Positions 1 to 64,000 of a stretch of DNA of 64,000 bases are shown piece after piece. Both the position numbers and the translations under genes were made by a program. Within the stretch, counting starts at the first letter, position 1. Every line of letters starts with the position of its first letter. Source of the stretch: Pseudomonadales bacterium (GTDB lineage: Bacteria > Pseudomonadota > Gammaproteobacteria > Pseudomonadales > Azotimanducaceae); contig JAHRVQ010000060.1 in assembly GCA_019090615.1 (NCBI GenBank), forward strand, positions 1 to 64,000, in the 5' to 3' direction. A model generated the notes under the pieces. The model saw only the letters and a program-made list of their open reading frames with translations, was not told the DNA's origin and searched no databases.

Positions 1-51
1 AGATCTACACTTCTAGCTTCGTCGGCAGCGTCAGATGTGTATAAGAGACAG
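1..51 (+). other. Illumina Nextera adapter (assembly contamination)
   Basis: This is not genomic DNA. Bases 1-10 are the end of the P5 arm, 11-18 (TTCTAGCT) sit where the i5 index lies, 19-32 are the Nextera read-1 sequence, and 33-51 are the 19-bp Tn5 mosaic end AGATGTGTATAAGAGACAG. Genome sequence starts at 52. Read on the minus strand, the adapter encodes a peptide containing VSYTHLTLPT, a familiar contaminant tail in predicted proteins; here it is fused to the truncated MsrB. Confidence 0.98.
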
Positions 52-175
52 GTTTACATACATAGCGGCCAGCCTCAAAGAAACTATCATATTCACCGCT
101 AAAAGGACTTTCAGTGCCTTTGTGTAAAATTACATGTTGCTCTTGCTGACTCAGTTCATTTCGTTTCTCTGACAT
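52..175 (-). CDS. msrB: Peptide-methionine (R)-S-oxide reductase, N-terminal 41 residues only
   Basis: Only the N-terminus remains because the contig ends inside the gene. MsrB reduces methionine-R-sulfoxide in oxidised proteins using thioredoxin. The visible part contains LSQQEQHVILHKGTESPFSG followed by EY and an RYVC segment, which matches the opening of the SelR/MsrB domain (usually about 130 residues): the KGTE-PF-GEY signature and the first zinc cysteine. The start at 175 (MSEKRN) has an AAGGA ribosome site 5 bases upstream, so the longer reading frame from 217 is not preferred. Residues beyond base 52 come from adapter and must be ignored. Family assignment is good; fate of the C-terminus, including the catalytic cysteine, is unknown. 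Confidence 0.8.
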
Positions 176-386
176 AATTTTCCTTATAGACAGCCGTATT
201 ATTAATTTCAACGCCAATATAACACGCTACATAACTTCATATATTGCGATTCTGATAATATTCATTTTTGAAAATATTCTCTGCACCTCTGCACATCCTG
301 TCTGAGGTACTTGATTCATCAGGCTTAAGCCTTCATCCTTAGGCCGAAGAATCAACGGGGTAAGACGCGTTCTTTAATTAGTATCC

Positions 387-424
387 GTAGACGCTAATCG
401 CTAATGTAGACGTTAATCGCTGAT
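387..424. repeat. 19-bp tandem duplication
   Basis: Two copies of a 19-bp unit beginning GTAGACG lie head to tail (387-405 and 406-424) with two differences. They sit in the 417-base gap between msrB and the crotonase gene. No gene is visible in this gap. Confidence 0.85.
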
Positions 425-550
425 ATTGTGTCTATCGACGGTCTAGAAAATGACCATTTGACCAGCACACCCCTACTTTCGATACATCAGCATTACACAC
501 ACGTTATACAGAAACTAAATAGTCATTAGGCAAAAACCTGATCGCACTCC

Positions 551-578
551 TTATTAAACCCAATTTATTAAACCCAAT
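551..578. repeat. 14-bp tandem duplication
   Basis: TTATTAAACCCAAT occurs twice exactly (551-564, 565-578), ending 14 bases before the crotonase start codon, so it lies in the likely 5' untranslated region. Confidence 0.9.
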
Positions 579-592
579 AGGCAAATATCTCT

Positions 593-1354
593 ATGAACGG
601 CACAGCTCCGGTATTACTGATTGAAAAACAAGATAGCATTTTATTATTGCGCTTAAATCGGCCTGAAAAACTTAACGTTCTCAGTGCGGCTTTAAATCAT
701 GCGATCGGTACCTGCGTAAAAAATGCAGCTGCAGACGACATTGACGTAATTGTTATTACTGGCGCAGGCGGTAAATCATTTTGTGCAGGCGGTGATATGT
801 TGGAAATGAGTGGTGTTGAGGCAGATTCATTGCCGGACGTGCCTAAACAGGACCGGCTGGATGGCGCCATAGAAATTGCCAGAACACCAGTACCTGTGAT
901 CGCCGCCATCGACGGTTTCTGCTACGGCGGTGGCGCACGACTAGCGCTGGAATGCGATATCCGGTTAATATCAGAAAAATCCACCATTCGTTGGCCTGGT
1001 GCCGAATATGGGCTTGTGGTTGGGGCCTCATCTCTACCCCGCCTGGTAGGTGCCGCCAAAGCGAAAGAATGGATATTTACCGCAAGAAAGATCAACGCTC
1101 AGGAAGCGTTGGCGGAACGTATGGTAAATGCGATGTTACCCGTCGGCCAGGTACTTGATGCGGCGCTGGAAATGGCCCAGCAAATCGCCAAAAATTCAAC
1201 TTCCGCGGTCAGAGAATCAAAAAGAGTGATCGATTTGGCAAGTATTTCCAGCGCTGCGCGAACTGAAGAATCGGCAGCTAATAAGGTTTTACAGGGCAGC
1301 AACGAACAAAGTAGCCGGTTTAGGTCTGCTACCAAAAAAGTTACTGGTCGATAG
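593..1354 (+). CDS. Crotonase (enoyl-CoA hydratase/isomerase) family protein lacking both catalytic Glu
   Basis: A 253-residue crotonase-fold protein that should bind an acyl-CoA thioester. The oxyanion-hole segments are present: FCAGGD near residue 66 and CYGGGA near 112. The two glutamates that hydrate enoyl-CoA in the rat enzyme (E144, E164) align with Arg116 and Gly136, exactly 20 residues apart as in the family. A three-residue deletion follows (GASSLPRL in place of GAGGTQRLPRL). True hydratase activity is therefore unlikely; an isomerase, hydrolase or dehalogenase-like role is possible but cannot be chosen from sequence. Start ATG at 593 has only a weak ribosome site. Near neighbours on the other strand are acyl-CoA genes, which fits a role in acid degradation. 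Confidence 0.85.
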   Translation: MNGTAPVLLIEKQDSILLLRLNRPEKLNVLSAALNHAIGTCVKNAAADDIDVIVITGAGGKSFCAGGDMLEMSGVEADSLPDVPKQDRLDGAIEIARTPVPVIAAIDGFCYGGGARLALECDIRLISEKSTIRWPGAEYGLVVGASSLPRLVGAAKAKEWIFTARKINAQEALAERMVNAMLPVGQVLDAALEMAQQIAKNSTSAVRESKRVIDLASISSAARTEESAANKVLQGSNEQSSRFRSATKKVTGR

Positions 1355-1418
1355 TTACTATTACCTGCAACAATCAATTTGCAGCGTTTAATTGGGTAAA
1401 ACCAGCAAAGGCATAAAT

Positions 1419-1745
1419 ATGGTCGAAACTATTGAAAATAAAGGTAGCATTTTAGGCGGTGCAGTGTGGATGTTTATTATTTCGCTGTTGCTATTCTGGC
1501 TGCCTTTATTAGGTCCATTAATTGCCGGATTCGTTGGCGGCCGAAAAAGCGGCAGTGTGGGTAAGGCAATACTTGCAGTGTTACTGCCAGGGCTGATATT
1601 GGGTGTGGTGATATTTTACTGCGCTGCTTTACTTACGGGCATACCTTATATTGGCGGCATTGCCGCAGCCGGAAGCATCTTTTTAGTATTATTAGGCATT
1701 GGTCCGTTGCTATGCGGCGGGATAATCGGCGGTGCATTAGCTTAA
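1419..1745 (+). CDS. Small glycine-rich membrane protein, function unknown
   Basis: A 108-residue hydrophobic protein beginning MVETIENKGSILGGAVWM. It has three likely membrane spans: about residues 15-40, 50-72 and 80-105, with a short RKSGSVGKA loop between the first two, and many Gly residues within the spans. The ATG at 1419 has AAAGG 7 bases upstream and is preferred over the in-frame TTG at 1392. It resembles short DUF5518-like/glycine-zipper membrane proteins, but I do not recognise the family securely. It follows the crotonase by 64 bases on the same strand and faces the PhyH gene tail to tail with only 5 bases between. Confidence 0.65.
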   Translation: MVETIENKGSILGGAVWMFIISLLLFWLPLLGPLIAGFVGGRKSGSVGKAILAVLLPGLILGVVIFYCAALLTGIPYIGGIAAAGSIFLVLLGIGPLLCGGIIGGALA

Positions 1746-1750
1746 ACTTT

Positions 1751-2578
1751 TTAGTTAAAGAATAACGGCGTATTCCTAACCTGGCCTGACTTCAGTGCAG
1801 GCTGATTAGCTGGCTGATAGGTCATAATTAGTGCCCGTCGCGGAAAGTCTGAGGTATTCGGCAATGAGCCATGAATGGCGTGTTGACTAAAAAACACCAG
1901 CGACCCTGCGGGCACTTCAAGGCATACCTGATCGACCTCATTAAATAGCGTTGGGTCGGTGAAAAAACCACTCAGCATGCTGCCGTCATTTTTGCCCGCT
2001 AAACAACCTTTTTTGTGACTACCACGAATTACCCGTAAGCAGCCGTTATGTTGATTAGCGTCATCGAATGCTACTAGTACGTTTGGCATTAAATCAACAT
2101 AACTACTGGCATGTAGCCAATAAGGAGAATCTTGATGCCAACCAAAACCTGAACCTTCCTGCGGTCGTTTCAGGTTTAATTTTGCAGTCCAGAGAGCAAG
2201 ATCTGTTTGACCCACGAGGTCGCACATCGGGGCCACAATTTTAGGATTATCCACCAGCGTTTCTAGCACTGGGTCTAGTTCATGTACTGGCTCTATAACG
2301 CGAATAGTGTCGCTATCTAATTGGTGCTCGAACTGTACTGTAAGATAATCTGAATCTACAAACCGGTGCCCATCCAAAATGTAGGTATGTCCATCATGAC
2401 AACGCTCATAGGCTACTGCTACGGCCCGTTCTGCCGCTGACCTGAAGGTAACCAGTTCGGCCGAGTTGAACACCGCCGGTCGAATTAAAAAACCATCTCG
2501 GGCGTACTGATTCATTTCAGACTGATTAAGAGAAAATAAATGTTTTGCCCTGGCTGCCAATGGAATTGCCTTGCCCAA
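1751..2578 (-). CDS. Phytanoyl-CoA dioxygenase (PhyH) family protein
   Basis: A 275-residue Fe(II)/2-oxoglutarate dioxygenase of the PhyH family. These enzymes hydroxylate a C-H bond, classically at the alpha carbon of a branched acyl-CoA. The iron-binding HxD is H148-Q-D150 in GFGWHQDSPYW, the distal His lies in FFSQHAIHGS, and the 2-oxoglutarate-binding Arg is probably in FPRRAL. The start is a TTG at 2578 because AAAGGAA sits at the right distance; the first ATG at 2515 has no ribosome site and would cut the N-terminus. An acyl-CoA ligase lies 175 bases upstream on the same strand, suggesting activation followed by alpha-hydroxylation of a fatty or isoprenoid acid. The exact substrate is unknown. 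Confidence 0.85.
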   Translation of the reverse strand: MGKAIPLAARAKHLFSLNQSEMNQYARDGFLIRPAVFNSAELVTFRSAAERAVAVAYERCHDGHTYILDGHRFVDSDYLTVQFEHQLDSDTIRVIEPVHELDPVLETLVDNPKIVAPMCDLVGQTDLALWTAKLNLKRPQEGSGFGWHQDSPYWLHASSYVDLMPNVLVAFDDANQHNGCLRVIRGSHKKGCLAGKNDGSMLSGFFTDPTLFNEVDQVCLEVPAGSLVFFSQHAIHGSLPNTSDFPRRALIMTYQPANQPALKSGQVRNTPLFFN

Positions 2579-2753
2579 CGATATTATTCCTTTCTAAAAG
2601 ACGCAAAAACGTCTGGAGTTTTCTGCGCGATGATTTTATATGTGACGCATAATTCCCATGTGCCACTTACCTGGTGCCACCTAATAGAGCTAATAGTCAA
2701 TATGCAGCTGCCGAGTTAACTTTCCAGCTATCATAACACCCTCTAAGTCTTAT

Positions 2754-4424
2754 CTATTCAGGCATCAAGTGATGCCAATATTGTTCCCGTAAGGTCAATT
2801 TTCGAATCTTGCCAGTAGCCGTCATGGGCATTTCATCAATAATTAGAATATCATCAGGCATCCACCACTTTACAATTTTATCCTGCAAATAATCCTGCAT
2901 GGTAGTCTTATCTAAAACAGCACCTTCTTTCAGGGTAATAAACAGGATCGGCCTTTCGTCCCATTTATTATGGTAGGCTGCCACCACCGCCGCCATACTA
3001 ACGGCTTCATGGCCTGTCACAATATCCTCAATATCTATCGAGCTAATCCATTCACCACCGGATTTAATGACATCTTTTGATCTATCTGTAATTTTCATAA
3101 AACCATATTGATCAATATGGCCTACGTCACCGGTGGGAAAATAACCTTCGCTATCTAACATATCACCGCCATCACCATGCAGATAACCATTCGCTATCCA
3201 TGGCCCTTTTACCCATATATCACCGGCGGTTTCGCCATCATGTTTTGCCCGTGAGCCATCAGCCAAAACTATTTTCATCTTCACGCCATAGGGCAACCTG
3301 CCCTGTTTTAATAGCTGTCGATCCAGCATTTCAGTATCCAGTTGCGCCACCTCACGATTAGTCCTGGAAATAGTGCCCATTGGGCTTGTTTCTGTCATAC
3401 CCCATATCTGTACAGCACTTACCCCTTTGGCTCTAAAACGATCACGCATGGAGGTAGGCAAAGCTGTGCCGCCAATCAATAGCCGTTGTAACTCACCGAG
3501 ATCAAGATTCTTATTTTCAGCATGTTCAAGCACCATGGTCCAGATTGTTGGTACCCCACAGCCAGTGGTAACACCTTCATGCCTTATTAATTCGAGCAGG
3601 TTCGGTCCGTCAAGCTGACGACCGGGCAATATAAATTTAGCCCCGACCATACAGGCACCATACGGTAAACCCCAGCTTTGGGCATGATAAAGTGGCGCTA
3701 CTGGCATGACGCAATCGTGGGCAGATAACGATAAGTTATCGGGTTGGGCTATGGCCAGTGAATGTAAAACCGTAGATCGGTGACTGTATAGGACACCCTT
3801 AGGGTTGCCGGTAGTGCCCGAGGTATAACAAAGCCCGGAGGCGGTTCTTTCATCGAACTCCGGCCATTGAATAGTGTCTGGTTCATTTTTAATGAGATCT
3901 TCATAATAGAGTACATTGGGTAACCCCGTTGGCGCAGTGACACAACCTTCAGCACCTAAAATCACAAAGCACTCGATACCTGGGATTTGGTCGACAATAC
4001 GTTCAGCCAATTCAATAAAATCCTGATCAAGCATTAAAATTTTGTTTTTGGCATGATTAATTATGTAAACAATCTGTTCTTCAAATAACCGCGGGTTGAT
4101 CGTATGACAAACTGCGCCGAGGCCAGGAATTGCATAAAAACATTCCATATGCCAATGATGATTCCAGGCCAGGGTACCAACAACATCACCATATTTAACC
4201 CCTAGAGTAGAAAGCGCGTTGGCCGCTTTGCGCGCGCGTTCTGCCAATACCTTGTAGTTATACCTGAACAGGCTGCCATCAAGCATACGTGCCACCACCT
4301 CTGTATCAGGGTGATTAGTGGCGGCATGCTCTAACAAAGTAGGTATTGTTAACGCGGAATCCTGCATTAATCCATAATTAATCTGATTCAAATCTAGCTC
4401 CAACTTATCGGCTACAGGTCTCAA
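2754..4424 (-). CDS. Acyl-CoA synthetase (DmdB-like medium/long-chain acid-CoA ligase)
   Basis: An AMP-forming ligase of up to 556 residues that activates a carboxylic acid to its CoA thioester. The AMP-binding P-loop is [12 protein letters not shown]; the A5-like motif is IWGMTETSP; the hinge region [11 protein letters not shown] is intact, and the acylation lysine is in [10 protein letters not shown] near the C-terminus. The passage [20 protein letters not shown] followed by [10 protein letters not shown] is typical of the group containing 3-methylmercaptopropionyl-CoA ligase DmdB and general fatty acid ligases, so substrate cannot be fixed. The outermost start is TTG 4424; an ATG at 4367 (MQDSALT) is an equally plausible start, as neither has a strong ribosome site. 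Acts in the cytosol, probably feeding PhyH and beta-oxidation. Confidence 0.87.
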
Positions 4425-4904
4425 CCCAATTGCTGAAAACCTGATGGTCAGTATATTTTTTGATGGTCACTGTCGCATCTTAGTCGGTATTACCTAACTG
4501 CTAGTTATCTGCGAGTATAATTCAGTTATAAGCTAACTATGCGATTGCCAGGCAGCCATTAAAAACCAGATAGAAACAGGTGACAGACGCATATTACCAC
4601 TAAATATAATACCCAGCCCAGCCTGACTTAACGGCGTTTTATTTGCTCACGGCTTTCTATTCGCTCACGGCGTATTATTTGCGACAATAGGTTTTGCGCT
4701 GTCGCTTTGGGCAGAATTAACTATTACGCTTGAAGCAAGGAGGCAATATATAAGAGGTGTGAAGGTACGATATAAAAATTGCTGATCAATAGGCAGAACC
4801 GCTCGGTTTTCAACTATTTTATCGAGCCATGCAATCAAACCATACTATCAAGCCATGCCATTCAAGTATGCTATCTAGTTATACCGTTCAACTATCCCGT
4901 ACAA
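4425..4904. other. Intergenic region with degenerate repeats
   Basis: There is no convincing gene in these 480 bases. Bases 4636-4689 hold three degenerate 18-bp units around TTTGCTCACGGC. Bases 4805-4912 hold loosely repeated CCATRC-ATCAA and CAACTATC segments. An 80-residue plus-strand frame here has no ribosome site or family resemblance. Confidence 0.5.
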
Positions 4905-5540
4905 CTATCTGTTACAAATAGGCTGAGACTCAGGATAAAGCCTTTTAAGCATGACTTCGTTAGCCGTGGTTTTTGCCTGCAATATTACTCTGGCGGGTTG
5001 ATAGACTACCAGCAGATGTAATATGCCTTGATAATAAATTGGCTGCGAGCAGGCGATCTGAAATCGAATGCCGAGTGATTGAATAAATTCAACAGTAGCA
5101 ACTGGCAACACGGCAGCAACACTTTGCTGTTGATACTCAATGGCCAATTTGCTCAGTTCGACCATAAGCGACAGAGCCACAGAACTTTCGCCTAATATAT
5201 TGGGACAAACCACCAGTTGCGAAAACTCAGTAAAATGATGCCTTGTATCTGCGTTTTTTACGCTCGCCTGCAACGGCTGAAGCGGTGACATTTGTGCGAG
5301 CATTTTGCTGGCATAATTATCTGGCCCAGGCACAAACTGAATAGTCCCGACAATAACCTTATCATCGTAGGCGGTAATATAGATAGACTGTTGGTTAAAG
5401 TCATCGGAGTTGCACCAGTTAACATCAGTTGTGGCCTGTAATTGGCCGTTGTGACGTTGTTGCTTATCCTGACTAGCTGGTTGCTTATCCTGACTAGCTG
5501 CTCGTTTTAAAAATTGACTAAGGTCTGCTCTCAGATCCAT
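4905..5540 (-). CDS. Hypothetical protein, possibly an acyltransferase (GNAT/LuxI-like fold)
   Basis: A 211-residue soluble protein I do not recognise with certainty. The middle part (IYITAYDDKVIVGTIQFVPG, then FTEFSQLVVCPNILGESSV followed by ALSLMVELSKLAIEYQ) has the strand-strand-helix pattern of GNAT or LuxI/FeeM-type acyltransferases, where the first segment would be strands 2-3 and the second the CoA-contacting strand and helix. Key residues are not clear. Near the N-terminus a 7-residue unit is duplicated (SQDKQPA, SQDKQQR) by an exact 20-base repeat. A hairpin (stem 5551-5559/5566-5574) lies just upstream of the ATG at 5540 and could affect translation. A stem-loop at 5596-5630 separates it from the SDR upstream. 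Confidence 0.5.
   Translation of the reverse strand: MDLRADLSQFLKRAASQDKQPASQDKQQRHNGQLQATTDVNWCNSDDFNQQSIYITAYDDKVIVGTIQFVPGPDNYASKMLAQMSPLQPLQASVKNADTRHHFTEFSQLVVCPNILGESSVALSLMVELSKLAIEYQQQSVAAVLPVATVEFIQSLGIRFQIACSQPIYYQGILHLLVVYQPARVILQAKTTANEVMLKRLYPESQPICNR
5460..5501. repeat. 21-bp tandem duplication inside a coding region
   Basis: TTGCTTATCCTGACTAGCTG plus one base occurs twice (5460-5480, 5481-5501), differing only in the last base. It adds seven residues to the N-terminal part of the 211-residue protein and keeps the frame. Confidence 0.95.
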
Positions 5541-5550
5541 CTTTACTAGC

Positions 5551-5574
5551 GCCCTTACTCCGTAAAGTGAGGGC
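5551..5574 (-). promoter_or_regulatory. Hairpin in the 5' leader of the 4905-5540 gene
   Basis: GCCCTTACT (5551-5559) can pair with AGTGAGGGC (5566-5574), eight standard pairs and one wobble, with a 6-base loop. It ends 10 bases upstream of the start codon of the minus-strand gene, close enough to influence ribosome access. Confidence 0.4.
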
Positions 5575-5595
5575 CTACTTAAGCAGGCTTAATTG

Positions 5596-5630
5596 TCAGG
5601 GTCAAGTCTCTATTCTCAACTTGACCCTGA
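5596..5630 (-). terminator. Perfect 12-bp stem-loop between SDR and next gene, no T-run
   Basis: TCAGGGTCAAGT (5596-5607) and ACTTGACCCTGA (5619-5630) form a perfect 12-bp stem with an 11-base loop. It lies 76 bases past the stop of the minus-strand SDR gene. Neither side has a T-run, so it is only a possible terminator or mRNA-end structure. Confidence 0.45.
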
Positions 5631-5706
5631 ATTGTGAATTATTTTCAGGCCTTAGGTGAAACTGCAATATAGGCTATATTTATCAATCCTTTTTTGCATT
5701 AAAACC

Positions 5707-6462
5707 TTATCCACGGCCCACCAGAGGCATTTTGGTCGCCATTACGCTCATAAACTGTACATTAGAATCGAGCGACAAACTGGCCATATAAACCACCGCT
5801 GCAGCTACATCATTCAGATTCATGGTCGGCTCTGGTTTGATACTACCGTCTGCCTGAGGCACGCCGTCCGCCATTACCTGCGTCATTTCGGTTAGCGCAT
5901 TACCGATATCGATTTGCCCAGCGGCTATATTGTAACGTCGACCGTCAAGTGAAAGAGACTTTGTTAAACCTGTGATTGCATGTTTAGTGGCGGTATAAGG
6001 TGTAGAGTGAGGCCGAGGACTAATTGCTGAAATAGACCCATTGTTAATAATCCGCCCACCTTGTGGAACTTGACGAGCCATCAATTTAAACGCCTGTTGG
6101 GCACATAGATACGAACCGGTTAAATTTGTAGCAACAACCTTTTGCCAATATTTGAAGGGTAAATCCTCGATGGGAATAGGCGGCGCACCCGTACCTGCAT
6201 TGTTAAACAACAGGTCTAGTCGCCCAAATTGATCACGCACTTTATCGAATAATGCACTGACCTGTGATTCTTCAGAGACATCTGTGGGAACTACTATGGC
6301 CTGCCTGTCGGTAACTGCCTGTATAACCTCCGCGCATTCAACCAGAGGCTCGGCACGCCTGCCAGCCAAAACCAGATGAAAACCCGCTTGTGCCAACGCC
6401 TGTGCACAGGCGGCCCCTATACCACTACCAGCACCTGTAATAACGGCAACCCGTTCCACCAT
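5707..6462 (-). CDS. Short-chain dehydrogenase/reductase (SDR)
   Basis: A 251-residue classical SDR that oxidises an alcohol or reduces a ketone with NAD(P)(H). The cofactor motif is TGAGSGIG at residues 10-17, the structural NNAG is near 90, and the catalytic Ser, Tyr and Lys are in NGSIS...PYTATKHA. The GRRAEP sequence after strand 2 would favour NADP(H) by its two Arg residues, though this is inference. ATG 6462 has AGGGAG 8 bases upstream. The last part ([14 protein letters not shown]) matches a subfamily common in proteobacteria whose substrates are mostly unknown. It follows putA by 47 bases on the same strand and may be cotranscribed with it. Confidence 0.85.
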
Positions 6463-6509
6463 AATATGCTCCCTGATTGGAAAAATATTAGTATAAACAA
6501 AAACAGCCG

Positions 6510-9500
6510 TTAATTATCTGCTTCTGCCATAGATAACAGCGCAGTATTTCCGCCAGCTGCCGTGGTATTAGTAGTAATAGTTTTTTCTGTAACCAATCTG
6601 ATCATTGTATCTGGTGTAACCTGACCATGCATCACGGCGACTAAGGGGCCGGTGCTATCACCCAACAGAGGCGCTGTTAGCTTTAGCGCCTGAGCAGGTA
6701 GAAATAGCGTCCGGATATTGCCTGCCTGCAATGCAACTTTGAGCCGCCAGATGGGTTGCAGGATGACATACTGATCAATATTCAACGCAATTAAAGCTTG
6801 TTGTAAGCGCTGTATTTCTTCAATTCCCTGCATTCCTTCCATTTCATCAACGAACAATAAAACTGGATTACCCGCCAAAAAGGCACCACTAAGCTGCAAC
6901 AGGCACTCACCCGCACTCAAACCTTCAACTAAAACAATGGCGGTTATACCACGCGGCATATACTGCAATAAATTATGCTCTCCCGTAGGCCCAGGAAGCA
7001 CAAGTGGGTTTGCCAAATGCATGTTGGTCCAGTGACAAAGGCTATTGAAACAAGACTTGAGGTCACCATTTCCATCAAACTGCGGATCATGACTAAAGCA
7101 AGCCAGCAGTCGCTGCATTAACTGTTGTCGAAGTTTAAGGTCCGCCGGCGGCATATCGGGCACTGGATGATGACCTGCACTTAATGTTTCATGGCGAGCA
7201 TCATTTACACCAGGTCTGTCGGTCAGGTCAGTTAGTGGTATTTCAGGGTTTGATAGTTCTTTAATGGCTGACACCCTGTCCGACTCAGTTGCAGTCGGAA
7301 TGGCTTGTGCAGAGATAACCTGGGTCGCGATGCCAGCGACAATGTCGTGTTCAAAGCACTCTAAGTGGTCACAGTCTGTTGTTCGCTGGGTCAATCTGGG
7401 CAAATAGTTAGGCCCGCCAGCTTTAGGCCCAGTACCCGATAAACCGCAGCCACCAAAAGGCTGCACACCTACCACAGCGCCAGTCATGTTGCGGTTGATA
7501 TAAACGTTCCCTACCCGCGCCCTGTCAGCGACCAACCGACAGCAAGACTCTATGCGACTATGCAGCGCGATAGTTAAGCCATACTCAAGCGCATTGATTC
7601 GGTCTACCAGGCCTTCCAGGTCATCTGCCTGATAACGCACAACGTGCACGATTGGCCCAAAAACCTCCTGTTGCAGAAGCGCCAGGCTTTCCAGCTCATA
7701 CAGTGCTGGCGCAAAATAAAATCCACTAAGGATAATTTCAGGTAATTTACATTGATAGATTAGCCGGGCCTGGTTACTTGCGGCCAGGTTTTGCTGGTGT
7801 ACCTGTAATTTGACTAAGGCGCTCTGATCTATAACCGGGCCGATATCTGTGCTGAATAATTTAGGGTCACCAACTGTTAGCTCCGCCATAGCACCGACTA
7901 ATAAAGAGATAATATCTTCCGCTACCTCAGCTTGTAAACATAAAATTCTAAGGCCCGAACAACGTTGGCCAGCTGAATAAAAACCGGACTTAATAACATC
8001 ATCTACGACCTGTTCAGGTAATGCAGTAGAATCTACGATCATCACATTTTGCCCGCCGGTTTCTGCTATCAAAGGTATTATTGCGTCATGAGATCGATAC
8101 AGTTGCAAAGAAATTTTTCTTGCCGTAGCCGTTGAACCGGTGAACATAACACCGCTAATTCGCCGATCAGACACCAGTAATTCACCGGCAGTCTGACCAT
8201 TACAAACCACCAGCTGGCAGACATCTGAGGGAAACCCAGCGGTTCTAAATAGTGTCATTAACCTTCGCGCAATCAGGCTAGTCTGTTCAGCCGGTTTTGC
8301 CGCTACTGTATTTCCGGTGACTAGAGCCGCTACAATTTGACCAATAAAGATAGCAATTGGAAAATTCCAGGGGCTAATACAGAGAACCACCCCCAAAGGA
8401 CGTGCTCGCAATGGAAGTGCTCTTAATGGATGTGCCTGGGCCAGCCGGCCTTGTGATTGATCTAACCCATCTAGCTCTTCTGCACGGTCCGCGTAATAAC
8501 GACAAAAATCTACCGCTTCTCTAATTTCAGCATAACTATCAACAATGGTTTTACCCGCCTCTTTAATACTAAGCAGCGCCAATTCGTCCTGCGCCACAAG
8601 TAATTGATCTGCTAAAGCACGCAATAGTTGTGACCGGTTCGCTACCGGTAAATTTGACCACTGGCTCAGTGCGCCGTCTAAAAGGGCGAGTTTGCTTTCA
8701 ATTTCAATGGGCTCCATATCTACGCAACAACCCGTAGGTTCCAATCGGTCAGCGGGGTTATAACAAATACCTCGCCCATCCACAGTCTCGATATCTGCGC
8801 GCCATTGAAGCAGGCTGGACTCAATCCGTAGTCTGGTATCAGCCACAGAAAAATCCACCCCAGGGGAGTTTTGCCGCTGGCCATTTTCCAGCGCCGAATC
8901 TTTGAATAAATCTTTTGGCAAAGAGATTGAAGGGTTGCACATTTTACAACTGGCAGCGATGGTATACGGGTCCTGTATGATCCTGTCGACATTGATTGAT
9001 TCGTTGCCGAGTTTGTTCACAAAGGAACTATTCGCACCGTTTTCAAGTAGTCGCCGAACCAGATAGGCTAACAGATTAACTTGTTCTCCGACCGGCGCAT
9101 AAATACGGCAAGCAACCCCAGTCTGTGCCACAACCTGATCATATAAAACTTCACCCATACCATATAAACGTTGGAATTCGTAACCTGTTCTTTGTTGTGG
9201 TCCCGTATCCAGTTCCAATATGGTCGCCACTGTAGAGGCGTTATGCGTGGCAAATTGTGGATATATAGTATCCCGACATGCTAGCAAACGACTGGCGCAG
9301 GTGATGTAACTGATATCGGTATGCGCCTTAAGTGTAAAAACTGGATAATGATCATAGCCACTCGACTGCGCTGCTTTGATTTCCGCATCCCAATAAGCGC
9401 CTTTGACTAACCGAATAGACAATTTTCGGTGGCCAGTGCTGGCCAGTTTAACAGCCCAATCGATCACCGGCAGTGCTCGTTTTTGGTAAGCTTGAACGGC

Positions 9501-10451
9501 CATGCCAAAACCATCCCAATGGTCAAAATCAGGGTCCAGAAAAATAACCTGGATTAACTCAAGGCTAAGTTCTAGCCGGTTGGTTTCTTCGGCATCGATG
9601 GTAAAACCCAAATCATAATCTCTGGCTAACAATACCAGTGATTTTAAACGTGGCAAAAGCTCAGCCATGATCCTTTGTTGCTGGCCATATTCAAACCGTG
9701 GATGTAAAGCAGATAGTTTGACTGAAATCCCAGGGTTACGTTCTGGCGCAATATTTGCGCGCCTTTGTGCCAACCCGATCTGTCTTATTGCGTGTTGATA
9801 GGCGCTAAAATAAGCGTCCGCCGTTTGCATATCACGGGCACCTTCACCCAGTATATCAAAAGAGAATAAGTCGCTATTTTGTTGCTGCCTGGCTTTCTCC
9901 AGTGCCGCTTCAATATTTGTCCCAAAGACAAATTGCTCACCGATATGCCGAACCATAAATCGAATCGAGGCACGGATAACAGGTTCGCCCAGCCGCGCCA
10001 GAGTTTGCTGTAACAGCTTATGGTTTTCAGATGGTGCCAGGCAGGCGATGAACTTACCGGTGAGCAATAGCCCCCAGGCAGAGGCATTGACAAAAAACGA
10101 CTGCTTACGACCCGTATGCGCATACCAGTCACCGCCTGTTATCTTATCTCGGATTAACCTGTCCATGGTCAACTCATCTGGCACGCGTAACAAGGCTTCG
10201 GCCAGACACATCAGTACGATACCCTCCTGTGAAGATAGCGAAAACTCTTGCAGAATACTTTCTATACCCCCTTTTAGCCTTTGGTCACGGCGAATGTTTA
10301 TCACTAGCTCAGATGCACGCTGGCGAATTTTTTGTTGCACAGGGGACTGAATCTCAAGCTGCTGAGCCAGTTTTTTAACCAGATCCACTTCGCTGAGACG
10401 ATAATATTGATGTAGCGCGTTACGCGACGGATAACGAGAAGACATAGGCAT
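6510..10451 (-). CDS. putA: Bifunctional proline dehydrogenase / P5C dehydrogenase, without DNA-binding domain
   Basis: A 1313-residue PutA that oxidises proline to glutamate in two steps, channelling P5C between active sites. Residues about 10-130 are the helical arm. The FAD-linked proline dehydrogenase barrel spans about 180-480 and ends with the substrate-binding arginines in [12 protein letters not shown]. The NAD-dependent aldehyde dehydrogenase spans about 580-1040, with Glu797 (AETGGQN) and nucleophile Cys831 (SAGQRCSG), 34 residues apart as expected. A C-terminal extension of about 250 residues resembles the vestigial ALDH-like domain of long PutAs. The protein starts directly at the arm ([17 protein letters not shown]), so the ribbon-helix-helix repressor domain of E. 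coli PutA is missing; regulation must be by another protein. ATG 10451 has an AAAGAGA site. Confidence 0.96.
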
Positions 10452-10648
10452 GATTTCTCTTTGCGGCTTATAGACTGATAATAGTCAATAATCTGCCAAC
10501 AAATATGCCAGCCGAGACAAAATACCTACCCCGGCGCTTAGCCGGCGGCCTTGTATGCGTTGCTAGTATGGGCTAGTGATGTGGGGTTGGTGATTTAGTG
10601 TTAATCGTATAGCGCAGGTTTGGCGCGATAATTTTTATGCTTTATGTT

Positions 10649-11257
10649 TTAGATAAGGTGGCTAGTATCGTCGAAGGATACCAGTGTCGGTGCGTGAGTG
10701 TCTGGCCAATCCAGTTGGGTAATACCCGTATTCGACATATGATAATCATCAAAGGGAAATGGCGCTCCCTGAAATAATGCCGCGAGCAGAATAGCCATTG
10801 CCGCTCCATGGCTTACCAGCGCAATCGTTTCACCACGATGCTGTGCCGCAATTTGGCCTAATCCAGCTAACATACGATCCCTCACCTGATTAATGGATTC
10901 GCCGCCCTTGGGGGCATAATCCTGATCACTACTAATTGACGCGAAAAAACTATGCTCATCAGTTAGAGCGGCCATCGATTGTCCTTCAAATGATCCAATC
11001 CCATATTCCCGAAGACCCGCAAAAGCCACCGGCATTTTATCGATGACTTTTCCCAACGCTGATGCAGTCTTCATAGTTCGGCTTAACGGACTGGCATAAA
11101 TCTTTGATATCGCTGAGTATTTTTCACCCAACTTACGCCCCATATTATCGGCCTGAGTTAAACCCAGGGAATTAAGTGCAGTATCAGTACTGCCATGCCA
11201 GAGTTGCTCTTTATTTGCATTGGTCTCACCATGGCGAATCATCAGAAAGGTTGTCAT
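10649..11257 (-). CDS. Histidine phosphatase (phosphoglycerate-mutase fold)
   Basis: A 202-residue member of the histidine phosphatase superfamily. The phospho-accepting motif is IRHGET (His9), the second arginine is in SPLSRTMKTA, the acid is in EYGIGSFEG, and the second catalytic His is in LVSHGAAM. Such proteins remove phosphate from small molecules or, less often, proteins; the substrate is not visible. The start ATG at 11257 lies 4 bases after the stop of gloA, so translation is probably coupled. An in-frame extension to 11365 runs inside gloA and is not used. Pairing with gloA suggests a metabolite-repair role, which is inference. Confidence 0.85.
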   Translation of the reverse strand: MTTFLMIRHGETNANKEQLWHGSTDTALNSLGLTQADNMGRKLGEKYSAISKIYASPLSRTMKTASALGKVIDKMPVAFAGLREYGIGSFEGQSMAALTDEHSFFASISSDQDYAPKGGESINQVRDRMLAGLGQIAAQHRGETIALVSHGAAMAILLAALFQGAPFPFDDYHMSNTGITQLDWPDTHAPTLVSFDDTSHLI

Positions 11258-11261
11258 TGCG

Positions 11262-11684
11262 CTACCATTCACCAATATTAGGCATGGATGCCCAGGGTTC
11301 TGCAGTCTCAAGGGCCTTGCCTGTTTGTAGCAGTTCGATGGAAATATTATCCGGCGAACGTACAAAGGCCATTCGGCCGTCTCTGGGCGGGCGTAATATG
11401 GTTACACCATTGTCCATAAGCTTCTGACAGGACTGATAAATATCCTCAACACTGTAAGCAAGGTGGCCAAAATTACGCCCGCCGTCGCCTAGTTCATCGC
11501 CATCCCAGTTATACGTTAATTCAACCTGGGCATCGCAATCAGCACTGGTGGCTAAAAATACTAGTGTAAACCGGCCCTGTTCACTTTCAATCCGGCGTAT
11601 TTCCTGTAATCCGAGGCTGTCGCAATAAAATTTTAGCGAAGCATCAATATCAATAACACGAACCATTGTATGGAGATATTTCAT
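11262..11684 (-). CDS. gloA: Lactoylglutathione lyase (glyoxalase I)
   Basis: A 140-residue glyoxalase I. It converts the hemithioacetal of methylglyoxal and glutathione to S-lactoylglutathione in the cytosol. All four metal ligands are present: His5 (KYLHT), Glu55 (VELTYNW), His74 (FGHLAY) and Glu117 (SIELLQ). The short form without the eukaryotic insertions fits the Ni/Co-dependent bacterial class, although metal use is inference. ATG 11684 has AAGGATAG upstream. Four bases separate its stop from the histidine phosphatase start, making a two-gene operon. The upstream gap to 12026 contains an 8-bp microsatellite. Confidence 0.95.
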   Translation of the reverse strand: MKYLHTMVRVIDIDASLKFYCDSLGLQEIRRIESEQGRFTLVFLATSADCDAQVELTYNWDGDELGDGGRNFGHLAYSVEDIYQSCQKLMDNGVTILRPPRDGRMAFVRSPDNISIELLQTGKALETAEPWASMPNIGEW

Positions 11685-11819
11685 CTATCTATCCTTTTTA
11701 AATATCCAGCTCACAAGGATAGTGATGTTGGTCGCGGTTAACAACTATTGGCTCATTTGCATTTTATTTTTCGACTCATGACTACCACCAATCGTTGACG
11801 GTAAAACCAGATGCTTTTT

Positions 11820-11866
11820 ACCCAATTACCCAATTACCCAATTACCCAATTACCCAATTACCCAAT
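11820..11866. repeat. 8-bp microsatellite, nearly six copies
   Basis: ACCCAATT is repeated five full times plus seven bases with no mismatch. It lies in the 341-base gap between the divergent gloA and coiled-coil genes, about 47 bases upstream of the predicted promoter of the latter. Copy number of such repeats changes by slippage. Confidence 0.97.
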
Positions 11867-11912
11867 GATAATCATTTAACTGACTTAATCTTTAATCAAT
11901 GCAAACAATTAA

Positions 11913-11940
11913 TTGACGCTGGCAAGATTTGAACTATACC
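11913..11940 (+). promoter_or_regulatory. Predicted sigma-70 promoter for the coiled-coil gene
   Basis: TTGACG (11913-11918), 16-base spacer, TATACC (11935-11940). Start of transcription would be near 11947, leaving a leader of about 80 bases. A second TTGACGCTGG copy occurs about 54 bases downstream (near 11967) without a matching -10 box. Confidence 0.45.
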
Positions 11941-12025
11941 TAATAGAAGCCGTGGCGAATTTTTGACGCTGGGATTTGGCAGGACGCTTAAGCGCATTTG
12001 AGCCGCTGTCATTTATTTGGGTAAT

Positions 12026-15000
12026 ATGAGCATGGATAACGCTACCATGGATGATGCAACGAAAAAAAAACTACCAAAATCACGCAAAGCGCTTGAATAT
12101 AGGGTCTATTGGCTAGAACGCAAGCTGGCTTTTCTAAACACGACCAGCAAAAGAGACGTCAATAGCCAGAATATTGAACGTCTACCCGCCTCGCCTATTA
12201 AAGAACTCATGCACCTTAACAATGAGTTCCAACGGGCCAATGAGCAGGCCAATGCATTAAAAGACCTAACCCAGGAAATCAATCAGGAAGCGTTGCAAAT
12301 AAATGAACGCAGTGAGCAATTACAGGAAGTCAGCCTGAGTAAAATAACTGATGCTGAACGATTAAACCGCCAGACTAGACGCCTGCATAAAACCACCCGC
12401 AATATTAATAACAATACGCTTCAAAAACAGGAGCAGGCGCGTAAAATTAATGATGCTGCCAGAGCAACAACTGCCCAGAATGAAGCGCAGATCAACGAAT
12501 CCATACACCTTAATAAACTTACCCGTGCCCAGCACCTGGCAACAGATAAGTTGAATCAAAAAACCCGTGGACTCAATCTTCAGGTTGAAGAAAATATCAA
12601 CGAAGGTCTTCAGCTAAACGATAAACTAGATAAACAACAACGGGAAAGTCTTCGGGTTAACGAATACTCCGTCAAATTACAACAGGAACTTGAGGCAGTT
12701 AAACAACAACTTGCCCTGTTAAACAATCAATCAGGCGATTTTCAACAACAGGCCATTGAAAAAGTCAGCCGCCTTGAAGCCCTTGATGATTCTTGCCTTG
12801 CAGCCCTGGCAGAAGCACAGCAAAGCACCGCGCAGGCCAACCAACAGTATCAGGTTGTAGAAGCGCAATTAATACAAACCAGTCAGCTAAATCAGCTATC
12901 TGAAAATAACCATCAAAAATTTGCGGTACTGCATAACGAGGCCAATACCTCATTAATTAATCATCAGCAGCAAAATAAATCTATGCAAGAACAGTTGCTC
13001 GATAATGCGGTACAGCTTGAAGCAAAAACCATTGAACAGATTGAACAACACCAGCAAGCCACAAGCCTTGGCATAAAGGACCAACAAGATCGTGCCTCAA
13101 TCGAGCTATCAGCTGCATTAACAGACCAGTCCCAACGTCTGGATGAAAGCCTTGTTGCTATCCAGACTGAAACAGAAAGTCTGCGTAAGCGTTGCGACCA
13201 GGATATTACCCAACGTAATGATGAAGTGAGTCAGCAGCTTAGCGACACGCTTGAGTTTTCAGAAAATCTAACCGCTGAACTGGTGACCCAAAGTGAACAA
13301 AAATTCACTGCATTAGCGCAAAAAAATACCGACATAACCACGGCAGCGGTGGCCAATTTTGACCAGACCGCTGCGCAAATAACAGCTTCACATCAACAAC
13401 GGCTGGAAACAGAGGCGCTTCAATCTAATCAGCAAATTGAAACTTATCAACATCAATTTACCCAGCAGCTTGAACAACATCAAACTCAGGCCGACCAACA
13501 ACTAGCAGAAATTGAACAATGTAATAGGGCCTCCAGCGAATTTCATCAGCAACATCAATCCCGATCAAACCGTCACCTGGCGGCCCAACAGAACCAATAT
13601 CATCAGCAACTTGAAGAATTTGAAACTTTTTCAGGCCTGCTACTTGATGAGCATCAAACTAATTCCATTCAGCAACTTGAACAGTTGCAGTCTCGATATG
13701 CAATACAACATGCAGAAAATCAGTTGCGTACCAGAGAACAACACAGTGTCGCCGAAAAAAAATCGAACCAGCTGCTCGAAAAAAGCCAGTCTAGTACCGA
13801 CCGGTTACTTAAAGAACAGCGACAATTAAGTCATACCCAGTTAACCCAACAGCAAACTCAAACCGATACAGTTATTGCCCAATTTAAATCCCAGTCATCT
13901 GATCAGCTGGTTACACAACAGCAAAATGCTAGTCGACAGCTAGCAGAACAACTCAACAAATCAGACCTGCAACTGGACCAGCAACTCAATAGGGCCGATC
14001 AGCAATATAGCGAGCAACAACTAAAATCTATTCATCAACTACAGGATATTCAATCTACCAACCTTCAACAAATTGATGCATTCGAAACAAAAACTACCAC
14101 CTTAATTGAAGCTCAGGGCAATAAATTCACCCAACAGCAGTCTGCTTTTGAGGCAACCTCCGCAACCGCCCTTGAGGAATTTTCAAATGCGGCGTCAATA
14201 CAGGTGTCGGAGTTTGAAGTACATTCCTCAACTAGCCTGAAAAGGTCTGAGGCGACCATCGATCTACTTTCTGAGCGGATCACAGCAGATGTACATAAGA
14301 GTAAAGGTTTTCTTGAGCATACCGCCGCAGTCAACCATGACTCCCGTAAAATTGTTGCCGAATCTACTTTGCTTAATGGCATAAGCACCGATCTACATCA
14401 ACAATGTGATAATGCACTAAAAGCTATTGATACGGTGCTTGCATCAATAACGAATACGGAACAAAAATTATATCGTCAGTCGGATGCACTGAAGAATCAA
14501 ACCCTGCTGATTAATGATGCTAGCCTGAGCTTACAAACATCCGGTTCAGAAATTAATTCACAATCTTTGAAAATTCAGCAAGATAGTGTAACTACCCAGG
14601 AACTTTCACAGGATATTAACAATCATTCTTTGGCACTGCATGAAGAAACACGGGATCTAAACCTTCAATTTACCCGTTTAAACCAGGACAACAGTAGCTT
14701 AGTTCAACAACTTAAAGAGCTAAAGTACACCCTCGCAGAACAGGCCACTCGCTGTGACCAACAAATAGAATTAAGCCAGCAATTCATCCAGTCTGGCGAA
14801 CAATCAAGCCTGATCTGTAAAGACCTGAATGACCAGTCTTCAAGACTTAACCAGGAAACCATAGATACCCTCAAGGCGGCAAAAACAGCCATAAAAGACA
14901 CAGAACAATCGAATCAGTCTTCATTAAATTTACTGCAGGAAATCACCACCACACAAAACAAACTAGAGCAGTTAGAACACAACCTTGAACAATCCAACAA

Positions 15001-17278
15001 AATCGCCCTCAGCACAACGGCTGAAGCCAAAGAAGTAATCTTACATTCAAAACAAGCACAGTCCCGACTTGGGGTTTCCACCACGGAAATACAAACACTG
15101 ACGGAAAATGCACAGCAGGAATTTGAACGACTCCAGGCATTAAGAAAACAGGCCGTTGATGAAACCGACAAATCCATTGCGGCGCAGGATGAACTGCGCC
15201 TCTGTATGGCTGAATCGCGGCAAATTAATGATGATTTTATGCGCGGACTTGAGGCAACTACTGAGGCACATAATAAAACCGAAACCAATATCCAGGCTTT
15301 GTATCAGGAATCAGAACGTCTGCAAGCAGAAATTTCAGACATGCTCAATCTTAAAACTGGCGTCAAAGAATTTCAGGAAAATATTAACCATTGCCAACAG
15401 CGCCTGGATCAATATGCTGAAACACTATCCAATCATCAACAAGGCACCCAGGACCATGCCGAACGGTTAAACGACTACCAGGATAGAATCGAGCATTATC
15501 AAGGCGATATTCAAAAATATCGCGACTCAATGAGTCAGTTTGAATCCAAAGCAAGACGGCTGGAAACTAACTTTACCGACCAGGAACTGCGCATAAAAGA
15601 CCTCGAGGCTACACAGCCTGATGATTATGCTGACCGCATTAATAGTTATCTTGATAAAATGCGTATTTTAGAAAGTCAGATACGTTCTGATGTGATTAAC
15701 AAGCATAATCAACTGGATGAAAATATATCGGTATTACGCGGTTCTCTGGAAATCACAGTAGATAATCTTGGCAATCAGCTAATGGAGCGTATAGGTCACA
15801 AACTTGACCAGAAAAACGAAGTAACTGAGGAGAAAATTCGCACCACCAAACGCATTGTTAAAACCCTTAATATGGACTTTGAGGAACTTCGGCTAAACCT
15901 GAATGCCGAAATAACCACTTTACGGGAAGAAAACAAGGAAATCAGGAATCAAAATATAGAGTTACAGCATCAAAGTCACAATCTGCAAAAAGAAAACCGG
16001 CATGACCTGGCGGACTATAAAACCGAACTCGATGATATCAAACACCAGTTGCAAAACTACCAGGATCTACTCCGCGAACAAATAGACAATGGACAGGGTA
16101 CAGAGCTAAGTGACCGCCTTTCAACACTCGAAGCCAATACCAAAATACAACAACGAATACTCGACAAACATGAATCATTTAAGACGGAAATCAGAGAGCA
16201 ACTAAATGATAAGCAGCACGAAGATGAATTAACCGCCATGGTTGGCAAGTTTGGTCGCAACCTGGAGGACTCGCTAGATAACAACAGAGTTTTGCAAACA
16301 TCGATTGAGAATGCAGAACAATCCAACCGCGAATTATCTGATTGTAACGCTCAATTACAAAAACAGATGCAAACCGCACAAACCGCTAGTGACGAAAAAC
16401 TTCAGCAATACGCGGCGCGCATGAATCGGTTAGAAGAGCGAGAAAAAGACTTCCAGAAAACCATTACTTCCTTTCAAACCAAAGAGTCTGATACCAATGA
16501 AACGCTACAACAAATGCGCCTTGCGATGCGAGATTCCACCAAGGCAATGCGAGACACACAAATAACTTTAGAAAGGTTTCGCCCTACCAACGACCAGCCG
16601 AAGGGTTGGGTAGAAAAATCAAAACAGGCGGCAGTCACCTCAATGGTGGCGATACTCTTCACCGGCCTGACAATATTTGGCTTTGAAGGAGTGAATGCCT
16701 CCGTCAATGTAAATTCAGTAGCAGCCAACCCCTACCAACAAAATGCCTTCATATTCCCTGAACTAACACCATCAACGAACAGTTCAGGTGGTTCAACGCA
16801 GCCGCTATCAAAAACAATGTCCCAATCAAGGATGCAGGCCAATAACAGTATTAGACAGCATGGTGAATTTGCATGGCCAGTAAACTTTGGCATTGTCGAT
16901 CCTAGTGCAATTAAATATCAGTCGCATAATCGTGGCATTAGTATATCCGCAGAGTTCGGCGACCCGGTAGTTGCTGTTAATGATGGCACAGTAGTGTATA
17001 GCGCCAATGAGATACGCGGTTATGGTAATGTCATTGTTATCCAGCATGATGAAAATTTAGTTTCGGTGTACGCAAATAATCAATTTAATTACGTCCAGCC
17101 TGGCGATAAGGTCAAACGAGGACAACTTATCGGAGATATTGGTAAGCTCTTCAATCAAGATGAAGCTGGGCTATATTTCGAAATACGGTATATGGGAACG
17201 CCAGAAGACCCTTTTAATTACCTCAGCCAAAACACCCACGCTCAGATTAGCAGCGCCGGTCAAGCTAACAATACCTGA
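12026..17278 (+). CDS. Giant coiled-coil membrane protein with degenerate LytM (M23) domain
   Basis: A 1750-residue protein. Residues about 10-45 are basic; about 55-1500 are almost continuous coiled coil, very rich in Gln, Glu, Asn and Ser. Residues 513-743 show 21 uninterrupted 11-residue repeats; flanking parts follow heptads with recurring LN/IN pairs every 7 or 14 residues. A single hydrophobic span lies at about 1535-1554, preceded by Lys residues (KSKQ) and followed by an acidic/neutral stretch, so the coil should be cytoplasmic and the C-terminus periplasmic. Residues 1613-1740 are a LytM/M23 domain in which the zinc ligands are lost: NRGISI for HxGxD, YANN for YAH, GLYFEIR for HLHFE. 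Degenerate LytM domains (EnvC, NlpD) activate cell-wall amidases. ATG 12026 is chosen over TTG 12017. No described protein with this layout is known to me. Confidence 0.85.
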   Translation: MSMDNATMDDATKKKLPKSRKALEYRVYWLERKLAFLNTTSKRDVNSQNIERLPASPIKELMHLNNEFQRANEQANALKDLTQEINQEALQINERSEQLQEVSLSKITDAERLNRQTRRLHKTTRNINNNTLQKQEQARKINDAARATTAQNEAQINESIHLNKLTRAQHLATDKLNQKTRGLNLQVEENINEGLQLNDKLDKQQRESLRVNEYSVKLQQELEAVKQQLALLNNQSGDFQQQAIEKVSRLEALDDSCLAALAEAQQSTAQANQQYQVVEAQLIQTSQLNQLSENNHQKFAVLHNEANTSLINHQQQNKSMQEQLLDNAVQLEAKTIEQIEQHQQATSLGIKDQQDRASIELSAALTDQSQRLDESLVAIQTETESLRKRCDQDITQRNDEVSQQLSDTLEFSENLTAELVTQSEQKFTALAQKNTDITTAAVANFDQTAAQITASHQQRLETEALQSNQQIETYQHQFTQQLEQHQTQADQQLAEIEQCNRASSEFHQQHQSRSNRHLAAQQNQYHQQLEEFETFSGLLLDEHQTNSIQQLEQLQSRYAIQHAENQLRTREQHSVAEKKSNQLLEKSQSSTDRLLKEQRQLSHTQLTQQQTQTDTVIAQFKSQSSDQLVTQQQNASRQLAEQLNKSDLQLDQQLNRADQQYSEQQLKSIHQLQDIQSTNLQQIDAFETKTTTLIEAQGNKFTQQQSAFEATSATALEEFSNAASIQVSEFEVHSSTSLKRSEATIDLLSERITADVHKSKGFLEHTAAVNHDSRKIVAESTLLNGISTDLHQQCDNALKAIDTVLASITNTEQKLYRQSDALKNQTLLINDASLSLQTSGSEINSQSLKIQQDSVTTQELSQDINNHSLALHEETRDLNLQFTRLNQDNSSLVQQLKELKYTLAEQATRCDQQIELSQQFIQSGEQSSLICKDLNDQSSRLNQETIDTLKAAKTAIKDTEQSNQSSLNLLQEITTTQNKLEQLEHNLEQSNKIALSTTAEAKEVILHSKQAQSRLGVSTTEIQTLTENAQQEFERLQALRKQAVDETDKSIAAQDELRLCMAESRQINDDFMRGLEATTEAHNKTETNIQALYQESERLQAEISDMLNLKTGVKEFQENINHCQQRLDQYAETLSNHQQGTQDHAERLNDYQDRIEHYQGDIQKYRDSMSQFESKARRLETNFTDQELRIKDLEATQPDDYADRINSYLDKMRILESQIRSDVINKHNQLDENISVLRGSLEITVDNLGNQLMERIGHKLDQKNEVTEEKIRTTKRIVKTLNMDFEELRLNLNAEITTLREENKEIRNQNIELQHQSHNLQKENRHDLADYKTELDDIKHQLQNYQDLLREQIDNGQGTELSDRLSTLEANTKIQQRILDKHESFKTEIREQLNDKQHEDELTAMVGKFGRNLEDSLDNNRVLQTSIENAEQSNRELSDCNAQLQKQMQTAQTASDEKLQQYAARMNRLEEREKDFQKTITSFQTKESDTNETLQQMRLAMRDSTKAMRDTQITLERFRPTNDQPKGWVEKSKQAAVTSMVAILFTGLTIFGFEGVNASVNVNSVAANPYQQNAFIFPELTPSTNSSGGSTQPLSKTMSQSRMQANNSIRQHGEFAWPVNFGIVDPSAIKYQSHNRGISISAEFGDPVVAVNDGTVVYSANEIRGYGNVIVIQHDENLVSVYANNQFNYVQPGDKVKRGQLIGDIGKLFNQDEAGLYFEIRYMGTPEDPFNYLSQNTHAQISSAGQANNT
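13562..14254 (+). repeat. Coding region for 21 consecutive hendecad (11-residue) repeats
   Basis: In register, position 6 of each 11-residue unit is almost always hydrophobic or His/Gln (L, I, V, Y) and position 2 is usually Ser, Thr or Ala: RSNRHLAAQQN, QYHQQLEEFET, ... KSNQLLEKSQS, STDRLLKEQRQ, ... HSSTSLKRSEA. DNA copies are diverged, so this is an old protein repeat rather than a recent DNA duplication. At least three more units precede it in a shifted register. Confidence 0.85.
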
Positions 17279-17323
17279 TATCCCGATTCAGAATTATGGT
17301 GGCCAGATTTGTGGTGCTCAGGT

Positions 17324-19627
17324 TTATGGTGCCTCAAATCCACCAACAAATACCGGGCTACTCCATGCCCTTGCATCATCTAATTGTGTTACGCGAATAT
17401 AGTAGTAGTCTCCAGCCACCCGTGGGGTCTTATCAACGAACTCAAACTCAAGCTGCGATGCAGCAGCCGAGTTTACCATTTCAACACTAATTTCATCCGC
17501 ATAGCCCTTGATGCGAATTTTTCGATCTACTCGCTGTTGTCGAACGTCAGATAAATTAATCAATTGTCGACTAGCCGGTATAGCAGTCGACGACCGCCTT
17601 AAAGGGGTGCTGTCTTCATCTTCGTGCCCTGCTCTTAAATTTATTTCGAAAATTGCGTTTTCGTTAACTGCGGCTAAATCTAGTAGAAAGCTACTTGAGG
17701 TGCCCCGTGTCCAGGTAATGAAATCGACCCGATTCGATGTCTTTGGGTTAACAGCGATAGCCCGTTGCCGACCTGGCCTCATAGAAAGGGGGTTAACCGT
17801 TATTATCTCGGCGTCAGTTACTTTGAAATAACCTAGCCATTCTCGCCCATTGCGGGGCAAGTCTCGTTGCGCTTTATACGGCCTACTCTGTGACTTAAAA
17901 GACACCATTATAGTGCCGCTGTCACTATCCGCAGCATTCTCGATAGTATCAATCACAACGCCATTTTTAAGCAGTTCTATACGGTGAATAGCGGCTGTAC
18001 CAGAAACCAGGCCACGTACTATGATTGGTTCTTTTTCGATTGGTTCTTTTGCGATTGGTTCTTTTGTGACTGTTGTTTTTGTGACTGTTTTTTTACTGCT
18101 AAGGGGCTTACCAACTCCTGTTGCATCAACTTGCACACGCAACAGGATTTTTTCTCCCGTGGTGATGTATGTACTGCCACGATGCAGGGCCGCCAGCACC
18201 GACTCGTTTGGCTCAACAATTAATGCTGTCAAAGCAGTGCTGTAGTGCCCTTCGGTAGGGTCCAGATGACTATGTGCCGACGCAGTAAAACCAAGTCGGT
18301 AGCCTCTACTTAGCAGCTTGTTGGCAAACCATTCAAAATGAGAATCGCCGCTGATCAGTTCAACCAGACGTGTAAGCTGGTTATCAATAAATCTGTCATC
18401 AACCGGCGGCTCAGGCAGCGCCACCATGATCGTGTCAAAAATGCTACGGGATTTTGTATTAGCTTCGGCCAATCCCCTAACCAGGCTCGTTTGCTGGCTG
18501 GCGGTTGAAATTTGCCGGTCTGTAATTACCTGATGTGCGCCGCCTGATTGCAACGGTTGAGTCCAGACCCAGGCTTTGGGGCCTACTATTTCAGCATACA
18601 ATTGATCGGTATAGTAACTACCATGCACACTGGTAATTGAAAAATCTAGCGCCGGGTCGGTATTTGCTGCGGGACTTAATCCATCACCAAGCCGCGTATG
18701 GTGTCGACTATTGCCCCATAAAATACGCTGCTCAGCTGCGTCTACCCAAAATGGATTTGAACTAGCAGTGATTCCTCCGCCGGAGGATTTCACGCTAATA
18801 GTATGCTTACCTTCAACATCGAATTGAAGGTTATTTATTACATGATAATTTTCCAGCGAGGACTCAATTCTACTATGGAAGGTACCGTCAACCAGAATAT
18901 CAAAAGATGGTGTTGATCCATTGGCAAGGTTGCCAAATTGATCTTTGAGGAGTACGCGTGTTTTAAAAGGTTGGCTAGTTTTGATCAGGCTCGGTACTAG
19001 CACTTCAGCCAGCGCAACTTTGCCAGCTTTTATATCCATAGTATCTGCCGGAACAGGGAAAAAACCGCCATCGCTGTGTTGTTTAAAATAAACGCCTGGT
19101 TGAAATTCTTGCTCGGCCCTGGTGGGTAATTGCAGATTTACATATTCAACCGTAACACTGTCGCCTGCTTTGAGTGAGCCCCGCACTAATGAAAAAAGCA
19201 GTTGCGGCTTTGCTCGCTTAAGGCCGCCCAATATACCCTTGCTGCGGTAAGGTTTTGCAGTCCATTCCACGTCTGTCGCGTCAGCCGAGATACGCACAAA
19301 GTTTGCAGCGGTTGAGTCTTGGGTTTGAAACACAAAAGTATGCTGCCAATGTTTTGCTACAAGAATGCCGCCGCCAACACTGATATCTGAACCCAGTGTA
19401 ATAACGCGCTTAATATCCACTTCGGCGCCTGCTTGTAACGGTTCATTAACCCATACCGATTTACCTAATTTTTCTGGAAAATCCGTGTGCCAATTTAGCC
19501 ACTGCTGAGCATGCAGATCATCACCGCCGTGATTTAAAGCTGCTACCAGTTCAGGGGGTAAAGGTGCCGCCAGGGACAAATTTACCCAAAAGATCAGACC
19601 TAGAAAGACAATACGTGGCAGTATCAA
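17324..19627 (-). CDS. Exported DUF3604-like protein
   Basis: A 767-residue secreted or periplasmic protein. Residues 1-20 (MILPRIVFLGLIFWVNLSLA) form a signal peptide cut before APLPPEL. A beta-rich N-terminal half (about 45-300) includes an Ig-like passage, KTRVLLKDQFGNLANGSTPS. From about 305 the sequence WGNSRHHTRLGDG resembles the metal-binding opening of DUF3604 proteins (WGDLHxHTxxSDG), with several expected residues changed. A linker near residue 520-545 consists of five-residue repeats (TKEPI/EKEPI) encoded by 15-bp DNA repeats. DUF3604 proteins are related to PHP-type hydrolases and lack a firm function. The start is TTG 19627; no other start fits and an upstream in-frame stop is near. 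The gene converges on the coiled-coil gene, 45 bases apart. Confidence 0.6.
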   Translation of the reverse strand: MILPRIVFLGLIFWVNLSLAAPLPPELVAALNHGGDDLHAQQWLNWHTDFPEKLGKSVWVNEPLQAGAEVDIKRVITLGSDISVGGGILVAKHWQHTFVFQTQDSTAANFVRISADATDVEWTAKPYRSKGILGGLKRAKPQLLFSLVRGSLKAGDSVTVEYVNLQLPTRAEQEFQPGVYFKQHSDGGFFPVPADTMDIKAGKVALAEVLVPSLIKTSQPFKTRVLLKDQFGNLANGSTPSFDILVDGTFHSRIESSLENYHVINNLQFDVEGKHTISVKSSGGGITASSNPFWVDAAEQRILWGNSRHHTRLGDGLSPAANTDPALDFSITSVHGSYYTDQLYAEIVGPKAWVWTQPLQSGGAHQVITDRQISTASQQTSLVRGLAEANTKSRSIFDTIMVALPEPPVDDRFIDNQLTRLVELISGDSHFEWFANKLLSRGYRLGFTASAHSHLDPTEGHYSTALTALIVEPNESVLAALHRGSTYITTGEKILLRVQVDATGVGKPLSSKKTVTKTTVTKEPIAKEPIEKEPIIVRGLVSGTAAIHRIELLKNGVVIDTIENAADSDSGTIMVSFKSQSRPYKAQRDLPRNGREWLGYFKVTDAEIITVNPLSMRPGRQRAIAVNPKTSNRVDFITWTRGTSSSFLLDLAAVNENAIFEINLRAGHEDEDSTPLRRSSTAIPASRQLINLSDVRQQRVDRKIRIKGYADEISVEMVNSAAASQLEFEFVDKTPRVAGDYYYIRVTQLDDARAWSSPVFVGGFEAP
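18023..18097. repeat. 15-bp tandem repeat, five copies, inside a coding region
   Basis: Three near-identical units of GATTGGTTCTTTTGC (18023-18067) are followed by two diverged ones (18068-18097). They encode Lys/Thr/Glu-Pro pentapeptides in the linker of the DUF3604-like protein and preserve frame whatever the copy number. Confidence 0.9.
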
Positions 19628-19701
19628 CTTTATTGGCCTGTTCTATTAATTAGCGACATCTTATATGACAAGCTTTTCATCAAGCTCTTTTCAGCCAGCA
19701 G

Positions 19702-20922
19702 TTATTGATACTGCTTTAATTCTTCGCGGGCAATAACCCGGCGATGAACTTCGTCTGGGCCATCTGCCAGGCGCAAGGTTCGCTGGTTAGTCCACATTGC
19801 TGCTAACGGTGTATCCTGAGATACACCAAGTGCACCATGCATCTGAATCGCGCGATCAATTAATTTCAGGGTCATATTAGGCACCGCAACTTTAATCGCT
19901 GAAATATATTTTCGGGCTTCTTTATTGCCGATAGAATCCATCATATAGGCGGCTTTAAGCACCGCTAAACGACACATATCTATTTCAATGCGACTTTCCG
20001 CGATAATGTCATAATTACCACCGAGTTCGGATAATGGCTTGCCAAAAGCAGTTCGACTTACCGCCCGTTCGCACATGAGTTTTAGTGCACGTTCTGCTAC
20101 ACCAATGGAGCGCATACAGTGATGGATACGTCCTGGTCCAAGCCGGCCCTGGGATATTTCAAAACCACGACCTTCGCCTAATAAGATGTTTTCTTTGGGT
20201 ACTCGAACATCGGTAAGCGTAATGTGCATATGCCCGTGTGGCGCATCATCATGTCCAAAAACATTCATAGCGCGCAATATATTAACGCCTTTAGTATCAA
20301 GCGGCACAAGAATTTGTGACTGACGTAGATGCTTAGGCGCATCAGGGTTGGTAACCACCATGGTGATCATGATTTTGCAACGTGGATCGCCAGCCCCTGA
20401 GATATAATGTTTTTCACCATTAATCACCCATTGGTCGCCATCAAGTACCGCTGAGGTGGCGATATTAGTGGCATCAGCTGAAGCAACACCTGGTTCCGTC
20501 ATAGCAAACGCTGACCTGATCTTGCCTTCTAGCAAGGGTTCTAGCCATTCTTTTTTCTGTGCTTCAGTACCATAACGTTCAAGTACTTCCATATTGCCGG
20601 TATCGGGCGCAGCACAATTAAAGATTTCAGATGCGATCGGGTTACGTGCCATAACTTCAGCCAGATGGGCATATTCAAGATTACTAACACCCGCTCCACC
20701 CTGGCTTTCAGGTAAGAAGAAATTCCATAAACCCGCTTCCCTGGCTTCGTCTTTTAGACCATTGAGTATTTCTAACTGCCGACTGGTTAACTGCCAGCGA
20801 TCACCCTCTGATCCCACCAGCGCGTAATATTCTTCAGTAAGAGGATCGATTTTTTCTTTGACAAATTTATCGATTTTATCTCTAACGGGGATAAGTCGTT
20901 CGGTAATATCTAGGTCCATCAT
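19702..20922 (-). CDS. Acyl-CoA dehydrogenase
   Basis: A 406-residue FAD enzyme of the acyl-CoA dehydrogenase family, which introduces the alpha-beta double bond in acyl-CoAs and passes electrons to ETF. The FAD/substrate signature AFAMTEPGVASADATNI, the LGEGRGFEISQGRLGPGR segment and the C-terminal QMHGALGVSQDTPLA are present. The base is probably the Asp in LADGPDEVHRRVIA or a nearby acid; in this ACAD10/11-like group the catalytic Asp lies in that GPDEVH region. Such members act on long, branched or hydroxylated acyl-CoAs. Start 20922 (MMDLDITERL) has GAGG 9 bases upstream and is preferred to TTG 20937. Confidence 0.9.
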   Translation of the reverse strand: MMDLDITERLIPVRDKIDKFVKEKIDPLTEEYYALVGSEGDRWQLTSRQLEILNGLKDEAREAGLWNFFLPESQGGAGVSNLEYAHLAEVMARNPIASEIFNCAAPDTGNMEVLERYGTEAQKKEWLEPLLEGKIRSAFAMTEPGVASADATNIATSAVLDGDQWVINGEKHYISGAGDPRCKIMITMVVTNPDAPKHLRQSQILVPLDTKGVNILRAMNVFGHDDAPHGHMHITLTDVRVPKENILLGEGRGFEISQGRLGPGRIHHCMRSIGVAERALKLMCERAVSRTAFGKPLSELGGNYDIIAESRIEIDMCRLAVLKAAYMMDSIGNKEARKYISAIKVAVPNMTLKLIDRAIQMHGALGVSQDTPLAAMWTNQRTLRLADGPDEVHRRVIAREELKQYQ

Positions 20923-21156
20923 TGGCTCATACCTCAATTATTATGTTGTTTTAATGGGCTGCCAGCCCGCCTCTACTGCGGGATGAATATTAACGCCAAC
21001 CTCGCCTTCATACATACCGTTATGATGAGGGTTGATGTCAGGTCATGGCGTTGGTAAATATTAGGAAACATCAACGATGAATATATCCCCAACAACGTAT
21101 TGATACTATTTATTGACCTGTGCGTCCACAAAAAAACACAACTTAATCAGTGCAAT

Positions 21157-21417
21157 TCACCTGCCTGGGTATTTCTTGCTGCGGATAGTCGATTGCTTAA
21201 GTATTTTTAACCGTTGCTCGTTGCTAGCTTCGGACCATTGCAATATTTCATCCAGGCTTCGGTAGCAACCCACACAAATGTCAGTTTCATCCAGAGTACA
21301 GTGTCTTATACAGGGCGATGAGACCGGCACAGAGGAAGGCATTGGCTGTCTAGATTTTGGCGCAGGATCAGCAACTGGCCGCTGTGGTGAAGCAGGAGGA
21401 AATCGTTTACCGCTCAT
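21157..21417 (-). CDS. DUF1289 family small cysteine-rich protein
   Basis: An 86-residue protein. The N-terminal 33 residues are proline-rich and disordered. The C-terminal half has the DUF1289 signature: SPCIRHCTLDETDICVGCYR, followed by SLDEILQWSEAS. Four cysteines in C-x3-C-x7-C-x2-C spacing suggest a bound zinc or iron-sulfur site. Function of the family is not established. Start ATG 21417. It stands alone on the minus strand between the acyl-CoA dehydrogenase and the divergent sigma factor. Confidence 0.88.
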   Translation of the reverse strand: MSGKRFPPASPQRPVADPAPKSRQPMPSSVPVSSPCIRHCTLDETDICVGCYRSLDEILQWSEASNEQRLKILKQSTIRSKKYPGR

Positions 21418-21776
21418 AATCCGAATAAGGGCTCATCACCTAAGGTATGTGGTTGGGTTTATGGCAGCTATGAAGTTCGATTAATTATAGACATAAATCG
21501 CCACTAACCTGTCTGGCTAAATATTTTGCCCGGCTGTAAGTAAGCAGTAAAGTTTGAGCTACGGATTTAAAAACCTAACATTAAAAATCAAATATAAAAA
21601 ATCTAATATAAAAACTAACGTAAAATGTAACAAATTAACTTTCAGCCCGTCAGACCTATTCATGATATCGAGTTACTGTAATTTTAGTGACTCTTTTTAT
21701 TAGACAGGAAATGTCATTAAACAGGGAATCTCTTTAAACAGGGAATTTAACCCAGGCTTATAAGGTCTTAGTTCAC
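21418..21776. other. Divergent regulatory region of DUF1289 and ECF sigma genes
   Basis: These 359 bases hold no gene. They are AT-rich around 21570-21635, where ATCAAATATAAAAA and ATCTAATATAAAAA form a 14-bp duplication (21587-21614). A set of three 17-bp repeats (21700-21750) lies just upstream of the sigma factor. Confidence 0.6.
21700..21750 (+). promoter_or_regulatory. Three 17-bp direct repeats upstream of the ECF sigma gene
   Basis: TTAGACAGGAAATGTCA, TTAAACAGGGAATCTCT and TTAAACAGGGAATTTAA follow each other without gaps at 21700, 21717 and 21734. The conserved core is TTARACAGGRAAT. The block ends 26 bases before the sigma start codon, overlapping where the promoter and leader must lie. 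GGAA-containing cores recall ECF -35 elements, so the array could be autoregulatory. This is inference; a neutral tandem duplication is the alternative. Confidence 0.5.
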
Positions 21777-22292
21777 ATGCAAGAAAAACGACTCCGTTAC
21801 GAAAATTTGGTTAATGCCTACAATAGCTGGTTATACCGCTATGCCTATTGGTTATGTGGCGAAAAAGCGACCTCCGAAGATCTGGTTCAGGAAACTTATC
21901 TGCGTGCCTGGCGATTTCTGGATTCTCTGAAAGACGAAAAAGCCGCCAAAAGTTGGTTAACGACGATTTTACGCCGAGAAAACGCCCGTAGATTTGAGCG
22001 CAAACAACTCGCCTATTCTGAGATTGAGCTCGACAGCCTGCCCTCTGAGCGAGAGGATTTTGATACTCGCCCAGAAGTATTGGCCTTACGTAATGCCCTG
22101 CGGCTGCTACCGAAGAAATATAGAGAGCCTTTGGTTTTACAGGTCCTGGAAGGTTTCAGCCTGGAAGAAATAGCCAATATTTTCGATTTACCAAGGAATA
22201 CGGTTGCCACGCGATTGCATCGCGCTCGACAAAAACTCCGCAAGCACCTGAACGGCGAAGAACAACTGGTACAAGTAAATGAATTGCCTTGA
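21777..22292 (+). CDS. ECF-type RNA polymerase sigma factor
   Basis: A 171-residue group 4 sigma factor. Region 2 (about residues 8-75) includes YRYAYWLCGEKATSEDLVQE and TYLRAWRFLDSL; region 4 (about 105-160) includes LRLLPKKYREPLVLQVLEG and the helix-turn-helix FSLEEIANIFDLPRNTVATR. It directs RNA polymerase to a small regulon that probably includes its own operon. ATG 21777 has AAGG 10 bases upstream. The next gene overlaps by 14 bases and encodes a DUF3379 anti-sigma partner. Its target promoters are unknown; the three 17-bp repeats just upstream are candidate sites. Confidence 0.93.
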   Translation: MQEKRLRYENLVNAYNSWLYRYAYWLCGEKATSEDLVQETYLRAWRFLDSLKDEKAAKSWLTTILRRENARRFERKQLAYSEIELDSLPSEREDFDTRPEVLALRNALRLLPKKYREPLVLQVLEGFSLEEIANIFDLPRNTVATRLHRARQKLRKHLNGEEQLVQVNELP

Positions 22293-23046
22293 ATTTAGAC
22301 AACAAATTTTGGTCGACCCTTACACCAAATTTGGCCCTGCAGAGAATCACCTGAGTCAATGTGAACGTTGCCAGGATTTTGCCAATGAAATTAAAAACCT
22401 TGATGCTAATATTTATCAGGCGCTCAACGTCTCAGTACCCGAAGGGCTTGGCGCTAAAGTGCATCTTAAACAATCACTATCTGAGCAAAATAATCCACAT
22501 AAACCTCAACTGTGGCTAGCGCTTGCAGCATCGCTGATGGCTGTTGCGGTGTTCATGTACCAACTCGTAGCCCCCTCTGCAGTACAACCAAACCCCACGT
22601 CGGCCATCGTATCTTTAGTTAATCAATTGGCAGAACCCGTCATTGCACACGTTAATCATAAATCCCACGACTTTTACGCGGTTGATCACCAACCCATCTC
22701 CAATACTGACCTACAGTCAGTGCTCAGCGGCCTAAGTGCTGAAATAGGCACCAAAATTAGTGTAGAAAACGTGCTCTATGCTGCAATCTGCCCTGTAGAT
22801 GGCACCAGGGCGACACATTTGATTGTTAAAGATGGTAGCGATAAATATACCGTGGTGTTAATTCCCGATCACGCACCCAGCAAAGCATTTGAAATCGACG
22901 ACGAACTTTGGCGTGGTTATATAAGCCCCCACCCTGCCGGCGCAATTGCAGTACTTGCGGCTGCGACAGATAATCATGCAGTGGCTCGCATCAAAGAAAT
23001 CAATGATCAATACATTCAGTCTTTTTATCTCTCAGCAGAACGGTAA
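22279..23046 (+). CDS. DUF3379 membrane protein, probable anti-sigma factor
   Basis: A 255-residue protein starting MNCLEFRQQILVDPY. A zinc-type anti-sigma motif H24-x3-C28-x2-C31 (HLSQCERC) lies in the cytoplasmic N-terminal domain. One span at about residues 75-95 (LWLALAASLMAVAVFMY) is followed by a periplasmic domain of about 160 residues. The whole pattern fits DUF3379, which is regularly found beside ECF sigma genes. It probably holds the sigma factor at the membrane until a signal releases it. The start lies inside the sigma gene (14-base overlap), so the two are translated together. The nature of the signal is not visible. Confidence 0.88.
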   Translation: MNCLEFRQQILVDPYTKFGPAENHLSQCERCQDFANEIKNLDANIYQALNVSVPEGLGAKVHLKQSLSEQNNPHKPQLWLALAASLMAVAVFMYQLVAPSAVQPNPTSAIVSLVNQLAEPVIAHVNHKSHDFYAVDHQPISNTDLQSVLSGLSAEIGTKISVENVLYAAICPVDGTRATHLIVKDGSDKYTVVLIPDHAPSKAFEIDDELWRGYISPHPAGAIAVLAAATDNHAVARIKEINDQYIQSFYLSAER

Positions 23047-23156
23047 TTATGTCACAAACCCATGCGTTGTTATTTAAACGGGCATGTTACTAACAACCAA
23101 TGCCGACTATACTTAAGCCCATTGTTTTTGGGGTTTTACTGGATGGCTAACAGAAA

Positions 23157-24608
23157 ATGAACGCCGATGCTTTTGCAGTTGGCAATTCTGCGTTTAGGCT
23201 GGGTGATGTCAGGGGCGTATACCCTGAGATTATTGACGAGCAATTTGCATTCCAGTTTGGCCTGGCGTTTGTGCAGCACTTTAATCTTCAAACCACACCC
23301 GCTGCGGTCATCGCAACTGGTAGAGATATGCGAGAATCCAGCCTATCGCTACAACAAGCCTTGAACAAAGGCCTGCTAAAAGCCGGCATTAATGTCGTTG
23401 ACCTTCAAATGTGTGCCAGTGAAATGGGTTCTTTTGTTGCCTGTCAGGATAATATCGATGCAACCATCATTGTTACTGCCAGTCACAACGCGCCGAAATA
23501 TAACGGTTTTAAATGTGTATTGGCTGGCGGCATAGCGGTAAGTTATAACACTGGTTTACAGGCCATTGAGAAAATATTACAGGCACAAACCGAAAGTCGT
23601 GCCGTGCCTACATTTTCTGTCCCCCCTGCCAAAGCGGGTCATAAATCCCAATATAACTTCCAGCAGCAATTCAAACAGCTGCTTGCCAATAAAATCGACT
23701 CGAAATCTCTGGCAATGGGTCCGATTGCGCTAAACGGCTTAAACGGCACTGCCGCAACGATAGCGCCAGCGCTGGCAGATCAATATGGATTAGACGTACA
23801 CTGGTGTCGGATGGAGCCTGGACCGATGCCGAGTATCGGCGCCGACCCAACTCAGCCAGAACTAGCCAATGAAATGAAGCAATTTATGGCGCAGCAGCAC
23901 TTCGAACTGGGCGTTGCCTGGGATGGCGACTGTGATCGTTGTGTATTTTTTGACCATGAAGGTAATCTGATCCCCACCTACTATATGATGGGTTTATTTG
24001 CAGAATTTCTACTGCAGTCGAACCCGGGTGCAGCCATCGTTTACGACACAAAATTATGCTGGAATATGCTTGATGTGGTCCAGCAAAACAACGGTATAGC
24101 CATCGCTGCCGAAACCGGCCATGCCTTTATGCGGCAAAAAATGGTGGCACACAATGCCATTTACGGTGGCGAATTATCAGCCCATCACTATTTTCGAGAC
24201 TTCTATCATTGTGATTCGGGTATGTTTGCCTGGCTGATGGCAATTCAGCTGCTTCAAAATTCAGATTATTGCCTGCAGGAACTAATAGCATTGCGAAGAG
24301 AAAAATATCTCTGCACACCTGAAATTAGCCTAAACCTTGAAAATGTTGATCAGGCTTTTGAAACTATTGAACGCAGCTATCGCGCTACTGCTATTAGCGT
24401 CGATCATTTTGATGGTCTTAGTATTGTTATGCCAGAGGGCTGGCGATTTAGTCTGCGAAAATCAAAAACAGAAGCGCGGGTACGCCTTAATATGGAAGCA
24501 AAGTGCTCTGAACAACAGCTAATTGATAACGGTGAAACGGTACTAAAACATCTACAACCATTCAAAGCAGAAAATGGTGATTGGCTTAATTTTTTGCATG
24601 TACAGTAA
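23157..24608 (+). CDS. Phosphomannomutase/phosphoglucomutase
   Basis: A 483-residue alpha-D-phosphohexomutase that moves phosphate between C6 and C1 of mannose or glucose. The phosphoserine is Ser109 in TASHNAPKYNGFK; the Mg-binding loop is DGDCDRC (256-262); the sugar-recognition loop is GGELSAHHYF; the C-terminal phosphate-binding loop is SKTEARVRLN. AlgC/ManB type is most likely. It supplies GDP-mannose or UDP-glucose for envelope polysaccharide. It follows the anti-sigma gene by 110 bases on the same strand, so it may be part of the sigma regulon. ATG 23157 has no strong ribosome site. Confidence 0.93.
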   Translation: MNADAFAVGNSAFRLGDVRGVYPEIIDEQFAFQFGLAFVQHFNLQTTPAAVIATGRDMRESSLSLQQALNKGLLKAGINVVDLQMCASEMGSFVACQDNIDATIIVTASHNAPKYNGFKCVLAGGIAVSYNTGLQAIEKILQAQTESRAVPTFSVPPAKAGHKSQYNFQQQFKQLLANKIDSKSLAMGPIALNGLNGTAATIAPALADQYGLDVHWCRMEPGPMPSIGADPTQPELANEMKQFMAQQHFELGVAWDGDCDRCVFFDHEGNLIPTYYMMGLFAEFLLQSNPGAAIVYDTKLCWNMLDVVQQNNGIAIAAETGHAFMRQKMVAHNAIYGGELSAHHYFRDFYHCDSGMFAWLMAIQLLQNSDYCLQELIALRREKYLCTPEISLNLENVDQAFETIERSYRATAISVDHFDGLSIVMPEGWRFSLRKSKTEARVRLNMEAKCSEQQLIDNGETVLKHLQPFKAENGDWLNFLHVQ

Positions 24609-24698
24609 AACGTACAGGGTACAAATGGCCGGCAGAAAACGGTCTGAGGTTGATTTATGAAATTCTCGGCAATTTTTATTTATGCTGATTTTCTTCTA

Positions 24699-24723
24699 GC
24701 CAATGAATATGCGTTGCATTGGC
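24699..24723. terminator. 7-bp stem-loop between convergent genes
   Basis: GCCAATG (24699-24705) pairs with CATTGGC (24717-24723) around an 11-base loop. It lies between the convergent phosphomannomutase and ATP-grasp genes. No T-run follows on either strand. Confidence 0.3.
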
Positions 24724-24739
24724 GTTAACTGGGCGTTAA

Positions 24740-25654
24740 TCAGGGCTGCCTCAGAAACTGAGCAATTACGTAATCCGCAAAAAGCTCCGCTACATCTATA
24801 CCCGCCCCCTGCTTAAGCCCCTTAAACCCGCCAAAAGCTGAAACTTCAAAAACCACGGGGCCAAGCTCCTGACTAATAGCGACGTCGACACAACAAAAAT
24901 CCAGCTCGAAACATGCCTGGGCGCGACTGGCCAATTCAATAATCGCCTGGGGTGGTTCATAGCTGATATATTTGCGCCCGGTGACTGTAGTTGTATGCCA
25001 ACTAGAGCCATCACCGGCACGCCCGTAAGCAGCCAGAAACTTACCACCAAGAAATGCCAGCGCATAATCGGTAGTACCAATATCCAGCTTTTTTTGCAGA
25101 TAAAGCGTTTGTTCAGGCCCCTGAATATACTGCGCAAGCATTTGTTCTGCCTTACTCGCATCATCCAGCACTAACATACCCCGGGCCTTGGTACTATAAA
25201 GTGGTTTTAAAATGGCAGGCCCATTAGCTTTAATCCAGTAACAAGCTTGTTCTGGATTACGGCTAATAAAGGTTGGCGGCATTGGAATGTCGTTGGCTCG
25301 CAGCGCTATTGTACAATCCAGCCGACTAATGATGCGCTGCAATTTAGGTACCGCAGAAAATATATGCAACCCCTGGTTTTCCAACTGCGCGAGTACCGAA
25401 AGGTCGTTAATCAATTGTGCTGAATAAACTGGCCCGAGTTTCTTCACCACCAGCCCATCCAGCGTTTCAAGCTTGAGATCTGGATGAATAAAACGTTGCT
25501 CTGTCAAATCGAAGCTCAGCTGGTTAAATTCGACAATAGCGCCGCCGGCCCCTTTTTTATGCAGTTGTTGGCCCAGTGACTCAGTGGACCAGCTACCACG
25601 ATTGCCCACCACACCAATCTGCGGGCAAGATTGATGACCGACCGGATTAGCCAT
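24740..25654 (-). CDS. ATP-grasp enzyme (GAK-system-like, RimK-related)
   Basis: A 304-residue ATP-grasp ligase. The N-terminal IGVVGNRGSWSTESLGQQLH and LDGLVVKKLGPVYSAQLIND resemble the ATP-grasp component of the predicted GAK system (grasp, amphi-Trp, kinase) as I remember it. The central domain has the ATP-binding lysine (PAILKPLYSTKARGM) and the C-terminal Mg/ATP site FELDFCCVDVAI...VFEVSAFGG. It should join an acid to an amine or thiol with ATP; the substrate is unknown. Its ATG overlaps the stop of the PhoU-kinase gene by 8 bases, so they are made together. Confidence in ATP-grasp fold is high, in GAK membership moderate. Confidence 0.8.
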   Translation of the reverse strand: MANPVGHQSCPQIGVVGNRGSWSTESLGQQLHKKGAGGAIVEFNQLSFDLTEQRFIHPDLKLETLDGLVVKKLGPVYSAQLINDLSVLAQLENQGLHIFSAVPKLQRIISRLDCTIALRANDIPMPPTFISRNPEQACYWIKANGPAILKPLYSTKARGMLVLDDASKAEQMLAQYIQGPEQTLYLQKKLDIGTTDYALAFLGGKFLAAYGRAGDGSSWHTTTVTGRKYISYEPPQAIIELASRAQACFELDFCCVDVAISQELGPVVFEVSAFGGFKGLKQGAGIDVAELFADYVIAQFLRQP

Positions 25655-27251
25655 GAAGAAACAGTTCTTTTTTTAACTTAAACTTATCTAGCCGATCTTG
25701 CCTGGCTAATACCTGCTGCAATATCAATATTGCCCGTTCAAACATTTTCTCAGAAAAATTTTTATCAAATAAAAACCGAGTAGAGGTGATTAGTGAGCGA
25801 AACAGGCCCAAAGCGAGCCTGGCCTCAAAAGTGTTGTCCTGGTTTTTTCTGGCAAATTTCTGGGCATTTTTAAACACTTGTAGATTGGCCTTATCCAGCT
25901 GTTGACGTATATCCTGGCTAAAAACAGGTACTCTAAATGTTGATACCAAAAACACTGAAACATCTTGCGCATAATCACCGTAGGTGGATCGATGCACATC
26001 GATAAAGTGCATTTTTTTAGCATCTTTAGAAAACAGGATATTATCAATATTCAGATCACCATGCAGTATGGTAGAAAATGGTGATTGAATGCCTTCTTCC
26101 ATTTTTTTTGCTGCGGCTAACAAATCATCTATGTTCTCTTCTCGGTCAAAAAGGTTGTCATGCACCCATTTAACATCCGCTCTACGTCCTAACAGTTGCT
26201 TGACAAAAGTGGCCTGAGTAGCTTGTGCTTTGATGCTGCTCTGCCAAACTTCAGACAAAGTTTTATTGAGTAACTTTAGGCATTGTTCAGCCCTGGTACG
26301 CTTCTTAATCAAAACCTCTAACAGTTCATCGCCTTCTATATACTCAAGTATAATAGTTGAATGTTGGCGACGGCTGTTATGCCATAACACTGCCGGTGTC
26401 ATATCGGGGTATAAAGAGTGCCAAAGGTTGAGCCCTTCGACCTCCTGATCAATTTTCTTCCGTTCACCTTCTTTATAAAACACACTGATTTTATTTGGCC
26501 CAAGGCGATTGATTTTGGCCACTCGACTACCAGAGCGGGTATTCATTACAGGCTTAAATTCAACATTGGCTGAACTGATATCAATATCCTGCGATTCAAG
26601 ACCTTTGCGCAGATGCCTAAACTGCTTAATGCCCATTTTTTCACCTACATGAATATCCAGAATTGCCTCGCCGATATTCAAAAAGGAATCTCCAACACGT
26701 TCCAGATAACGAATAATAAATAGCAAACAAAGCATATCGTCAACCTGTTTTCGCTGCCGTAAATTGGCCCGAATAACCTTAAAGGAACTGGCATACAGGT
26801 TATCTAACTCTTGTTCGTAGTCGCATATTTTTTGCGCCAGGTCGAGATCATTTTCAACCAGTGCAGGATAAATAATATCTAGCCCCTGATAGACAACCTT
26901 ATAATAGACTCTGAGGTTAAAGTCATCAAAATGCTTTACATCTTCGGCATAGGTGATTTGTTCAGCAATACGTTCAAAAAAATCGGCGCAACGTTCAAGA
27001 TTAGAGGCAATGGTAATCAGCGCCCGAAAGCCATTCATCTGACGTTTATCACCTGTGTGCTGGTGTATATTGTAATAGCTTTTATTTTCGAGGGTATTCT
27101 TAAGATTATTAATATAATCTTCTCGGCTATGTATCTTAGTTAACTTTTGCGGTGTTGGGTTTTCAATATATGACAGCGACGCAGCGGCCTGCTTCTTGAC
27201 CTCCAGGATCAAGAATTGCACATCAACATTAACCCCTTCATCTATTGGCAT
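25647..27251 (-). CDS. PhoU-like domain fused to an APH-type kinase
   Basis: A 534-residue two-domain protein. Residues about 5-215 are helical and PhoU-like: two bundles with the recurring pattern N-LER-AD-F (ITIASNLERCADFFERIAEQ and LFIIRYLERVGDSFLNIGEA). Residues about 235-510 are an aminoglycoside/choline-kinase-like domain: HGDLNIDN catalytic loop with His397 and Asp399, and metal-binding Asp in FIDVHRSTYGD. PhoU proteins sense or relay phosphate state; APH-like kinases phosphorylate small molecules. A fusion suggests a kinase controlled by phosphate status or by a PhoU partner. The next gene, an ATP-grasp enzyme, overlaps by 8 bases; a PPP-type phosphatase lies 188 bases upstream. ATG 27251 has only a weak ribosome site. 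Confidence 0.8.
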   Translation of the reverse strand: MPIDEGVNVDVQFLILEVKKQAAASLSYIENPTPQKLTKIHSREDYINNLKNTLENKSYYNIHQHTGDKRQMNGFRALITIASNLERCADFFERIAEQITYAEDVKHFDDFNLRVYYKVVYQGLDIIYPALVENDLDLAQKICDYEQELDNLYASSFKVIRANLRQRKQVDDMLCLLFIIRYLERVGDSFLNIGEAILDIHVGEKMGIKQFRHLRKGLESQDIDISSANVEFKPVMNTRSGSRVAKINRLGPNKISVFYKEGERKKIDQEVEGLNLWHSLYPDMTPAVLWHNSRRQHSTIILEYIEGDELLEVLIKKRTRAEQCLKLLNKTLSEVWQSSIKAQATQATFVKQLLGRRADVKWVHDNLFDREENIDDLLAAAKKMEEGIQSPFSTILHGDLNIDNILFSKDAKKMHFIDVHRSTYGDYAQDVSVFLVSTFRVPVFSQDIRQQLDKANLQVFKNAQKFARKNQDNTFEARLALGLFRSLITSTRFLFDKNFSEKMFERAILILQQVLARQDRLDKFKLKKELFLHG

Positions 27252-27439
27252 TCGTTCATTCTGCTACTTCCATTTAATACTTCCATCGAAAACTTCCTGC
27301 TACCAGACCTTTCTAATACCTGAAGCAAGGGCTTTTCCTGGCTTAGTGAATACTCACCGAATAAATTCTAACTTAATTATATTGCCTAATTTTACTTCGT
27401 ATTGCTATCAACAATTTTTATCGTGCCCCGTACTTTGCA

Positions 27440-28711
27440 TTAAGCGGGGTCAGGTTTAAAAACCTTAATATAATCGTAATCGGTGCTAATCCCCTTAACC
27501 ATGCCGTTGCTTTCAAATACCACCACCGCAGCGCCTGGACCTTGTAAACCGACTCTACGTCGAGTATTACAGTCAATCGACGCATCGCAAGCGAAATTCA
27601 ACAGATTTTGTCGGATTAACAGGCGTTGTCCATGCAGATTACTATGATGACCATGCACAATGGCATCAATGCCTGCAGCATGTAAATGTTCGCCACCTTG
27701 CTGACTAAAGTCAAAATCGTATTTTGAATATTTGGTTCTAAGGGCATTACCCAAAGGACCCAAATAAAGCTCGAATGGTTGCTTTGACATGACATCCTGA
27801 AAATGTGCATTAACAGCGCTTACGCCTTCGTTAGCGAGGTGCTGCGCTAGTCGATCATCAATACCCGCGTGTACAAACAGGTATGAACCTTCTTGATGGA
27901 GTAACTGGATCTTTTCAAAGAACCAGTAATATAAACCACCCGGGGTCAAAAACAATTCTTTGAATTTATTGATTGCGGCCAAAATTTGGCTGAAGTTCAT
28001 GCCTGTCTGGTTGATCTTTTCGGTTAGTTGACTTGATTTTTCGACAATACGGCGTATTTCTTTTTCCACTCTGGTTTGTTTTAACCAGGGCCTGGCAGCT
28101 ACTGTAAATTCCTCTGCCCAATTTGAATCAGGCATTAACTGCTGTTTAATACCCGCCGAAGGCGCATCAACCAAATCGACATATTGATCATAGATTTGTT
28201 TTAAAAGTGGGATAACCTTGGTGCCCATATGGACGAATAAGTGGTCAGTTAGCGGGGTTTTCGAATCAGCATAAAAGACCCCCAACAAGGTTCTTATGTC
28301 ATGATTGCCGGCCAATAACAATACCTCAGCCTGCTTTGCCATCAAGGACGCAATTACATCCAGCAAGCGTAATGTGTTGGGTCCCTTATCAAAACAATCA
28401 CCGCCAAGGATAAACAAAGCGGATTGTCCACTGCGGGTTAGATCAAAATCGTCATCCTCTGGGCCGGTTATATTAATCCCGCCAGAAGCCACTAAAGAGG
28501 CTAAAAATGCATCCGCATCAGCATGTAAATCACAGAAAAAATAAACCGTTCGACCGCCCCAGCGCAATTGCCTGTTGGCGAGGTAACGCCTTATATCGTC
28601 CGCCGGTGCATCGTCCTGGTCAACTGGAATAGCACTCGAATCGCGCTGAGGCCTGGGCCAGGGTTGATATTTAGTTGGTAGGTTACAGTTTTTAGTATTC
28701 ATTTTGGACAT
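27440..28711 (-). CDS. Metallophosphoesterase (PPP/calcineurin-like)
   Basis: A 423-residue phosphatase without signal peptide, so cytosolic. Metal motifs run in order: CDLHAD, GGDCFDKGPN, LAGNHDIR, FVHAGID and IVHGHHSN. These are the DxH, GDxxD, GNHD and GH-H motifs of the PPP/calcineurin superfamily, with Lys instead of Arg in the GDxxDRG motif. An insertion of about 130 residues between GNHD and VHAG is helical. It precedes the PhoU-kinase and ATP-grasp genes on the same strand and may reverse the kinase step; this is inference. Starts at 28717 (TTG), 28711 and 28702 are possible; none has a clear ribosome site. Confidence 0.85.
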   Translation of the reverse strand: MSKMNTKNCNLPTKYQPWPRPQRDSSAIPVDQDDAPADDIRRYLANRQLRWGGRTVYFFCDLHADADAFLASLVASGGINITGPEDDDFDLTRSGQSALFILGGDCFDKGPNTLRLLDVIASLMAKQAEVLLLAGNHDIRTLLGVFYADSKTPLTDHLFVHMGTKVIPLLKQIYDQYVDLVDAPSAGIKQQLMPDSNWAEEFTVAARPWLKQTRVEKEIRRIVEKSSQLTEKINQTGMNFSQILAAINKFKELFLTPGGLYYWFFEKIQLLHQEGSYLFVHAGIDDRLAQHLANEGVSAVNAHFQDVMSKQPFELYLGPLGNALRTKYSKYDFDFSQQGGEHLHAAGIDAIVHGHHSNLHGQRLLIRQNLLNFACDASIDCNTRRRVGLQGPGAAVVVFESNGMVKGISTDYDYIKVFKPDPA

Positions 28712-28913
28712 AGACAAAACAATAAAAAAACATGATTAAGGCAAAAAAAATATGTAGCGATAACAACAGGTCTAACAATCCTAAAAACCTGAGTTGGCGG
28801 ACGAAAATCTAGCTAATGTTTTTTGCACCCAACTAAGGTTTCTAAAATTATAGCAGCGCTGGTCACGGCTCATTTTATTGCTAGTTCCTTTCCAGCGTAT
28901 TCCCTGCGCTAGT

Positions 28914-28949
28914 TTTGGCTTGATCCTTAAGAATAGCAATCAAGCCAAA
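28914..28949 (-). terminator. Perfect 11-bp stem-loop after glyA
   Basis: TTTGGCTTGAT (28914-28924) and ATCAAGCCAAA (28939-28949) pair around a 14-base loop. It begins 5 bases after the glyA stop. No T-run follows in the direction of transcription, so it is an atypical terminator or an mRNA-end stabiliser. Confidence 0.5.
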
Positions 28950-28954
28950 TTACA

Positions 28955-30214
28955 CTAGTCGAGCCCTGGAACAGCAAACTTCCGACACAGTTGTTCAACG
29001 TCATGCTTGATCCCGGCAATTTTGTTTTCATCTTCAGGGTTTTGTAGCGCATCAACAATCCAGTCGGCTAATTGCACCATATCTTTCTCGCCCATGCCTC
29101 TGGCGGTTGCCGCCGGCGTACCAATACGAATTCCGCTAGGGCGCAACGGTGGGTTTGGGTCATCAGGAATGATCTGTTTGTTGGTGGTGATGCCCGCCTG
29201 GTCAAGTACAGCCTCTGCCACCTTGCCGTTAATCCCATAACTGATAGATGTATCAAGTACCATCATATGATTATCAGTACCGCCAGTGACTAAGCTCGCC
29301 TGGCGATCAAGTAAGGCCTGGGCAAGCGTTTTTGCATTAATCAGTACCTGATTCGCATATTGTTTGAATTCGTCCTGCTGAGCTTTTAGCAAAGTTATTG
29401 CAATACCAGCAATCGCATTCATATGTGGCCCGCCCTGTAACCCAGGGAACACCGATTTATCAATTTTTTTGGCAAATTCTTTTTTACATAACACCATGCC
29501 ACCGCGTGGCCCACGAAGACTTTTATGGGTGGTAGTAGTCACCACATCAAAACCAAAATCAAACGGGTTTTTCATGGCATCACCTGCCACCAGGCCACCA
29601 AAGTGGGATGCATCGGTCATGGTAATTGCGCCGATTTCATCCGCAATCTGTTTGAATTTGGCATAGTCGATATCTCGCGGGTAAGACGTATAGCCTGCCA
29701 GAATCATCTTCGGTTTGTGTTTTAGGGCATCTTTACGTACCTGGTCAAAATCAATCGAACCATCAACAGGGTTGGTCACATAACGCTCAAAGTTAAAGAT
29801 TTTTCCCATATGAGAAACTGGCGCGCCATGGGTGAGATGCCCGCCGTGGGATAAATCCATCGCCATTATGGTGTCGCCTGGTTCTAATAAACCCAGATAT
29901 ACCGCCTGGTTCATTGCCGAGCCAGATAAAGGCTGAACATTTGCATGTTCACAACGAAAAACCGTCTTGGCCCGGTCACGGGCAAGATTTTCAATAATAT
30001 CGGTATATTCCTGGCCACCGTAATACCGTCTACCTGGATAACCTTCTGAATATTTATTGGTAAAAACGCTGCCTAGCGCCGCCAGTACCTCAGGAAAGGT
30101 ATAATTTTCCGAAGGTATAAGCTCTATACCGGATTTTTGCCGTTCTTCCTCGCCTTTAAGTGCGTTGAACACGGCTGGATCATTTTTTTCAAGATAATCA
30201 ATATTAGCTGTCAT
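28955..30214 (-). CDS. glyA: Serine hydroxymethyltransferase
   Basis: A 419-residue PLP enzyme that interconverts serine plus tetrahydrofolate with glycine plus methylene-tetrahydrofolate, the main source of one-carbon units. The PLP lysine is Lys231 in TTTTHKSLRGPRGG. The N-terminal ELIPSENYTFPEVLAALGS and YPGRRYYGG blocks are typical. The PLP-stacking block reads TDASHFGGLVAG, a known variant of the usual D-AHIAGLVA. ATG 30214 has GGGAG 9 bases upstream. It stands alone, with a stem-loop just after its stop and about 480 bases of repeat- and hairpin-containing DNA upstream. Confidence 0.95.
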   Translation of the reverse strand: MTANIDYLEKNDPAVFNALKGEEERQKSGIELIPSENYTFPEVLAALGSVFTNKYSEGYPGRRYYGGQEYTDIIENLARDRAKTVFRCEHANVQPLSGSAMNQAVYLGLLEPGDTIMAMDLSHGGHLTHGAPVSHMGKIFNFERYVTNPVDGSIDFDQVRKDALKHKPKMILAGYTSYPRDIDYAKFKQIADEIGAITMTDASHFGGLVAGDAMKNPFDFGFDVVTTTTHKSLRGPRGGMVLCKKEFAKKIDKSVFPGLQGGPHMNAIAGIAITLLKAQQDEFKQYANQVLINAKTLAQALLDRQASLVTGGTDNHMMVLDTSISYGINGKVAEAVLDQAGITTNKQIIPDDPNPPLRPSGIRIGTPAATARGMGEKDMVQLADWIVDALQNPEDENKIAGIKHDVEQLCRKFAVPGLD

Positions 30215-30695
30215 GGGCTATCTCCCAAAGGTTCTAGTTACAAGGGTCTAGTATAAGTGGGTGCCCAGGCGAACGGCTTCTAATCTAATCACACTCACAC
30301 TTCCTGGTGGTTAATTCCACCTGCTATTGGGCACTTTCACCCAATAAATCGCCAGTCATATGAGGACGCAGATTCTAACTGGGTGATCGGTAAATTAAAA
30401 CCGCAATTACACCCGCAGCATGGCAAATTTATTGCGTACTTTTATTGCACCTATTTAATACACCTATTTAATACGCCTATTTAATACACAATGAAGCAGC
30501 AGCGAAATTACCGTTCGCCTATGCAGCTACCCAGTAGCAGTAAAAATCAAATCAAGGTACAGTGACCGCAAAAGGAATGACTTAACGAATAATGATAAAA
30601 CGTGTTGTTGATACTGTTAGTCAATGCTGATGATCAACATTAATAGTCAGCACTAAATAGACAACACCGATTATCAACCCATGCAGGAGCTGAAC
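30215..30695. other. Divergent upstream region of glyA and the VOC gene
   Basis: No gene is visible. Two small hairpins lie on the glyA side: GGTGG/CCACC (30306-30310/30317-30321, 6-base loop) and TATTGGG/CCCAATA (30325-30331/30340-30346, 8-base loop). They sit about 92-132 bases upstream of glyA, within a possible leader. They do not match a riboswitch I can recognise. Three 13-bp repeats follow at 30448-30486. Confidence 0.4.
30448..30486. repeat. 13-bp tandem repeat, three copies
   Basis: CACCTATTTAATA twice exactly, then CGCCTATTTAATA. It lies in the glyA/VOC intergenic region. Confidence 0.95.
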
Positions 30696-31100
30696 ATGCC
30701 GGTAGAAATCACTAAACAATCCATTGACCTGGGCCTGATAACCACCAACGGCGAGGCCATGGTCGCCTTTTATCGCGATGTACTGGGGCTGGAGCAAGAA
30801 GCAGTTATGCCGATGCCAGGCGGCGGCCAGATGACACGGATTAAAATTGGCACCACAATACTTAAAATAGTTGTTAATGCCAAACAGCCTAAAGCAACTG
30901 CGCCGCCAGGGGGAATTGGCGGCGCTACAGGGTTTCGATATTTCACGATTTCTGTCAGCAATCTAGAAGCAGCAACCGCGGTTTGTGCAGATGCTGGATT
31001 TAAAGTCCCCATGACACCCAGAGAGATCAGACCAGGGGTTAGCATTGCCATGATTGAAGATCCAGACGGTAACTGGGTTGAATTACTCCAGGCGACCTAA
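30696..31100 (+). CDS. VOC (glyoxalase/bleomycin-resistance fold) protein
   Basis: A 134-residue vicinal-oxygen-chelate protein: two beta-alpha-beta-beta-beta modules (about 5-60 and 78-130). Potential metal ligands are few; the C-terminal Glu in NWVELLQ is present, the first usual His is replaced by Asp/Leu in SIDLGLITTNG. So it may be metal-free or use other ligands. It could be a methylmalonyl-CoA epimerase-like or dioxygenase-like enzyme, but substrate is unknown. Start ATG 30696 has AGGAG 6 bases upstream; the earlier ATG 30681 contributes that ribosome site and is rejected. It heads a row of three plus-strand genes. Confidence 0.82.
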   Translation: MPVEITKQSIDLGLITTNGEAMVAFYRDVLGLEQEAVMPMPGGGQMTRIKIGTTILKIVVNAKQPKATAPPGGIGGATGFRYFTISVSNLEAATAVCADAGFKVPMTPREIRPGVSIAMIEDPDGNWVELLQAT

Positions 31101-31114
31101 CCAACGCGTGCGGC

Positions 31115-31159
31115 AACTGCTATGTCTATAACTGCTATGTCTATAACTGCTATGTCCAC
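31115..31159. repeat. 15-bp tandem repeat, three copies
   Basis: AACTGCTATGTCTAT twice exactly and once as AACTGCTATGTCCAC, 15 bases after the VOC stop codon. Confidence 0.95.
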
Positions 31160-31160
31160 A

Positions 31161-31194
31161 AAGAGAATACGTTCACTAAGAGAATACTTGCACT
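31161..31194. repeat. 17-bp tandem duplication ending at a start codon
   Basis: AAGAGAATACGTTCACT and AAGAGAATACTTGCACT (two differences) directly precede the ATG of the FAH-family gene at 31195. The last copy occupies the place of the ribosome-binding site. Confidence 0.9.
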
Positions 31195-32082
31195 ATGCGC
31201 CTCGTCACTTTTACCCATAAAAGCCGCACCCGTATAGGGTTATTAAAGCAACAGCAAATCATCGATCTGTCGCAGGCAAACCCGCAGTTGCCCACGGATA
31301 TGATCCAGTTGCTTGCGTTAGGCCAGCCAGGTATGGCCGCAGTAAGGGAAATTGACCAGGCTAATAATCCAGCGCATAGTCAACTGCCATTAGCTGATGT
31401 GGTGCTCGAAAGTCCGATCCAGAAGCCCGGTAAAATACTCGCAATCGGTCTTAATTATCGTGCCCATGCCATAGAGTCGAATATGGAGATACCTAAAACG
31501 CCTTTTGTTTTCACCAAACAATCCACCTCAATTAACGGCCCATTCGGCGATATATACTGGTCTGAAGACAGCAAAGCACTGGACTACGAAGGCGAATTAG
31601 GCGTAATTATTGGCAAAACCTGTCGCCGTGTGCCGCTGGAAAAAGCCCCGTCGGTGATTGCCGGGTTTTGCGTAATGAATGATGTTAGCGTGCGCGACTG
31701 GCAATTACGCGGCAATCCAGCGTCGTTTACCATGGGTAAATCCTGGGATAGCCATTGTCCTGCGGGCCCCGCGCTGGTGACCGCAGACGAAGTCGAACCA
31801 CATAATTTACAGCTCAAAACCTATGTTAATAATGAGTTGCGACAGGACAGCAATACCAATGATTTAATATTTAATTGTTATGAACTAATTAGTTTTATTT
31901 CCACAGCGTTTACCCTTGAAGCCGGCGATATGATAGTCAGTGGCACGCCAAGCGGCGTCGGCTTTGCGCGCAAACCGCCACAAATGTTAGCCGTTGGCGA
32001 TGTGGTGCGGGTCGAAATCGAGGGCCTTGGTCATATCGAAAATACCGTTGTAGAAGAACCCGCTGCTGCGGTTATCTACTAA
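31195..32082 (+). CDS. Fumarylacetoacetate hydrolase (FAH) family protein
   Basis: A 295-residue FAH-family enzyme. These use a divalent metal to hydrolyse, decarboxylate or isomerise C-C bonds in beta-diketo or acylpyruvate compounds. The core begins at KILAIGLNYRAHA (about residue 80). Metal-binding acids are in LDYEGELGVIIG, and the C-terminal SGTPSGVGFARKPP and GDVVRVEIEGLG are typical. The N-terminal 75 residues form the small domain of the 2-hydroxyhepta-diene-dioate isomerase/acylpyruvase type. ATG 31195 has no normal ribosome site; two 17-bp repeats abut it. Follows the VOC gene by 94 bases and precedes a rhodanese. Likely part of aromatic or dicarboxylate breakdown. Confidence 0.9.
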   Translation: MRLVTFTHKSRTRIGLLKQQQIIDLSQANPQLPTDMIQLLALGQPGMAAVREIDQANNPAHSQLPLADVVLESPIQKPGKILAIGLNYRAHAIESNMEIPKTPFVFTKQSTSINGPFGDIYWSEDSKALDYEGELGVIIGKTCRRVPLEKAPSVIAGFCVMNDVSVRDWQLRGNPASFTMGKSWDSHCPAGPALVTADEVEPHNLQLKTYVNNELRQDSNTNDLIFNCYELISFISTAFTLEAGDMIVSGTPSGVGFARKPPQMLAVGDVVRVEIEGLGHIENTVVEEPAAAVIY

Positions 32083-32115
32083 CTACATTAGCGGCATTTG
32101 ACCAGGGGATTCCGA

Positions 32116-33009
32116 ATGGATTTTGCACACCCAGAATATCTTGTTACACCTAATTGGCTGGCAGATCACCTACACGACCCCGCCGTTGTAATACTTGATG
32201 TCACCGCCATGCTAACGGCGCAGCTTGTCAACCGGGCTGCAACAGAAGTTTTTGCCAGGGGGCATATCCCGTCGTCGATATTTTTTGACATTGCCTCAGC
32301 AAACGGCCTGTTAGCCGATAAAACCAGCACCCTGCCCTGGACCTGGCCCTCCTGTGCAGATTTCGAACGCACTATGGAAGACTTCGGTATCAGCAATCAG
32401 AGCCACGTCATACTGGTCGCATCCACACCCAGACCCGACATAGATTCAGGCACCATGTGGTGCACCCGCGGTTGGTGGCTGATGCATCATTTTGGGATTA
32501 GATGTTCAATCCTGGCGGGCGGTCTGGAACTCTGGCAAGCAGAGGATTACCCACTCAGCACAGATACCAGCGACCTAAAGCGTGCCGCAAAATTTACCGC
32601 AATAGACAAAACCCAACAGGCCGTGGCGACCAGGCAACAGGTCCTGCAGAATATTGACCAGGATAATGTCTGTATTGTAGATGCCTTGGCGCCAGCCCAC
32701 TATAACGGCAGGCAGGCAAATTATGGGACACGAAAGGGTCATATCAAAGGCGCACAAAACCTTTATTATCGCGCGTTATTCAGAGCAGAAACGGCCCTGT
32801 TCCACAATCCAACCGTACTCCATCGTCAACTGGCAGACCTGCTCGCGCAGCCCGAGGTAGTCGTCTATTGTGGCGGTGCCATCGCAGCTACCGTCACTGG
32901 CTTCGCACTAAAACTTCTCGGCTACGAAGCAGTACGCATCTACGACGGCAGTTTACTTGAATGGTCCAGTGACGATAATCTACCCATGACAAACCCTGAC
33001 GCAGCTTAA
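32116..33009 (+). CDS. Sulfurtransferase (tandem rhodanese)
   Basis: A 297-residue two-domain rhodanese. The N-terminal domain (about 5-135) is inactive; the C-terminal domain (about 160-290) carries the persulfide Cys252 in VVYCGGAIAATVTGF. The loop CGGAIAAT differs from thiosulfate (CRxGxT) and mercaptopyruvate (CGSGVTA) types but is nearer the latter. DGSLLEWSSDDNLPM is the typical end. It transfers sulfane sulfur to cyanide or a thiol. ATG 32116 has AGGGGA 7 bases upstream and is preferred over TTG 32098. It lies 33 bases after the FAH gene and faces the GFA gene at its end. Confidence 0.9.
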   Translation: MDFAHPEYLVTPNWLADHLHDPAVVILDVTAMLTAQLVNRAATEVFARGHIPSSIFFDIASANGLLADKTSTLPWTWPSCADFERTMEDFGISNQSHVILVASTPRPDIDSGTMWCTRGWWLMHHFGIRCSILAGGLELWQAEDYPLSTDTSDLKRAAKFTAIDKTQQAVATRQQVLQNIDQDNVCIVDALAPAHYNGRQANYGTRKGHIKGAQNLYYRALFRAETALFHNPTVLHRQLADLLAQPEVVVYCGGAIAATVTGFALKLLGYEAVRIYDGSLLEWSSDDNLPMTNPDAA

Positions 33010-33027
33010 AGCAACTAAATTCAAACC

Positions 33028-33459
33028 CTATGATTTCGCCCCAGGAAATTTCTTAATAGCATCATTGGCCTCAAACCATTCAGCCTTTGATTGATAAAAC
33101 GCATGATAACTGGCGCGCTGCGGGATTGGGTTATCCAATGTGCCTATGCGTAGTCGTAACGTCCCCGGGATTGACGTTCTACTGCTATAAATGGGCGACC
33201 CACAGGCGCTACAAAACGCCCGCACCTTATCTGTACATGACCTGTAACGGTTTAATAAACCGCCCGGGTCAGCCAGCGTAAATAATGTTTCATCAATCAC
33301 TGCATTGGTAGCAAATGCACCACCCTGGGCTTTACGGCATTGTTGACAATGGCAATGGGCAATTTCATTTAATTTTCCCTGGTAGGTATAGGAAATCCCA
33401 CCGCATAGACAACTCCCTGACAAACACGGCGCCGGTAAGCAATCCCCTGCAATACTCAT
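33028..33459 (-). CDS. GFA/CENP-V domain zinc protein
   Basis: A 143-residue GFA (glutathione-dependent formaldehyde-activating enzyme-like) protein. Cysteine motifs bind zinc: SCLCGGISY near residue 17-22, HCHCQQCRKAQGG near 36-42, and FCSACGSPIY near 91-94. Family members form a glutathione adduct binding fold; most have no measured activity. ATG 33459 has AGGTGA upstream. It is convergent with the rhodanese, 18 bases apart, and divergent from the exported protein at 33786. Confidence 0.9.
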   Translation of the reverse strand: MSIAGDCLPAPCLSGSCLCGGISYTYQGKLNEIAHCHCQQCRKAQGGAFATNAVIDETLFTLADPGGLLNRYRSCTDKVRAFCSACGSPIYSSRTSIPGTLRLRIGTLDNPIPQRASYHAFYQSKAEWFEANDAIKKFPGAKS

Positions 33460-33785
33460 AATTTTATCACCTGCATCTTTTGCGATTAAAGCTTAAAAAG
33501 CGCAGTCCTTTCAGTCAAGTCTCCAAGACCTGGCAAAACCCATAAAAGCCGTCGAAATATTTTACACGTTCACTTACTGAGTTGATTGGCGACCCGTAAC
33601 TCATTGTTTTTAATGCATTTATAATACAGGTATGATTTTTGCTAGATCATTGTCTAGTAGTTGCAAAGAAAACATTGTGTCCTTAATTACTGAATATTAC
33701 AGAACCCCTGGCAATCACTTCGAGAATACAGACCCGTTAGAACATTCCGTTAGAACATTCCGTTAGAACATAGAAAGAGATATAT
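33460..33785. other. Intergenic region upstream of the exported sorting-tail protein
   Basis: No gene seen. AT-rich, with a 13-bp triple repeat (33734-33772) ending 13 bases before the start codon at 33786. Confidence 0.5.
33734..33772. repeat. 13-bp tandem repeat, three copies
   Basis: CCGTTAGAACATT twice exactly, then CCGTTAGAACATA. It lies in the 5' leader of the exported protein gene. Confidence 0.95.
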
Positions 33786-34703
33786 ATGCAGAAGAAATCA
33801 GCCTGGCGAGCTATAGGCCCCATGCAGTACTTAACTAAAGCCATCGTCCTGTCAGCCTTAAGCTTTATTGCCATGGTCACGTCTATTAATGCCATTGCAG
33901 CGCCGCTGCTATTTGGGATTCATCCATTTCAGGACGATTCCAGTATTTTACATCAAATTGATCCAACCACAGGCGCCGACATTAACAGCATCGACTTAAG
34001 CCTGGCTGGCAGCATTATTAGAGGCGGCAATGGCCTGGCCGTTGACCCAACCACGGGCATCATGTATGCAATATTAAAGCTCCAGGGCCAATCCACCCGC
34101 GAACTGGTCACCATTGACCCCGTAACCGGCATAGCAACCAGTATTGGCGATACTGGGCTTAAGATTGCTGGGCTTACTTTTGATGCCTCGGGGCAACTTT
34201 TTGGCGTAACGGGTGATGGCGCAACACCTGCAGAAACCTTGTTTAAACTGAATAAAACAAACGCTTCTACATCATTATTCTTAACCCTTGGGGCAGGCGA
34301 AGACGGCGAAGCAATCGCCTATAACCCTACTGATGGGTTGATCTACCATTCCTCCGGACCCGACGTAAACAACTTAGGGTTGGTCTTTGAATCAATCGAT
34401 TTAATCACCAAAACAACCACTGAAATCACCCTGTCGGGAGACTCTTATCAAGAATTTTTCGGTATGGTTTACGACGTCAGCCAGGATCTTTTCCTTGCCA
34501 CTGATATAAATAAAGAACTTTTTAGTATTACCACCAGCGGGCTGGTTACATCGCTAGGCACTATTGATATCCATCTACGTGGCCTGGCATTCTGGGATGA
34601 CGGTACAGCAGTCCCCGCGCCACCGGCATTAGGCTTATTTGGTTTAGGGCTAATACTGTTATCTATGCAGACAAGGAAAGCGGACAAGAAAAAGACCCGT
34701 TAG
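33786..34703 (+). CDS. Exported beta-propeller-like protein with VPxP (PEP-CTERM-like) sorting tail
   Basis: A 305-residue exported protein. A signal peptide covers about residues 1-39 (LSFIAMVTSINAIAA/APLLFG). The body contains repeated units of the form GLAVDPTTGIMYAI, TIDPVTGIATSIG, GLTFDASGQLFGVTG, AIAYNPTDGLIYH and GMVYDVSQDLFLATD, typical of a seven-blade-like propeller. The C-terminus is VPAPPALGLFGLGLILLS followed by a basic cluster (RKADKKKTR): a motif, membrane span and positive tail as in exosortase substrates. Such proteins are cut and released or anchored in extracellular matrix. No exosortase is in the window. AAAGAGA precedes ATG 33786. Confidence 0.8.
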   Translation: MQKKSAWRAIGPMQYLTKAIVLSALSFIAMVTSINAIAAPLLFGIHPFQDDSSILHQIDPTTGADINSIDLSLAGSIIRGGNGLAVDPTTGIMYAILKLQGQSTRELVTIDPVTGIATSIGDTGLKIAGLTFDASGQLFGVTGDGATPAETLFKLNKTNASTSLFLTLGAGEDGEAIAYNPTDGLIYHSSGPDVNNLGLVFESIDLITKTTTEITLSGDSYQEFFGMVYDVSQDLFLATDINKELFSITTSGLVTSLGTIDIHLRGLAFWDDGTAVPAPPALGLFGLGLILLSMQTRKADKKKTR

Positions 34704-35270
34704 ATGCATAGCAACTAATAGCCGCACTCGCTGCAACCAACGTTTACAATATTATCCATTATCGATATTAGTAGCCGACACCAGTAACCGTCAGGCGCAA
34801 AAACTTGTCGATAAAGCACTTGATTAAATTGTTGATAAAAGTGGTTGTAGTGAGTATCACCATAAAAACACACATCACAAGCAGCGAATATCGTCTAGCT
34901 GGCTATCTGTAAACGCCAACTTGAACAGCCCCATCCAGCAATTCACTGACTAACAATGGTTTGTTTAAATCACCCCGAAAACCCCGTGTTTCACCACGAT
35001 CTAATACCAACTCATTTAAAAAAACAATTTAAAACAACGGCCTTAAGTCTACACCCATTTCCTGTAAATATTATTGACGTCCCGTTCGCCCGAATTTAAC
35101 TCCACAATAACTAACATGCCACTCCCTGTGGGTTGCGTCGCCCTGGCGCGCGTTTTACTATTCAACCGCTGCCAGTAAACTATGCTCTACGAGCGCGGCG
35201 CATCGGCAACTTGTAATTACTGATGCTGATAAATTTTATTGGCAACTCATTGTTAGATGGAGATAACAAA
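34704..35270. other. 567-base intergenic region
   Basis: No gene can be supported. A minus-strand open stretch of about 37 codons (35019-34903) reads like protein but lacks a start and ribosome site; it may be a gene remnant. Confidence 0.4.
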
Positions 35271-38200
35271 ATGCCACGCTGGATCTTGCCTGTAAACCTG
35301 ATGCTGGTTGTTGGTATATTACTGTTTAACTTCCAACTGACAGCAGCCGCTGCAATCTCAACAACGGCCTCAACAGCCCCATCAAAAGCCTCACCCACAA
35401 ACAGCGCCATTGATGCCTGGCGGCCCTGGATCGAAGAAAAACACCCAGATCTACATTGCCCCTGGACAATGACCAAACGAGTGGCCCATGCCTGTAATTG
35501 GCCAGGACAACTCTCGCTTAACCTGCACGCTAAAGGCTTAAGCTTTACATTAAATGTCACGGTATTTGGCAAACGGGGGTTTATTGCTTTACCCGGTGAT
35601 CAAAAACACTGGCCAATCAATGTCAGTATCGATGGTAAACCGGCACCGGTGCTTGAAAAAAACAACTTGCCAGTAATTTCTCTAACCACCGGAGAATTTA
35701 TTATTCGAGGCAATTTTCAATGGCAAAGTAAACCCACCGCACTCACCGTGCCGCCCTCCATCGCCCAGGTGCAGGTGACCCAGGCTGGCAAGTTGTTAGA
35801 CCTTAACCGGCGGGAGAACAAGGTGTTATTTTCACAGGGCCTTATTAAACCTGGCCCGCAAAAACAGGATCGAATAAAAATCGAAGTCTACCGCCTGCTG
35901 CGCGATGGGGTGCCGCAAACACTCGAAACACGGGTAAAATTGTCGGTCGCTGGCAAACCAGGGGAAATCAAAATTGGCAGGCTGGCATTGGCAGATAGCA
36001 CTACCATCCAGTTAACCAGCCCTTTGCCAGCAAGAATAGAGACCGACGGCGATTTACGTATCCAGGTGGTTGCCGGTGAGCATTCGATACGCCTGCTGTC
36101 ACGCTTTGACACCGATGTAAGTTCGCTTAACATTGAAACCCGTGCGGACCCCTGGCCTAAATTTGAAACCTTAAGCTTTAAGGCCGAGACAGATATCCGT
36201 CAGCTGCGGATTACGGGCGCGCAAGGTATCGATACCTCGCAAATATCACTACCACCGGAATGGCGCAACCTGCCCACCTATCAAATGAATAATGACTCCC
36301 GCCTACAGCTGACAACAGAATACCGTGGCGATCAAACCCCACCTGCCAATCAGTTACAGGTGCAGCGTAACCTGTGGCTGGATTTTGATGGCACCGGCAT
36401 CACCTCACAAGATTTGATTAACGGCCAGATGTATCGCGACTGGCGTCTGGACGCCCAACCTGACACTCAAGTCGGTAGTGCCACGGTAGCCAATGAACCC
36501 GTATTAATAACCACCGACAAGGGTAATCAGGGGATCGAAATAAGAAGCCCCGAGATTAACCTTAAGGCCGTTACAAGGATTTTAAACCCTGAATATTTTT
36601 CAGCAATCGGCTGGCAAAGCCGTGCCGACACCTGGCGCGCGACATTACACCTGCCGCCTGGCTGGCGGGTATTGCATGCCCAGGGCGTTGACAGCATTCG
36701 CGGCAGCTGGATAAGCCAATGGGACCTATGGGATATTTTTCTGCTGCTAATTATTGTTGCTGCCAGCTATCGATTGCTCGGTCTCAGCGGCGGTTTAGTC
36801 GCTGCAGCGACTCTGATCATTACCTACCATGAGCCGAATGCACCGATCGTCATCTATCCTGTGTTATTATTGCTGATCGCCTTATTACCCATACTTACAG
36901 GCCGATTGCGAATATTAGCCAGCATTGTTGGTGGCCTGAGCATTGCAATGCTGGTGGTATCGCTGGTTTTGTTTTCAGTTGCAGCTTTTCGGTTAGCCAT
37001 TTACCCGAGCCTGGAAAAGGTCCGCGTCGGACAATATCAGTTACAAAATACTGAACGCCGCGAAATGGCTACGGCTAGTAGACTACAGGAGACGATGGAT
37101 AAATCCATCAACAGCCCCAGTGCTATTAGTGACAACAATGTTAGTGGCATGAATGTCAGTGACAATAATTACAGCATCAGGTCAGCCGTGATGAAACGCA
37201 GAAGGTCTGACCGGCAACAGACAGATCTGTACCAACTCGACCAGGATGATCGATTACAAACCGGGCCCGGCCTGCCTACCTGGCTATGGCAGGCCGTTAA
37301 TCTACGCTCAAGCGGCCCCTTAGTTGCTGAGCAAAACCTGGCAATCTATTATTCAACGCCAATAGTGACCAGCTTATGGCGCGTTGCGAGTGTTTTGCTA
37401 CTGGTTTTATATGCCTTAATGGTTATTTTACCGGTCGCTCGCCAACTAAAAACACAAGATAAAAATAAACCCCTGGTTGCTAACCCAACCGCGCCAGTTT
37501 TACTTATCCTGGGTATTATTTCAGCCACCTTATTGCCCAGCGCCGATTTATCTGCTGCGCCTTACCCACCAGCATACCTACTCCAGCAACTGGAACAAAA
37601 ACTGCTCAAGCCACCCCCTTGCTTGCCCGCCTGCGCGTCCATTAGCCAGGGTTCTCTCACGGCCAGCAAAAATACCCTGACACTGGAATTTGCTATTTAT
37701 GCCGCGGTTGATGTCTCGCTACCACTGCCTTCAAGTGAGACTGGCTGGCAGGCAACCACCATCAGCATGGATGGCAACCAACGTAACGCGACCCAACGAC
37801 AACAGGGCATCATTAATATGATGTTGCCCAGCGGACATCATCATATAACCCTCTCTGGCCCGCTTACCGGAGAACAGATAACGATTAATGTCCCCGTCCC
37901 AATACACAACTTTAGTGCCCATTCGAACCACTGGACCATTGAAGGTGTAATAGCGGGCAGAATAATCAATAACACTCTGGTACTACGCTCCCAGGCAAAA
38001 AATACGCAGCAAAATAGCCTGCGGCCTAATCCTGTATCGCCGCTGGTATCGGTTAATCGAGAATTTATCTTTGGTAAACAATGGCAAATTATCACCCGAG
38101 TAGAAAGAATCGCGCCCACCAAAGGGCCCATTGCAGTTAAGGTGCCGCTTTATAGTTTCGAGAAAGTCCTCACAGATAAAATTAATATTCAGGACGGTAT

Positions 38201-39392
38201 GGCGCATTTACAGTTTAATCACAACCAGCAATATGTCAGTTGGGTGTCGTCGCTAGAGCCAACCGAAAACCTGATGCTAGTAGCGCAGCAATCAAAACAC
38301 TTTATTGAAACCTGGCGCATTACCCCGTCGTCACTGTGGCGGCTTTCATACCAGGGCATACCATCAGTCAAAGAATCTGGAACTTTTAGCACCTTGCAAC
38401 CTTTATGGCGTCCCTGGCCAGGCGAAACCCTGGATATAGACATCAGTCGCCCCGAGGGCGTCAAGGGTGCCATTCATACGGTCGAAAAAGCCACTTTAAA
38501 ATATAATGCTGGGCAGGATATTCAACGCTCTGAACTCACCCTGAATATACAATCAAGCCTCGGCGAAGTGTATGAGATTATTCTTCCTGGCGACGCCGAG
38601 CTTCTATCCGTAACACTTGAGGGTAAACAGCTGAACCTGCCCACTGCAAATATCGTTAAGGTGCCCCTGCAACCAGGGCCGCAAACTTTATACCTGGCTT
38701 TTCAACAACATCAATCAACTGGTTGGCAGAGCAAAACGCCGGAAATCCTATTACCGCAGGGAGCGGCCAATATTAACATTGAATACGCCCTGCACCGTGA
38801 TCGTTGGCCCCTTTTCGCATCCGGCCCTGCGATTGGCCCAGCGCTACTTTATTGGGGTATGTTAACGGTAATAATTTTTGCCGCGATTATATTATCAATG
38901 CTGGCGCAAAAGCTTGCGCTTGAGATTCCGGTCACACTAACCGGCTGGTTACTGTTGGGGATCGGCCTGTCAACGGTTAATAGTTACGGCATTCTGGTGG
39001 TTGCCAGCTTTTTCTTTTTACTGGCACTGCGTAAACAAAAGGTAATACCGCAACAATGGTCGCGAAAAAAGTTTAACGGCCTGCAAATGCTAATTATCGC
39101 GCTAACCGTTTTGACCATTATCATATTTATCAGCGCTATCCCGTTGGGTTTACTTTCTAACCCAGACATGAAAGTCGTCGGCAATGGCAGCACCTCACAC
39201 CTGTATAAATACTATCAGGACCGTGCGCCAGCCGACAATTTCCCCATCGTCAGCCTAACCACAGTTTCACTACTCAGTTATCGCCTGGTTATGTTGTTAT
39301 GGTCGTTATGGTTGGCAACGCGAATTATCCATTGGGCTAGCTGGTGGTGGCAATGTTATAGCCACCAGGGTAGCTGGAGAAAAAAAGAATAA
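35271..39392 (+). CDS. Large multi-span membrane protein with two periplasmic beta-rich modules, function unknown
   Basis: A 1373-residue protein I do not recognise. A signal peptide (MPRWILPVNLMLVVGILLF, ends near AAAA at 30) is followed by a periplasmic module to about 480, a membrane block at about 485-590, a polar linker rich in Asn/Ser, spans near 700 and 740, a second periplasmic module from about 770 to 1190, and five or so C-terminal spans. Both modules open with paired cysteines (Cys63/Cys75 and about 783/787) then a beta-rich stretch with a W-x-x-x-x-(I/V)-S-(I/M)-DG pattern, suggesting internal duplication. Start 35271 has GGAG 8 bases upstream; the ATG at 35223 is rejected. It is transcribed alone. 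A role in envelope transport or assembly is only a guess. Confidence 0.75.
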   Translation: MPRWILPVNLMLVVGILLFNFQLTAAAAISTTASTAPSKASPTNSAIDAWRPWIEEKHPDLHCPWTMTKRVAHACNWPGQLSLNLHAKGLSFTLNVTVFGKRGFIALPGDQKHWPINVSIDGKPAPVLEKNNLPVISLTTGEFIIRGNFQWQSKPTALTVPPSIAQVQVTQAGKLLDLNRRENKVLFSQGLIKPGPQKQDRIKIEVYRLLRDGVPQTLETRVKLSVAGKPGEIKIGRLALADSTTIQLTSPLPARIETDGDLRIQVVAGEHSIRLLSRFDTDVSSLNIETRADPWPKFETLSFKAETDIRQLRITGAQGIDTSQISLPPEWRNLPTYQMNNDSRLQLTTEYRGDQTPPANQLQVQRNLWLDFDGTGITSQDLINGQMYRDWRLDAQPDTQVGSATVANEPVLITTDKGNQGIEIRSPEINLKAVTRILNPEYFSAIGWQSRADTWRATLHLPPGWRVLHAQGVDSIRGSWISQWDLWDIFLLLIIVAASYRLLGLSGGLVAAATLIITYHEPNAPIVIYPVLLLLIALLPILTGRLRILASIVGGLSIAMLVVSLVLFSVAAFRLAIYPSLEKVRVGQYQLQNTERREMATASRLQETMDKSINSPSAISDNNVSGMNVSDNNYSIRSAVMKRRRSDRQQTDLYQLDQDDRLQTGPGLPTWLWQAVNLRSSGPLVAEQNLAIYYSTPIVTSLWRVASVLLLVLYALMVILPVARQLKTQDKNKPLVANPTAPVLLILGIISATLLPSADLSAAPYPPAYLLQQLEQKLLKPPPCLPACASISQGSLTASKNTLTLEFAIYAAVDVSLPLPSSETGWQATTISMDGNQRNATQRQQGIINMMLPSGHHHITLSGPLTGEQITINVPVPIHNFSAHSNHWTIEGVIAGRIINNTLVLRSQAKNTQQNSLRPNPVSPLVSVNREFIFGKQWQIITRVERIAPTKGPIAVKVPLYSFEKVLTDKINIQDGMAHLQFNHNQQYVSWVSSLEPTENLMLVAQQSKHFIETWRITPSSLWRLSYQGIPSVKESGTFSTLQPLWRPWPGETLDIDISRPEGVKGAIHTVEKATLKYNAGQDIQRSELTLNIQSSLGEVYEIILPGDAELLSVTLEGKQLNLPTANIVKVPLQPGPQTLYLAFQQHQSTGWQSKTPEILLPQGAANINIEYALHRDRWPLFASGPAIGPALLYWGMLTVIIFAAIILSMLAQKLALEIPVTLTGWLLLGIGLSTVNSYGILVVASFFFLLALRKQKVIPQQWSRKKFNGLQMLIIALTVLTIIIFISAIPLGLLSNPDMKVVGNGSTSHLYKYYQDRAPADNFPIVSLTTVSLLSYRLVMLLWSLWLATRIIHWASWWWQCYSHQGSWRKKE

Positions 39393-39560
39393 TCTGCAAA
39401 TAAACAGATGATGACAGCATGCGGCCTGATGGCAAACAGTCTTCAACCTTTTATGATCATCCTGGCCGACCCAAAAATTACGCTACTTGAATATCTGGAA
39501 CTACTATCGTTATACTTCTTGAACGACACCAGCCCATTGCTTCGCGCTGATGTTATAGAG

Positions 39561-39590
39561 ACCTGAGTTGCAGAGCCTTGAGTTACAGAG
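39561..39590. repeat. 15-bp tandem duplication
   Basis: ACCTGAGTTGCAGAG and CCTTGAGTTACAGAG (12 of 15 equal) lie 57 bases before the TauD-type gene. Confidence 0.7.
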
Positions 39591-39647
39591 CTTTTATTAT
39601 GCACTGAAGCAGCTAAATGAATGATTTAATTATCTCGAGATTGAACC

Positions 39648-40574
39648 ATGACTTTGAAGATAACCCCTCTTGATGCGCCGCTGGGTGCGATAGTAAGCGG
39701 GTGGCAGCCCAGCCAGGCACTTTCAACAAAACATTATGCCAGTGTTAAGCAGGCCTTAGCGCAGTATCATTTATTGGTATTTAGAGGCCATCAACAACCT
39801 ACAGACCAACAACTGGTCCAGTTTGCCAGTAAATTTGGCAACCTCATTAAAGGTTCCAAGTGGTTTGGCGATGTGGATCAAATACCAGAGATTTTGCGGG
39901 TAAATAACTTATTGGACGATGCCGGTGTGCCAGAGGGAACCGGTGCGTCAACCTCACTGGAATGGCATGCAGACTATTCCTATGTGCCCACTGTAGGTAA
40001 AGAAAGCTTTCTCGAAGCCGTTAAAATACCCGCAGTCAATCCACCACAAACCTGTTTTTGCAGCCAGTATAGTGCCTTCGAGCGCCTGCCTGAAGCCACT
40101 AAAAAATTACTCCGCCCGCTTCGGGCCTACCATAGTATCACCAACTATCCAGCAGCCTCGGCAATGAATGCGATGAATCAAAGCGCTGCAGAAGCTGATG
40201 AAATTCGCGCTGGGTTTAAGGCCAAACAAAAGCGCAATCAACAACAGGGGATCAAACGCACCGACATTCCAGTCGCTGAACATCCAGTTGTGATTCGGCA
40301 TCCAGATACAGGTAGAGAGATCCTGTATGTCAGCAAAGGGATTACGCGGCAGATCCTTGGCCTGCCGGAAGAGGAAAGTAGTGACCTGCTAAAGGAATTA
40401 GCCGCTATATCAACCGCCCCAGACTATGTCTATGCCCATGACTGGCAACAGGGCGATATGGTTGTTTTCGATACCCTCGGTACGTTACACCGCCGCGATG
40501 CCTGGGACCCTTCTGCGGCAAGGGTCATGCGCCAGCTTAGTTCGTTATGGACCCCTGAGGCAGCAGCCTCCTAA
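39648..40574 (+). CDS. TauD/TfdA family dioxygenase
   Basis: A 308-residue Fe(II)/2-oxoglutarate dioxygenase. The iron ligands are His107-x-Asp109 (LEWHADYSY) and the distal His in DTLGTLHRRDAWD; the 2-oxoglutarate Arg is in ARVMRQLSS near the end. The family hydroxylates taurine, herbicides, carnitine precursors or fatty acids; the substrate here cannot be named. The N-terminal ITPLDAPLGAIVSGW matches the usual TauD opening. ATG 39648 has a weak site (CGAGA). No neighbours suggest a sulfonate pathway, so taurine use is not supported. Confidence 0.88.
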   Translation: MTLKITPLDAPLGAIVSGWQPSQALSTKHYASVKQALAQYHLLVFRGHQQPTDQQLVQFASKFGNLIKGSKWFGDVDQIPEILRVNNLLDDAGVPEGTGASTSLEWHADYSYVPTVGKESFLEAVKIPAVNPPQTCFCSQYSAFERLPEATKKLLRPLRAYHSITNYPAASAMNAMNQSAAEADEIRAGFKAKQKRNQQQGIKRTDIPVAEHPVVIRHPDTGREILYVSKGITRQILGLPEEESSDLLKELAAISTAPDYVYAHDWQQGDMVVFDTLGTLHRRDAWDPSAARVMRQLSSLWTPEAAAS

Positions 40575-40658
40575 AAGACGTTCATTAGCAGCGCGCCTGA
40601 CCAGAAAATTCTAAAAACAGCAGCCATGCCTGTGCTGCTGTGATTCCTCAAAAAACAT

Positions 40659-40686
40659 GATACCGCGATAAAGATACCGCGATAAA
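40659..40686. repeat. 14-bp tandem duplication
   Basis: GATACCGCGATAAA occurs twice exactly, in the 304-base gap between the TauD-type and Hpt genes. No gene is seen in that gap. Confidence 0.95.
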
Positions 40687-40878
40687 GTTTCATATTTGTG
40701 ATTTTACCCACAACGGCTAAACTGCTTAGAAACGTGCTAGCTGCAAAGCCAAAAAGACAGTCTAACTTGCAGGCCATCAACAGGATACTGAACAGCTTTA
40801 ACAACCCCTTATTGTTTGGCCGGGCAAAGTTTATCTGGGCATACCTATGCAGAGCACCTGCTGTCAATGGAGTCCAAA

Positions 40879-41253
40879 ATGAATGAGACCACTAATAACT
40901 CAGGCGAGCCACCTGTTTGGGACCAGTCAGGGCTGGAAAAGCGGGTTCGTGGAAAAACTGACCGCATGGTAAAACTAATCAAGCTATATCTTGCTGATAT
41001 GCCTGCCCGAATGGATGAACTTTCCACCCAGATTGACCAGGAGAGAATGCAAGAAGTACGCGACGTGGCCCATACCATAAAAGGCGTATGCGGCAATCTA
41101 GGTATGATCAGACTGCAAAATGTAGCTTCTGAACTTGAAGTAGCGGTCCAGGATGCAGACCAGGAAAACATCTCAAAACTGGTGCCTATTATTAAAGCCG
41201 AATATAATAAGTCCGCCGACCTGTTACAGGGTTTTATCGATACCCATAGTTAA
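40879..41253 (+). CDS. Histidine phosphotransfer (Hpt) domain protein
   Basis: A 124-residue stand-alone Hpt protein. The phosphorylated His is in VAHTIKGVCGNLGM, followed by LQNVASELEVAVQ, the usual helix pair of the four-helix bundle. It would pass phosphate between receiver domains in a multistep phosphorelay. No hybrid kinase or response regulator is in the window, so its partners are elsewhere. ATG 40879 has GGAG 5 bases upstream; the in-frame ATG 40867 and earlier starts are less likely. Gly-Val-Cys in the LKGSA position is a mild variation. Confidence 0.88.
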   Translation: MNETTNNSGEPPVWDQSGLEKRVRGKTDRMVKLIKLYLADMPARMDELSTQIDQERMQEVRDVAHTIKGVCGNLGMIRLQNVASELEVAVQDADQENISKLVPIIKAEYNKSADLLQGFIDTHS

Positions 41254-41293
41254 TTTCGTAATCACAACGCTTAAAATACTTATCCGCTGCAGC

Positions 41294-42025
41294 CTAAAGG
41301 TGGTCCAGAATTTGATCTCCGCTAAAAACCGAACCGTGCCCTGGGTATACTGTCCTGGGGTGTAATTTCCTGAGTTTTTCTAATGTCTGGCGCTGCGCCG
41401 CAAGATTATCAAATATCGATGGCTGTACCAGTTGCCCTTTCTGGCCGCTACCAAGCAGCGTATCTCCGGTGATTAAACTTCTGCTTGGATGGTGAAAAAA
41501 ACAGATACTATCCCAGCTATGCCCAGGTGTATGAATCACCTCCCAGCCCGCAAAACCAGTAATATCCTGACCATCAACCAACCTGAATTTTGGTGAAGAA
41601 AAACGCCCCGCTGCAGATTCTCCAAGCAAATGATTATGTATATAAGGATAACGCTTATTTCTTTCTCGGTTCAGGTACATTTTACGCGAACGCGCTCGAA
41701 ATGCTTCGCCAATGGAAGTGGCTACTTTAACAACAGGGCCAAAGGGGTTTTGATACAGTTTAAGCCCTGGTCGCTTGGAGGCATGTGGAATTGCCGACGA
41801 AGCCTGACAGGACCGCGCTAAAGAAAGTACACCACCAATATGATCAGGGTCATCATGGGTGCAGCTGACCAGAGCAATTTTTTTAACATCCAGGTTCAGG
41901 TTGTTTTTAATATATTTGAGTATAAAACCATCACAACGTATCGCCACATCAACCACAAACATCGATTGATCCTGGTCGATCAGATAGGTATTGGAGTAAC
42001 GGGTTTTAATCTGGTGAATCTGCAT
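41294..42025 (-). CDS. Metallo-beta-lactamase fold hydrolase
   Basis: A 243-residue MBL-fold hydrolase. Metal motifs: THDDPDHIGG (a HxDxDH form of the usual HxHxDH), HTPGHSWDS, GDTLL and YPGHGS. The second His of the first motif is Asp, a form seen in several non-lactamase MBL groups. It probably hydrolyses an ester or thioester such as a glyoxalase II-like or lactonase substrate; no closer call is possible. A basic insertion (RARSRKMYLNRERNKRY) near residue 115 is unusual. No strong ribosome site precedes ATG 42025. It converges with the Hpt gene, 40 bases apart. Confidence 0.87.
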   Translation of the reverse strand: MQIHQIKTRYSNTYLIDQDQSMFVVDVAIRCDGFILKYIKNNLNLDVKKIALVSCTHDDPDHIGGVLSLARSCQASSAIPHASKRPGLKLYQNPFGPVVKVATSIGEAFRARSRKMYLNRERNKRYPYIHNHLLGESAAGRFSSPKFRLVDGQDITGFAGWEVIHTPGHSWDSICFFHHPSRSLITGDTLLGSGQKGQLVQPSIFDNLAAQRQTLEKLRKLHPRTVYPGHGSVFSGDQILDHL

Positions 42026-42292
42026 CTTTATCTAAAAACCTGGAGCGCGCCCTTGGCAGTGAGATCCAACAGGATCTATTAAGTTCTTTAGCATTTTAGC
42101 AGACAGGACTATAACCAGGGCTTTGAGTGAATTCGGTACTTAATGGGCAGCTAAACCTAAAGGCATTGTAGATGCCGCATGTTTATCGCAGGACCTTAGT
42201 TCGCATGCATGCATGACGCGTAGAGCCTATTGATTAGAACAGTCTTAATGAGCGTGGTTTTTTAGCGCAAGGCTTTTTGATACAGATATTCC

Positions 42293-42322
42293 AAATAGTG
42301 GCTTTCTAAATAGTGACATTCA
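42293..42322. repeat. 15-bp tandem duplication
   Basis: AAATAGTGGCTTTCT and AAATAGTGACATTCA, 12 of 15 equal, in the gap between the MBL and small basic protein genes. Confidence 0.75.
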
Positions 42323-42361
42323 TAACATCGGTAACGACTGAAAACAGAAATACACACTGCA

Positions 42362-42391
42362 AATAAAGCCTGCCTGGCCACCGGCTTTATT
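42362..42391 (-). terminator. 9-bp stem-loop, possible terminator of the 42476-42694 gene
   Basis: AATAAAGCC (42362-42370) pairs perfectly with GGCTTTATT (42383-42391), 12-base loop. On the minus strand the stem ends in GGCTTTATTT, giving a short U-rich tail. CCTGG/CCAGG in the loop and beyond allows a competing fold. Confidence 0.5.
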
Positions 42392-42475
42392 GACCAGGCC
42401 ACCTACTATAGTAGCGCCGAGTCGCAAAAACTTGATCACTCTTGCCGCTATTAAGATGAGTTCCAGCCAGCGTGG

Positions 42476-42694
42476 CTATTTAACAGGTTCAGTTTTTGGC
42501 TGAGCCGCAGGGGCTTCTTTTTTGCTGCCAAGGTTTATATGCTTGGATGCTGCCATACCCGCCTGGCCGCTGAGACCCGTGGGTATTTGCTCAATGACAC
42601 CACCGGACGCTAAAAATGCAGCCGTCATTACCTCTATTGAAGGTTCTTTCGAATCTACGCCGTCTTTCGCTGCTTTCTTCTTGGGTCTGGCCAT
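42476..42694 (-). CDS. Small basic conserved-looking protein, unknown
   Basis: A 72-residue protein. The N-terminus (MARPKKKAAKDG) and C-terminus (KKEAPAAQPKTEPVK) are Lys/Ala/Pro-rich and probably disordered; the middle (IEVMTAAFLASGGVIEQIPT, then GLSG) could form a short helix and turn. The FLASGGVIEQIPT segment recalls the short motif of small RNA-polymerase- or nucleic-acid-associated proteins of proteobacteria such as SutA, but the likeness is weak. There is no clear ribosome site before ATG 42694. Coding is supported by reading-frame composition and by the terminator-like hairpin behind it. Confidence 0.55.
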   Translation of the reverse strand: MARPKKKAAKDGVDSKEPSIEVMTAAFLASGGVIEQIPTGLSGQAGMAASKHINLGSKKEAPAAQPKTEPVK

Positions 42695-42821
42695 TTAATT
42701 ACTACACTAAAAAAAAGAGCGTGAGTATATACTAATCTATAATCAAATGCAGATTTCATCTGACAGCATCAATAATCGGGCTCAGCAGCCTAAGCCAGTT
42801 GCGGCTGATGCAGCTAAATAG

Positions 42822-43238
42822 CTAACTCTGATCCACTCGACCCCGCAAAGCTTTAACTTTGCCCCGCCGCGTCTTTCCGTCCACCCGTCGGTTTTTAGCG
42901 CTTCGGGTCGGTTTGGTTGGCCGACGTATTTTCTGAATATAGGTAATACTCTGGATAATTTCCTGCAGGCGCAATCTCGCATCTTCGCGGTTTTTTTCCT
43001 GGGTGCGATACTTTTGCGCTTTTAGGACAATAACGCCGCCTTTATTTATGCGGCGATCATTACAGCCAAGCAGGCGCTGCTTATAAAAAAAAGGCAATGA
43101 TGAGGCGTGAATATCAAACCGCAAATGAATCGCCGATGAAACTTTATTCACGTTCTGTCCCCCAGCGCCCTGGGCTCGAATTGCGGTTAATTCAATTTCT
43201 TCATCACGGATAGTTAAATTATTCGATATCTTAAGCAC
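42822..43238 (-). CDS. arfB: Alternative ribosome-rescue factor / peptidyl-tRNA hydrolase ArfB
   Basis: A 138-residue class-I release-factor-like protein. The GGQ motif is residues 26-28 in RAQGAGGQNVNKVSSA, and the C-terminal tail is basic (RRPTKPTRSAKNRRVDGKTR), which enters the empty mRNA channel of stalled ribosomes. It hydrolyses peptidyl-tRNA on non-stop ribosomes. The start is GTG 43238 with AGGAG 8 bases upstream; an ATG overlapping it is in another frame. It diverges from the ilv leader region. Confidence 0.95.
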   Translation of the reverse strand: MLKISNNLTIRDEEIELTAIRAQGAGGQNVNKVSSAIHLRFDIHASSLPFFYKQRLLGCNDRRINKGGVIVLKAQKYRTQEKNREDARLRLQEIIQSITYIQKIRRPTKPTRSAKNRRVDGKTRRGKVKALRGRVDQS

Positions 43239-43355
43239 ATACAGCTCCTACTGGCTTACGCATATTAACATCAAAAGCAAAACATCCAATCTAAGCAAGT
43301 TTAGTCTAAGGCCTCATTTTATACTGACTCATCAAGTTTTTAAGAAAACTCTGAC

Positions 43356-43383
43356 TTGCAATTAGATTCCTAATCGCTATTAT
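43356..43383 (+). promoter_or_regulatory. Predicted promoter of the ilv leader operon
   Basis: TTGCAA (43356-43361), 16-base spacer, TATTAT (43378-43383). Transcription would begin near 43390, about 37 bases before the leader peptide start, as expected for an attenuated operon. Confidence 0.5.
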
Positions 43384-43426
43384 CGGCCACTGGTATCTCA
43401 ACAACGTATCAATTACAAAAAACAAC

Positions 43427-43726
43427 ATGCTTAATTTCTTGCCTACTTTTCATTCAGCTCATTCAGCCACTTGCGCAACGCAGGGTTTATACCTGGCTGC
43501 GCCATCTGTAAGAAATAAACCTGTAGTACAACTTACGCTCGCCTCCGTAAATGTCAAAAAATTCAACGTCAGCGCTGTCAATATCTCAAACGTCAATGTC
43601 TCAAACGTCAATGTCTCGAACGTCAATGTCTCGAACGTCAATGTCCTGAACGTCAAAGCACTAGACGTCAAAGCACTAGACGTGATTGTGCCAATTCTGG
43701 CCAACAGCGGAGCACTTATTGATTAG
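43427..43726 (+). CDS. ilvL: Branched-chain amino acid leader peptide (attenuator), repeat-expanded
   Basis: A 99-residue peptide directly ahead of a strong terminator and ilvG. In its last 60 residues 16 are Val, 4 Ile and 5 Leu, mostly as NVNVS units, then LDVIVPILANSGALID and stop. Slow translation of these codons when charged Val, Leu or Ile tRNA is scarce would stall the ribosome. The antiterminator segment GCGGAG (43707-43712) can then pair with CTCCGC (43754-43759) and break the terminator. When the ribosome reaches the stop (43724-43726) it covers that segment and the terminator forms. Leader peptides are normally 15-35 residues; this one is extended by seven 15-bp repeats. There is no other Met in frame and no strong ribosome site, so the start is the least certain point. 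Confidence 0.75.
   Translation: MLNFLPTFHSAHSATCATQGLYLAAPSVRNKPVVQLTLASVNVKKFNVSAVNISNVNVSNVNVSNVNVSNVNVLNVKALDVKALDVIVPILANSGALID
43577..43681 (+). repeat. ilvL: 15-bp tandem repeats, seven units, inside the ilv leader
   Basis: Five units of GTCAATGTCTCRAAC type (43577-43651), encoding VNVSN, are followed by two exact GTCAAAGCACTAGAC units (43652-43681), encoding VKALD. Each unit starts with a Val codon and preserves the frame, so copy-number change alters the number of sensor codons without disrupting the peptide. Confidence 0.95.
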
Positions 43727-43748
43727 CAAATAGCCAAACAATAATACC

Positions 43749-43785
43749 AAAGCCTCCGCATCGAAAGATCCGGGGGCTTTTTTTT
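43749..43785 (+). terminator. Rho-independent attenuator terminator of ilvGM
   Basis: AAAGCCTCCG (43749-43758) pairs with CGGGGGCTTT (43771-43780), one G-U pair, 12-base loop containing GAAA, then a run of eight T. It lies 23 bases after the leader stop and 70 bases before ilvG. Its form closely resembles enterobacterial ilv attenuators as I remember them. Confidence 0.93.
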
Positions 43786-43854
43786 GTCCTAATTTCAGCC
43801 GCTTAATCAGCACCTTAGACACAAATCACGCAATTATAATTAATGGAATAACCT

Positions 43855-45588
43855 ATGAACGGCGCAGCCTGTTTAATCGAGATCCTCAACCGACTGGGTA
43901 CAAGTCATATTTTCGGCTACCCTGGCGGTGCAATAATGCCAGTCTATGACGCCCTTGCCTGCCTGGTCAAAGATCACAAGATGCACCATATTCTATGCCG
44001 TCATGAGCAGGCCTGTGCATTTTCTGCCCAGGGCTATGCCCGTGCCATGGGCCAGGTGGGTGTCTGTATGGCCACATCTGGACCAGGCGCAACCAATTTG
44101 GTCACCGGTATTGCAGATGCACATCTTGATTCAATTCCATTATTAATTATCACTGGACAGATAGAAACCGGCCTAATTGGTACTGATGCTTTTCAGGCAG
44201 TGGATATGCTGGGAATTACTCACGGTATCGTCAAACACGGCTTTCAGGTCACTGACATAAACCACCTTGTTGAAACAGTCATTGAAGCCTACCGGCTCTG
44301 TACTTCAGGGAGACCAGGACCGGTATTAATCGACTTACCCAAAGATATTCAAAAAGCCAGCATCGATAACTTTGAGCTTGCATGGCAAGCTTGTAGCGAA
44401 GATAACCCAATATCACAGTTTACCCCCACAACAGCGCAACTAGCGCAGGCCGTAGAACTTTTAGAACAGGCCAGGTCCCCTGTATTGATGGCAGGTGGTG
44501 GCATTAAAATCGCCAATGCCGAGTCACACTGTGTTGAATTTTTGCATACCAATAACTTGCCCACAGTAACTACGTTAAATTGCATGGGGCTGTTACCGAT
44601 GCATCATCCACTGAACCTTGGCATGTTAGGTATGCACGGTACCGCCAAAGCCAATGATGCAGTCCAGGCGGCTGACCTCATAATCTGTATCGGCGCTCGG
44701 TTTGACGACAGAGCAACTGGACGCGTCGAACAATTTGCGCCAAAAGCAGAAATAATCCACGTTGATATTGACGCTGCCGAATTAAATAAAAATGTCCAGT
44801 CCACGCTGGGCATTATTGCCGAGGCCGATATTTTCCTTGCGGCTATCAACCAGTGGCAGAAAAAATGCGTAAAGCAGTACAGCAACCTGGTTAAGCAATG
44901 CGCAAACAAACAACCTGTAGCAAATGACACCTTGTCAAACCCTCCCGCTTCGAACATAAATAAAGACCAGGGGCCAATTTATGCGGCCGATTTCCTCCGC
45001 CAGCTAAATCAACACACCGATGAAAATAGTCTTATCAGCGTCGATGTTGGTCAACATCAAATGTGGGTAGCACAGCATTTTGATTTCAGCTCAACTAAGC
45101 AGTTTCTGAGTAGTAGCGGCCTCGGCAGCATGGGTTTTGGTTTACCCGCAGCCATTGGTGCTCAGTTTGCACAACCAGAAAAAACACTTATCAACATTAC
45201 TGGCGACGGCTCATTCATGATGAATGTTCAGGAATTAGCGACCATAAAACGCTACCAGTTACCGATTAAAATCATTCTTTTTAATAACCAGCATCTTGGC
45301 CTGGTACGCCAGCAGCAAGAGCTATTTTATGCCGAAAACTATTCGGAAGTGGAACTATTCGATAATCCTGATTTTACCGCACTGGTCCGTGTATTTGGTT
45401 TTCAGTCAGAAACTATAAACACACCAGCCGAATCAAACCCTGCTATTTCAAGATTATTTCAACAGCCTGGGCCGGCTTTTTTAGAGGTAAAAATCCCCGC
45501 CTTAGAAAATGTCTGGCCCATGGTGCCGCCTGGCGCACCAAATAGCACTCGATTAACAGCAACCAAAAGGCAATACGATGTTTCATGA
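43855..45588 (+). CDS. ilvG: Acetolactate synthase large subunit
   Basis: A 577-residue thiamine-diphosphate enzyme, first common step of valine, leucine and isoleucine synthesis: joins pyruvate with pyruvate or 2-ketobutyrate. The catalytic Glu51 (CRHEQACAF), the FAD/central domain (RFDDRATGRVEQF) and the ThDP motif GDGSFMMNVQELAT through NN are present. The small partner directly following is IlvM-like, so this is the IlvG isoenzyme type. ATG 43855 has GGAATA upstream. Expression should be controlled by the attenuator just ahead. ilvE, ilvD and ilvA do not follow, unlike in E. coli. Confidence 0.95.
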   Translation: MNGAACLIEILNRLGTSHIFGYPGGAIMPVYDALACLVKDHKMHHILCRHEQACAFSAQGYARAMGQVGVCMATSGPGATNLVTGIADAHLDSIPLLIITGQIETGLIGTDAFQAVDMLGITHGIVKHGFQVTDINHLVETVIEAYRLCTSGRPGPVLIDLPKDIQKASIDNFELAWQACSEDNPISQFTPTTAQLAQAVELLEQARSPVLMAGGGIKIANAESHCVEFLHTNNLPTVTTLNCMGLLPMHHPLNLGMLGMHGTAKANDAVQAADLIICIGARFDDRATGRVEQFAPKAEIIHVDIDAAELNKNVQSTLGIIAEADIFLAAINQWQKKCVKQYSNLVKQCANKQPVANDTLSNPPASNINKDQGPIYAADFLRQLNQHTDENSLISVDVGQHQMWVAQHFDFSSTKQFLSSSGLGSMGFGLPAAIGAQFAQPEKTLINITGDGSFMMNVQELATIKRYQLPIKIILFNNQHLGLVRQQQELFYAENYSEVELFDNPDFTALVRVFGFQSETINTPAESNPAISRLFQQPGPAFLEVKIPALENVWPMVPPGAPNSTRLTATKRQYDVS

Positions 45589-45832
45589 ATTCGAATTTAA
45601 TACCCCAATACAACCCGATATGGCAGAGCGAATATTAAGAATTATGCGAGTTCGCGGTTTCGAGGTTGCTAATTTGCAAGTTATTCGACGATCGAACTGT
45701 CTGGAATTTAGGCTTCAGGGTGAAACCCAAAGACCCATTACCCAACTCTACGGGCAACTTGAGAAGGTCTATAAGCTAAAGTTAAAGAGCGCAACCGAGC
45801 ATAAAAAGTCGCAACTTCAATGCCATAGCTGA
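45578..45832 (+). CDS. ilvM: Acetolactate synthase small (regulatory) subunit, IlvM type
   Basis: An 84-residue single ACT-domain protein (FEFNTPIQPDMAERILRIMR through VRGFEVANLQV). It binds and activates the large subunit. It is as short as E. coli IlvM (about 87 residues), much shorter than IlvN/IlvH. Its start overlaps the end of ilvG by 11 bases, with AAGG 7 bases upstream of ATG 45578, so the two are translated in step. Confidence 0.92.
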   Translation: MFHEFEFNTPIQPDMAERILRIMRVRGFEVANLQVIRRSNCLEFRLQGETQRPITQLYGQLEKVYKLKLKSATEHKKSQLQCHS

Positions 45833-45865
45833 GATAATCACCTGAGAGAGAATAGCACCTGCCAC

Positions 45866-47017
45866 TCAACGGCAATACTTTAATATCTTTCTCTCTACAC
45901 TCTCCGGGGAACCAAGAATGCTATAAAAACTCTTTAGATATTGCCTGGAGACAGTTTTTGAAAATTGACTGAGTTCAGCAGACTGGCTATACAGGGATTC
46001 GATGGCTTGCCTGCGCTCTATGAAAAAACTGACCTGTTGTCGAACCAGATCGTTATGCTCACAAAAGCCACGGTAACGTCGGCTACGCACATTGTTTATT
46101 TTAGCGGCTTTATTTGGCACCGCATAGGGTGCATTAACCAAACCGGTAAAATCAAAATCGTAAGGAATAGAGGTTGCCAACAGGTCGTCCTCAGCCTGAT
46201 ACAGTTTAACATTGTGGCAACATTTACCTTCTTTGCTGCGCAATGTTGAAAAGTCCGTATTACCCACCAGGTATTGAAAAAGATTGAGGCGCGCAGTTTG
46301 CATCGGCACCAGTTCTGATATCCAGATATCCTTATCGGGGTATCTTTTTTTCTTCAATCGCTTACCGAGGCGTTTATTATCTTCAATGAAAAACCCTGCT
46401 AACACCCGTGCATCTTTGTTAATGGCGCTATCATTAAAGCCGATTTCGAGTAATTTAACGCGGAAACTGGCATCACTCAACAGATTAAAAGTACGATAGA
46501 TCAAGTATTCGAGCACCACATATTGATTATATTTGGGCCAATTTTTACACGCCAATACCATTTTCAGCCGTTTCTGGTGCTCGAATACGGTGCCTTTTAC
46601 CTGTTGAGGATTAAATAATAATCGTAGTGGTGGATTCTCACAGTTACTTCGATCGAGTCTGAAATTGCCGCGTACGCGTATACCAACATCAAGCGAGATA
46701 GTATTTCCCACCTGATCAACGTATGTCAGCGTCCCTGGGTGGGTTGCCTTTTTATCCCGCTGCTCGGACAAGGTTTTAAAAGGCCCAGTTAGACTAATGG
46801 ATAATTTATCGGTGTTGCTGAATAAAATATCATCCGTACTAACCCAGCCGACGCTAACATTCTCCAGCCTAAGATTATCCGTCCTACCTTCATTTATCTG
46901 GGCCTCATTCATCTTGGCAAACACCGGCGACACCATTTGCACAGTAAATAAAATGGTTAGAACAAGAAGCACAACAGCGGGCGGCACAAAGGTATTAACG
47001 GATAAAACCAGCTTCAT
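45866..47017 (-). CDS. Exported CotH-like protein coupled to ppk1
   Basis: A 383-residue protein with an N-terminal signal or anchor (VLLVLTILFTVQMVSPVFA). Features of the CotH kinase-like fold: GIRVRGNFRLDRSNCENPPL followed by RLLF, a basic KRLKMVLACKNWPKYNQYV region, NLFQYLVGNTDFS (nucleotide-site-like Asn/Asp) and SIPYDFDFTGLVNAPYA. CotH proteins phosphorylate other proteins on Ser, but this is distant, so kinase activity is inference. Its ATG overlaps the ppk1 stop in an ATGA, so it is made together with polyphosphate kinase. CotH, DUF4956 and polyphosphate polymerases are often neighbours elsewhere, and DUF4956 lies 4.5 kb away here. It should act in the periplasm. Confidence 0.6.
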   Translation of the reverse strand: MKLVLSVNTFVPPAVVLLVLTILFTVQMVSPVFAKMNEAQINEGRTDNLRLENVSVGWVSTDDILFSNTDKLSISLTGPFKTLSEQRDKKATHPGTLTYVDQVGNTISLDVGIRVRGNFRLDRSNCENPPLRLLFNPQQVKGTVFEHQKRLKMVLACKNWPKYNQYVVLEYLIYRTFNLLSDASFRVKLLEIGFNDSAINKDARVLAGFFIEDNKRLGKRLKKKRYPDKDIWISELVPMQTARLNLFQYLVGNTDFSTLRSKEGKCCHNVKLYQAEDDLLATSIPYDFDFTGLVNAPYAVPNKAAKINNVRSRRYRGFCEHNDLVRQQVSFFIERRQAIESLYSQSAELSQFSKTVSRQYLKSFYSILGSPESVERKILKYCR

Positions 47018-49230
47018 TTGCTAGGTAATTCCAGCGCAGAAATTACCACTTTGTTTCTTCGTGAACCCAGGCCTGAATGGCTCAAGGTATCCATAAAATA
47101 TTCCTGGCTACTAAACGGCTGACTGGAAGTTATTTTTTTATAATCACCATCAGGCAATAGCAACCAGCTTTGTCGAGTATCCTTTATATTAGCAACCATT
47201 ACCTGTTCAAGTATCTGCTTATGTACTGTTGGGTCCTCTATCGGCAACATAATCTCGACTCGGTCATCAAAATTTCGCTCCATCCAGTCCGCTGAGCCAA
47301 TAAAAACCTTTGCCTTTGGTGAGGGCATTGCAACACCCGCACCAAAACAATAGATGCGTGAATGCTCAAGGAACCTGCCGACTATACTTTTCACCCGAAT
47401 ATTATCGGATAAACCAGGTACACCAGGTCGCAAGCGACATTGGCGGCGCACGATAAGCTCGATTTTCACCCCAGCGGTTGATGCTTCGTACAGCAAATCA
47501 ATAACCGCCGGATCAGTGATAGAATTTAGTTTGATCCACATGGAGGCCGGTTCACCTGATTTTGCCAGGCTGATTTCTTTTTCGATCAAACTGATGACCT
47601 GCTGCCGCAGACCACTCGGCGCAATAACAAGTTTCTTTACACCATGAGGGTTTACACCACTACTTAGATAATTGAACAACGCTATATTGTCTCGTCCAAT
47701 GACAGGCGCACAAGTAAAAAAGGATAAGTCGGTATATAACCTGGCATTGCCTGGATGATAGTTACCGGTGCTAAAATGACTATAAATTGTTGTCGATGTC
47801 CCTTCCCGACGGACTACGCTGGTTGCCTTGCAATGGACTTTAAGCCCAGCTATACCATAAATAACCTGCGCCCCTAATGCCTCCAGCCGGCGTGACAAAT
47901 GGATATTTGATCGTTCATTATCTCGCGCTGAGAGTTCAACCACCACAGTAACGGATTTCCCCGCTTCGGCAGCCCGCTCTAACGCTTCAACTATGGGTGA
48001 GTCATCGCTGGTTCTGTATAGGGTTTGTTTAATGGATAAAACGTTGTCGTCCGCTGCCGCCTGGTCTAAAAAATGCAGCAATACATTAAAGGATTCAAAA
48101 GGCCAGTGAACTAATAAATCCTTCTCTTTGATGGCATTAAAGCAATTATTTGAAAAATCGGTTAGACGGTTTGGAACTCGCGGCAAATAAGGTGAAAAAG
48201 ATAAAGCAGGAAATCTATCGCATATAATATCGGCAATGATTTGCGTGGTATCAGCCAGGCCTAACAACCCAGATACGGCGATGTATTTAGACTCAACAAT
48301 GCTATTATTTGCTTCACTATAGGCCAACATTTCATCGTCGCTTAACATTTTCAGTTGTTGGGCGATGAAAATACGCAAATTTTCCGGCATGCCGCTATTA
48401 ACCTTAAGACGAATGCCATTGGCCCGAGAGCGGCGCTTTAAGCCGCTTTCGATCATACCCATGAGGTCATCGGTGCGCTCGTCCAACGCCAACTGGTTAT
48501 CACGAAGGATTTGAAACAAACCTGAACCGAGTATTGCATGGCCAGGAAATAAAAAATCCCAGCTCAGGTAAATCATAGTTTCAAGACTTGCAAACCGAAC
48601 CTTATTGCCCGGCAGCCTGATAAACCGGGGCACCGAACTGGGCAACTGAATAAGAATTTTTGACGCATCAACGGTATTTTTGCGCTGGATTTCTATCACA
48701 ATACAAATCCCACCGGAGGCGATAAATGGGAACGGATGCTCCAAATCAATAGTGAATAACGACAATACCGGATATACATGCTGTAAAAAGTGCGCATCTA
48801 AAAACTCGGTCTCGGCATCTGTCAATCGATAATGCCCCACCAGATCTATGCCGTTACGCTCCAGTTCATGCCTGATGTTAAGCCATGAAGCATCCTGTAG
48901 CGTCATAAGTTCATTGGCACTGCAATCAACTCGGTCCAGTTCTTCTATCGGCATCAGGCCATCTACTGTGGGCGTGCTGACCTGGCTGGCAATTTTATGC
49001 CGCATTTTTGCTACTCGCACGGTATAAAACTGGTCCAGAACTTCCGCTGAAATGGATAAAAATCTCAGCCGTTCCAATATTGGATGCACCAGGTTATTTG
49101 ACTCTTCTAGCACACGACTAATAAAATTAAGATCAGACAGTTCTCGGTTTAGGAAACGTCCGGCACGGCACTCTGTCTGTTCTGGTAATGTATCTCTCGC
49201 TTGTTTATTAATCGAAAAAGGTTCTGGCAA
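47014..49230 (-). CDS. ppk: Polyphosphate kinase 1
   Basis: A 738-residue PPK1 that polymerises ATP gamma-phosphate into polyphosphate at the inner membrane. The N and head domains begin FLNRELSDLNFISRVLEES. The autophosphorylated His is His485 in YSHFSTGNYHPGNARLYTD, and a second conserved segment, VFIGSADWMERNFDDRVEI, lies near 635. The TTG start at 49230 has AGGA at the right distance. The downstream CotH-like gene overlaps by 4 bases. A PPP-type phosphatase is divergently transcribed from the same upstream region. The enzyme would serve phosphate storage and stress response. Confidence 0.95.
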   Translation of the reverse strand: MPEPFSINKQARDTLPEQTECRAGRFLNRELSDLNFISRVLEESNNLVHPILERLRFLSISAEVLDQFYTVRVAKMRHKIASQVSTPTVDGLMPIEELDRVDCSANELMTLQDASWLNIRHELERNGIDLVGHYRLTDAETEFLDAHFLQHVYPVLSLFTIDLEHPFPFIASGGICIVIEIQRKNTVDASKILIQLPSSVPRFIRLPGNKVRFASLETMIYLSWDFLFPGHAILGSGLFQILRDNQLALDERTDDLMGMIESGLKRRSRANGIRLKVNSGMPENLRIFIAQQLKMLSDDEMLAYSEANNSIVESKYIAVSGLLGLADTTQIIADIICDRFPALSFSPYLPRVPNRLTDFSNNCFNAIKEKDLLVHWPFESFNVLLHFLDQAAADDNVLSIKQTLYRTSDDSPIVEALERAAEAGKSVTVVVELSARDNERSNIHLSRRLEALGAQVIYGIAGLKVHCKATSVVRREGTSTTIYSHFSTGNYHPGNARLYTDLSFFTCAPVIGRDNIALFNYLSSGVNPHGVKKLVIAPSGLRQQVISLIEKEISLAKSGEPASMWIKLNSITDPAVIDLLYEASTAGVKIELIVRRQCRLRPGVPGLSDNIRVKSIVGRFLEHSRIYCFGAGVAMPSPKAKVFIGSADWMERNFDDRVEIMLPIEDPTVHKQILEQVMVANIKDTRQSWLLLPDGDYKKITSSQPFSSQEYFMDTLSHSGLGSRRNKVVISALELPSK

Positions 49231-49552
49231 AGTGCTTCCTAAAAAATTTTTTTAATGCCTACCCATCTACGTTAGTGCAAGGGAACAGGTTTGTCAGATT
49301 CAATCCAGTAAAAATGTACTATCTTGTAGTTGTCAGGTAACTATTGGCTAAAACGTTTTAGGACACACTATTTAATAGCATTTAACGCCATTAATCTGCT
49401 TCAGGTTTTGCTTTATCGATCAGGTTGGTATTATTTTCAATAACAGGTTTTTTGAATAGCATCCTTTACAAATAGCCCTTGATAAAAAGCGGTATTTTTT
49501 AATAGCAACAGAATGGGACCTCAGCATCAGGTATTTTAGTTATTTGCTTTTT
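49231..49552. other. Divergent promoter region of ppk1 and an exported phosphatase
   Basis: No gene, AT-rich. I looked for a Pho box (two CTGTCAT-like repeats) and saw none. Nothing else recognisable. Confidence 0.4.
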
Positions 49553-50647
49553 ATGGTACTTTTTTTGTCGGTGGATGCCCCGGCGCAGGAGGTATGGGAA
49601 AATGTCCCGAGAATCGTCGCCATCGGCGATGTACATGGAGATTACGAACAATACCTGCAAATACTTAAAGACAACCAGCTCATTGATGCAAAATTAAACT
49701 GGCAAGGTGGCGGCACCCATCTAGTGCAATTGGGTGATATTCCTGATCGAGGGCCCGATTCGCAAAAAATCATGCGTCATCTCCGTGCCCTTGCCAGGCA
49801 GGCAAAAAAAACCGCAGGTTTTGTCCATACGCTGTTAGGTAATCACGAATTGATGAACATCACAGGCGACCTGCGTTTTGTCGACCCTGGCGAATACGAA
49901 ATTTTCATTAACGCAGATTCAAGGCGTTTAAGAGCCCACTATCTAAATAGAGTACTTTCCCACCGAATTAAGCTTGATCCATCGTTAAAAGCACTCAAAA
50001 AACAGCAATATGCTGACCTAAAATCAGAATATCCGTTGGGATATGTAGAGCACCGACTAGCCTGGGCACCAACAGGAAAAATATTCAAATGGATAAAAAA
50101 AAATAATGCGGTGATAAAAATTAATCGTATCCTGTTTGCTCACGGTGGCATCTCACCGCATGCAGAAAGACTGCCTTTGCACGAAATTAACCATCGCATT
50201 AAAACGGCCCTGCAAAACCCTCAAATAAACCCACAACAAAAGCTCGAACCCTTACTATCAGAAAATGGCCCGCTCTGGTATCGAGGCCTCTACCAGAATG
50301 GTAGCGAAGAAGAGCTTGCACCATTAATAAAAATGTTAGCCTACTATGATGCCGATGCGATCGTTATCGCCCATACACCAACCCCAGGCGCCATCATACC
50401 GCGCTTCGATGGCAGAGTAATTTTGGTGGATGTTGGCCTGGCAACCGCTTATGGCAAAGGTCGGGCCAGTCTTTTAATCGACAATAATGACAAATTCAGC
50501 GTCCATCGTGGGCATAAGGTCAAATTGCCAGATACAGATGAGCAGCTTCTGCAATACCTGACGATCTGCAGTGAATTCGACCCAGACCCTTCAGCACTGC
50601 TGCCAATGATCAATCAACTAACAAAAAACCTGCAGGCAACTCATTAA
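49553..50647 (+). CDS. Exported PPP-type phosphatase (Shewanella-like phosphatase type)
   Basis: A metallophosphoesterase of about 364 residues. A short hydrophobic start (MVLFLSVDAPAQ) suggests an exported protein. Motifs in order: AIGDVHGDYEQY, LVQLGDIPDRGPDS, LLGNHELMN, FAHGGISPH and VIAHTPTPG, the complete PPP set. The layout fits bacterial Shelph-type phosphatases, which remove phosphate from protein tyrosines or small molecules. Start choice between TTG 49544 and ATG 49553 is open, with no ribosome site for either; the signal peptide is short for both. Divergent from ppk1, it probably belongs to the same phosphate-related neighbourhood. Confidence 0.85.
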   Translation: MVLFLSVDAPAQEVWENVPRIVAIGDVHGDYEQYLQILKDNQLIDAKLNWQGGGTHLVQLGDIPDRGPDSQKIMRHLRALARQAKKTAGFVHTLLGNHELMNITGDLRFVDPGEYEIFINADSRRLRAHYLNRVLSHRIKLDPSLKALKKQQYADLKSEYPLGYVEHRLAWAPTGKIFKWIKKNNAVIKINRILFAHGGISPHAERLPLHEINHRIKTALQNPQINPQQKLEPLLSENGPLWYRGLYQNGSEEELAPLIKMLAYYDADAIVIAHTPTPGAIIPRFDGRVILVDVGLATAYGKGRASLLIDNNDKFSVHRGHKVKLPDTDEQLLQYLTICSEFDPDPSALLPMINQLTKNLQATH

Positions 50648-50658
50648 CCAACGACTTT

Positions 50659-51441
50659 TCAATCCGATAATTCTGTTAAGCCAGCCATATCCTGATAGAT
50701 ACTGATTTGGCCATCCTGTTTATCCCCCTCGTCAGCAAGAATCAGCCCCCCCGCTGGCGTAATAGCAATCCCTTCAGGTTGCCTATGTTGATTAGCAGGC
50801 AATACATAATGACGAACCAGCGCGCCCTGGTGGTTGATCACTGTGACCAACCGAGGCCTTGCGGAAACCAGATAAATCAATGATTGCGTCACCCAAATCC
50901 CAGAAGGACGAAATTTTTTTAGCTCCAAGTCCTCAAGTGGTATTCGTATTTGATCTTCAATCTGCCTGGTTTCAGGGTTAAAAACATAGACACTGAGCTG
51001 ATTTTTATCCACATAGAATTTTTTGCACGCAAGGTAGAGCTTCTGTTTAAAAGTAGCCAGGCCTTCGAATTCACATTGCTGCTTTAAACCTGTATCAATG
51101 ACTTCAGCCTCAACGGTCGCCGAATAAAAATTTAATGCGCCGTCAGCCCGATATAATAATCCGTCACTGGTCAATAAATAGAAGCTATCTTTTAGAATAG
51201 CAATGCCTTCAAAATCAGCTTCAACGGCTGGGTCACTGATTTTCAAAACGGGATAAAGTTGCCCATTTTGTGGATCAAATTCATAGATGATTGCCTGCTC
51301 ATCATTGTGTACAAATAAGCGGCCATCAACACTCATGGCTAACCCTGAAGCTTCATCCAGATGCGCTGGCAAGACCCAACTGACTGGCTTAACGGCAGCC
51401 TCACAACCTGCCAGCAAAGTGCTCAACAATGTGCTCAACAA
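50659..51441 (-). CDS. SdiA-regulated-like beta-propeller lipoprotein
   Basis: A protein of at least 260 residues. A lipobox LLAGC (Cys13) marks a lipoprotein. The body is repeats such as SGLAMSVDGRLFVHNDEQAI, FEGIAILKDSFYLLTSDGLL, FEGLATFKQKLYLACK and PEGIAITPAGGLILADEGD, typical of SdiA-regulated/YjiK-type six-blade propellers. Related propellers include calcium-dependent phytases, so a phosphoester role is possible given the neighbours, but is inference. The first residues (LSTLLSTLL) are encoded by an exact 12-bp duplication (51419-51442). The start is not clear: TTG 51441 is the only ordinary candidate, and the frame stays open further upstream. Confidence 0.75.
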   Translation of the reverse strand: MLSTLLSTLLAGCEAAVKPVSWVLPAHLDEASGLAMSVDGRLFVHNDEQAIIYEFDPQNGQLYPVLKISDPAVEADFEGIAILKDSFYLLTSDGLLYRADGALNFYSATVEAEVIDTGLKQQCEFEGLATFKQKLYLACKKFYVDKNQLSVYVFNPETRQIEDQIRIPLEDLELKKFRPSGIWVTQSLIYLVSARPRLVTVINHQGALVRHYVLPANQHRQPEGIAITPAGGLILADEGDKQDGQISIYQDMAGLTELSD

Positions 51442-51475
51442 TACTATGCAGGTGTGAAAAATGCAGGTATGAAAA
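51419..51475. repeat. Two adjacent tandem duplications (12 bp and 15 bp)
   Basis: GTGCTCAACAAT occurs twice exactly (51419-51442), and ATGCAGGTGTGAAAA/ATGCAGGTATGAAAA twice with one change (51446-51475). The first lies in the signal-peptide coding region of the lipoprotein and the second just upstream. Confidence 0.95.
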
Positions 51476-51499
51476 AAACCGCCCTGAATAAATCGCCGT

Positions 51500-52144
51500 T
51501 TAAGGTATCTTCTTTTCAGGGTCTGCAGCTCCGGTATTCATCCATGTACGACTAAACCAACGATTAACAGACACATCCGCGCCATAATCAATCAGCCAAA
51601 AAATTAGCACAGCATAATTAAAAAACAATGACACAAGCAGGCCGATTTCAAGGGCACTGGTGCCTGCGGCTAAACCAACGCCAATGGCTACAAATATATA
51701 GATAGCATCCAGCGTATCATCCAGAGACAACCGAAACCGTACCCCAGCAACGATACCGGCAAGACTAAAAGCCAGCGCCAGTGAATTCTGCACAATCAGG
51801 ACGATCCCTGCCACCACCACTGGCAAAAGTAATATCGTCAGTACAAATGCCTGGTCTCGGCCTTTACGTCTGCGCGCCCCCATATATACCCAGGCGACGG
51901 GTTGCATTAATAAGATAACCCCCAGTAATGAAAAACCAAATCGAATGGTCTCTCCGCCCGCGGGTTGGAGTTTTTCAACGGCCTGCAGGCTCAAAAAGTC
52001 ATTGATGTCCGCAGACGTATGCACCACACCACCAAAAGGCAAGTAGGTTTGAATTTGAGGCTGGAAGTGCAACAGGGCAAACAGAGCGGCGACAATCACA
52101 AGATAATAACTCGTTAGTTTAACGAGGGGTTTTACATATTCCAT
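51500..52144 (-). CDS. DUF4956 membrane protein
   Basis: A 214-residue protein with about five or six spans. SLAGIVAGVRFRLSLDDTLD followed by AIYIFVAIGVGLAAGTSA is the DUF4956 core: small membrane proteins often found with polyphosphate polymerase (VTC) domains and CotH proteins, where they may help make or export polyphosphate. Here the neighbours are ppk1 and a CotH-like protein rather than a VTC polymerase. ATG 52144 is chosen over TTG 52147, without strong ribosome site. A small two-span protein lies 95 bases upstream on the same strand. Confidence 0.85.
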   Translation of the reverse strand: MEYVKPLVKLTSYYLVIVAALFALLHFQPQIQTYLPFGGVVHTSADINDFLSLQAVEKLQPAGGETIRFGFSLLGVILLMQPVAWVYMGARRRKGRDQAFVLTILLLPVVVAGIVLIVQNSLALAFSLAGIVAGVRFRLSLDDTLDAIYIFVAIGVGLAAGTSALEIGLLVSLFFNYAVLIFWLIDYGADVSVNRWFSRTWMNTGAADPEKKIP

Positions 52145-52214
52145 CAATTGATACTAGCAGACAACAATTAGCTGGTTGGCTATATTTCAACTGTCACAGT
52201 TTATATGCCGTTTT

Positions 52215-52238
52215 ATTCCCTATCTAATTCCCTATCTA
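52215..52238. repeat. 12-bp tandem duplication
   Basis: ATTCCCTATCTA occurs twice exactly between the two-span protein and the DUF4956 gene. Confidence 0.95.
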
Positions 52239-52239
52239 C

Positions 52240-52530
52240 TTAGATAACTGCCCTGGACAACGCTCGAACCAGGGATTTATGACAGCGAAAAAAGACCATT
52301 AATCCACTGCCAAATAGCAATGTTGGCAGCACAAAAACCCATAATTCGGGCCCTTGATGAAACAACCCCGCCGCAGATTTTTCGTAGCTATCTACGGCCC
52401 ATGCAGCAGCCAGATAACTTGCAAGAAATAACACGCTAGCGGCTAAAATGCCGAGCCAACCATTTGATTCAGAAACCTGTAGAAAAGTTCTGGGTCTTAA
52501 CTGCCTGCTGTCACTCATTTGATCCATCAT
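52240..52530 (-). CDS. Small two-span membrane protein, unknown
   Basis: A 96-residue protein with two likely membrane spans: about 25-45 (WLGILAASVLFLASYLAAAW) and 62-83 (LWVFVLPTLLFGSGLMVFF). The N-terminus is polar and Gln/Arg-rich, the C-terminus is basic (RCHKSLVRALSRA), so both ends are probably cytosolic. No family recognised. ATG 52530 or 52527. It precedes DUF4956 on the same strand with a 12-bp duplication between, and may be cotranscribed with it. Confidence 0.6.
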   Translation of the reverse strand: MMDQMSDSRQLRPRTFLQVSESNGWLGILAASVLFLASYLAAAWAVDSYEKSAAGLFHQGPELWVFVLPTLLFGSGLMVFFRCHKSLVRALSRAVI

Positions 52531-52688
52531 TGATCATCCACTATTCGAATCTCCAACCTATTCAACAATAGTGGCGACAAAGCAGGTTTTCTTTCAGTCT
52601 GACTGATAATATGCGCCCGCCTGCGACAGGCGAAGGTATCACGTCTAAAATGTAGCTGCTCCAACCCGCATTAATTAGTGAGAGATAG

Positions 52689-53555
52689 ATGGAACATGAA
52701 ATTGAGAGTAACGGCCTGATTAGTCTCGGCCACCGGTATCTATTAACAGTTGTTAAAATCGTAGATTTTGGTGTATTCGTTGATGCAGGCAACCTGGGGG
52801 AAATTCTACTGCCTAAACGGGACATATCTGAGCCGCTTGCTGTGGGCGACCAGGTCGATGTTTTTATCCATCTCGATTCTAAAGATAAACTCATCGCGAC
52901 AACCCAACAGTCTAAAGCCGAAGTCGGAGAATTCGCTTATCTCAATGCCATTGCCAATACGGACTTTGGCACCTTCCTGGATTGGGGCTTAGATAAAGAT
53001 TTACTGGTTCCCTTTGGTGAACAACATAAGCCCATGCTGACTGGACACGCCTACCTGGTTTACATCTATGTCGGGAAAAATGATCAACGCATTACGGCGT
53101 CCTCCAAGATCGAAAAATTTCTTGATGATGATAAAGAACATGATTTCAGAATTGGCCAGGCAGTAAAATTAATTATCGCCAACACCACTGAACTTGGCTT
53201 CAAAGCCATTATCAACCACAGCCACTGGGGACTACTGTATAAAAATGAAGTGCAGCAAAAATTGAGCTTCGGTCAGAGTCAAAGAGGTTTTATAAAATAT
53301 GTTCGGCCTGATGGGCGTATTGACCTAAGCCTGGACGGCGGTCAACCTCAGCGCGATAAAAATACCACAGCGGTTTTAGACTATCTAAAAAAGGCCAATG
53401 GTTTTGCGCCATTGCACGATAAGTCGGCACCCGATGAGATTAAGCGGGCCCTTGGAATGAGTAAAAAGGCCTTTAAGAAAGCGATCGGTGGTTTATATAA
53501 ACAAAAGATCATTACTATCGAAAGTAATGGTATACGCTTGATCCTAAAGGCCTGA
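52689..53555 (+). CDS. S1-domain RNA-binding protein, CvfB family
   Basis: A 288-residue CvfB/YitL-like protein: three S1-like beta barrels (about 10-70, 75-145, 155-215) and a C-terminal winged helix (about 225-288, DEIKRALGMSKKAFKKAIGG). The middle barrel has the typical LNAIANTDFGTFLDWGLDKD followed by LLVP. Family members bind RNA and influence virulence or stress gene expression in Gram-positives; the gammaproteobacterial role is not known. ATG 52689 has GAGAG upstream. It converges with the isocitrate dehydrogenase gene. Confidence 0.9.
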   Translation: MEHEIESNGLISLGHRYLLTVVKIVDFGVFVDAGNLGEILLPKRDISEPLAVGDQVDVFIHLDSKDKLIATTQQSKAEVGEFAYLNAIANTDFGTFLDWGLDKDLLVPFGEQHKPMLTGHAYLVYIYVGKNDQRITASSKIEKFLDDDKEHDFRIGQAVKLIIANTTELGFKAIINHSHWGLLYKNEVQQKLSFGQSQRGFIKYVRPDGRIDLSLDGGQPQRDKNTTAVLDYLKKANGFAPLHDKSAPDEIKRALGMSKKAFKKAIGGLYKQKIITIESNGIRLILKA

Positions 53556-53559
53556 GTTA

Positions 53560-53621
53560 CTATTTTTTCCGTATTTTTTATCGCTATTTTTTATCCCTGC
53601 TTTTTGTCCCTATTTCTTATC
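53560..53621. repeat. Degenerate 12-13-bp T-rich tandem repeat, five units
   Basis: Units of CTATTTTTTATCC type run from just after the CvfB stop into the last codons of isocitrate dehydrogenase, whose TAG (53610-53612) lies in the fifth unit. The T-runs could also end transcription of the CvfB gene. Confidence 0.85.
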
Positions 53622-55841
53622 AATAATGGCATTCAGTGTTTTACTGGGGCGCATAAGACCAACCGCTTTGTCGGCATCGGGGTGATAATAGCCACCTAAA
53701 TCTACCTTAACGCCCTGAATGTCTATCAATTCCTTGACGATCTGCTTCTCATTTTTAGCCAGATCAGACGCCAGTTCTTTAAAGCTGTTGCTTAGTTCAG
53801 CATCGTCTTTTTGCTTCACTAATGCTTCGGCCCAATACAGCGCCAAATAATAGTGGCTGCCGCGATTATCAAGCTCGCCGGTTTTTCTTGACGGCGACTT
53901 ATTTAACTCCAGCAATTTGGCCGTTGCCTGATCCAATGTATCACCCAGTATCTTCGCTTTGCCGTTATTAGTTTTGGCGGCAACATCTTCAAGTGAAACC
54001 GCAAGGGCGAGAAATTCCCCCAGAGAATCCCAGCGCAAATGGTTTTCTTCAACGAACTGCTGCACATGCTTGGGTGCCGAACCACCAGCGCCTGTCTCAA
54101 ATAATCCACCACCGGCCATCAAAGGCACAATGGATAACATCTTGGCGCTAGTGCCTAATTCCATGATGGGAAACAAATCAGTCAGATAGTCCCGCAGCAC
54201 GTTACCAGTTGCAGAAATAGTATCTTCACCATGCCTCAGTCTTTCAAGGCTATGTCGGATTGCCAGATCAAGTGACATAATTTTTATATCAATGCCGACG
54301 GTATCGTGATCCTTAAGATAACGCTTTACCTTTTTGATCATCAATGCATCATGGGAACGATGTGGATCCAACCAGAATACGACAGGTATATTGGAAGCCC
54401 GCGAACGATTCACAGCAAGTTTTACCCAGTCCTGTATCGGCGCATCTTTAACCTGACACATACGCCAGATATCACCCTTTTCTACATTGTCATGTTGAAT
54501 CAGAACCTCACCACTATCGTCGACGATACGCATACTACCATTACCCGGCACCGTAAATGTTTTATCGTGTGATCCGTATTCCTGGGCCTTCTGCGCCATC
54601 AGCCCAACGTTTTGTACCGTACCCATAGTGGTAGGGTCAAAAGCGTCATGATGTTTACAAAAATTAATGACTTCCTGAAATATTGTTGCATAACAGCTAT
54701 CAGGGATTATAGCTTTGGTATCTTTTAACTTACCGTCAGTGCCCCACATCTGGCCGCCGAGACGAATCATTGCTGGCATAGAGGCATCTACTATGACATC
54801 ACTCGGTACATGTAAATTCGTAATGCCTCGGTCAGAATCTACCATGGCCGTTTCAGGTCGGTTTTCATAGCAGGCGCGCAGATCTGATTCAATTTCATTG
54901 CGCAGCGAAAAGGTCAGACCTTGAATTTTCTCATAAACACTGGCAAGACCTGTATCAGCATTAACACCCAACTTTTTGAAAGTGTCTGCATGTTTATCAA
55001 ATGCCTCTTTAAAGTAAACCGTTACCGCATGGCCAAATACGATGGGATCAGACACTTTCATCATGGTTGCTTTCAAGTGCAACGAAAAGAGTAAACCGGC
55101 GTTTTTGGCACCCTCCATTTCTTCCTCATAAAATTGCCGCAACGCCTTAACACTCATAAAGGTGCCGTCAATAATCTCGCCATCCATTACCGGCACGTCC
55201 TCTCTGAGCACAGTAACCTTGCCATTCTTCTCAATTAATTCAATTCTAACGGTACCGCTTTTCTCAATAACTACTGACTGCTCACTATGGTAAAAATCAC
55301 CAGAACGCATATGTGCAACGTGGGTTCTGGAAGCCTGACTCCATTTACCCATGGAGTGCGGATGATTTCGGGCGAACTTTTTAACCGCCGCAGGTGCGCG
55401 GCGATCCGAATTACCTTCTCTTAATACGGGATTAACTGAACTACCCAGCGCGCCAGAATAAGCAGCACGAATGGCCTTTTCAGCATCTGTTTTTGGTTCT
55501 TCAGGAAAATCAGGCAAATCATAACCCTGACTTTGCAATTCATTAACAGCACCAATCAATTGTGGAATGGAAGCGCTAATGTTGGGCAATTTGATGATAT
55601 TAGTGCCCTCGTCTGCTGTCAGATCACCCAGTTTTTTTAGTGCGTCTGGCATTTTTTGCGCATCAGTCAACTTATCCGGAAAGGCAGCCAATATTCTCGC
55701 AGCCAAAGAAATATCACTAAGCTCGACTTCGATTTCAGCTGCATCAGTGAATTTCTCGATAATAGGTAAAAATGAATAGGTCGCCAGGGCTGGCGCTTCA
55801 TCAGTATGGGTATAGATTATTTTAGATTTCTGATCCGTCAT
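53610..55841 (-). CDS. icd: Isocitrate dehydrogenase (NADP), monomeric type
   Basis: A 743-residue monomeric IDH that oxidises isocitrate to 2-oxoglutarate with NADP in the TCA cycle. The opening [20 protein letters not shown], the [16 protein letters not shown] block and the metal/substrate region [17 protein letters not shown] are diagnostic, and length matches the usual 740. ATG 55841 has AGGA 6 bases upstream. It is not related in sequence to the dimeric enzyme. It stands alone. Confidence 0.97.
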
Positions 55842-56204
55842 GTGTATCCTAAATTTTGAATTGGTCGATAACCAAATTTCTATTGCGAGGTGGTTTGTGA
55901 CCTTTCGCAGGCGTTAGTGCCGTTTTTTCCTGGCCGCAGTATACTAAAAATGTGGTCTAAGTATAGATAGGCAATACCAGTCGGCCTTCTCGCTAACTTC
56001 TGGTAGCTCGATATTTGCGCGAAAAACCAGCTTAGTTAAGGCTGTTGCACCATTACAAAGCGCAACCACTTGCAGCGCAGACTTTCCCAGCCAAATTTTC
56101 TAATTGATTTTCTAACAGGTGTAAGAAAAATCCGTCAGGTGTACTATTAAAATCGACTTTTGACACACTCTATTTTTTATACACTCTATTTATAAGGAAA
56201 ATGC
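55842..56204. other. Divergent region upstream of icd and the SnoaL-like gene
   Basis: No gene or clear signal was found in these 363 bases. Confidence 0.4.
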
Positions 56205-56567
56205 ATGTCTAACACAAAAGTAGTACTGGATTTTATAGATGACTGGAATCGAATGGCGTGGGATGACGTAATGGCGGCCCTTACTGAAGATGTTGTCTAC
56301 CACAATATTCCAATGCAAGAATTAAAAGGCAAAGAAGCTGCTGCCGGTTTTATTCTTGGTATGAAACCCAAATCTGTCGCCTGGGAAGTACTCAATATTG
56401 CTGAAAATGGCAACAAAGTACTGACCGAAAGAGTTGATCGGTTTGTACTGGAAGGCGATAAAAGTGTGGCTTTACCGGTGATGGGCATATTTGAAATTAA
56501 AAATAACAAAATTTGCACCTGGCGCGACTATTTTGATCTTAATACCTTTGTCAGCCAAATGGCCTAG
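56205..56567 (+). CDS. Limonene-1,2-epoxide hydrolase-like (SnoaL fold) protein
   Basis: A 120-residue protein of the SnoaL/NTF2-like superfamily. The limonene-epoxide hydrolase catalytic pattern Asp-Arg-Asp is suggested by ERVDRFVLE (Arg and Asp near 76-78) and TWRDYFDLNTF (Asp near 108-112), and VVYHNIP near residue 30 matches the family. If active it would open an epoxide without a covalent intermediate. ATG 56205 has AAGGA 7 bases upstream. It starts the plus-strand catabolic cluster. A 9-bp stem-loop follows the stop by 7 bases. Confidence 0.82.
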   Translation: MSNTKVVLDFIDDWNRMAWDDVMAALTEDVVYHNIPMQELKGKEAAAGFILGMKPKSVAWEVLNIAENGNKVLTERVDRFVLEGDKSVALPVMGIFEIKNNKICTWRDYFDLNTFVSQMA

Positions 56568-56573
56568 CAAGTC

Positions 56574-56603
56574 GGTATAAGGCCGCGCGTCCAACCTTAT
56601 ACC
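56574..56603 (+). terminator. Perfect 9-bp stem-loop after the SnoaL-like gene
   Basis: GGTATAAGG (56574-56582) pairs with CCTTATACC (56595-56603), 12-base loop. It is 6 bases after the stop codon. The tail TAACTTTATTA is only weakly T-rich. Confidence 0.5.
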
Positions 56604-56617
56604 TAACTTTATTAGCC

Positions 56618-56653
56618 ACAACAGCATAGACAATAGCATAGACAACAGCATAG
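56618..56653. repeat. 12-bp tandem repeat, three copies
   Basis: ACAACAGCATAG, ACAATAGCATAG, ACAACAGCATAG, between the SnoaL-like and monooxygenase genes. Confidence 0.95.
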
Positions 56654-56828
56654 ATTATGCTGGCAGGGCAAAAAGAAACTTGTAAACATGCTTACGATCA
56701 TCATCTATACCATTTCTTCTATTGCGATGCCCAAAGTACTCCTCTATCCTAGCTGCAAAGAATATTTACCGGTACCTAGCCCCTGCCAAGCTAACAACTA
56801 AAATTGTTAATAAAAGGAAATATGCGCC

Positions 56829-58628
56829 ATGAGTGAAGCCAAATTTGACCTTGATTTTGACCCCGTTGAACTTAAAAAGAAGTATCTTTCAGAACGCGAT
56901 AAGCGAATACGTAAAGATGGCAATAGCCAATATCAGGAAGTAAAGGGTGAATATGCGCACTTTATAGAAGATCCTTATATTGACGAAGAAATCGTCCGTG
57001 AGCCCTACACCGATGAAATTGACGTGGCCATCATTGGCGGCGGTTTTGGTGGTCTGCTCGCGGGCGCTATGTTGCGTAAAGCAGGTATAGATAATATCCG
57101 CATGATAGAAAAAGGCGGCGATTTCGGTGGCACCTGGTACTGGAACCGCTATCCTGGCGCAGCTTGTGATATCGAATCTTATATCTATCTACCGCTGCTA
57201 GAAGAACTCGGCTATATGCCCGCGCGCAAATTTGCTGACGCGCCAGAAATCCTCCAGCATAGTAAATCTATCGCCAAGCATTTTGGTCTCTATGAAAATG
57301 CCTGCTTGCAAACAGAAGTTACCTCCCTGCGTTGGGATGAAGACAGCTCCTATTGGCTTATTGAAACTAACCGTGGCGACAAGATGAAAGCCCGTTTTGT
57401 ATCTATGGCCAACGGCCCATTACACCGCCCTAAATTACCTGGCATCCCAGGCATTGATAAATTTAAGGGCCATACCTTTCACACCAGTCGCTGGGATTAT
57501 GGTTACACCGGTGGTGATGCCAAGGGTAATTTAACCGGCCTGAGTGACAAGCGTGTTGGTATTATTGGTACCGGCGCAACCGCGGTACAGTGTGTGCCCC
57601 ACCTCGGCGCTGGCGCCAAAGAGCTGTACGTTTTTCAACGTACCCCATCGGCAGTTGATGTACGTGATGATCAACCTACAGACCAGGACTGGGCCAAAAC
57701 CCTTGAACCAGGCTGGCATCAGGACAGAATGGATAATTTCAACATCCTGGTGGGTGGTGGTGTTCAGGAAGTCGATCTGGTAAATGATGGCTGGACAGAA
57801 ATATTCCGCAATACTCGCGAAATTCTCAAAAATGCGGGCGATAAATTAAGCCCGGACGAATACGGCAAGATAGCCGAAATTGCTGACTTCCAAAAGATGG
57901 AACAAGTACGTGGCAGAGTAAACGACGTGGTAAAAGATGACGGCGTGGCTGAATACCTTAAGCCTTACTATCGACAGTTTTGTAAACGACCCTGCTTCCA
58001 CGATGACTACCTGCCGACGTTTAATTTACCCGGTGTTACATTGGTAGACACAGAAGGCCAGGGCGTAACAGAAATCACCGAAACCGGTGTTATTGTCGGC
58101 GGCAAAGAATACGAGTTAGATTGCCTGGTATTTGCAACTGGGTTTGAGGTGGGTACAGATTATACACGCCGCTCAGGTTATGAACTTCACGGCGTTGGCG
58201 GTCAAACCCTGACTGACAAATGGAAAGACGGCATGAAAACTTTCCACGGCATGCATACCAACGGATTCCCCAATGTATTTGTTATGGGCATGACGCAAAC
58301 CGGGCTCACGGCAAATATTCCACATATGCTCAAGGAACAGGCAGAACATATAGCGCATATTGTTAAACACGCGCTAGACAGCAACATTCGAGTACTCGAA
58401 GCAACCGCAGAGGCTGAACAAAGCTGGGTTGAGACCATTAATCGACTGGCTCGACTGGGTGAAACCTTTTATAAAGAATGTACCCCAGGCTATTACAATA
58501 ACGAAGGCAGGCCCGGCGAAGGCGACGGATTTCTGAGTGGCCAATATGGTGGTGGTTCAGTCGAGTTTTTTGAAATACTCGAAAAATGGCGCGCCGCTGG
58601 AGACTTCAAAGGCCTGGATGTTTCCTAG
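56829..58628 (+). CDS. Baeyer-Villiger flavin monooxygenase
   Basis: A 599-residue class B flavoprotein that inserts oxygen next to a ketone to give an ester or lactone, using NADPH and FAD. The FAD Rossmann motif is GGGFGG (70-75), the Baeyer-Villiger fingerprint FKGHTFHTSRWD is at 212-223, and the NADPH motif GTGATA is near 247. The N-terminal extension of about 60 residues is typical of cyclohexanone/4-hydroxyacetophenone monooxygenase groups. ATG 56829 has AAGG rather far upstream. Downstream hydratase, dehydrogenases and amidohydrolase-like genes suggest further breakdown of the product. Substrate is probably a cyclic or steroid/terpenoid ketone, by inference. Confidence 0.93.
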   Translation: MSEAKFDLDFDPVELKKKYLSERDKRIRKDGNSQYQEVKGEYAHFIEDPYIDEEIVREPYTDEIDVAIIGGGFGGLLAGAMLRKAGIDNIRMIEKGGDFGGTWYWNRYPGAACDIESYIYLPLLEELGYMPARKFADAPEILQHSKSIAKHFGLYENACLQTEVTSLRWDEDSSYWLIETNRGDKMKARFVSMANGPLHRPKLPGIPGIDKFKGHTFHTSRWDYGYTGGDAKGNLTGLSDKRVGIIGTGATAVQCVPHLGAGAKELYVFQRTPSAVDVRDDQPTDQDWAKTLEPGWHQDRMDNFNILVGGGVQEVDLVNDGWTEIFRNTREILKNAGDKLSPDEYGKIAEIADFQKMEQVRGRVNDVVKDDGVAEYLKPYYRQFCKRPCFHDDYLPTFNLPGVTLVDTEGQGVTEITETGVIVGGKEYELDCLVFATGFEVGTDYTRRSGYELHGVGGQTLTDKWKDGMKTFHGMHTNGFPNVFVMGMTQTGLTANIPHMLKEQAEHIAHIVKHALDSNIRVLEATAEAEQSWVETINRLARLGETFYKECTPGYYNNEGRPGEGDGFLSGQYGGGSVEFFEILEKWRAAGDFKGLDVS

Positions 58629-58639
58629 CAATTAAACTC

Positions 58640-58678
58640 TTGACATTAACTCAGCGCTACTTATTGAGTTAATGTCAA
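58640..58678 (+). terminator. Perfect 14-bp stem-loop after the monooxygenase gene
   Basis: TTGACATTAACTCA (58640-58653) pairs with TGAGTTAATGTCAA (58665-58678), 11-base loop, 11 bases after the stop codon. No T-run follows. Confidence 0.5.
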
Positions 58679-58746
58679 CGTTGCTAGACATCGTTTTATT
58701 AATAACACTCTAGTGTATTTGTTATTCCTGATCTTAGAAATTTGGC

Positions 58747-58770
58747 CGTTATCGTTATCGTTATCGTTAT
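58747..58770. repeat. 6-bp tandem repeat, four copies
   Basis: CGTTAT repeated four times exactly in the 290-base gap before the enoyl-CoA hydratase gene. No gene is seen in that gap. Confidence 0.97.
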
Positions 58771-58918
58771 AGCATTAAAAACCCATAATCAACCGGTTTT
58801 CTAGTCTTGCAGCAGGCTAGATGTGTTGTTGCGCATCATTGAAACTGCCATTAGTCAACCGCTGCTTCTACAGCTAGCACCCTCCCCGAAATAAACCACC
58901 CAACTTGAGGCCCAACTT

Positions 58919-59698
58919 ATGCCCGAAAACACCGCTGAAGCCACCGTCCTGGTTGAAAAAAAAGCCGGCCTTGCCATCGTCACACTGAATCGACCAAAAG
59001 CAATGAATGCGCTTTCTATGGCATTGCGAGGCAGTTTAAAGGAAACCATCGATCAGTTGGAATCTGACCCCGAAATAAGGGTGATGATAATCACTGGCGC
59101 AGGCAAGGCCTTTACCGCCGGGATTGACCTTAAAGAATTAGGCACAAAAGCCGGCGCCTTAAAAGGCGATGACGTCATGGGTGCCCTGGGGCGTTTTAGC
59201 GGCCCTGTTATTGGCGCTATCAATGGCGTCGCAATCACCGGCGGATTCGAACTCGCACTAGGCTGTGACGTACTGCTCGCTTCAACTGCCGCAAAATTCG
59301 CCGATACCCATACCCGCGTTGGCGTGCTACCAGGCTGGGGTTTGAGCCAACGCCTATCCCGTGCCATTGGCATCTATCGGGCTAAAGAACTGTCTCTCAC
59401 CGGTAATTTCCTCAGCGCCGAACAGGCCGAACAATGGGGACTGGTTAATCGCGTTGTAGAACCGGCAGAACTCATGCCTGCCGCCATAGCCCTGGCGCAG
59501 GATATGTTATCCGCAGTACCGGAAATTTTAGTTAGCTACAAACAACTCATTAACGAAGGTTTCGCTGATAATTTCACCGCTGGCATGGAGACCGAACAGC
59601 GATTTTTTCGCGATTCCAACCGTCAACTCAAACCAGAGGATGTCGCGCAGCGCAGAGAAAGCATCAGAGCGCGCGGCCAGGGCCAAACAAATACCTAA
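58919..59698 (+). CDS. Enoyl-CoA hydratase/isomerase family protein
   Basis: A 259-residue crotonase. The oxyanion-hole segments FTAGIDL and ITGGFELALG are present. The first catalytic Glu is kept (Glu111), but the second aligns with His131 (FADTHTRVGVLPGWGLSQRL), a pattern seen in a common actinobacterial/proteobacterial subgroup of EchA proteins. It may act as hydratase, isomerase or retro-aldolase on CoA esters. ATG 58919 has GAGG 9 bases upstream. The SDR follows 47 bases later, likely in the same operon. Confidence 0.9.
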   Translation: MPENTAEATVLVEKKAGLAIVTLNRPKAMNALSMALRGSLKETIDQLESDPEIRVMIITGAGKAFTAGIDLKELGTKAGALKGDDVMGALGRFSGPVIGAINGVAITGGFELALGCDVLLASTAAKFADTHTRVGVLPGWGLSQRLSRAIGIYRAKELSLTGNFLSAEQAEQWGLVNRVVEPAELMPAAIALAQDMLSAVPEILVSYKQLINEGFADNFTAGMETEQRFFRDSNRQLKPEDVAQRRESIRARGQGQTNT

Positions 59699-59745
59699 CC
59701 AGAATATTCCCAGACAATAATTATTCAACCTTAGAGGATCAGAAG

Positions 59746-60537
59746 ATGAGTGGACGTTTAGCAGGAAAAAAAGCCTTTATTACGGGTAGTGCGACAGGCA
59801 TAGGTCGGGCAGCTGCAGAACTGTTTTCCAGTGAAGGTGCGATGGTTGCCGTGATCGACATCAATGAGAGCCTGGCCAATGAAACCGTCGCCGCGATAGA
59901 AGCCAGCGGTGGCAAAGCAATTTTTGTAAAAACGGATATTACTGATGAAGAAAATGTAAAAGCAGCCGTGAACACTGTAAATCAGGCATTTGATGGCATC
60001 GACATACTCTACAACTGCGCTGGTGGTTCGATTGTAGACGACGCGCCGATTGATACTGTCGATATGGATAAGGTATTCGATTTTACTATCGGCCTGGACC
60101 TTAAGGGCAGTATGCTTTGTGCACGGCATATTTTACCCATTATGAAGGCCGCTGAAGGTGGCGCTATTGTCAACATGGCTAGTGTTGCCGCGCTGCAGGG
60201 TAATTTTCCCGCCCACATATATAGTGCCGCAAAAGGCGGCATTATTTCCTTCACCAGATCATTAGCAGGTCGGTATTCAAGAAATAACGTACGCACCAAT
60301 GCAATCTGTCCTGGAGTTGTTATGTCTGATCGCGTTAAAAACCGTTTTGGTGAGACACAACAAAAAAGTGACTCCGCTCAGGCCCGATCTGTCGGTGGCA
60401 AAATGACCAACAGACATCCTTTCTCTGTGGGCGAACCTATTGATATAGCCCGGATAGCCCTGTTTCTGGCCAGCGATGATGCAAGGATGATTAATGGTGG
60501 AATCATTCCAGCTGAAGGCGGACTTTCCGCCTACTAG
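59746..60537 (+). CDS. Short-chain dehydrogenase/reductase (SDR)
   Basis: A 263-residue classical SDR. Cofactor motif TGSATGIG (13-20), Asp in VIDINES after strand 2 favours NAD(H), YNCAGG in place of NNAG, and catalytic residues in NMASVAALQGNFPAHIYSAAKGG. The C-terminal FLASDDARMINGGIIPAEGG is typical of alcohol/hydroxysteroid dehydrogenases. AGAGGA precedes ATG 59746 by 8 bases. A canonical terminator follows. It probably oxidises a hydroxy intermediate from the adjacent hydratase. Confidence 0.92.
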   Translation: MSGRLAGKKAFITGSATGIGRAAAELFSSEGAMVAVIDINESLANETVAAIEASGGKAIFVKTDITDEENVKAAVNTVNQAFDGIDILYNCAGGSIVDDAPIDTVDMDKVFDFTIGLDLKGSMLCARHILPIMKAAEGGAIVNMASVAALQGNFPAHIYSAAKGGIISFTRSLAGRYSRNNVRTNAICPGVVMSDRVKNRFGETQQKSDSAQARSVGGKMTNRHPFSVGEPIDIARIALFLASDDARMINGGIIPAEGGLSAY

Positions 60538-60549
60538 GCAACACATCTT

Positions 60550-60571
60550 GCCCAGCAGTTGCTGGGCTTTT
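60550..60571 (+). terminator. Rho-independent terminator after the SDR
   Basis: GCCCAGC (60550-60556), loop AGTT, GCTGGGC (60561-60567), then TTTT. It lies 12 bases after the SDR stop and closes the hydratase-SDR unit. Confidence 0.85.
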
Positions 60572-60789
60572 GCAAATAATTAGGCTTGTCTGCGGGCCAG
60601 GACTGGTTCAAATAACCAATTGGGTATATATTTCTGTTCCGATCGACAATTTAACCTACAAAATTCAGGAAACCAATGTGCGTATAATCGGCTGCTAATA
60701 TTCAGCAGCCAGGCAATAACACAGCTGGCCCAGCTAAAACAGTGGCTTAGCTGGTTTCTGAATCGACATTTTTATTTAGGAGAAAACTT

Positions 60790-61914
60790 ATGCAAACTAA
60801 ACTTGCCAAAAAACTGGGCATTGATTTTCCAATGTTTGCTTTTACCCACTGCCGGGATGTTGTCGCAGCTGTTTCTAATGCCGGTGGTTTTGGTGTTTTG
60901 GGCGCGGTGGGTTTTACCCCCAATCAACTTCGAATGGAGCTTGACTGGCTCGACGAACATACCAATGGCAAGCCCTATGGTGTCGACGTAATCATCCCCA
61001 ATAAATATCAGGGTCAGGACGAAAAAGATCCTGAAAAACTCAAAGCCCTGATTGCTGCCGCTATCCCGCAGGGACACAGAGATTTTGCCGAAGAATTACT
61101 CGATCAACATGGCGTACCACGGTTACCTAAAGGTCAGGAAGTTGCAGATCGCCTGACCATGACCGAGGCTACTTCAGGCCCGCTGGTAGATATCGCGCTG
61201 GAACATGAAAACGTCAAACTAATCGCCAATGCACTAGGCACGCCTCCACCCGATATTATCAAACAAATCCAGGATGCAGGCAGAATGGTCGGTGCACTTT
61301 GTGGTAAACCTCAACATGCCAAAAAACACGTCGAAGCTGGGCTAGATTTTATTATCGCCCAGGGCGGTGAAGGTGGCGGCCATACCGGTGAAATAGGTAG
61401 TTCAGTGTTATGGCCAGAAGTGGTTGATGTTGCTGGCGATATACCTGTTATTGCTGCCGGTGGCATTGGTTCAGGCCGACAAATGTATTCAGCACTGGCA
61501 GCCGGTGCGCAAGGTGTCTGGGCAGGATCAATTTGGCTGACTGTGGCTGAAGCAAACAGCACACCCCTCGAAAGAGAACTATTATTAGCTGCCACCAGCT
61601 CTGATACAGTGCGCTCAAAAAGTTTTACCGGCAAAGATGTACGTAGCCTGAAAAATGAATGGACCGATGCCTGGGATGCTGGCAACAATCCAAAATCTTT
61701 AGGCGCGCCGTTACAAATGATGGCAGTAAGCAATGCGTTGAAACGAATTCGTCGCTACCCGGATGCTGCCAAAGACGTAACCTTCGTACCTTGTGGTCAG
61801 ATTGTTGGCCGCATGAACCAGACTATGGGCGCCAGAGAACTACTGGTAGAAATTGTCGAGGAGTACCTTGATACCCATGAAATGATGACCAACATCATGC
61901 CGTCTATCGACTAA
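60790..61914 (+). CDS. Nitronate monooxygenase / 2-nitropropane dioxygenase-like FMN protein
   Basis: A 374-residue FMN TIM-barrel protein. The catalytic-His block QGGEGGGHTGEIGSSVL and the FMN phosphate loop VIAAGGIGSGRQMYSALAAG are present. The start (LGIDFPMFAFTHCRDVVAAV) matches the family. Members oxidise alkyl nitronates or reduce enone-type double bonds; those in lipid catabolic clusters are often of unknown substrate. ATG 60790 has AGGAGA 6 bases upstream. It is separated from the SDR by a terminator and is followed by an imperfect 14-bp hairpin. Confidence 0.9.
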   Translation: MQTKLAKKLGIDFPMFAFTHCRDVVAAVSNAGGFGVLGAVGFTPNQLRMELDWLDEHTNGKPYGVDVIIPNKYQGQDEKDPEKLKALIAAAIPQGHRDFAEELLDQHGVPRLPKGQEVADRLTMTEATSGPLVDIALEHENVKLIANALGTPPPDIIKQIQDAGRMVGALCGKPQHAKKHVEAGLDFIIAQGGEGGGHTGEIGSSVLWPEVVDVAGDIPVIAAGGIGSGRQMYSALAAGAQGVWAGSIWLTVAEANSTPLERELLLAATSSDTVRSKSFTGKDVRSLKNEWTDAWDAGNNPKSLGAPLQMMAVSNALKRIRRYPDAAKDVTFVPCGQIVGRMNQTMGARELLVEIVEEYLDTHEMMTNIMPSID

Positions 61915-61951
61915 ACAAAGCATTTGGCAGGTACAAAACCTGTCTAACACC

Positions 61952-61987
61952 TGCTTTTAGAGCGCTTAAACCAGCGCCCTAAAAGCA
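61952..61987 (+). terminator. Stem-loop after the nitronate monooxygenase gene
   Basis: TGCTTTTAG-A-GCGC (61952-61965) pairs with GCGC-C-CTAAAAGCA (61974-61987), 13 pairs with one A/C mismatch and an 8-base loop. Tail is not T-rich. Confidence 0.55.
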
Positions 61988-62023
61988 CAATTACAAATTA
62001 GTACTGTCCAACGACGCATTATG

Positions 62024-62059
62024 ACTAAGACGGCCACTAAGACAGCTACCAAGACGGTA
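62024..62059. repeat. 12-bp tandem repeat, three copies
   Basis: ACTAAGACGGCC, ACTAAGACAGCT, ACCAAGACGGTA, 39 bases before the alcohol dehydrogenase start. Confidence 0.85.
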
Positions 62060-62097
62060 AATGAATCACTAAAGAAGCCATTTAAAGGGAGACAAAA

Positions 62098-63192
62098 ATG
62101 AAAGCCAGAGGCGCGATTTTTAGAGAAATAGGCACCCCCCTCAGTATCGAAGAAGTTGATATTTCGGACCCTAGACCCAACGAAGTACTGGTTAGGACTC
62201 TGGCCTGTGGCGTCTGCCATAGTGATCTGCATTTTGTTAACGGCTCTATTGCTGGACCCTCACCGACCATTCCCGGCCATGAACCTGCCGGTATTGTTGA
62301 AGCAGTAGGTTCTGATGTCAGAACCGTTGCTGTGGGCGATCATGTAATAGCCTGTACTTCAATGTTCTGCGGGCAATGTACACAATGCCTTAAAGGCCGT
62401 CCTTATTTGTGTATGGACCGTGGTGCCTGTCGGCGTAAACGCGGCGATGAGCCAAGAATTGCTCAGGCCGGTAAACCCCTGTTCCAGTTCGCTGATCTAT
62501 CAGGGTTTTGTGAAGTGATGCTGGTACATGAAAGAGCATTGGTGAAAATTGATAACGATATACCGCTTGATAGAGCTGCATTGGTTGGCTGCGCAGTAAC
62601 AACTGGTGTAGGTGCGGCACTCAATACCGCTAAGGTTGAGCCAGGTTCAACTGTTGCAGTATTTGGCGCAGGCGGTGTTGGTAGCTCTATTATACAAGGC
62701 GCGCGAATTGCCGGTGCCAAACAAATTATTGCCATTGATGTAGTGGCCAGCAAACTGGATGCTGCGAAGAAATTTGGCGCCACAGATGTTATTCTGTCAG
62801 GCGGTGATGTTGACCCAGTAAAAGCTATCAAAAAACTCTCTAAAGGCGGCGTCGATTTTGCCTTTGATGCGGTTGGTATGACGCTGCTGTCGCAACAGTG
62901 TTTTTACGCCCTGGCACCCAAAGGTAAGGCGGTCATCGTAGGCGCTATCCCCCCTGGGCAGAAACTGGAACTGGAACCTGGTCACTTTTTTGTGGAAAAA
63001 ACCATTACCGGTTGCTTTATGGGTTCTAATCGATTCCATATTGATGCGCTAAGCTATCTCGATCTATATCGGCAGGACAAACTTGACCTGGACGCGATGA
63101 TAACCGAACGGATGCCCCTGTCCGATATCAACAAGGCTTTTGAGTTGATGGAACAGGGTGAAGTTACCCGTACCGTTATAACATTTGACTAA
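62098..63192 (+). CDS. Zinc-dependent alcohol dehydrogenase (class III-like)
   Basis: A 364-residue MDR-family dehydrogenase. The catalytic zinc site is CGVCHSD plus GHEPAG; the structural zinc lobe has four cysteines in FCGQCTQCLKGRPYLC; the NAD motif is VFGAGGVGSS near residue 195, with Asp in IAIDVVASK favouring NAD. Overall form resembles AdhD/class III enzymes of bacteria that oxidise medium or long alcohols, without clear formaldehyde specificity. GGGAG precedes ATG 62098 by 6 bases. A terminator-like stem (63264-63286) follows. Confidence 0.93.
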   Translation: MKARGAIFREIGTPLSIEEVDISDPRPNEVLVRTLACGVCHSDLHFVNGSIAGPSPTIPGHEPAGIVEAVGSDVRTVAVGDHVIACTSMFCGQCTQCLKGRPYLCMDRGACRRKRGDEPRIAQAGKPLFQFADLSGFCEVMLVHERALVKIDNDIPLDRAALVGCAVTTGVGAALNTAKVEPGSTVAVFGAGGVGSSIIQGARIAGAKQIIAIDVVASKLDAAKKFGATDVILSGGDVDPVKAIKKLSKGGVDFAFDAVGMTLLSQQCFYALAPKGKAVIVGAIPPGQKLELEPGHFFVEKTITGCFMGSNRFHIDALSYLDLYRQDKLDLDAMITERMPLSDINKAFELMEQGEVTRTVITFD

Positions 63193-63263
63193 CCTGAAAT
63201 TTAAGCGTGTACTTAGGTACATAAACATTAACTAAAACCATTAACAAACCACAAAACATCATC

Positions 63264-63286
63264 AAGGCGCCCTTCAAGGGCGCTTT
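63264..63286 (+). terminator. Rho-independent-like terminator after the alcohol dehydrogenase
   Basis: AAGGCGCCC (63264-63272) pairs with GGGCGCTTT (63278-63286) around TTCAA, with one G-T pair. The T-rich tail is short (TTTAATGG), so efficiency may be modest. Confidence 0.65.
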
Positions 63287-63324
63287 AATGGTTATGTTTT
63301 GCTGGATGAGAGGAAGGGGAAATT

Positions 63325-64000
63325 ATGTCTCAATTAGATTTGGTCATACGCGGTGGCAGCATCGTTGATGGCACAGGCGCAGCCGCAAAGACTGCTGATA
63401 TCGGTGTTACAAACGGTGAAATTACTGAAGTAGGTAAGATTAGCAGCAAAGGCAAGCAGGAAATAGATGCTAGCGGCGCTCTGGTAACACCCGGCTTTGT
63501 CGATATTCATACCCACTACGACGGCCAGGCTACATGGTCCAACCGAATGTCCCCTTCAAGCAATCACGGTGTAACCACCGTTGTTATGGGTAATTGCGGG
63601 GTTGGTTTTGCGCCCTGCTGGAAAACTGATCATAATATTTTGATAGAACTGATGGAAGGTGTTGAGGATATACCCGGCGCTGCACTTAACGAAGGTCTAA
63701 GTTGGGAATGGGAATCTTTTCCTGAATATATGGATTATCTGGATAAGCGCCAGTTCGACATGGATATCGGCGCACAGTTGCCGCATGCTGCTATGCGGGT
63801 TTTTGTTATGGGTGAAAGAGGTGCAAACAGAGAGCCCGCCACCGCTGATGATATTGCCAAGATGCGCCAGTTAACGGCTGAGGCCATGCAAGCAGGAGCC
63901 ATCGGGTTTTCCAGCTCAAGGACAATTAACCATCGTAGTAGTAAAGGCGCTCACACCCCCTCTCTGACAGCTGAAAGCCAGGAACTGGTGGGTATTGCTC
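63325..64000 (+). CDS. Amidohydrolase (N-acyl-D-amino-acid deacylase-like), C-terminus beyond the window
   Basis: Only the first 225 residues are present. The protein begins MSQLDLVIRGGSIVDGTG, and the first metal motif is VTPGFVDIHTHYDGQATWS, as in the D-aminoacylase branch of the amidohydrolase superfamily. TTVVMGNCGVGFAPC contains the conserved metal-bridging Cys of that branch. It should hydrolyse an amide or cyclic amide/ester. AGGAAGGGG lies upstream of ATG 63325. Placed after the alcohol dehydrogenase, it belongs to the same cluster. In similar clusters such proteins are annotated only as amidohydrolases, so the substrate is open. Confidence 0.9.
   Translation, partial: MSQLDLVIRGGSIVDGTGAAAKTADIGVTNGEITEVGKISSKGKQEIDASGALVTPGFVDIHTHYDGQATWSNRMSPSSNHGVTTVVMGNCGVGFAPCWKTDHNILIELMEGVEDIPGAALNEGLSWEWESFPEYMDYLDKRQFDMDIGAQLPHAAMRVFVMGERGANREPATADDIAKMRQLTAEAMQAGAIGFSSSRTINHRSSKGAHTPSLTAESQELVGIA

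Follow-up and report, generated by a model that had tools for sequence, protein, structure and literature searches.

Degenerate LytM (dLytM) regulators form a broad class of proteins that keep the LytM fold, have lost catalytic and zinc-binding residues, and bind a wall hydrolase that they activate or coordinate. The known Gram-negative members are periplasmic and are placed by FtsEX, by outer-membrane anchors or by wall binding. EnvC of E. coli is secreted and carries, besides its dead LytM domain, a long periplasmic coil that binds FtsX. DipM, NlpD and ActS are exported dead LytM regulators with LysM domains. DipM and EnvC bind their targets through the dead groove (PMC10336132). LytM proteins can also be anchored in the membrane. 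SpoIIQ of B. subtilis exposes a degenerate LytM domain outside the membrane (PMC3817522) and forms a sporulation channel with SpoIIIAH. LmdC of Hyphomonas and Rhodospirillum is a bitopic, catalytically active M23 protein with a periplasmic coil; its cytoplasmic N-terminus, a tail of 38 residues, binds bactofilin, and the periplasmic M23 protein is thereby recruited by the cytoskeleton (PMC10945521). HubP/FimV combine a periplasmic, wall-binding LysM domain and one transmembrane helix with a large acidic cytosolic part made of TPR and acidic repeats (PMC8789113).

The window analysed here, a stretch of 64,000 nucleotides, encodes a giant bitopic protein of 1750 residues (12026..17278, +, from the ATG at 12026), whose layout is shared by its homologues. 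The frame, already noted in an earlier sequence-only reading, is real and runs uninterrupted to 17278, with 1750 codons from 12026 or 1753 codons from an alternative TTG start at 12017. Another candidate, the ATG at 12047, matches the start position of a homologue from the same genus (G004) and, on this comparison, may be the true start of the gene. No promoter or terminator match was obtained in the upstream gap. This gap contains a perfect 8-bp tandem repeat, TTACCCAA, in 6.1 copies (window 11818-11866), which was not present in the fetched loci of other genomes. The repeat could be prone to slippage and thereby affect expression.

A hydropathy scan of the first 70 residues revealed neither a signal peptide nor a hydrophobic segment, with a 12-residue maximum of 0.42 compared to 2.4 in the signal sequences of EnvC and NlpD from the same genome. 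A single transmembrane segment was found at residues 1535-1553 (16628..16684, +), with a mean KD hydropathy of 1.95, while all other 19-residue windows of the protein stayed below 1.2; the predicted helix covers residues 1528-1548. Three lysines occur in the 15 residues preceding the segment, and neither Lys nor Arg in the 15 residues following it. The earlier claims of a missing signal peptide and of one span at about 1535-1554 with Lys on its N-side thus hold, and no signal peptide or upstream start that would put the coil outside appeared. Among the seven giant proteins described below, Lys and Arg are in excess on the N-side of the segment in six, and the net charge is more positive on that side in all seven, which strongly supports an N-in charge pattern; some short forms show it less clearly. 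These charges are consistent with an N-in/C-out orientation of the giants, which is also preferred because the LytM domain should lie beyond the inner membrane. They likewise support the proposed location of the coil on the cytoplasmic side. In EnvC, by contrast, the coil is periplasmic, whereas the giant lacks a signal peptide and its coil precedes an internal transmembrane segment.

Peptidase_M23 was the sole domain detected in a Pfam scan (residues 1635-1729, E 2.5e-24). It lies within a degenerate LytM domain at residues 1614-1735 (16865..17230, +), which is defined by the Pfam match, the predicted fold and the replaced catalytic and zinc positions. With no other domain and no N-terminal hydrophobic segment, the giant differs from the exported, LysM-containing DipM, NlpD and ActS. 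Compared with an intact M23 protein encoded by this genome, the HxxxD pair is replaced by N1635/S1639, the His of YxH by N1684, and the HxH pair by G1715/Y1717. The statement that all zinc ligands are replaced is therefore correct for the window protein but not for the whole family, since the close homologues G004 and G825 retain the first His. None of the close homologues has an intact zinc site, and the Asp and both HxH positions are missing in 14 of 14 family members, while the NlpDs tested mostly retain an Asp and a His lost in the giant. AlphaFold2, run on a 59-sequence alignment, predicted a LytM domain with a pLDDT of 94-98, which strongly supports the dead LytM fold. Foldseek ranked the LytM domain of DipM first, followed by that of EnvC (8c0j, with AmiB; 4bh5, alone), and sequence profiles agreed on this likeness; the nearest curated families by profile were the amidase activators ActS and NlpD (NCBIfam). 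The comparison with EnvC and NlpD suggested earlier thus returned a confident LytM fold, nearest to DipM and EnvC. On the other hand, contrasting the protein with EnvC and NlpD alone overlooks the membrane-anchored SpoIIQ (PMC3817522) and LmdC (PMC10945521).

Y1717 and R1721 correspond to Y401 and R405 in the LYFEIR segment of EnvC, which are among the residues discussed for amidase activation (PMC10336132). Both are present in 14 of 14 members; Y401 and R405 are also common in the EnvCs tested, and R405 in the NlpDs tested. EnvC Y350, V353 and V355 are exactly retained in the window protein, and the position of K321 is occupied by Arg. V324, however, is replaced in all giants, and the positions of K321 and Y350 are variable across the family. 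Given the changes at V324 and K321, amidase binding is not readable from the sequence, and by analogy with DipM the targets could be hydrolases other than the amidase.

When the first 352 residues were used as query against 391 genomes of the order, only the window's own genome was recovered, and relatives were obtained with the LytM domain instead. Counting the window protein, seven giants were found, the other six having the same layout; they belong to three families of one order, which is Pseudomonadales according to the named genomes. A search of 58 relatives yielded G004, with 42% identity across the coil, and G057 from another family; G094, G098 and G153 came from the 391 genomes of the order, and G825, from another genus, from 191 genomes of the window's family. 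No additional member was detected at E 1e-36 in 350 genomes across the class. Three giants are placed in the metagenome-assembled genomes (MAGs) NORP299, NORP220 (both Pseudomonadales) and NORP74 (Gammaproteobacteria), NORP being a label used for subseafloor MAGs from North Pond (PMC9426424). In addition, short bitopic forms with a dead LytM domain occur in seven genomes from one genus of a fourth family, so that, across the genomes searched, the layout is seen in seven giants, the window protein included, and a bitopic arrangement in seven short relatives. Whereas the giants have 1057-1583 residues ahead of the transmembrane segment (the N-terminus of G094 is incomplete), the short forms have 70-209, which are upper bounds counted from the open frame. 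SpoIIQ is likewise bitopic with a short inside part, a layout also seen in the short forms. The giant itself shares with SpoIIQ the degenerate LytM domain outside the membrane but carries the giant coil that SpoIIQ lacks, and its profile similarity to SpoIIQ is weaker than to EnvC or DipM. The short forms (L044 4337-5053, L136-L141) also have a strongly conserved juxtamembrane sequence, FLMGLNNRVxxxDKR...IGYKEL.

Several loci show irregularities. One in-frame stop interrupts the G057 coil in its middle part (L038 6120-6122), with the frame intact on both sides; it is either an assembly error or real. The frame of G094 is broken and includes N stretches. In G098, the LytM domain of the giant is present a second time, as a partial copy at a contig end (G098:C316:1-228). 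The stop in G057 and the broken frame of G094 would fit a decaying gene, or an assembly chimera in which a coil gene was accidentally fused to a LytM gene. We consider this extremely improbable, as the layout is repeated in seven genomes of three families and is intact in the window, G004, G825 and G098; for the window gene, the independent homologues rule it out.

In a maximum-likelihood tree, the LytM domains of all 14 members formed one clade (support 99/97), and the NlpD (98/93) and EnvC (99/96) groups were both apart from it. This strongly supports a separate family, which stands beside EnvC as its sister group; one row of the EnvC set, L050 (270 residues), stands alone. EnvC thus resembles the giant in its tree position, in the fold of its dead LytM domain, in the Tyr and Arg of the LYFEIR segment and in having a long coil in the same chain. 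However, the LytM domain of the giant falls outside the EnvC clade, and the genome encodes an EnvC besides the giant. The short forms group together within the giants; this placing is weakly supported (87/65), so that the coil may have been either gained or lost. The existence of forms without a coil indicates that the coil is dispensable for persistence of the LytM domain.

The long helical region at residues 71-1520 (12236..16585, +) is a patchy heptad coiled coil, presumed to be cytoplasmic. The periodicity of hydrophobic residues, averaged over 100-residue windows, peaked at a period of 3.51 with a power of 0.65, compared to a shuffle maximum of 0.36; five other giants tested peaked at 3.50-3.52. 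Taken individually, 11 of 27 windows of 56 residues were significant for heptads, mostly beyond residue 1065 (1065-1512). The region includes a proline-free run of 1140 residues. A Gln-rich variable insert at residues 363-725 (13112..14200, +) is mostly missing in G004 and G825, and residues 421-630 contain 21-24% Gln and give no heptad signal at period 3.5. Of the coiled coil of about 1450 residues described in the sequence-only reading, the heptad signal is clear, but uniformity is not found. The uniform rod of about 200 nm is not supported, being arithmetic for an unbroken helix, whereas the coil is patchy and its length is not conserved. Judged by the uneven heptad signal and the Gln-rich insert, the figures of 1450 residues and 200 nm are therefore an upper bound.

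The same reading had proposed a cytoplasmic filament or sensor rod; as a stiff transmembrane rod, the coil would pass force or a conformational change to the LytM domain, in the way FtsEX acts on EnvC. The membrane-proximal coil is indeed the most regular part (1065-1512) and is predicted as one helix up to about residue 1516. However, AlphaFold2 predicted a break before the transmembrane segment, and the periplasmic linker of about 60 residues between this segment and the LytM domain (residues 1554-1613; 16685..16864, +) is predicted to be disordered (pLDDT 34-42) and shares only 24% and 21% identity with G004 and G825. Together with the non-conserved coil length, this makes the rod unlikely. 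As far as the model goes, signalling through the membrane by such a rod finds no support, and tethering is favoured over force transmission because the linker is predicted to be disordered.

In contrast to the coil, which is mostly 20-50% identical to those of G004 and G825, the N-terminal tip at residues 17-70 (12074..12235, +) shows 70% and 63% identity, respectively. These values are matched by the LytM domain (70% and 64%). Both ends of the protein are hence under constraint, a conclusion that the comparison strongly supports. The tip comprises a short helix, a proline break and the start of a long helix, with AlphaFold2 helices at residues 20-51 and 57-199. It contains the motif RVYWLERKL at residues 26-34 (12101..12127, +). 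Five giants from three families each contain a single copy of the form R[IV]xxLExKL close to the N-terminus, and this form appeared in 0 to 0.03% of trials with shuffled sequences of the first 110 residues; the form containing W is invariant among five aligned giants. Tip conservation and motif, the strongest new fact besides the existence of the family itself, point to the binding of a partner by the N-terminal tip. The short forms carry a segment NNRVxxLDxRL that looks like the tip motif by eye, but an equivalence of the two was not supported (profile comparison probability 0.1%).

In the window, G004 and G825, the giant gene is flanked by a gene for a histidine phosphatase on one side and one for a secreted protein on the other. 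A VOC-type gene accompanies the histidine phosphatase gene in the window and G004, and a TraB-family gene adjoins the secreted-protein gene in G004 and G825; in other families, the neighbours are different genes. The secreted protein (window 17324-19627, -) gave a weak match to CehA/McbA metallohydrolases, and a similar gene is kept beside the giant in two other genomes. Housekeeping neighbours in the window are PutA, the histidine phosphatase, an acyl-CoA dehydrogenase and a sigma factor. This context bears on the reading as a phage or prophage tape-measure protein. Such proteins can share the composition of the giant: long, helical, and including a membrane segment as well as an M23 domain. 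The giant matches phage peptidase families, including a weak match to tape-measure phrog_167 (E 0.0035) that covers the LytM part only. We regard this explanation as barely credible, since the neighbours are housekeeping genes, the neighbourhood is the same in two other genomes, the active site is dead in 14 of 14 members and the clade lies beside EnvC; phage structural genes were not found around the giant at the loci examined. Gene context and dead sites together led us to reject a tape-measure origin.

No amidase or division gene was found beside the giant gene at the loci examined. The genome encodes a single Amidase_3 protein and active M23 proteins; it also has its own EnvC, complete with signal peptide and coil, and a lipoprotein-like NlpD. 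As EnvC and NlpD are already present, the giant would be an additional regulator. A bactofilin gene of the genome lies away from the giant, next to a MepM-like M23 gene (G000:C87:2601-3994; L002, L128), as in described M23-bactofilin systems. The giant resembles LmdC in being a bitopic M23 protein with a predicted cytoplasmic N-terminus; it differs in its dead active site and in the length and placement of its coil.

At about even odds, we take the protein to be a bitopic, catalytically dead LytM regulator with a cytoplasmic oligomeric coil and a partner-binding tip, which activates or positions a hydrolase. We infer that the long helical coil with its conserved tip would oligomerise, and that tip or coil would bind a cytoplasmic partner such as a division or cytoskeletal factor. 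The transmembrane helix and the flexible periplasmic linker would keep the dead LytM domain near the wall, where its groove would bind a cell-wall hydrolase, most likely the only Amidase_3 protein of the genome, and activate or position it. The inside part would determine the site, and perhaps the timing, of wall cutting, and the outside part would act as the switch. That DipM and EnvC, including EnvC bound to AmiB, are the best solved matches counts for an activator, and LmdC is a precedent for recruiting a periplasmic M23 protein through a cytoplasmic tail (PMC10945521); that no amidase or division gene is linked to the giant in an operon counts against it, as do the patchy coil and the narrow distribution. 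Of the previously proposed control of wall hydrolysis across the membrane, the dead LytM domain of the EnvC/DipM-type fold remains and signalling by a rod does not, while the control itself is what we infer here. More tentatively, the giant may represent a new class of wall-hydrolase regulator, a cytoplasmic coiled-coil scaffold whose tip sits on a cytoskeletal, nucleoid or division component and which sets the LytM switch outside, so that wall cutting would be directed straight from the cytoplasm without FtsEX, with coil length grown or lost between conserved ends.

The rival with the most weight, although rather doubtful, is a pole or septum landmark similar to HubP/FimV, in which the LytM domain would be only a localisation module sensing the wall or a periplasmic partner and the coil would collect cytoplasmic proteins. 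Like HubP (PMC8789113), whose periplasmic LysM domain binds the wall and is joined by one transmembrane helix to the rest of the protein, the giant has a large and acidic cytosolic part (net charge about -69), and its tip is as conserved as its LytM domain. SpoIIQ, a landmark protein, also exposes a degenerate LytM domain with a possible interaction interface (PMC3817522). However, the giant has LytM instead of LysM and a coil instead of TPR and acidic repeats, neither LysM nor TPR appeared in the Pfam scan, and the chain order is the reverse of that in HubP. Furthermore, the short forms keep the LytM domain while having hardly any cytoplasmic part.

In the open literature, with subscription papers outside the scope of the search, we found no description of a dead LytM domain combined with a cytoplasmic coiled coil. 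A small family with a giant N-terminal cytoplasmic coil, a transmembrane segment and a dead LytM domain has thus apparently not been described; the LytM switch itself is of a known kind, and the architecture would be new. The natural length series, in which about 70 to 1583 residues precede the membrane, offers test pieces for the role of the cytoplasmic part. If the LytM switch is truly tied to a large cytoplasmic coil, the family would provide a one-protein route from the inside of the cell to wall hydrolysis.
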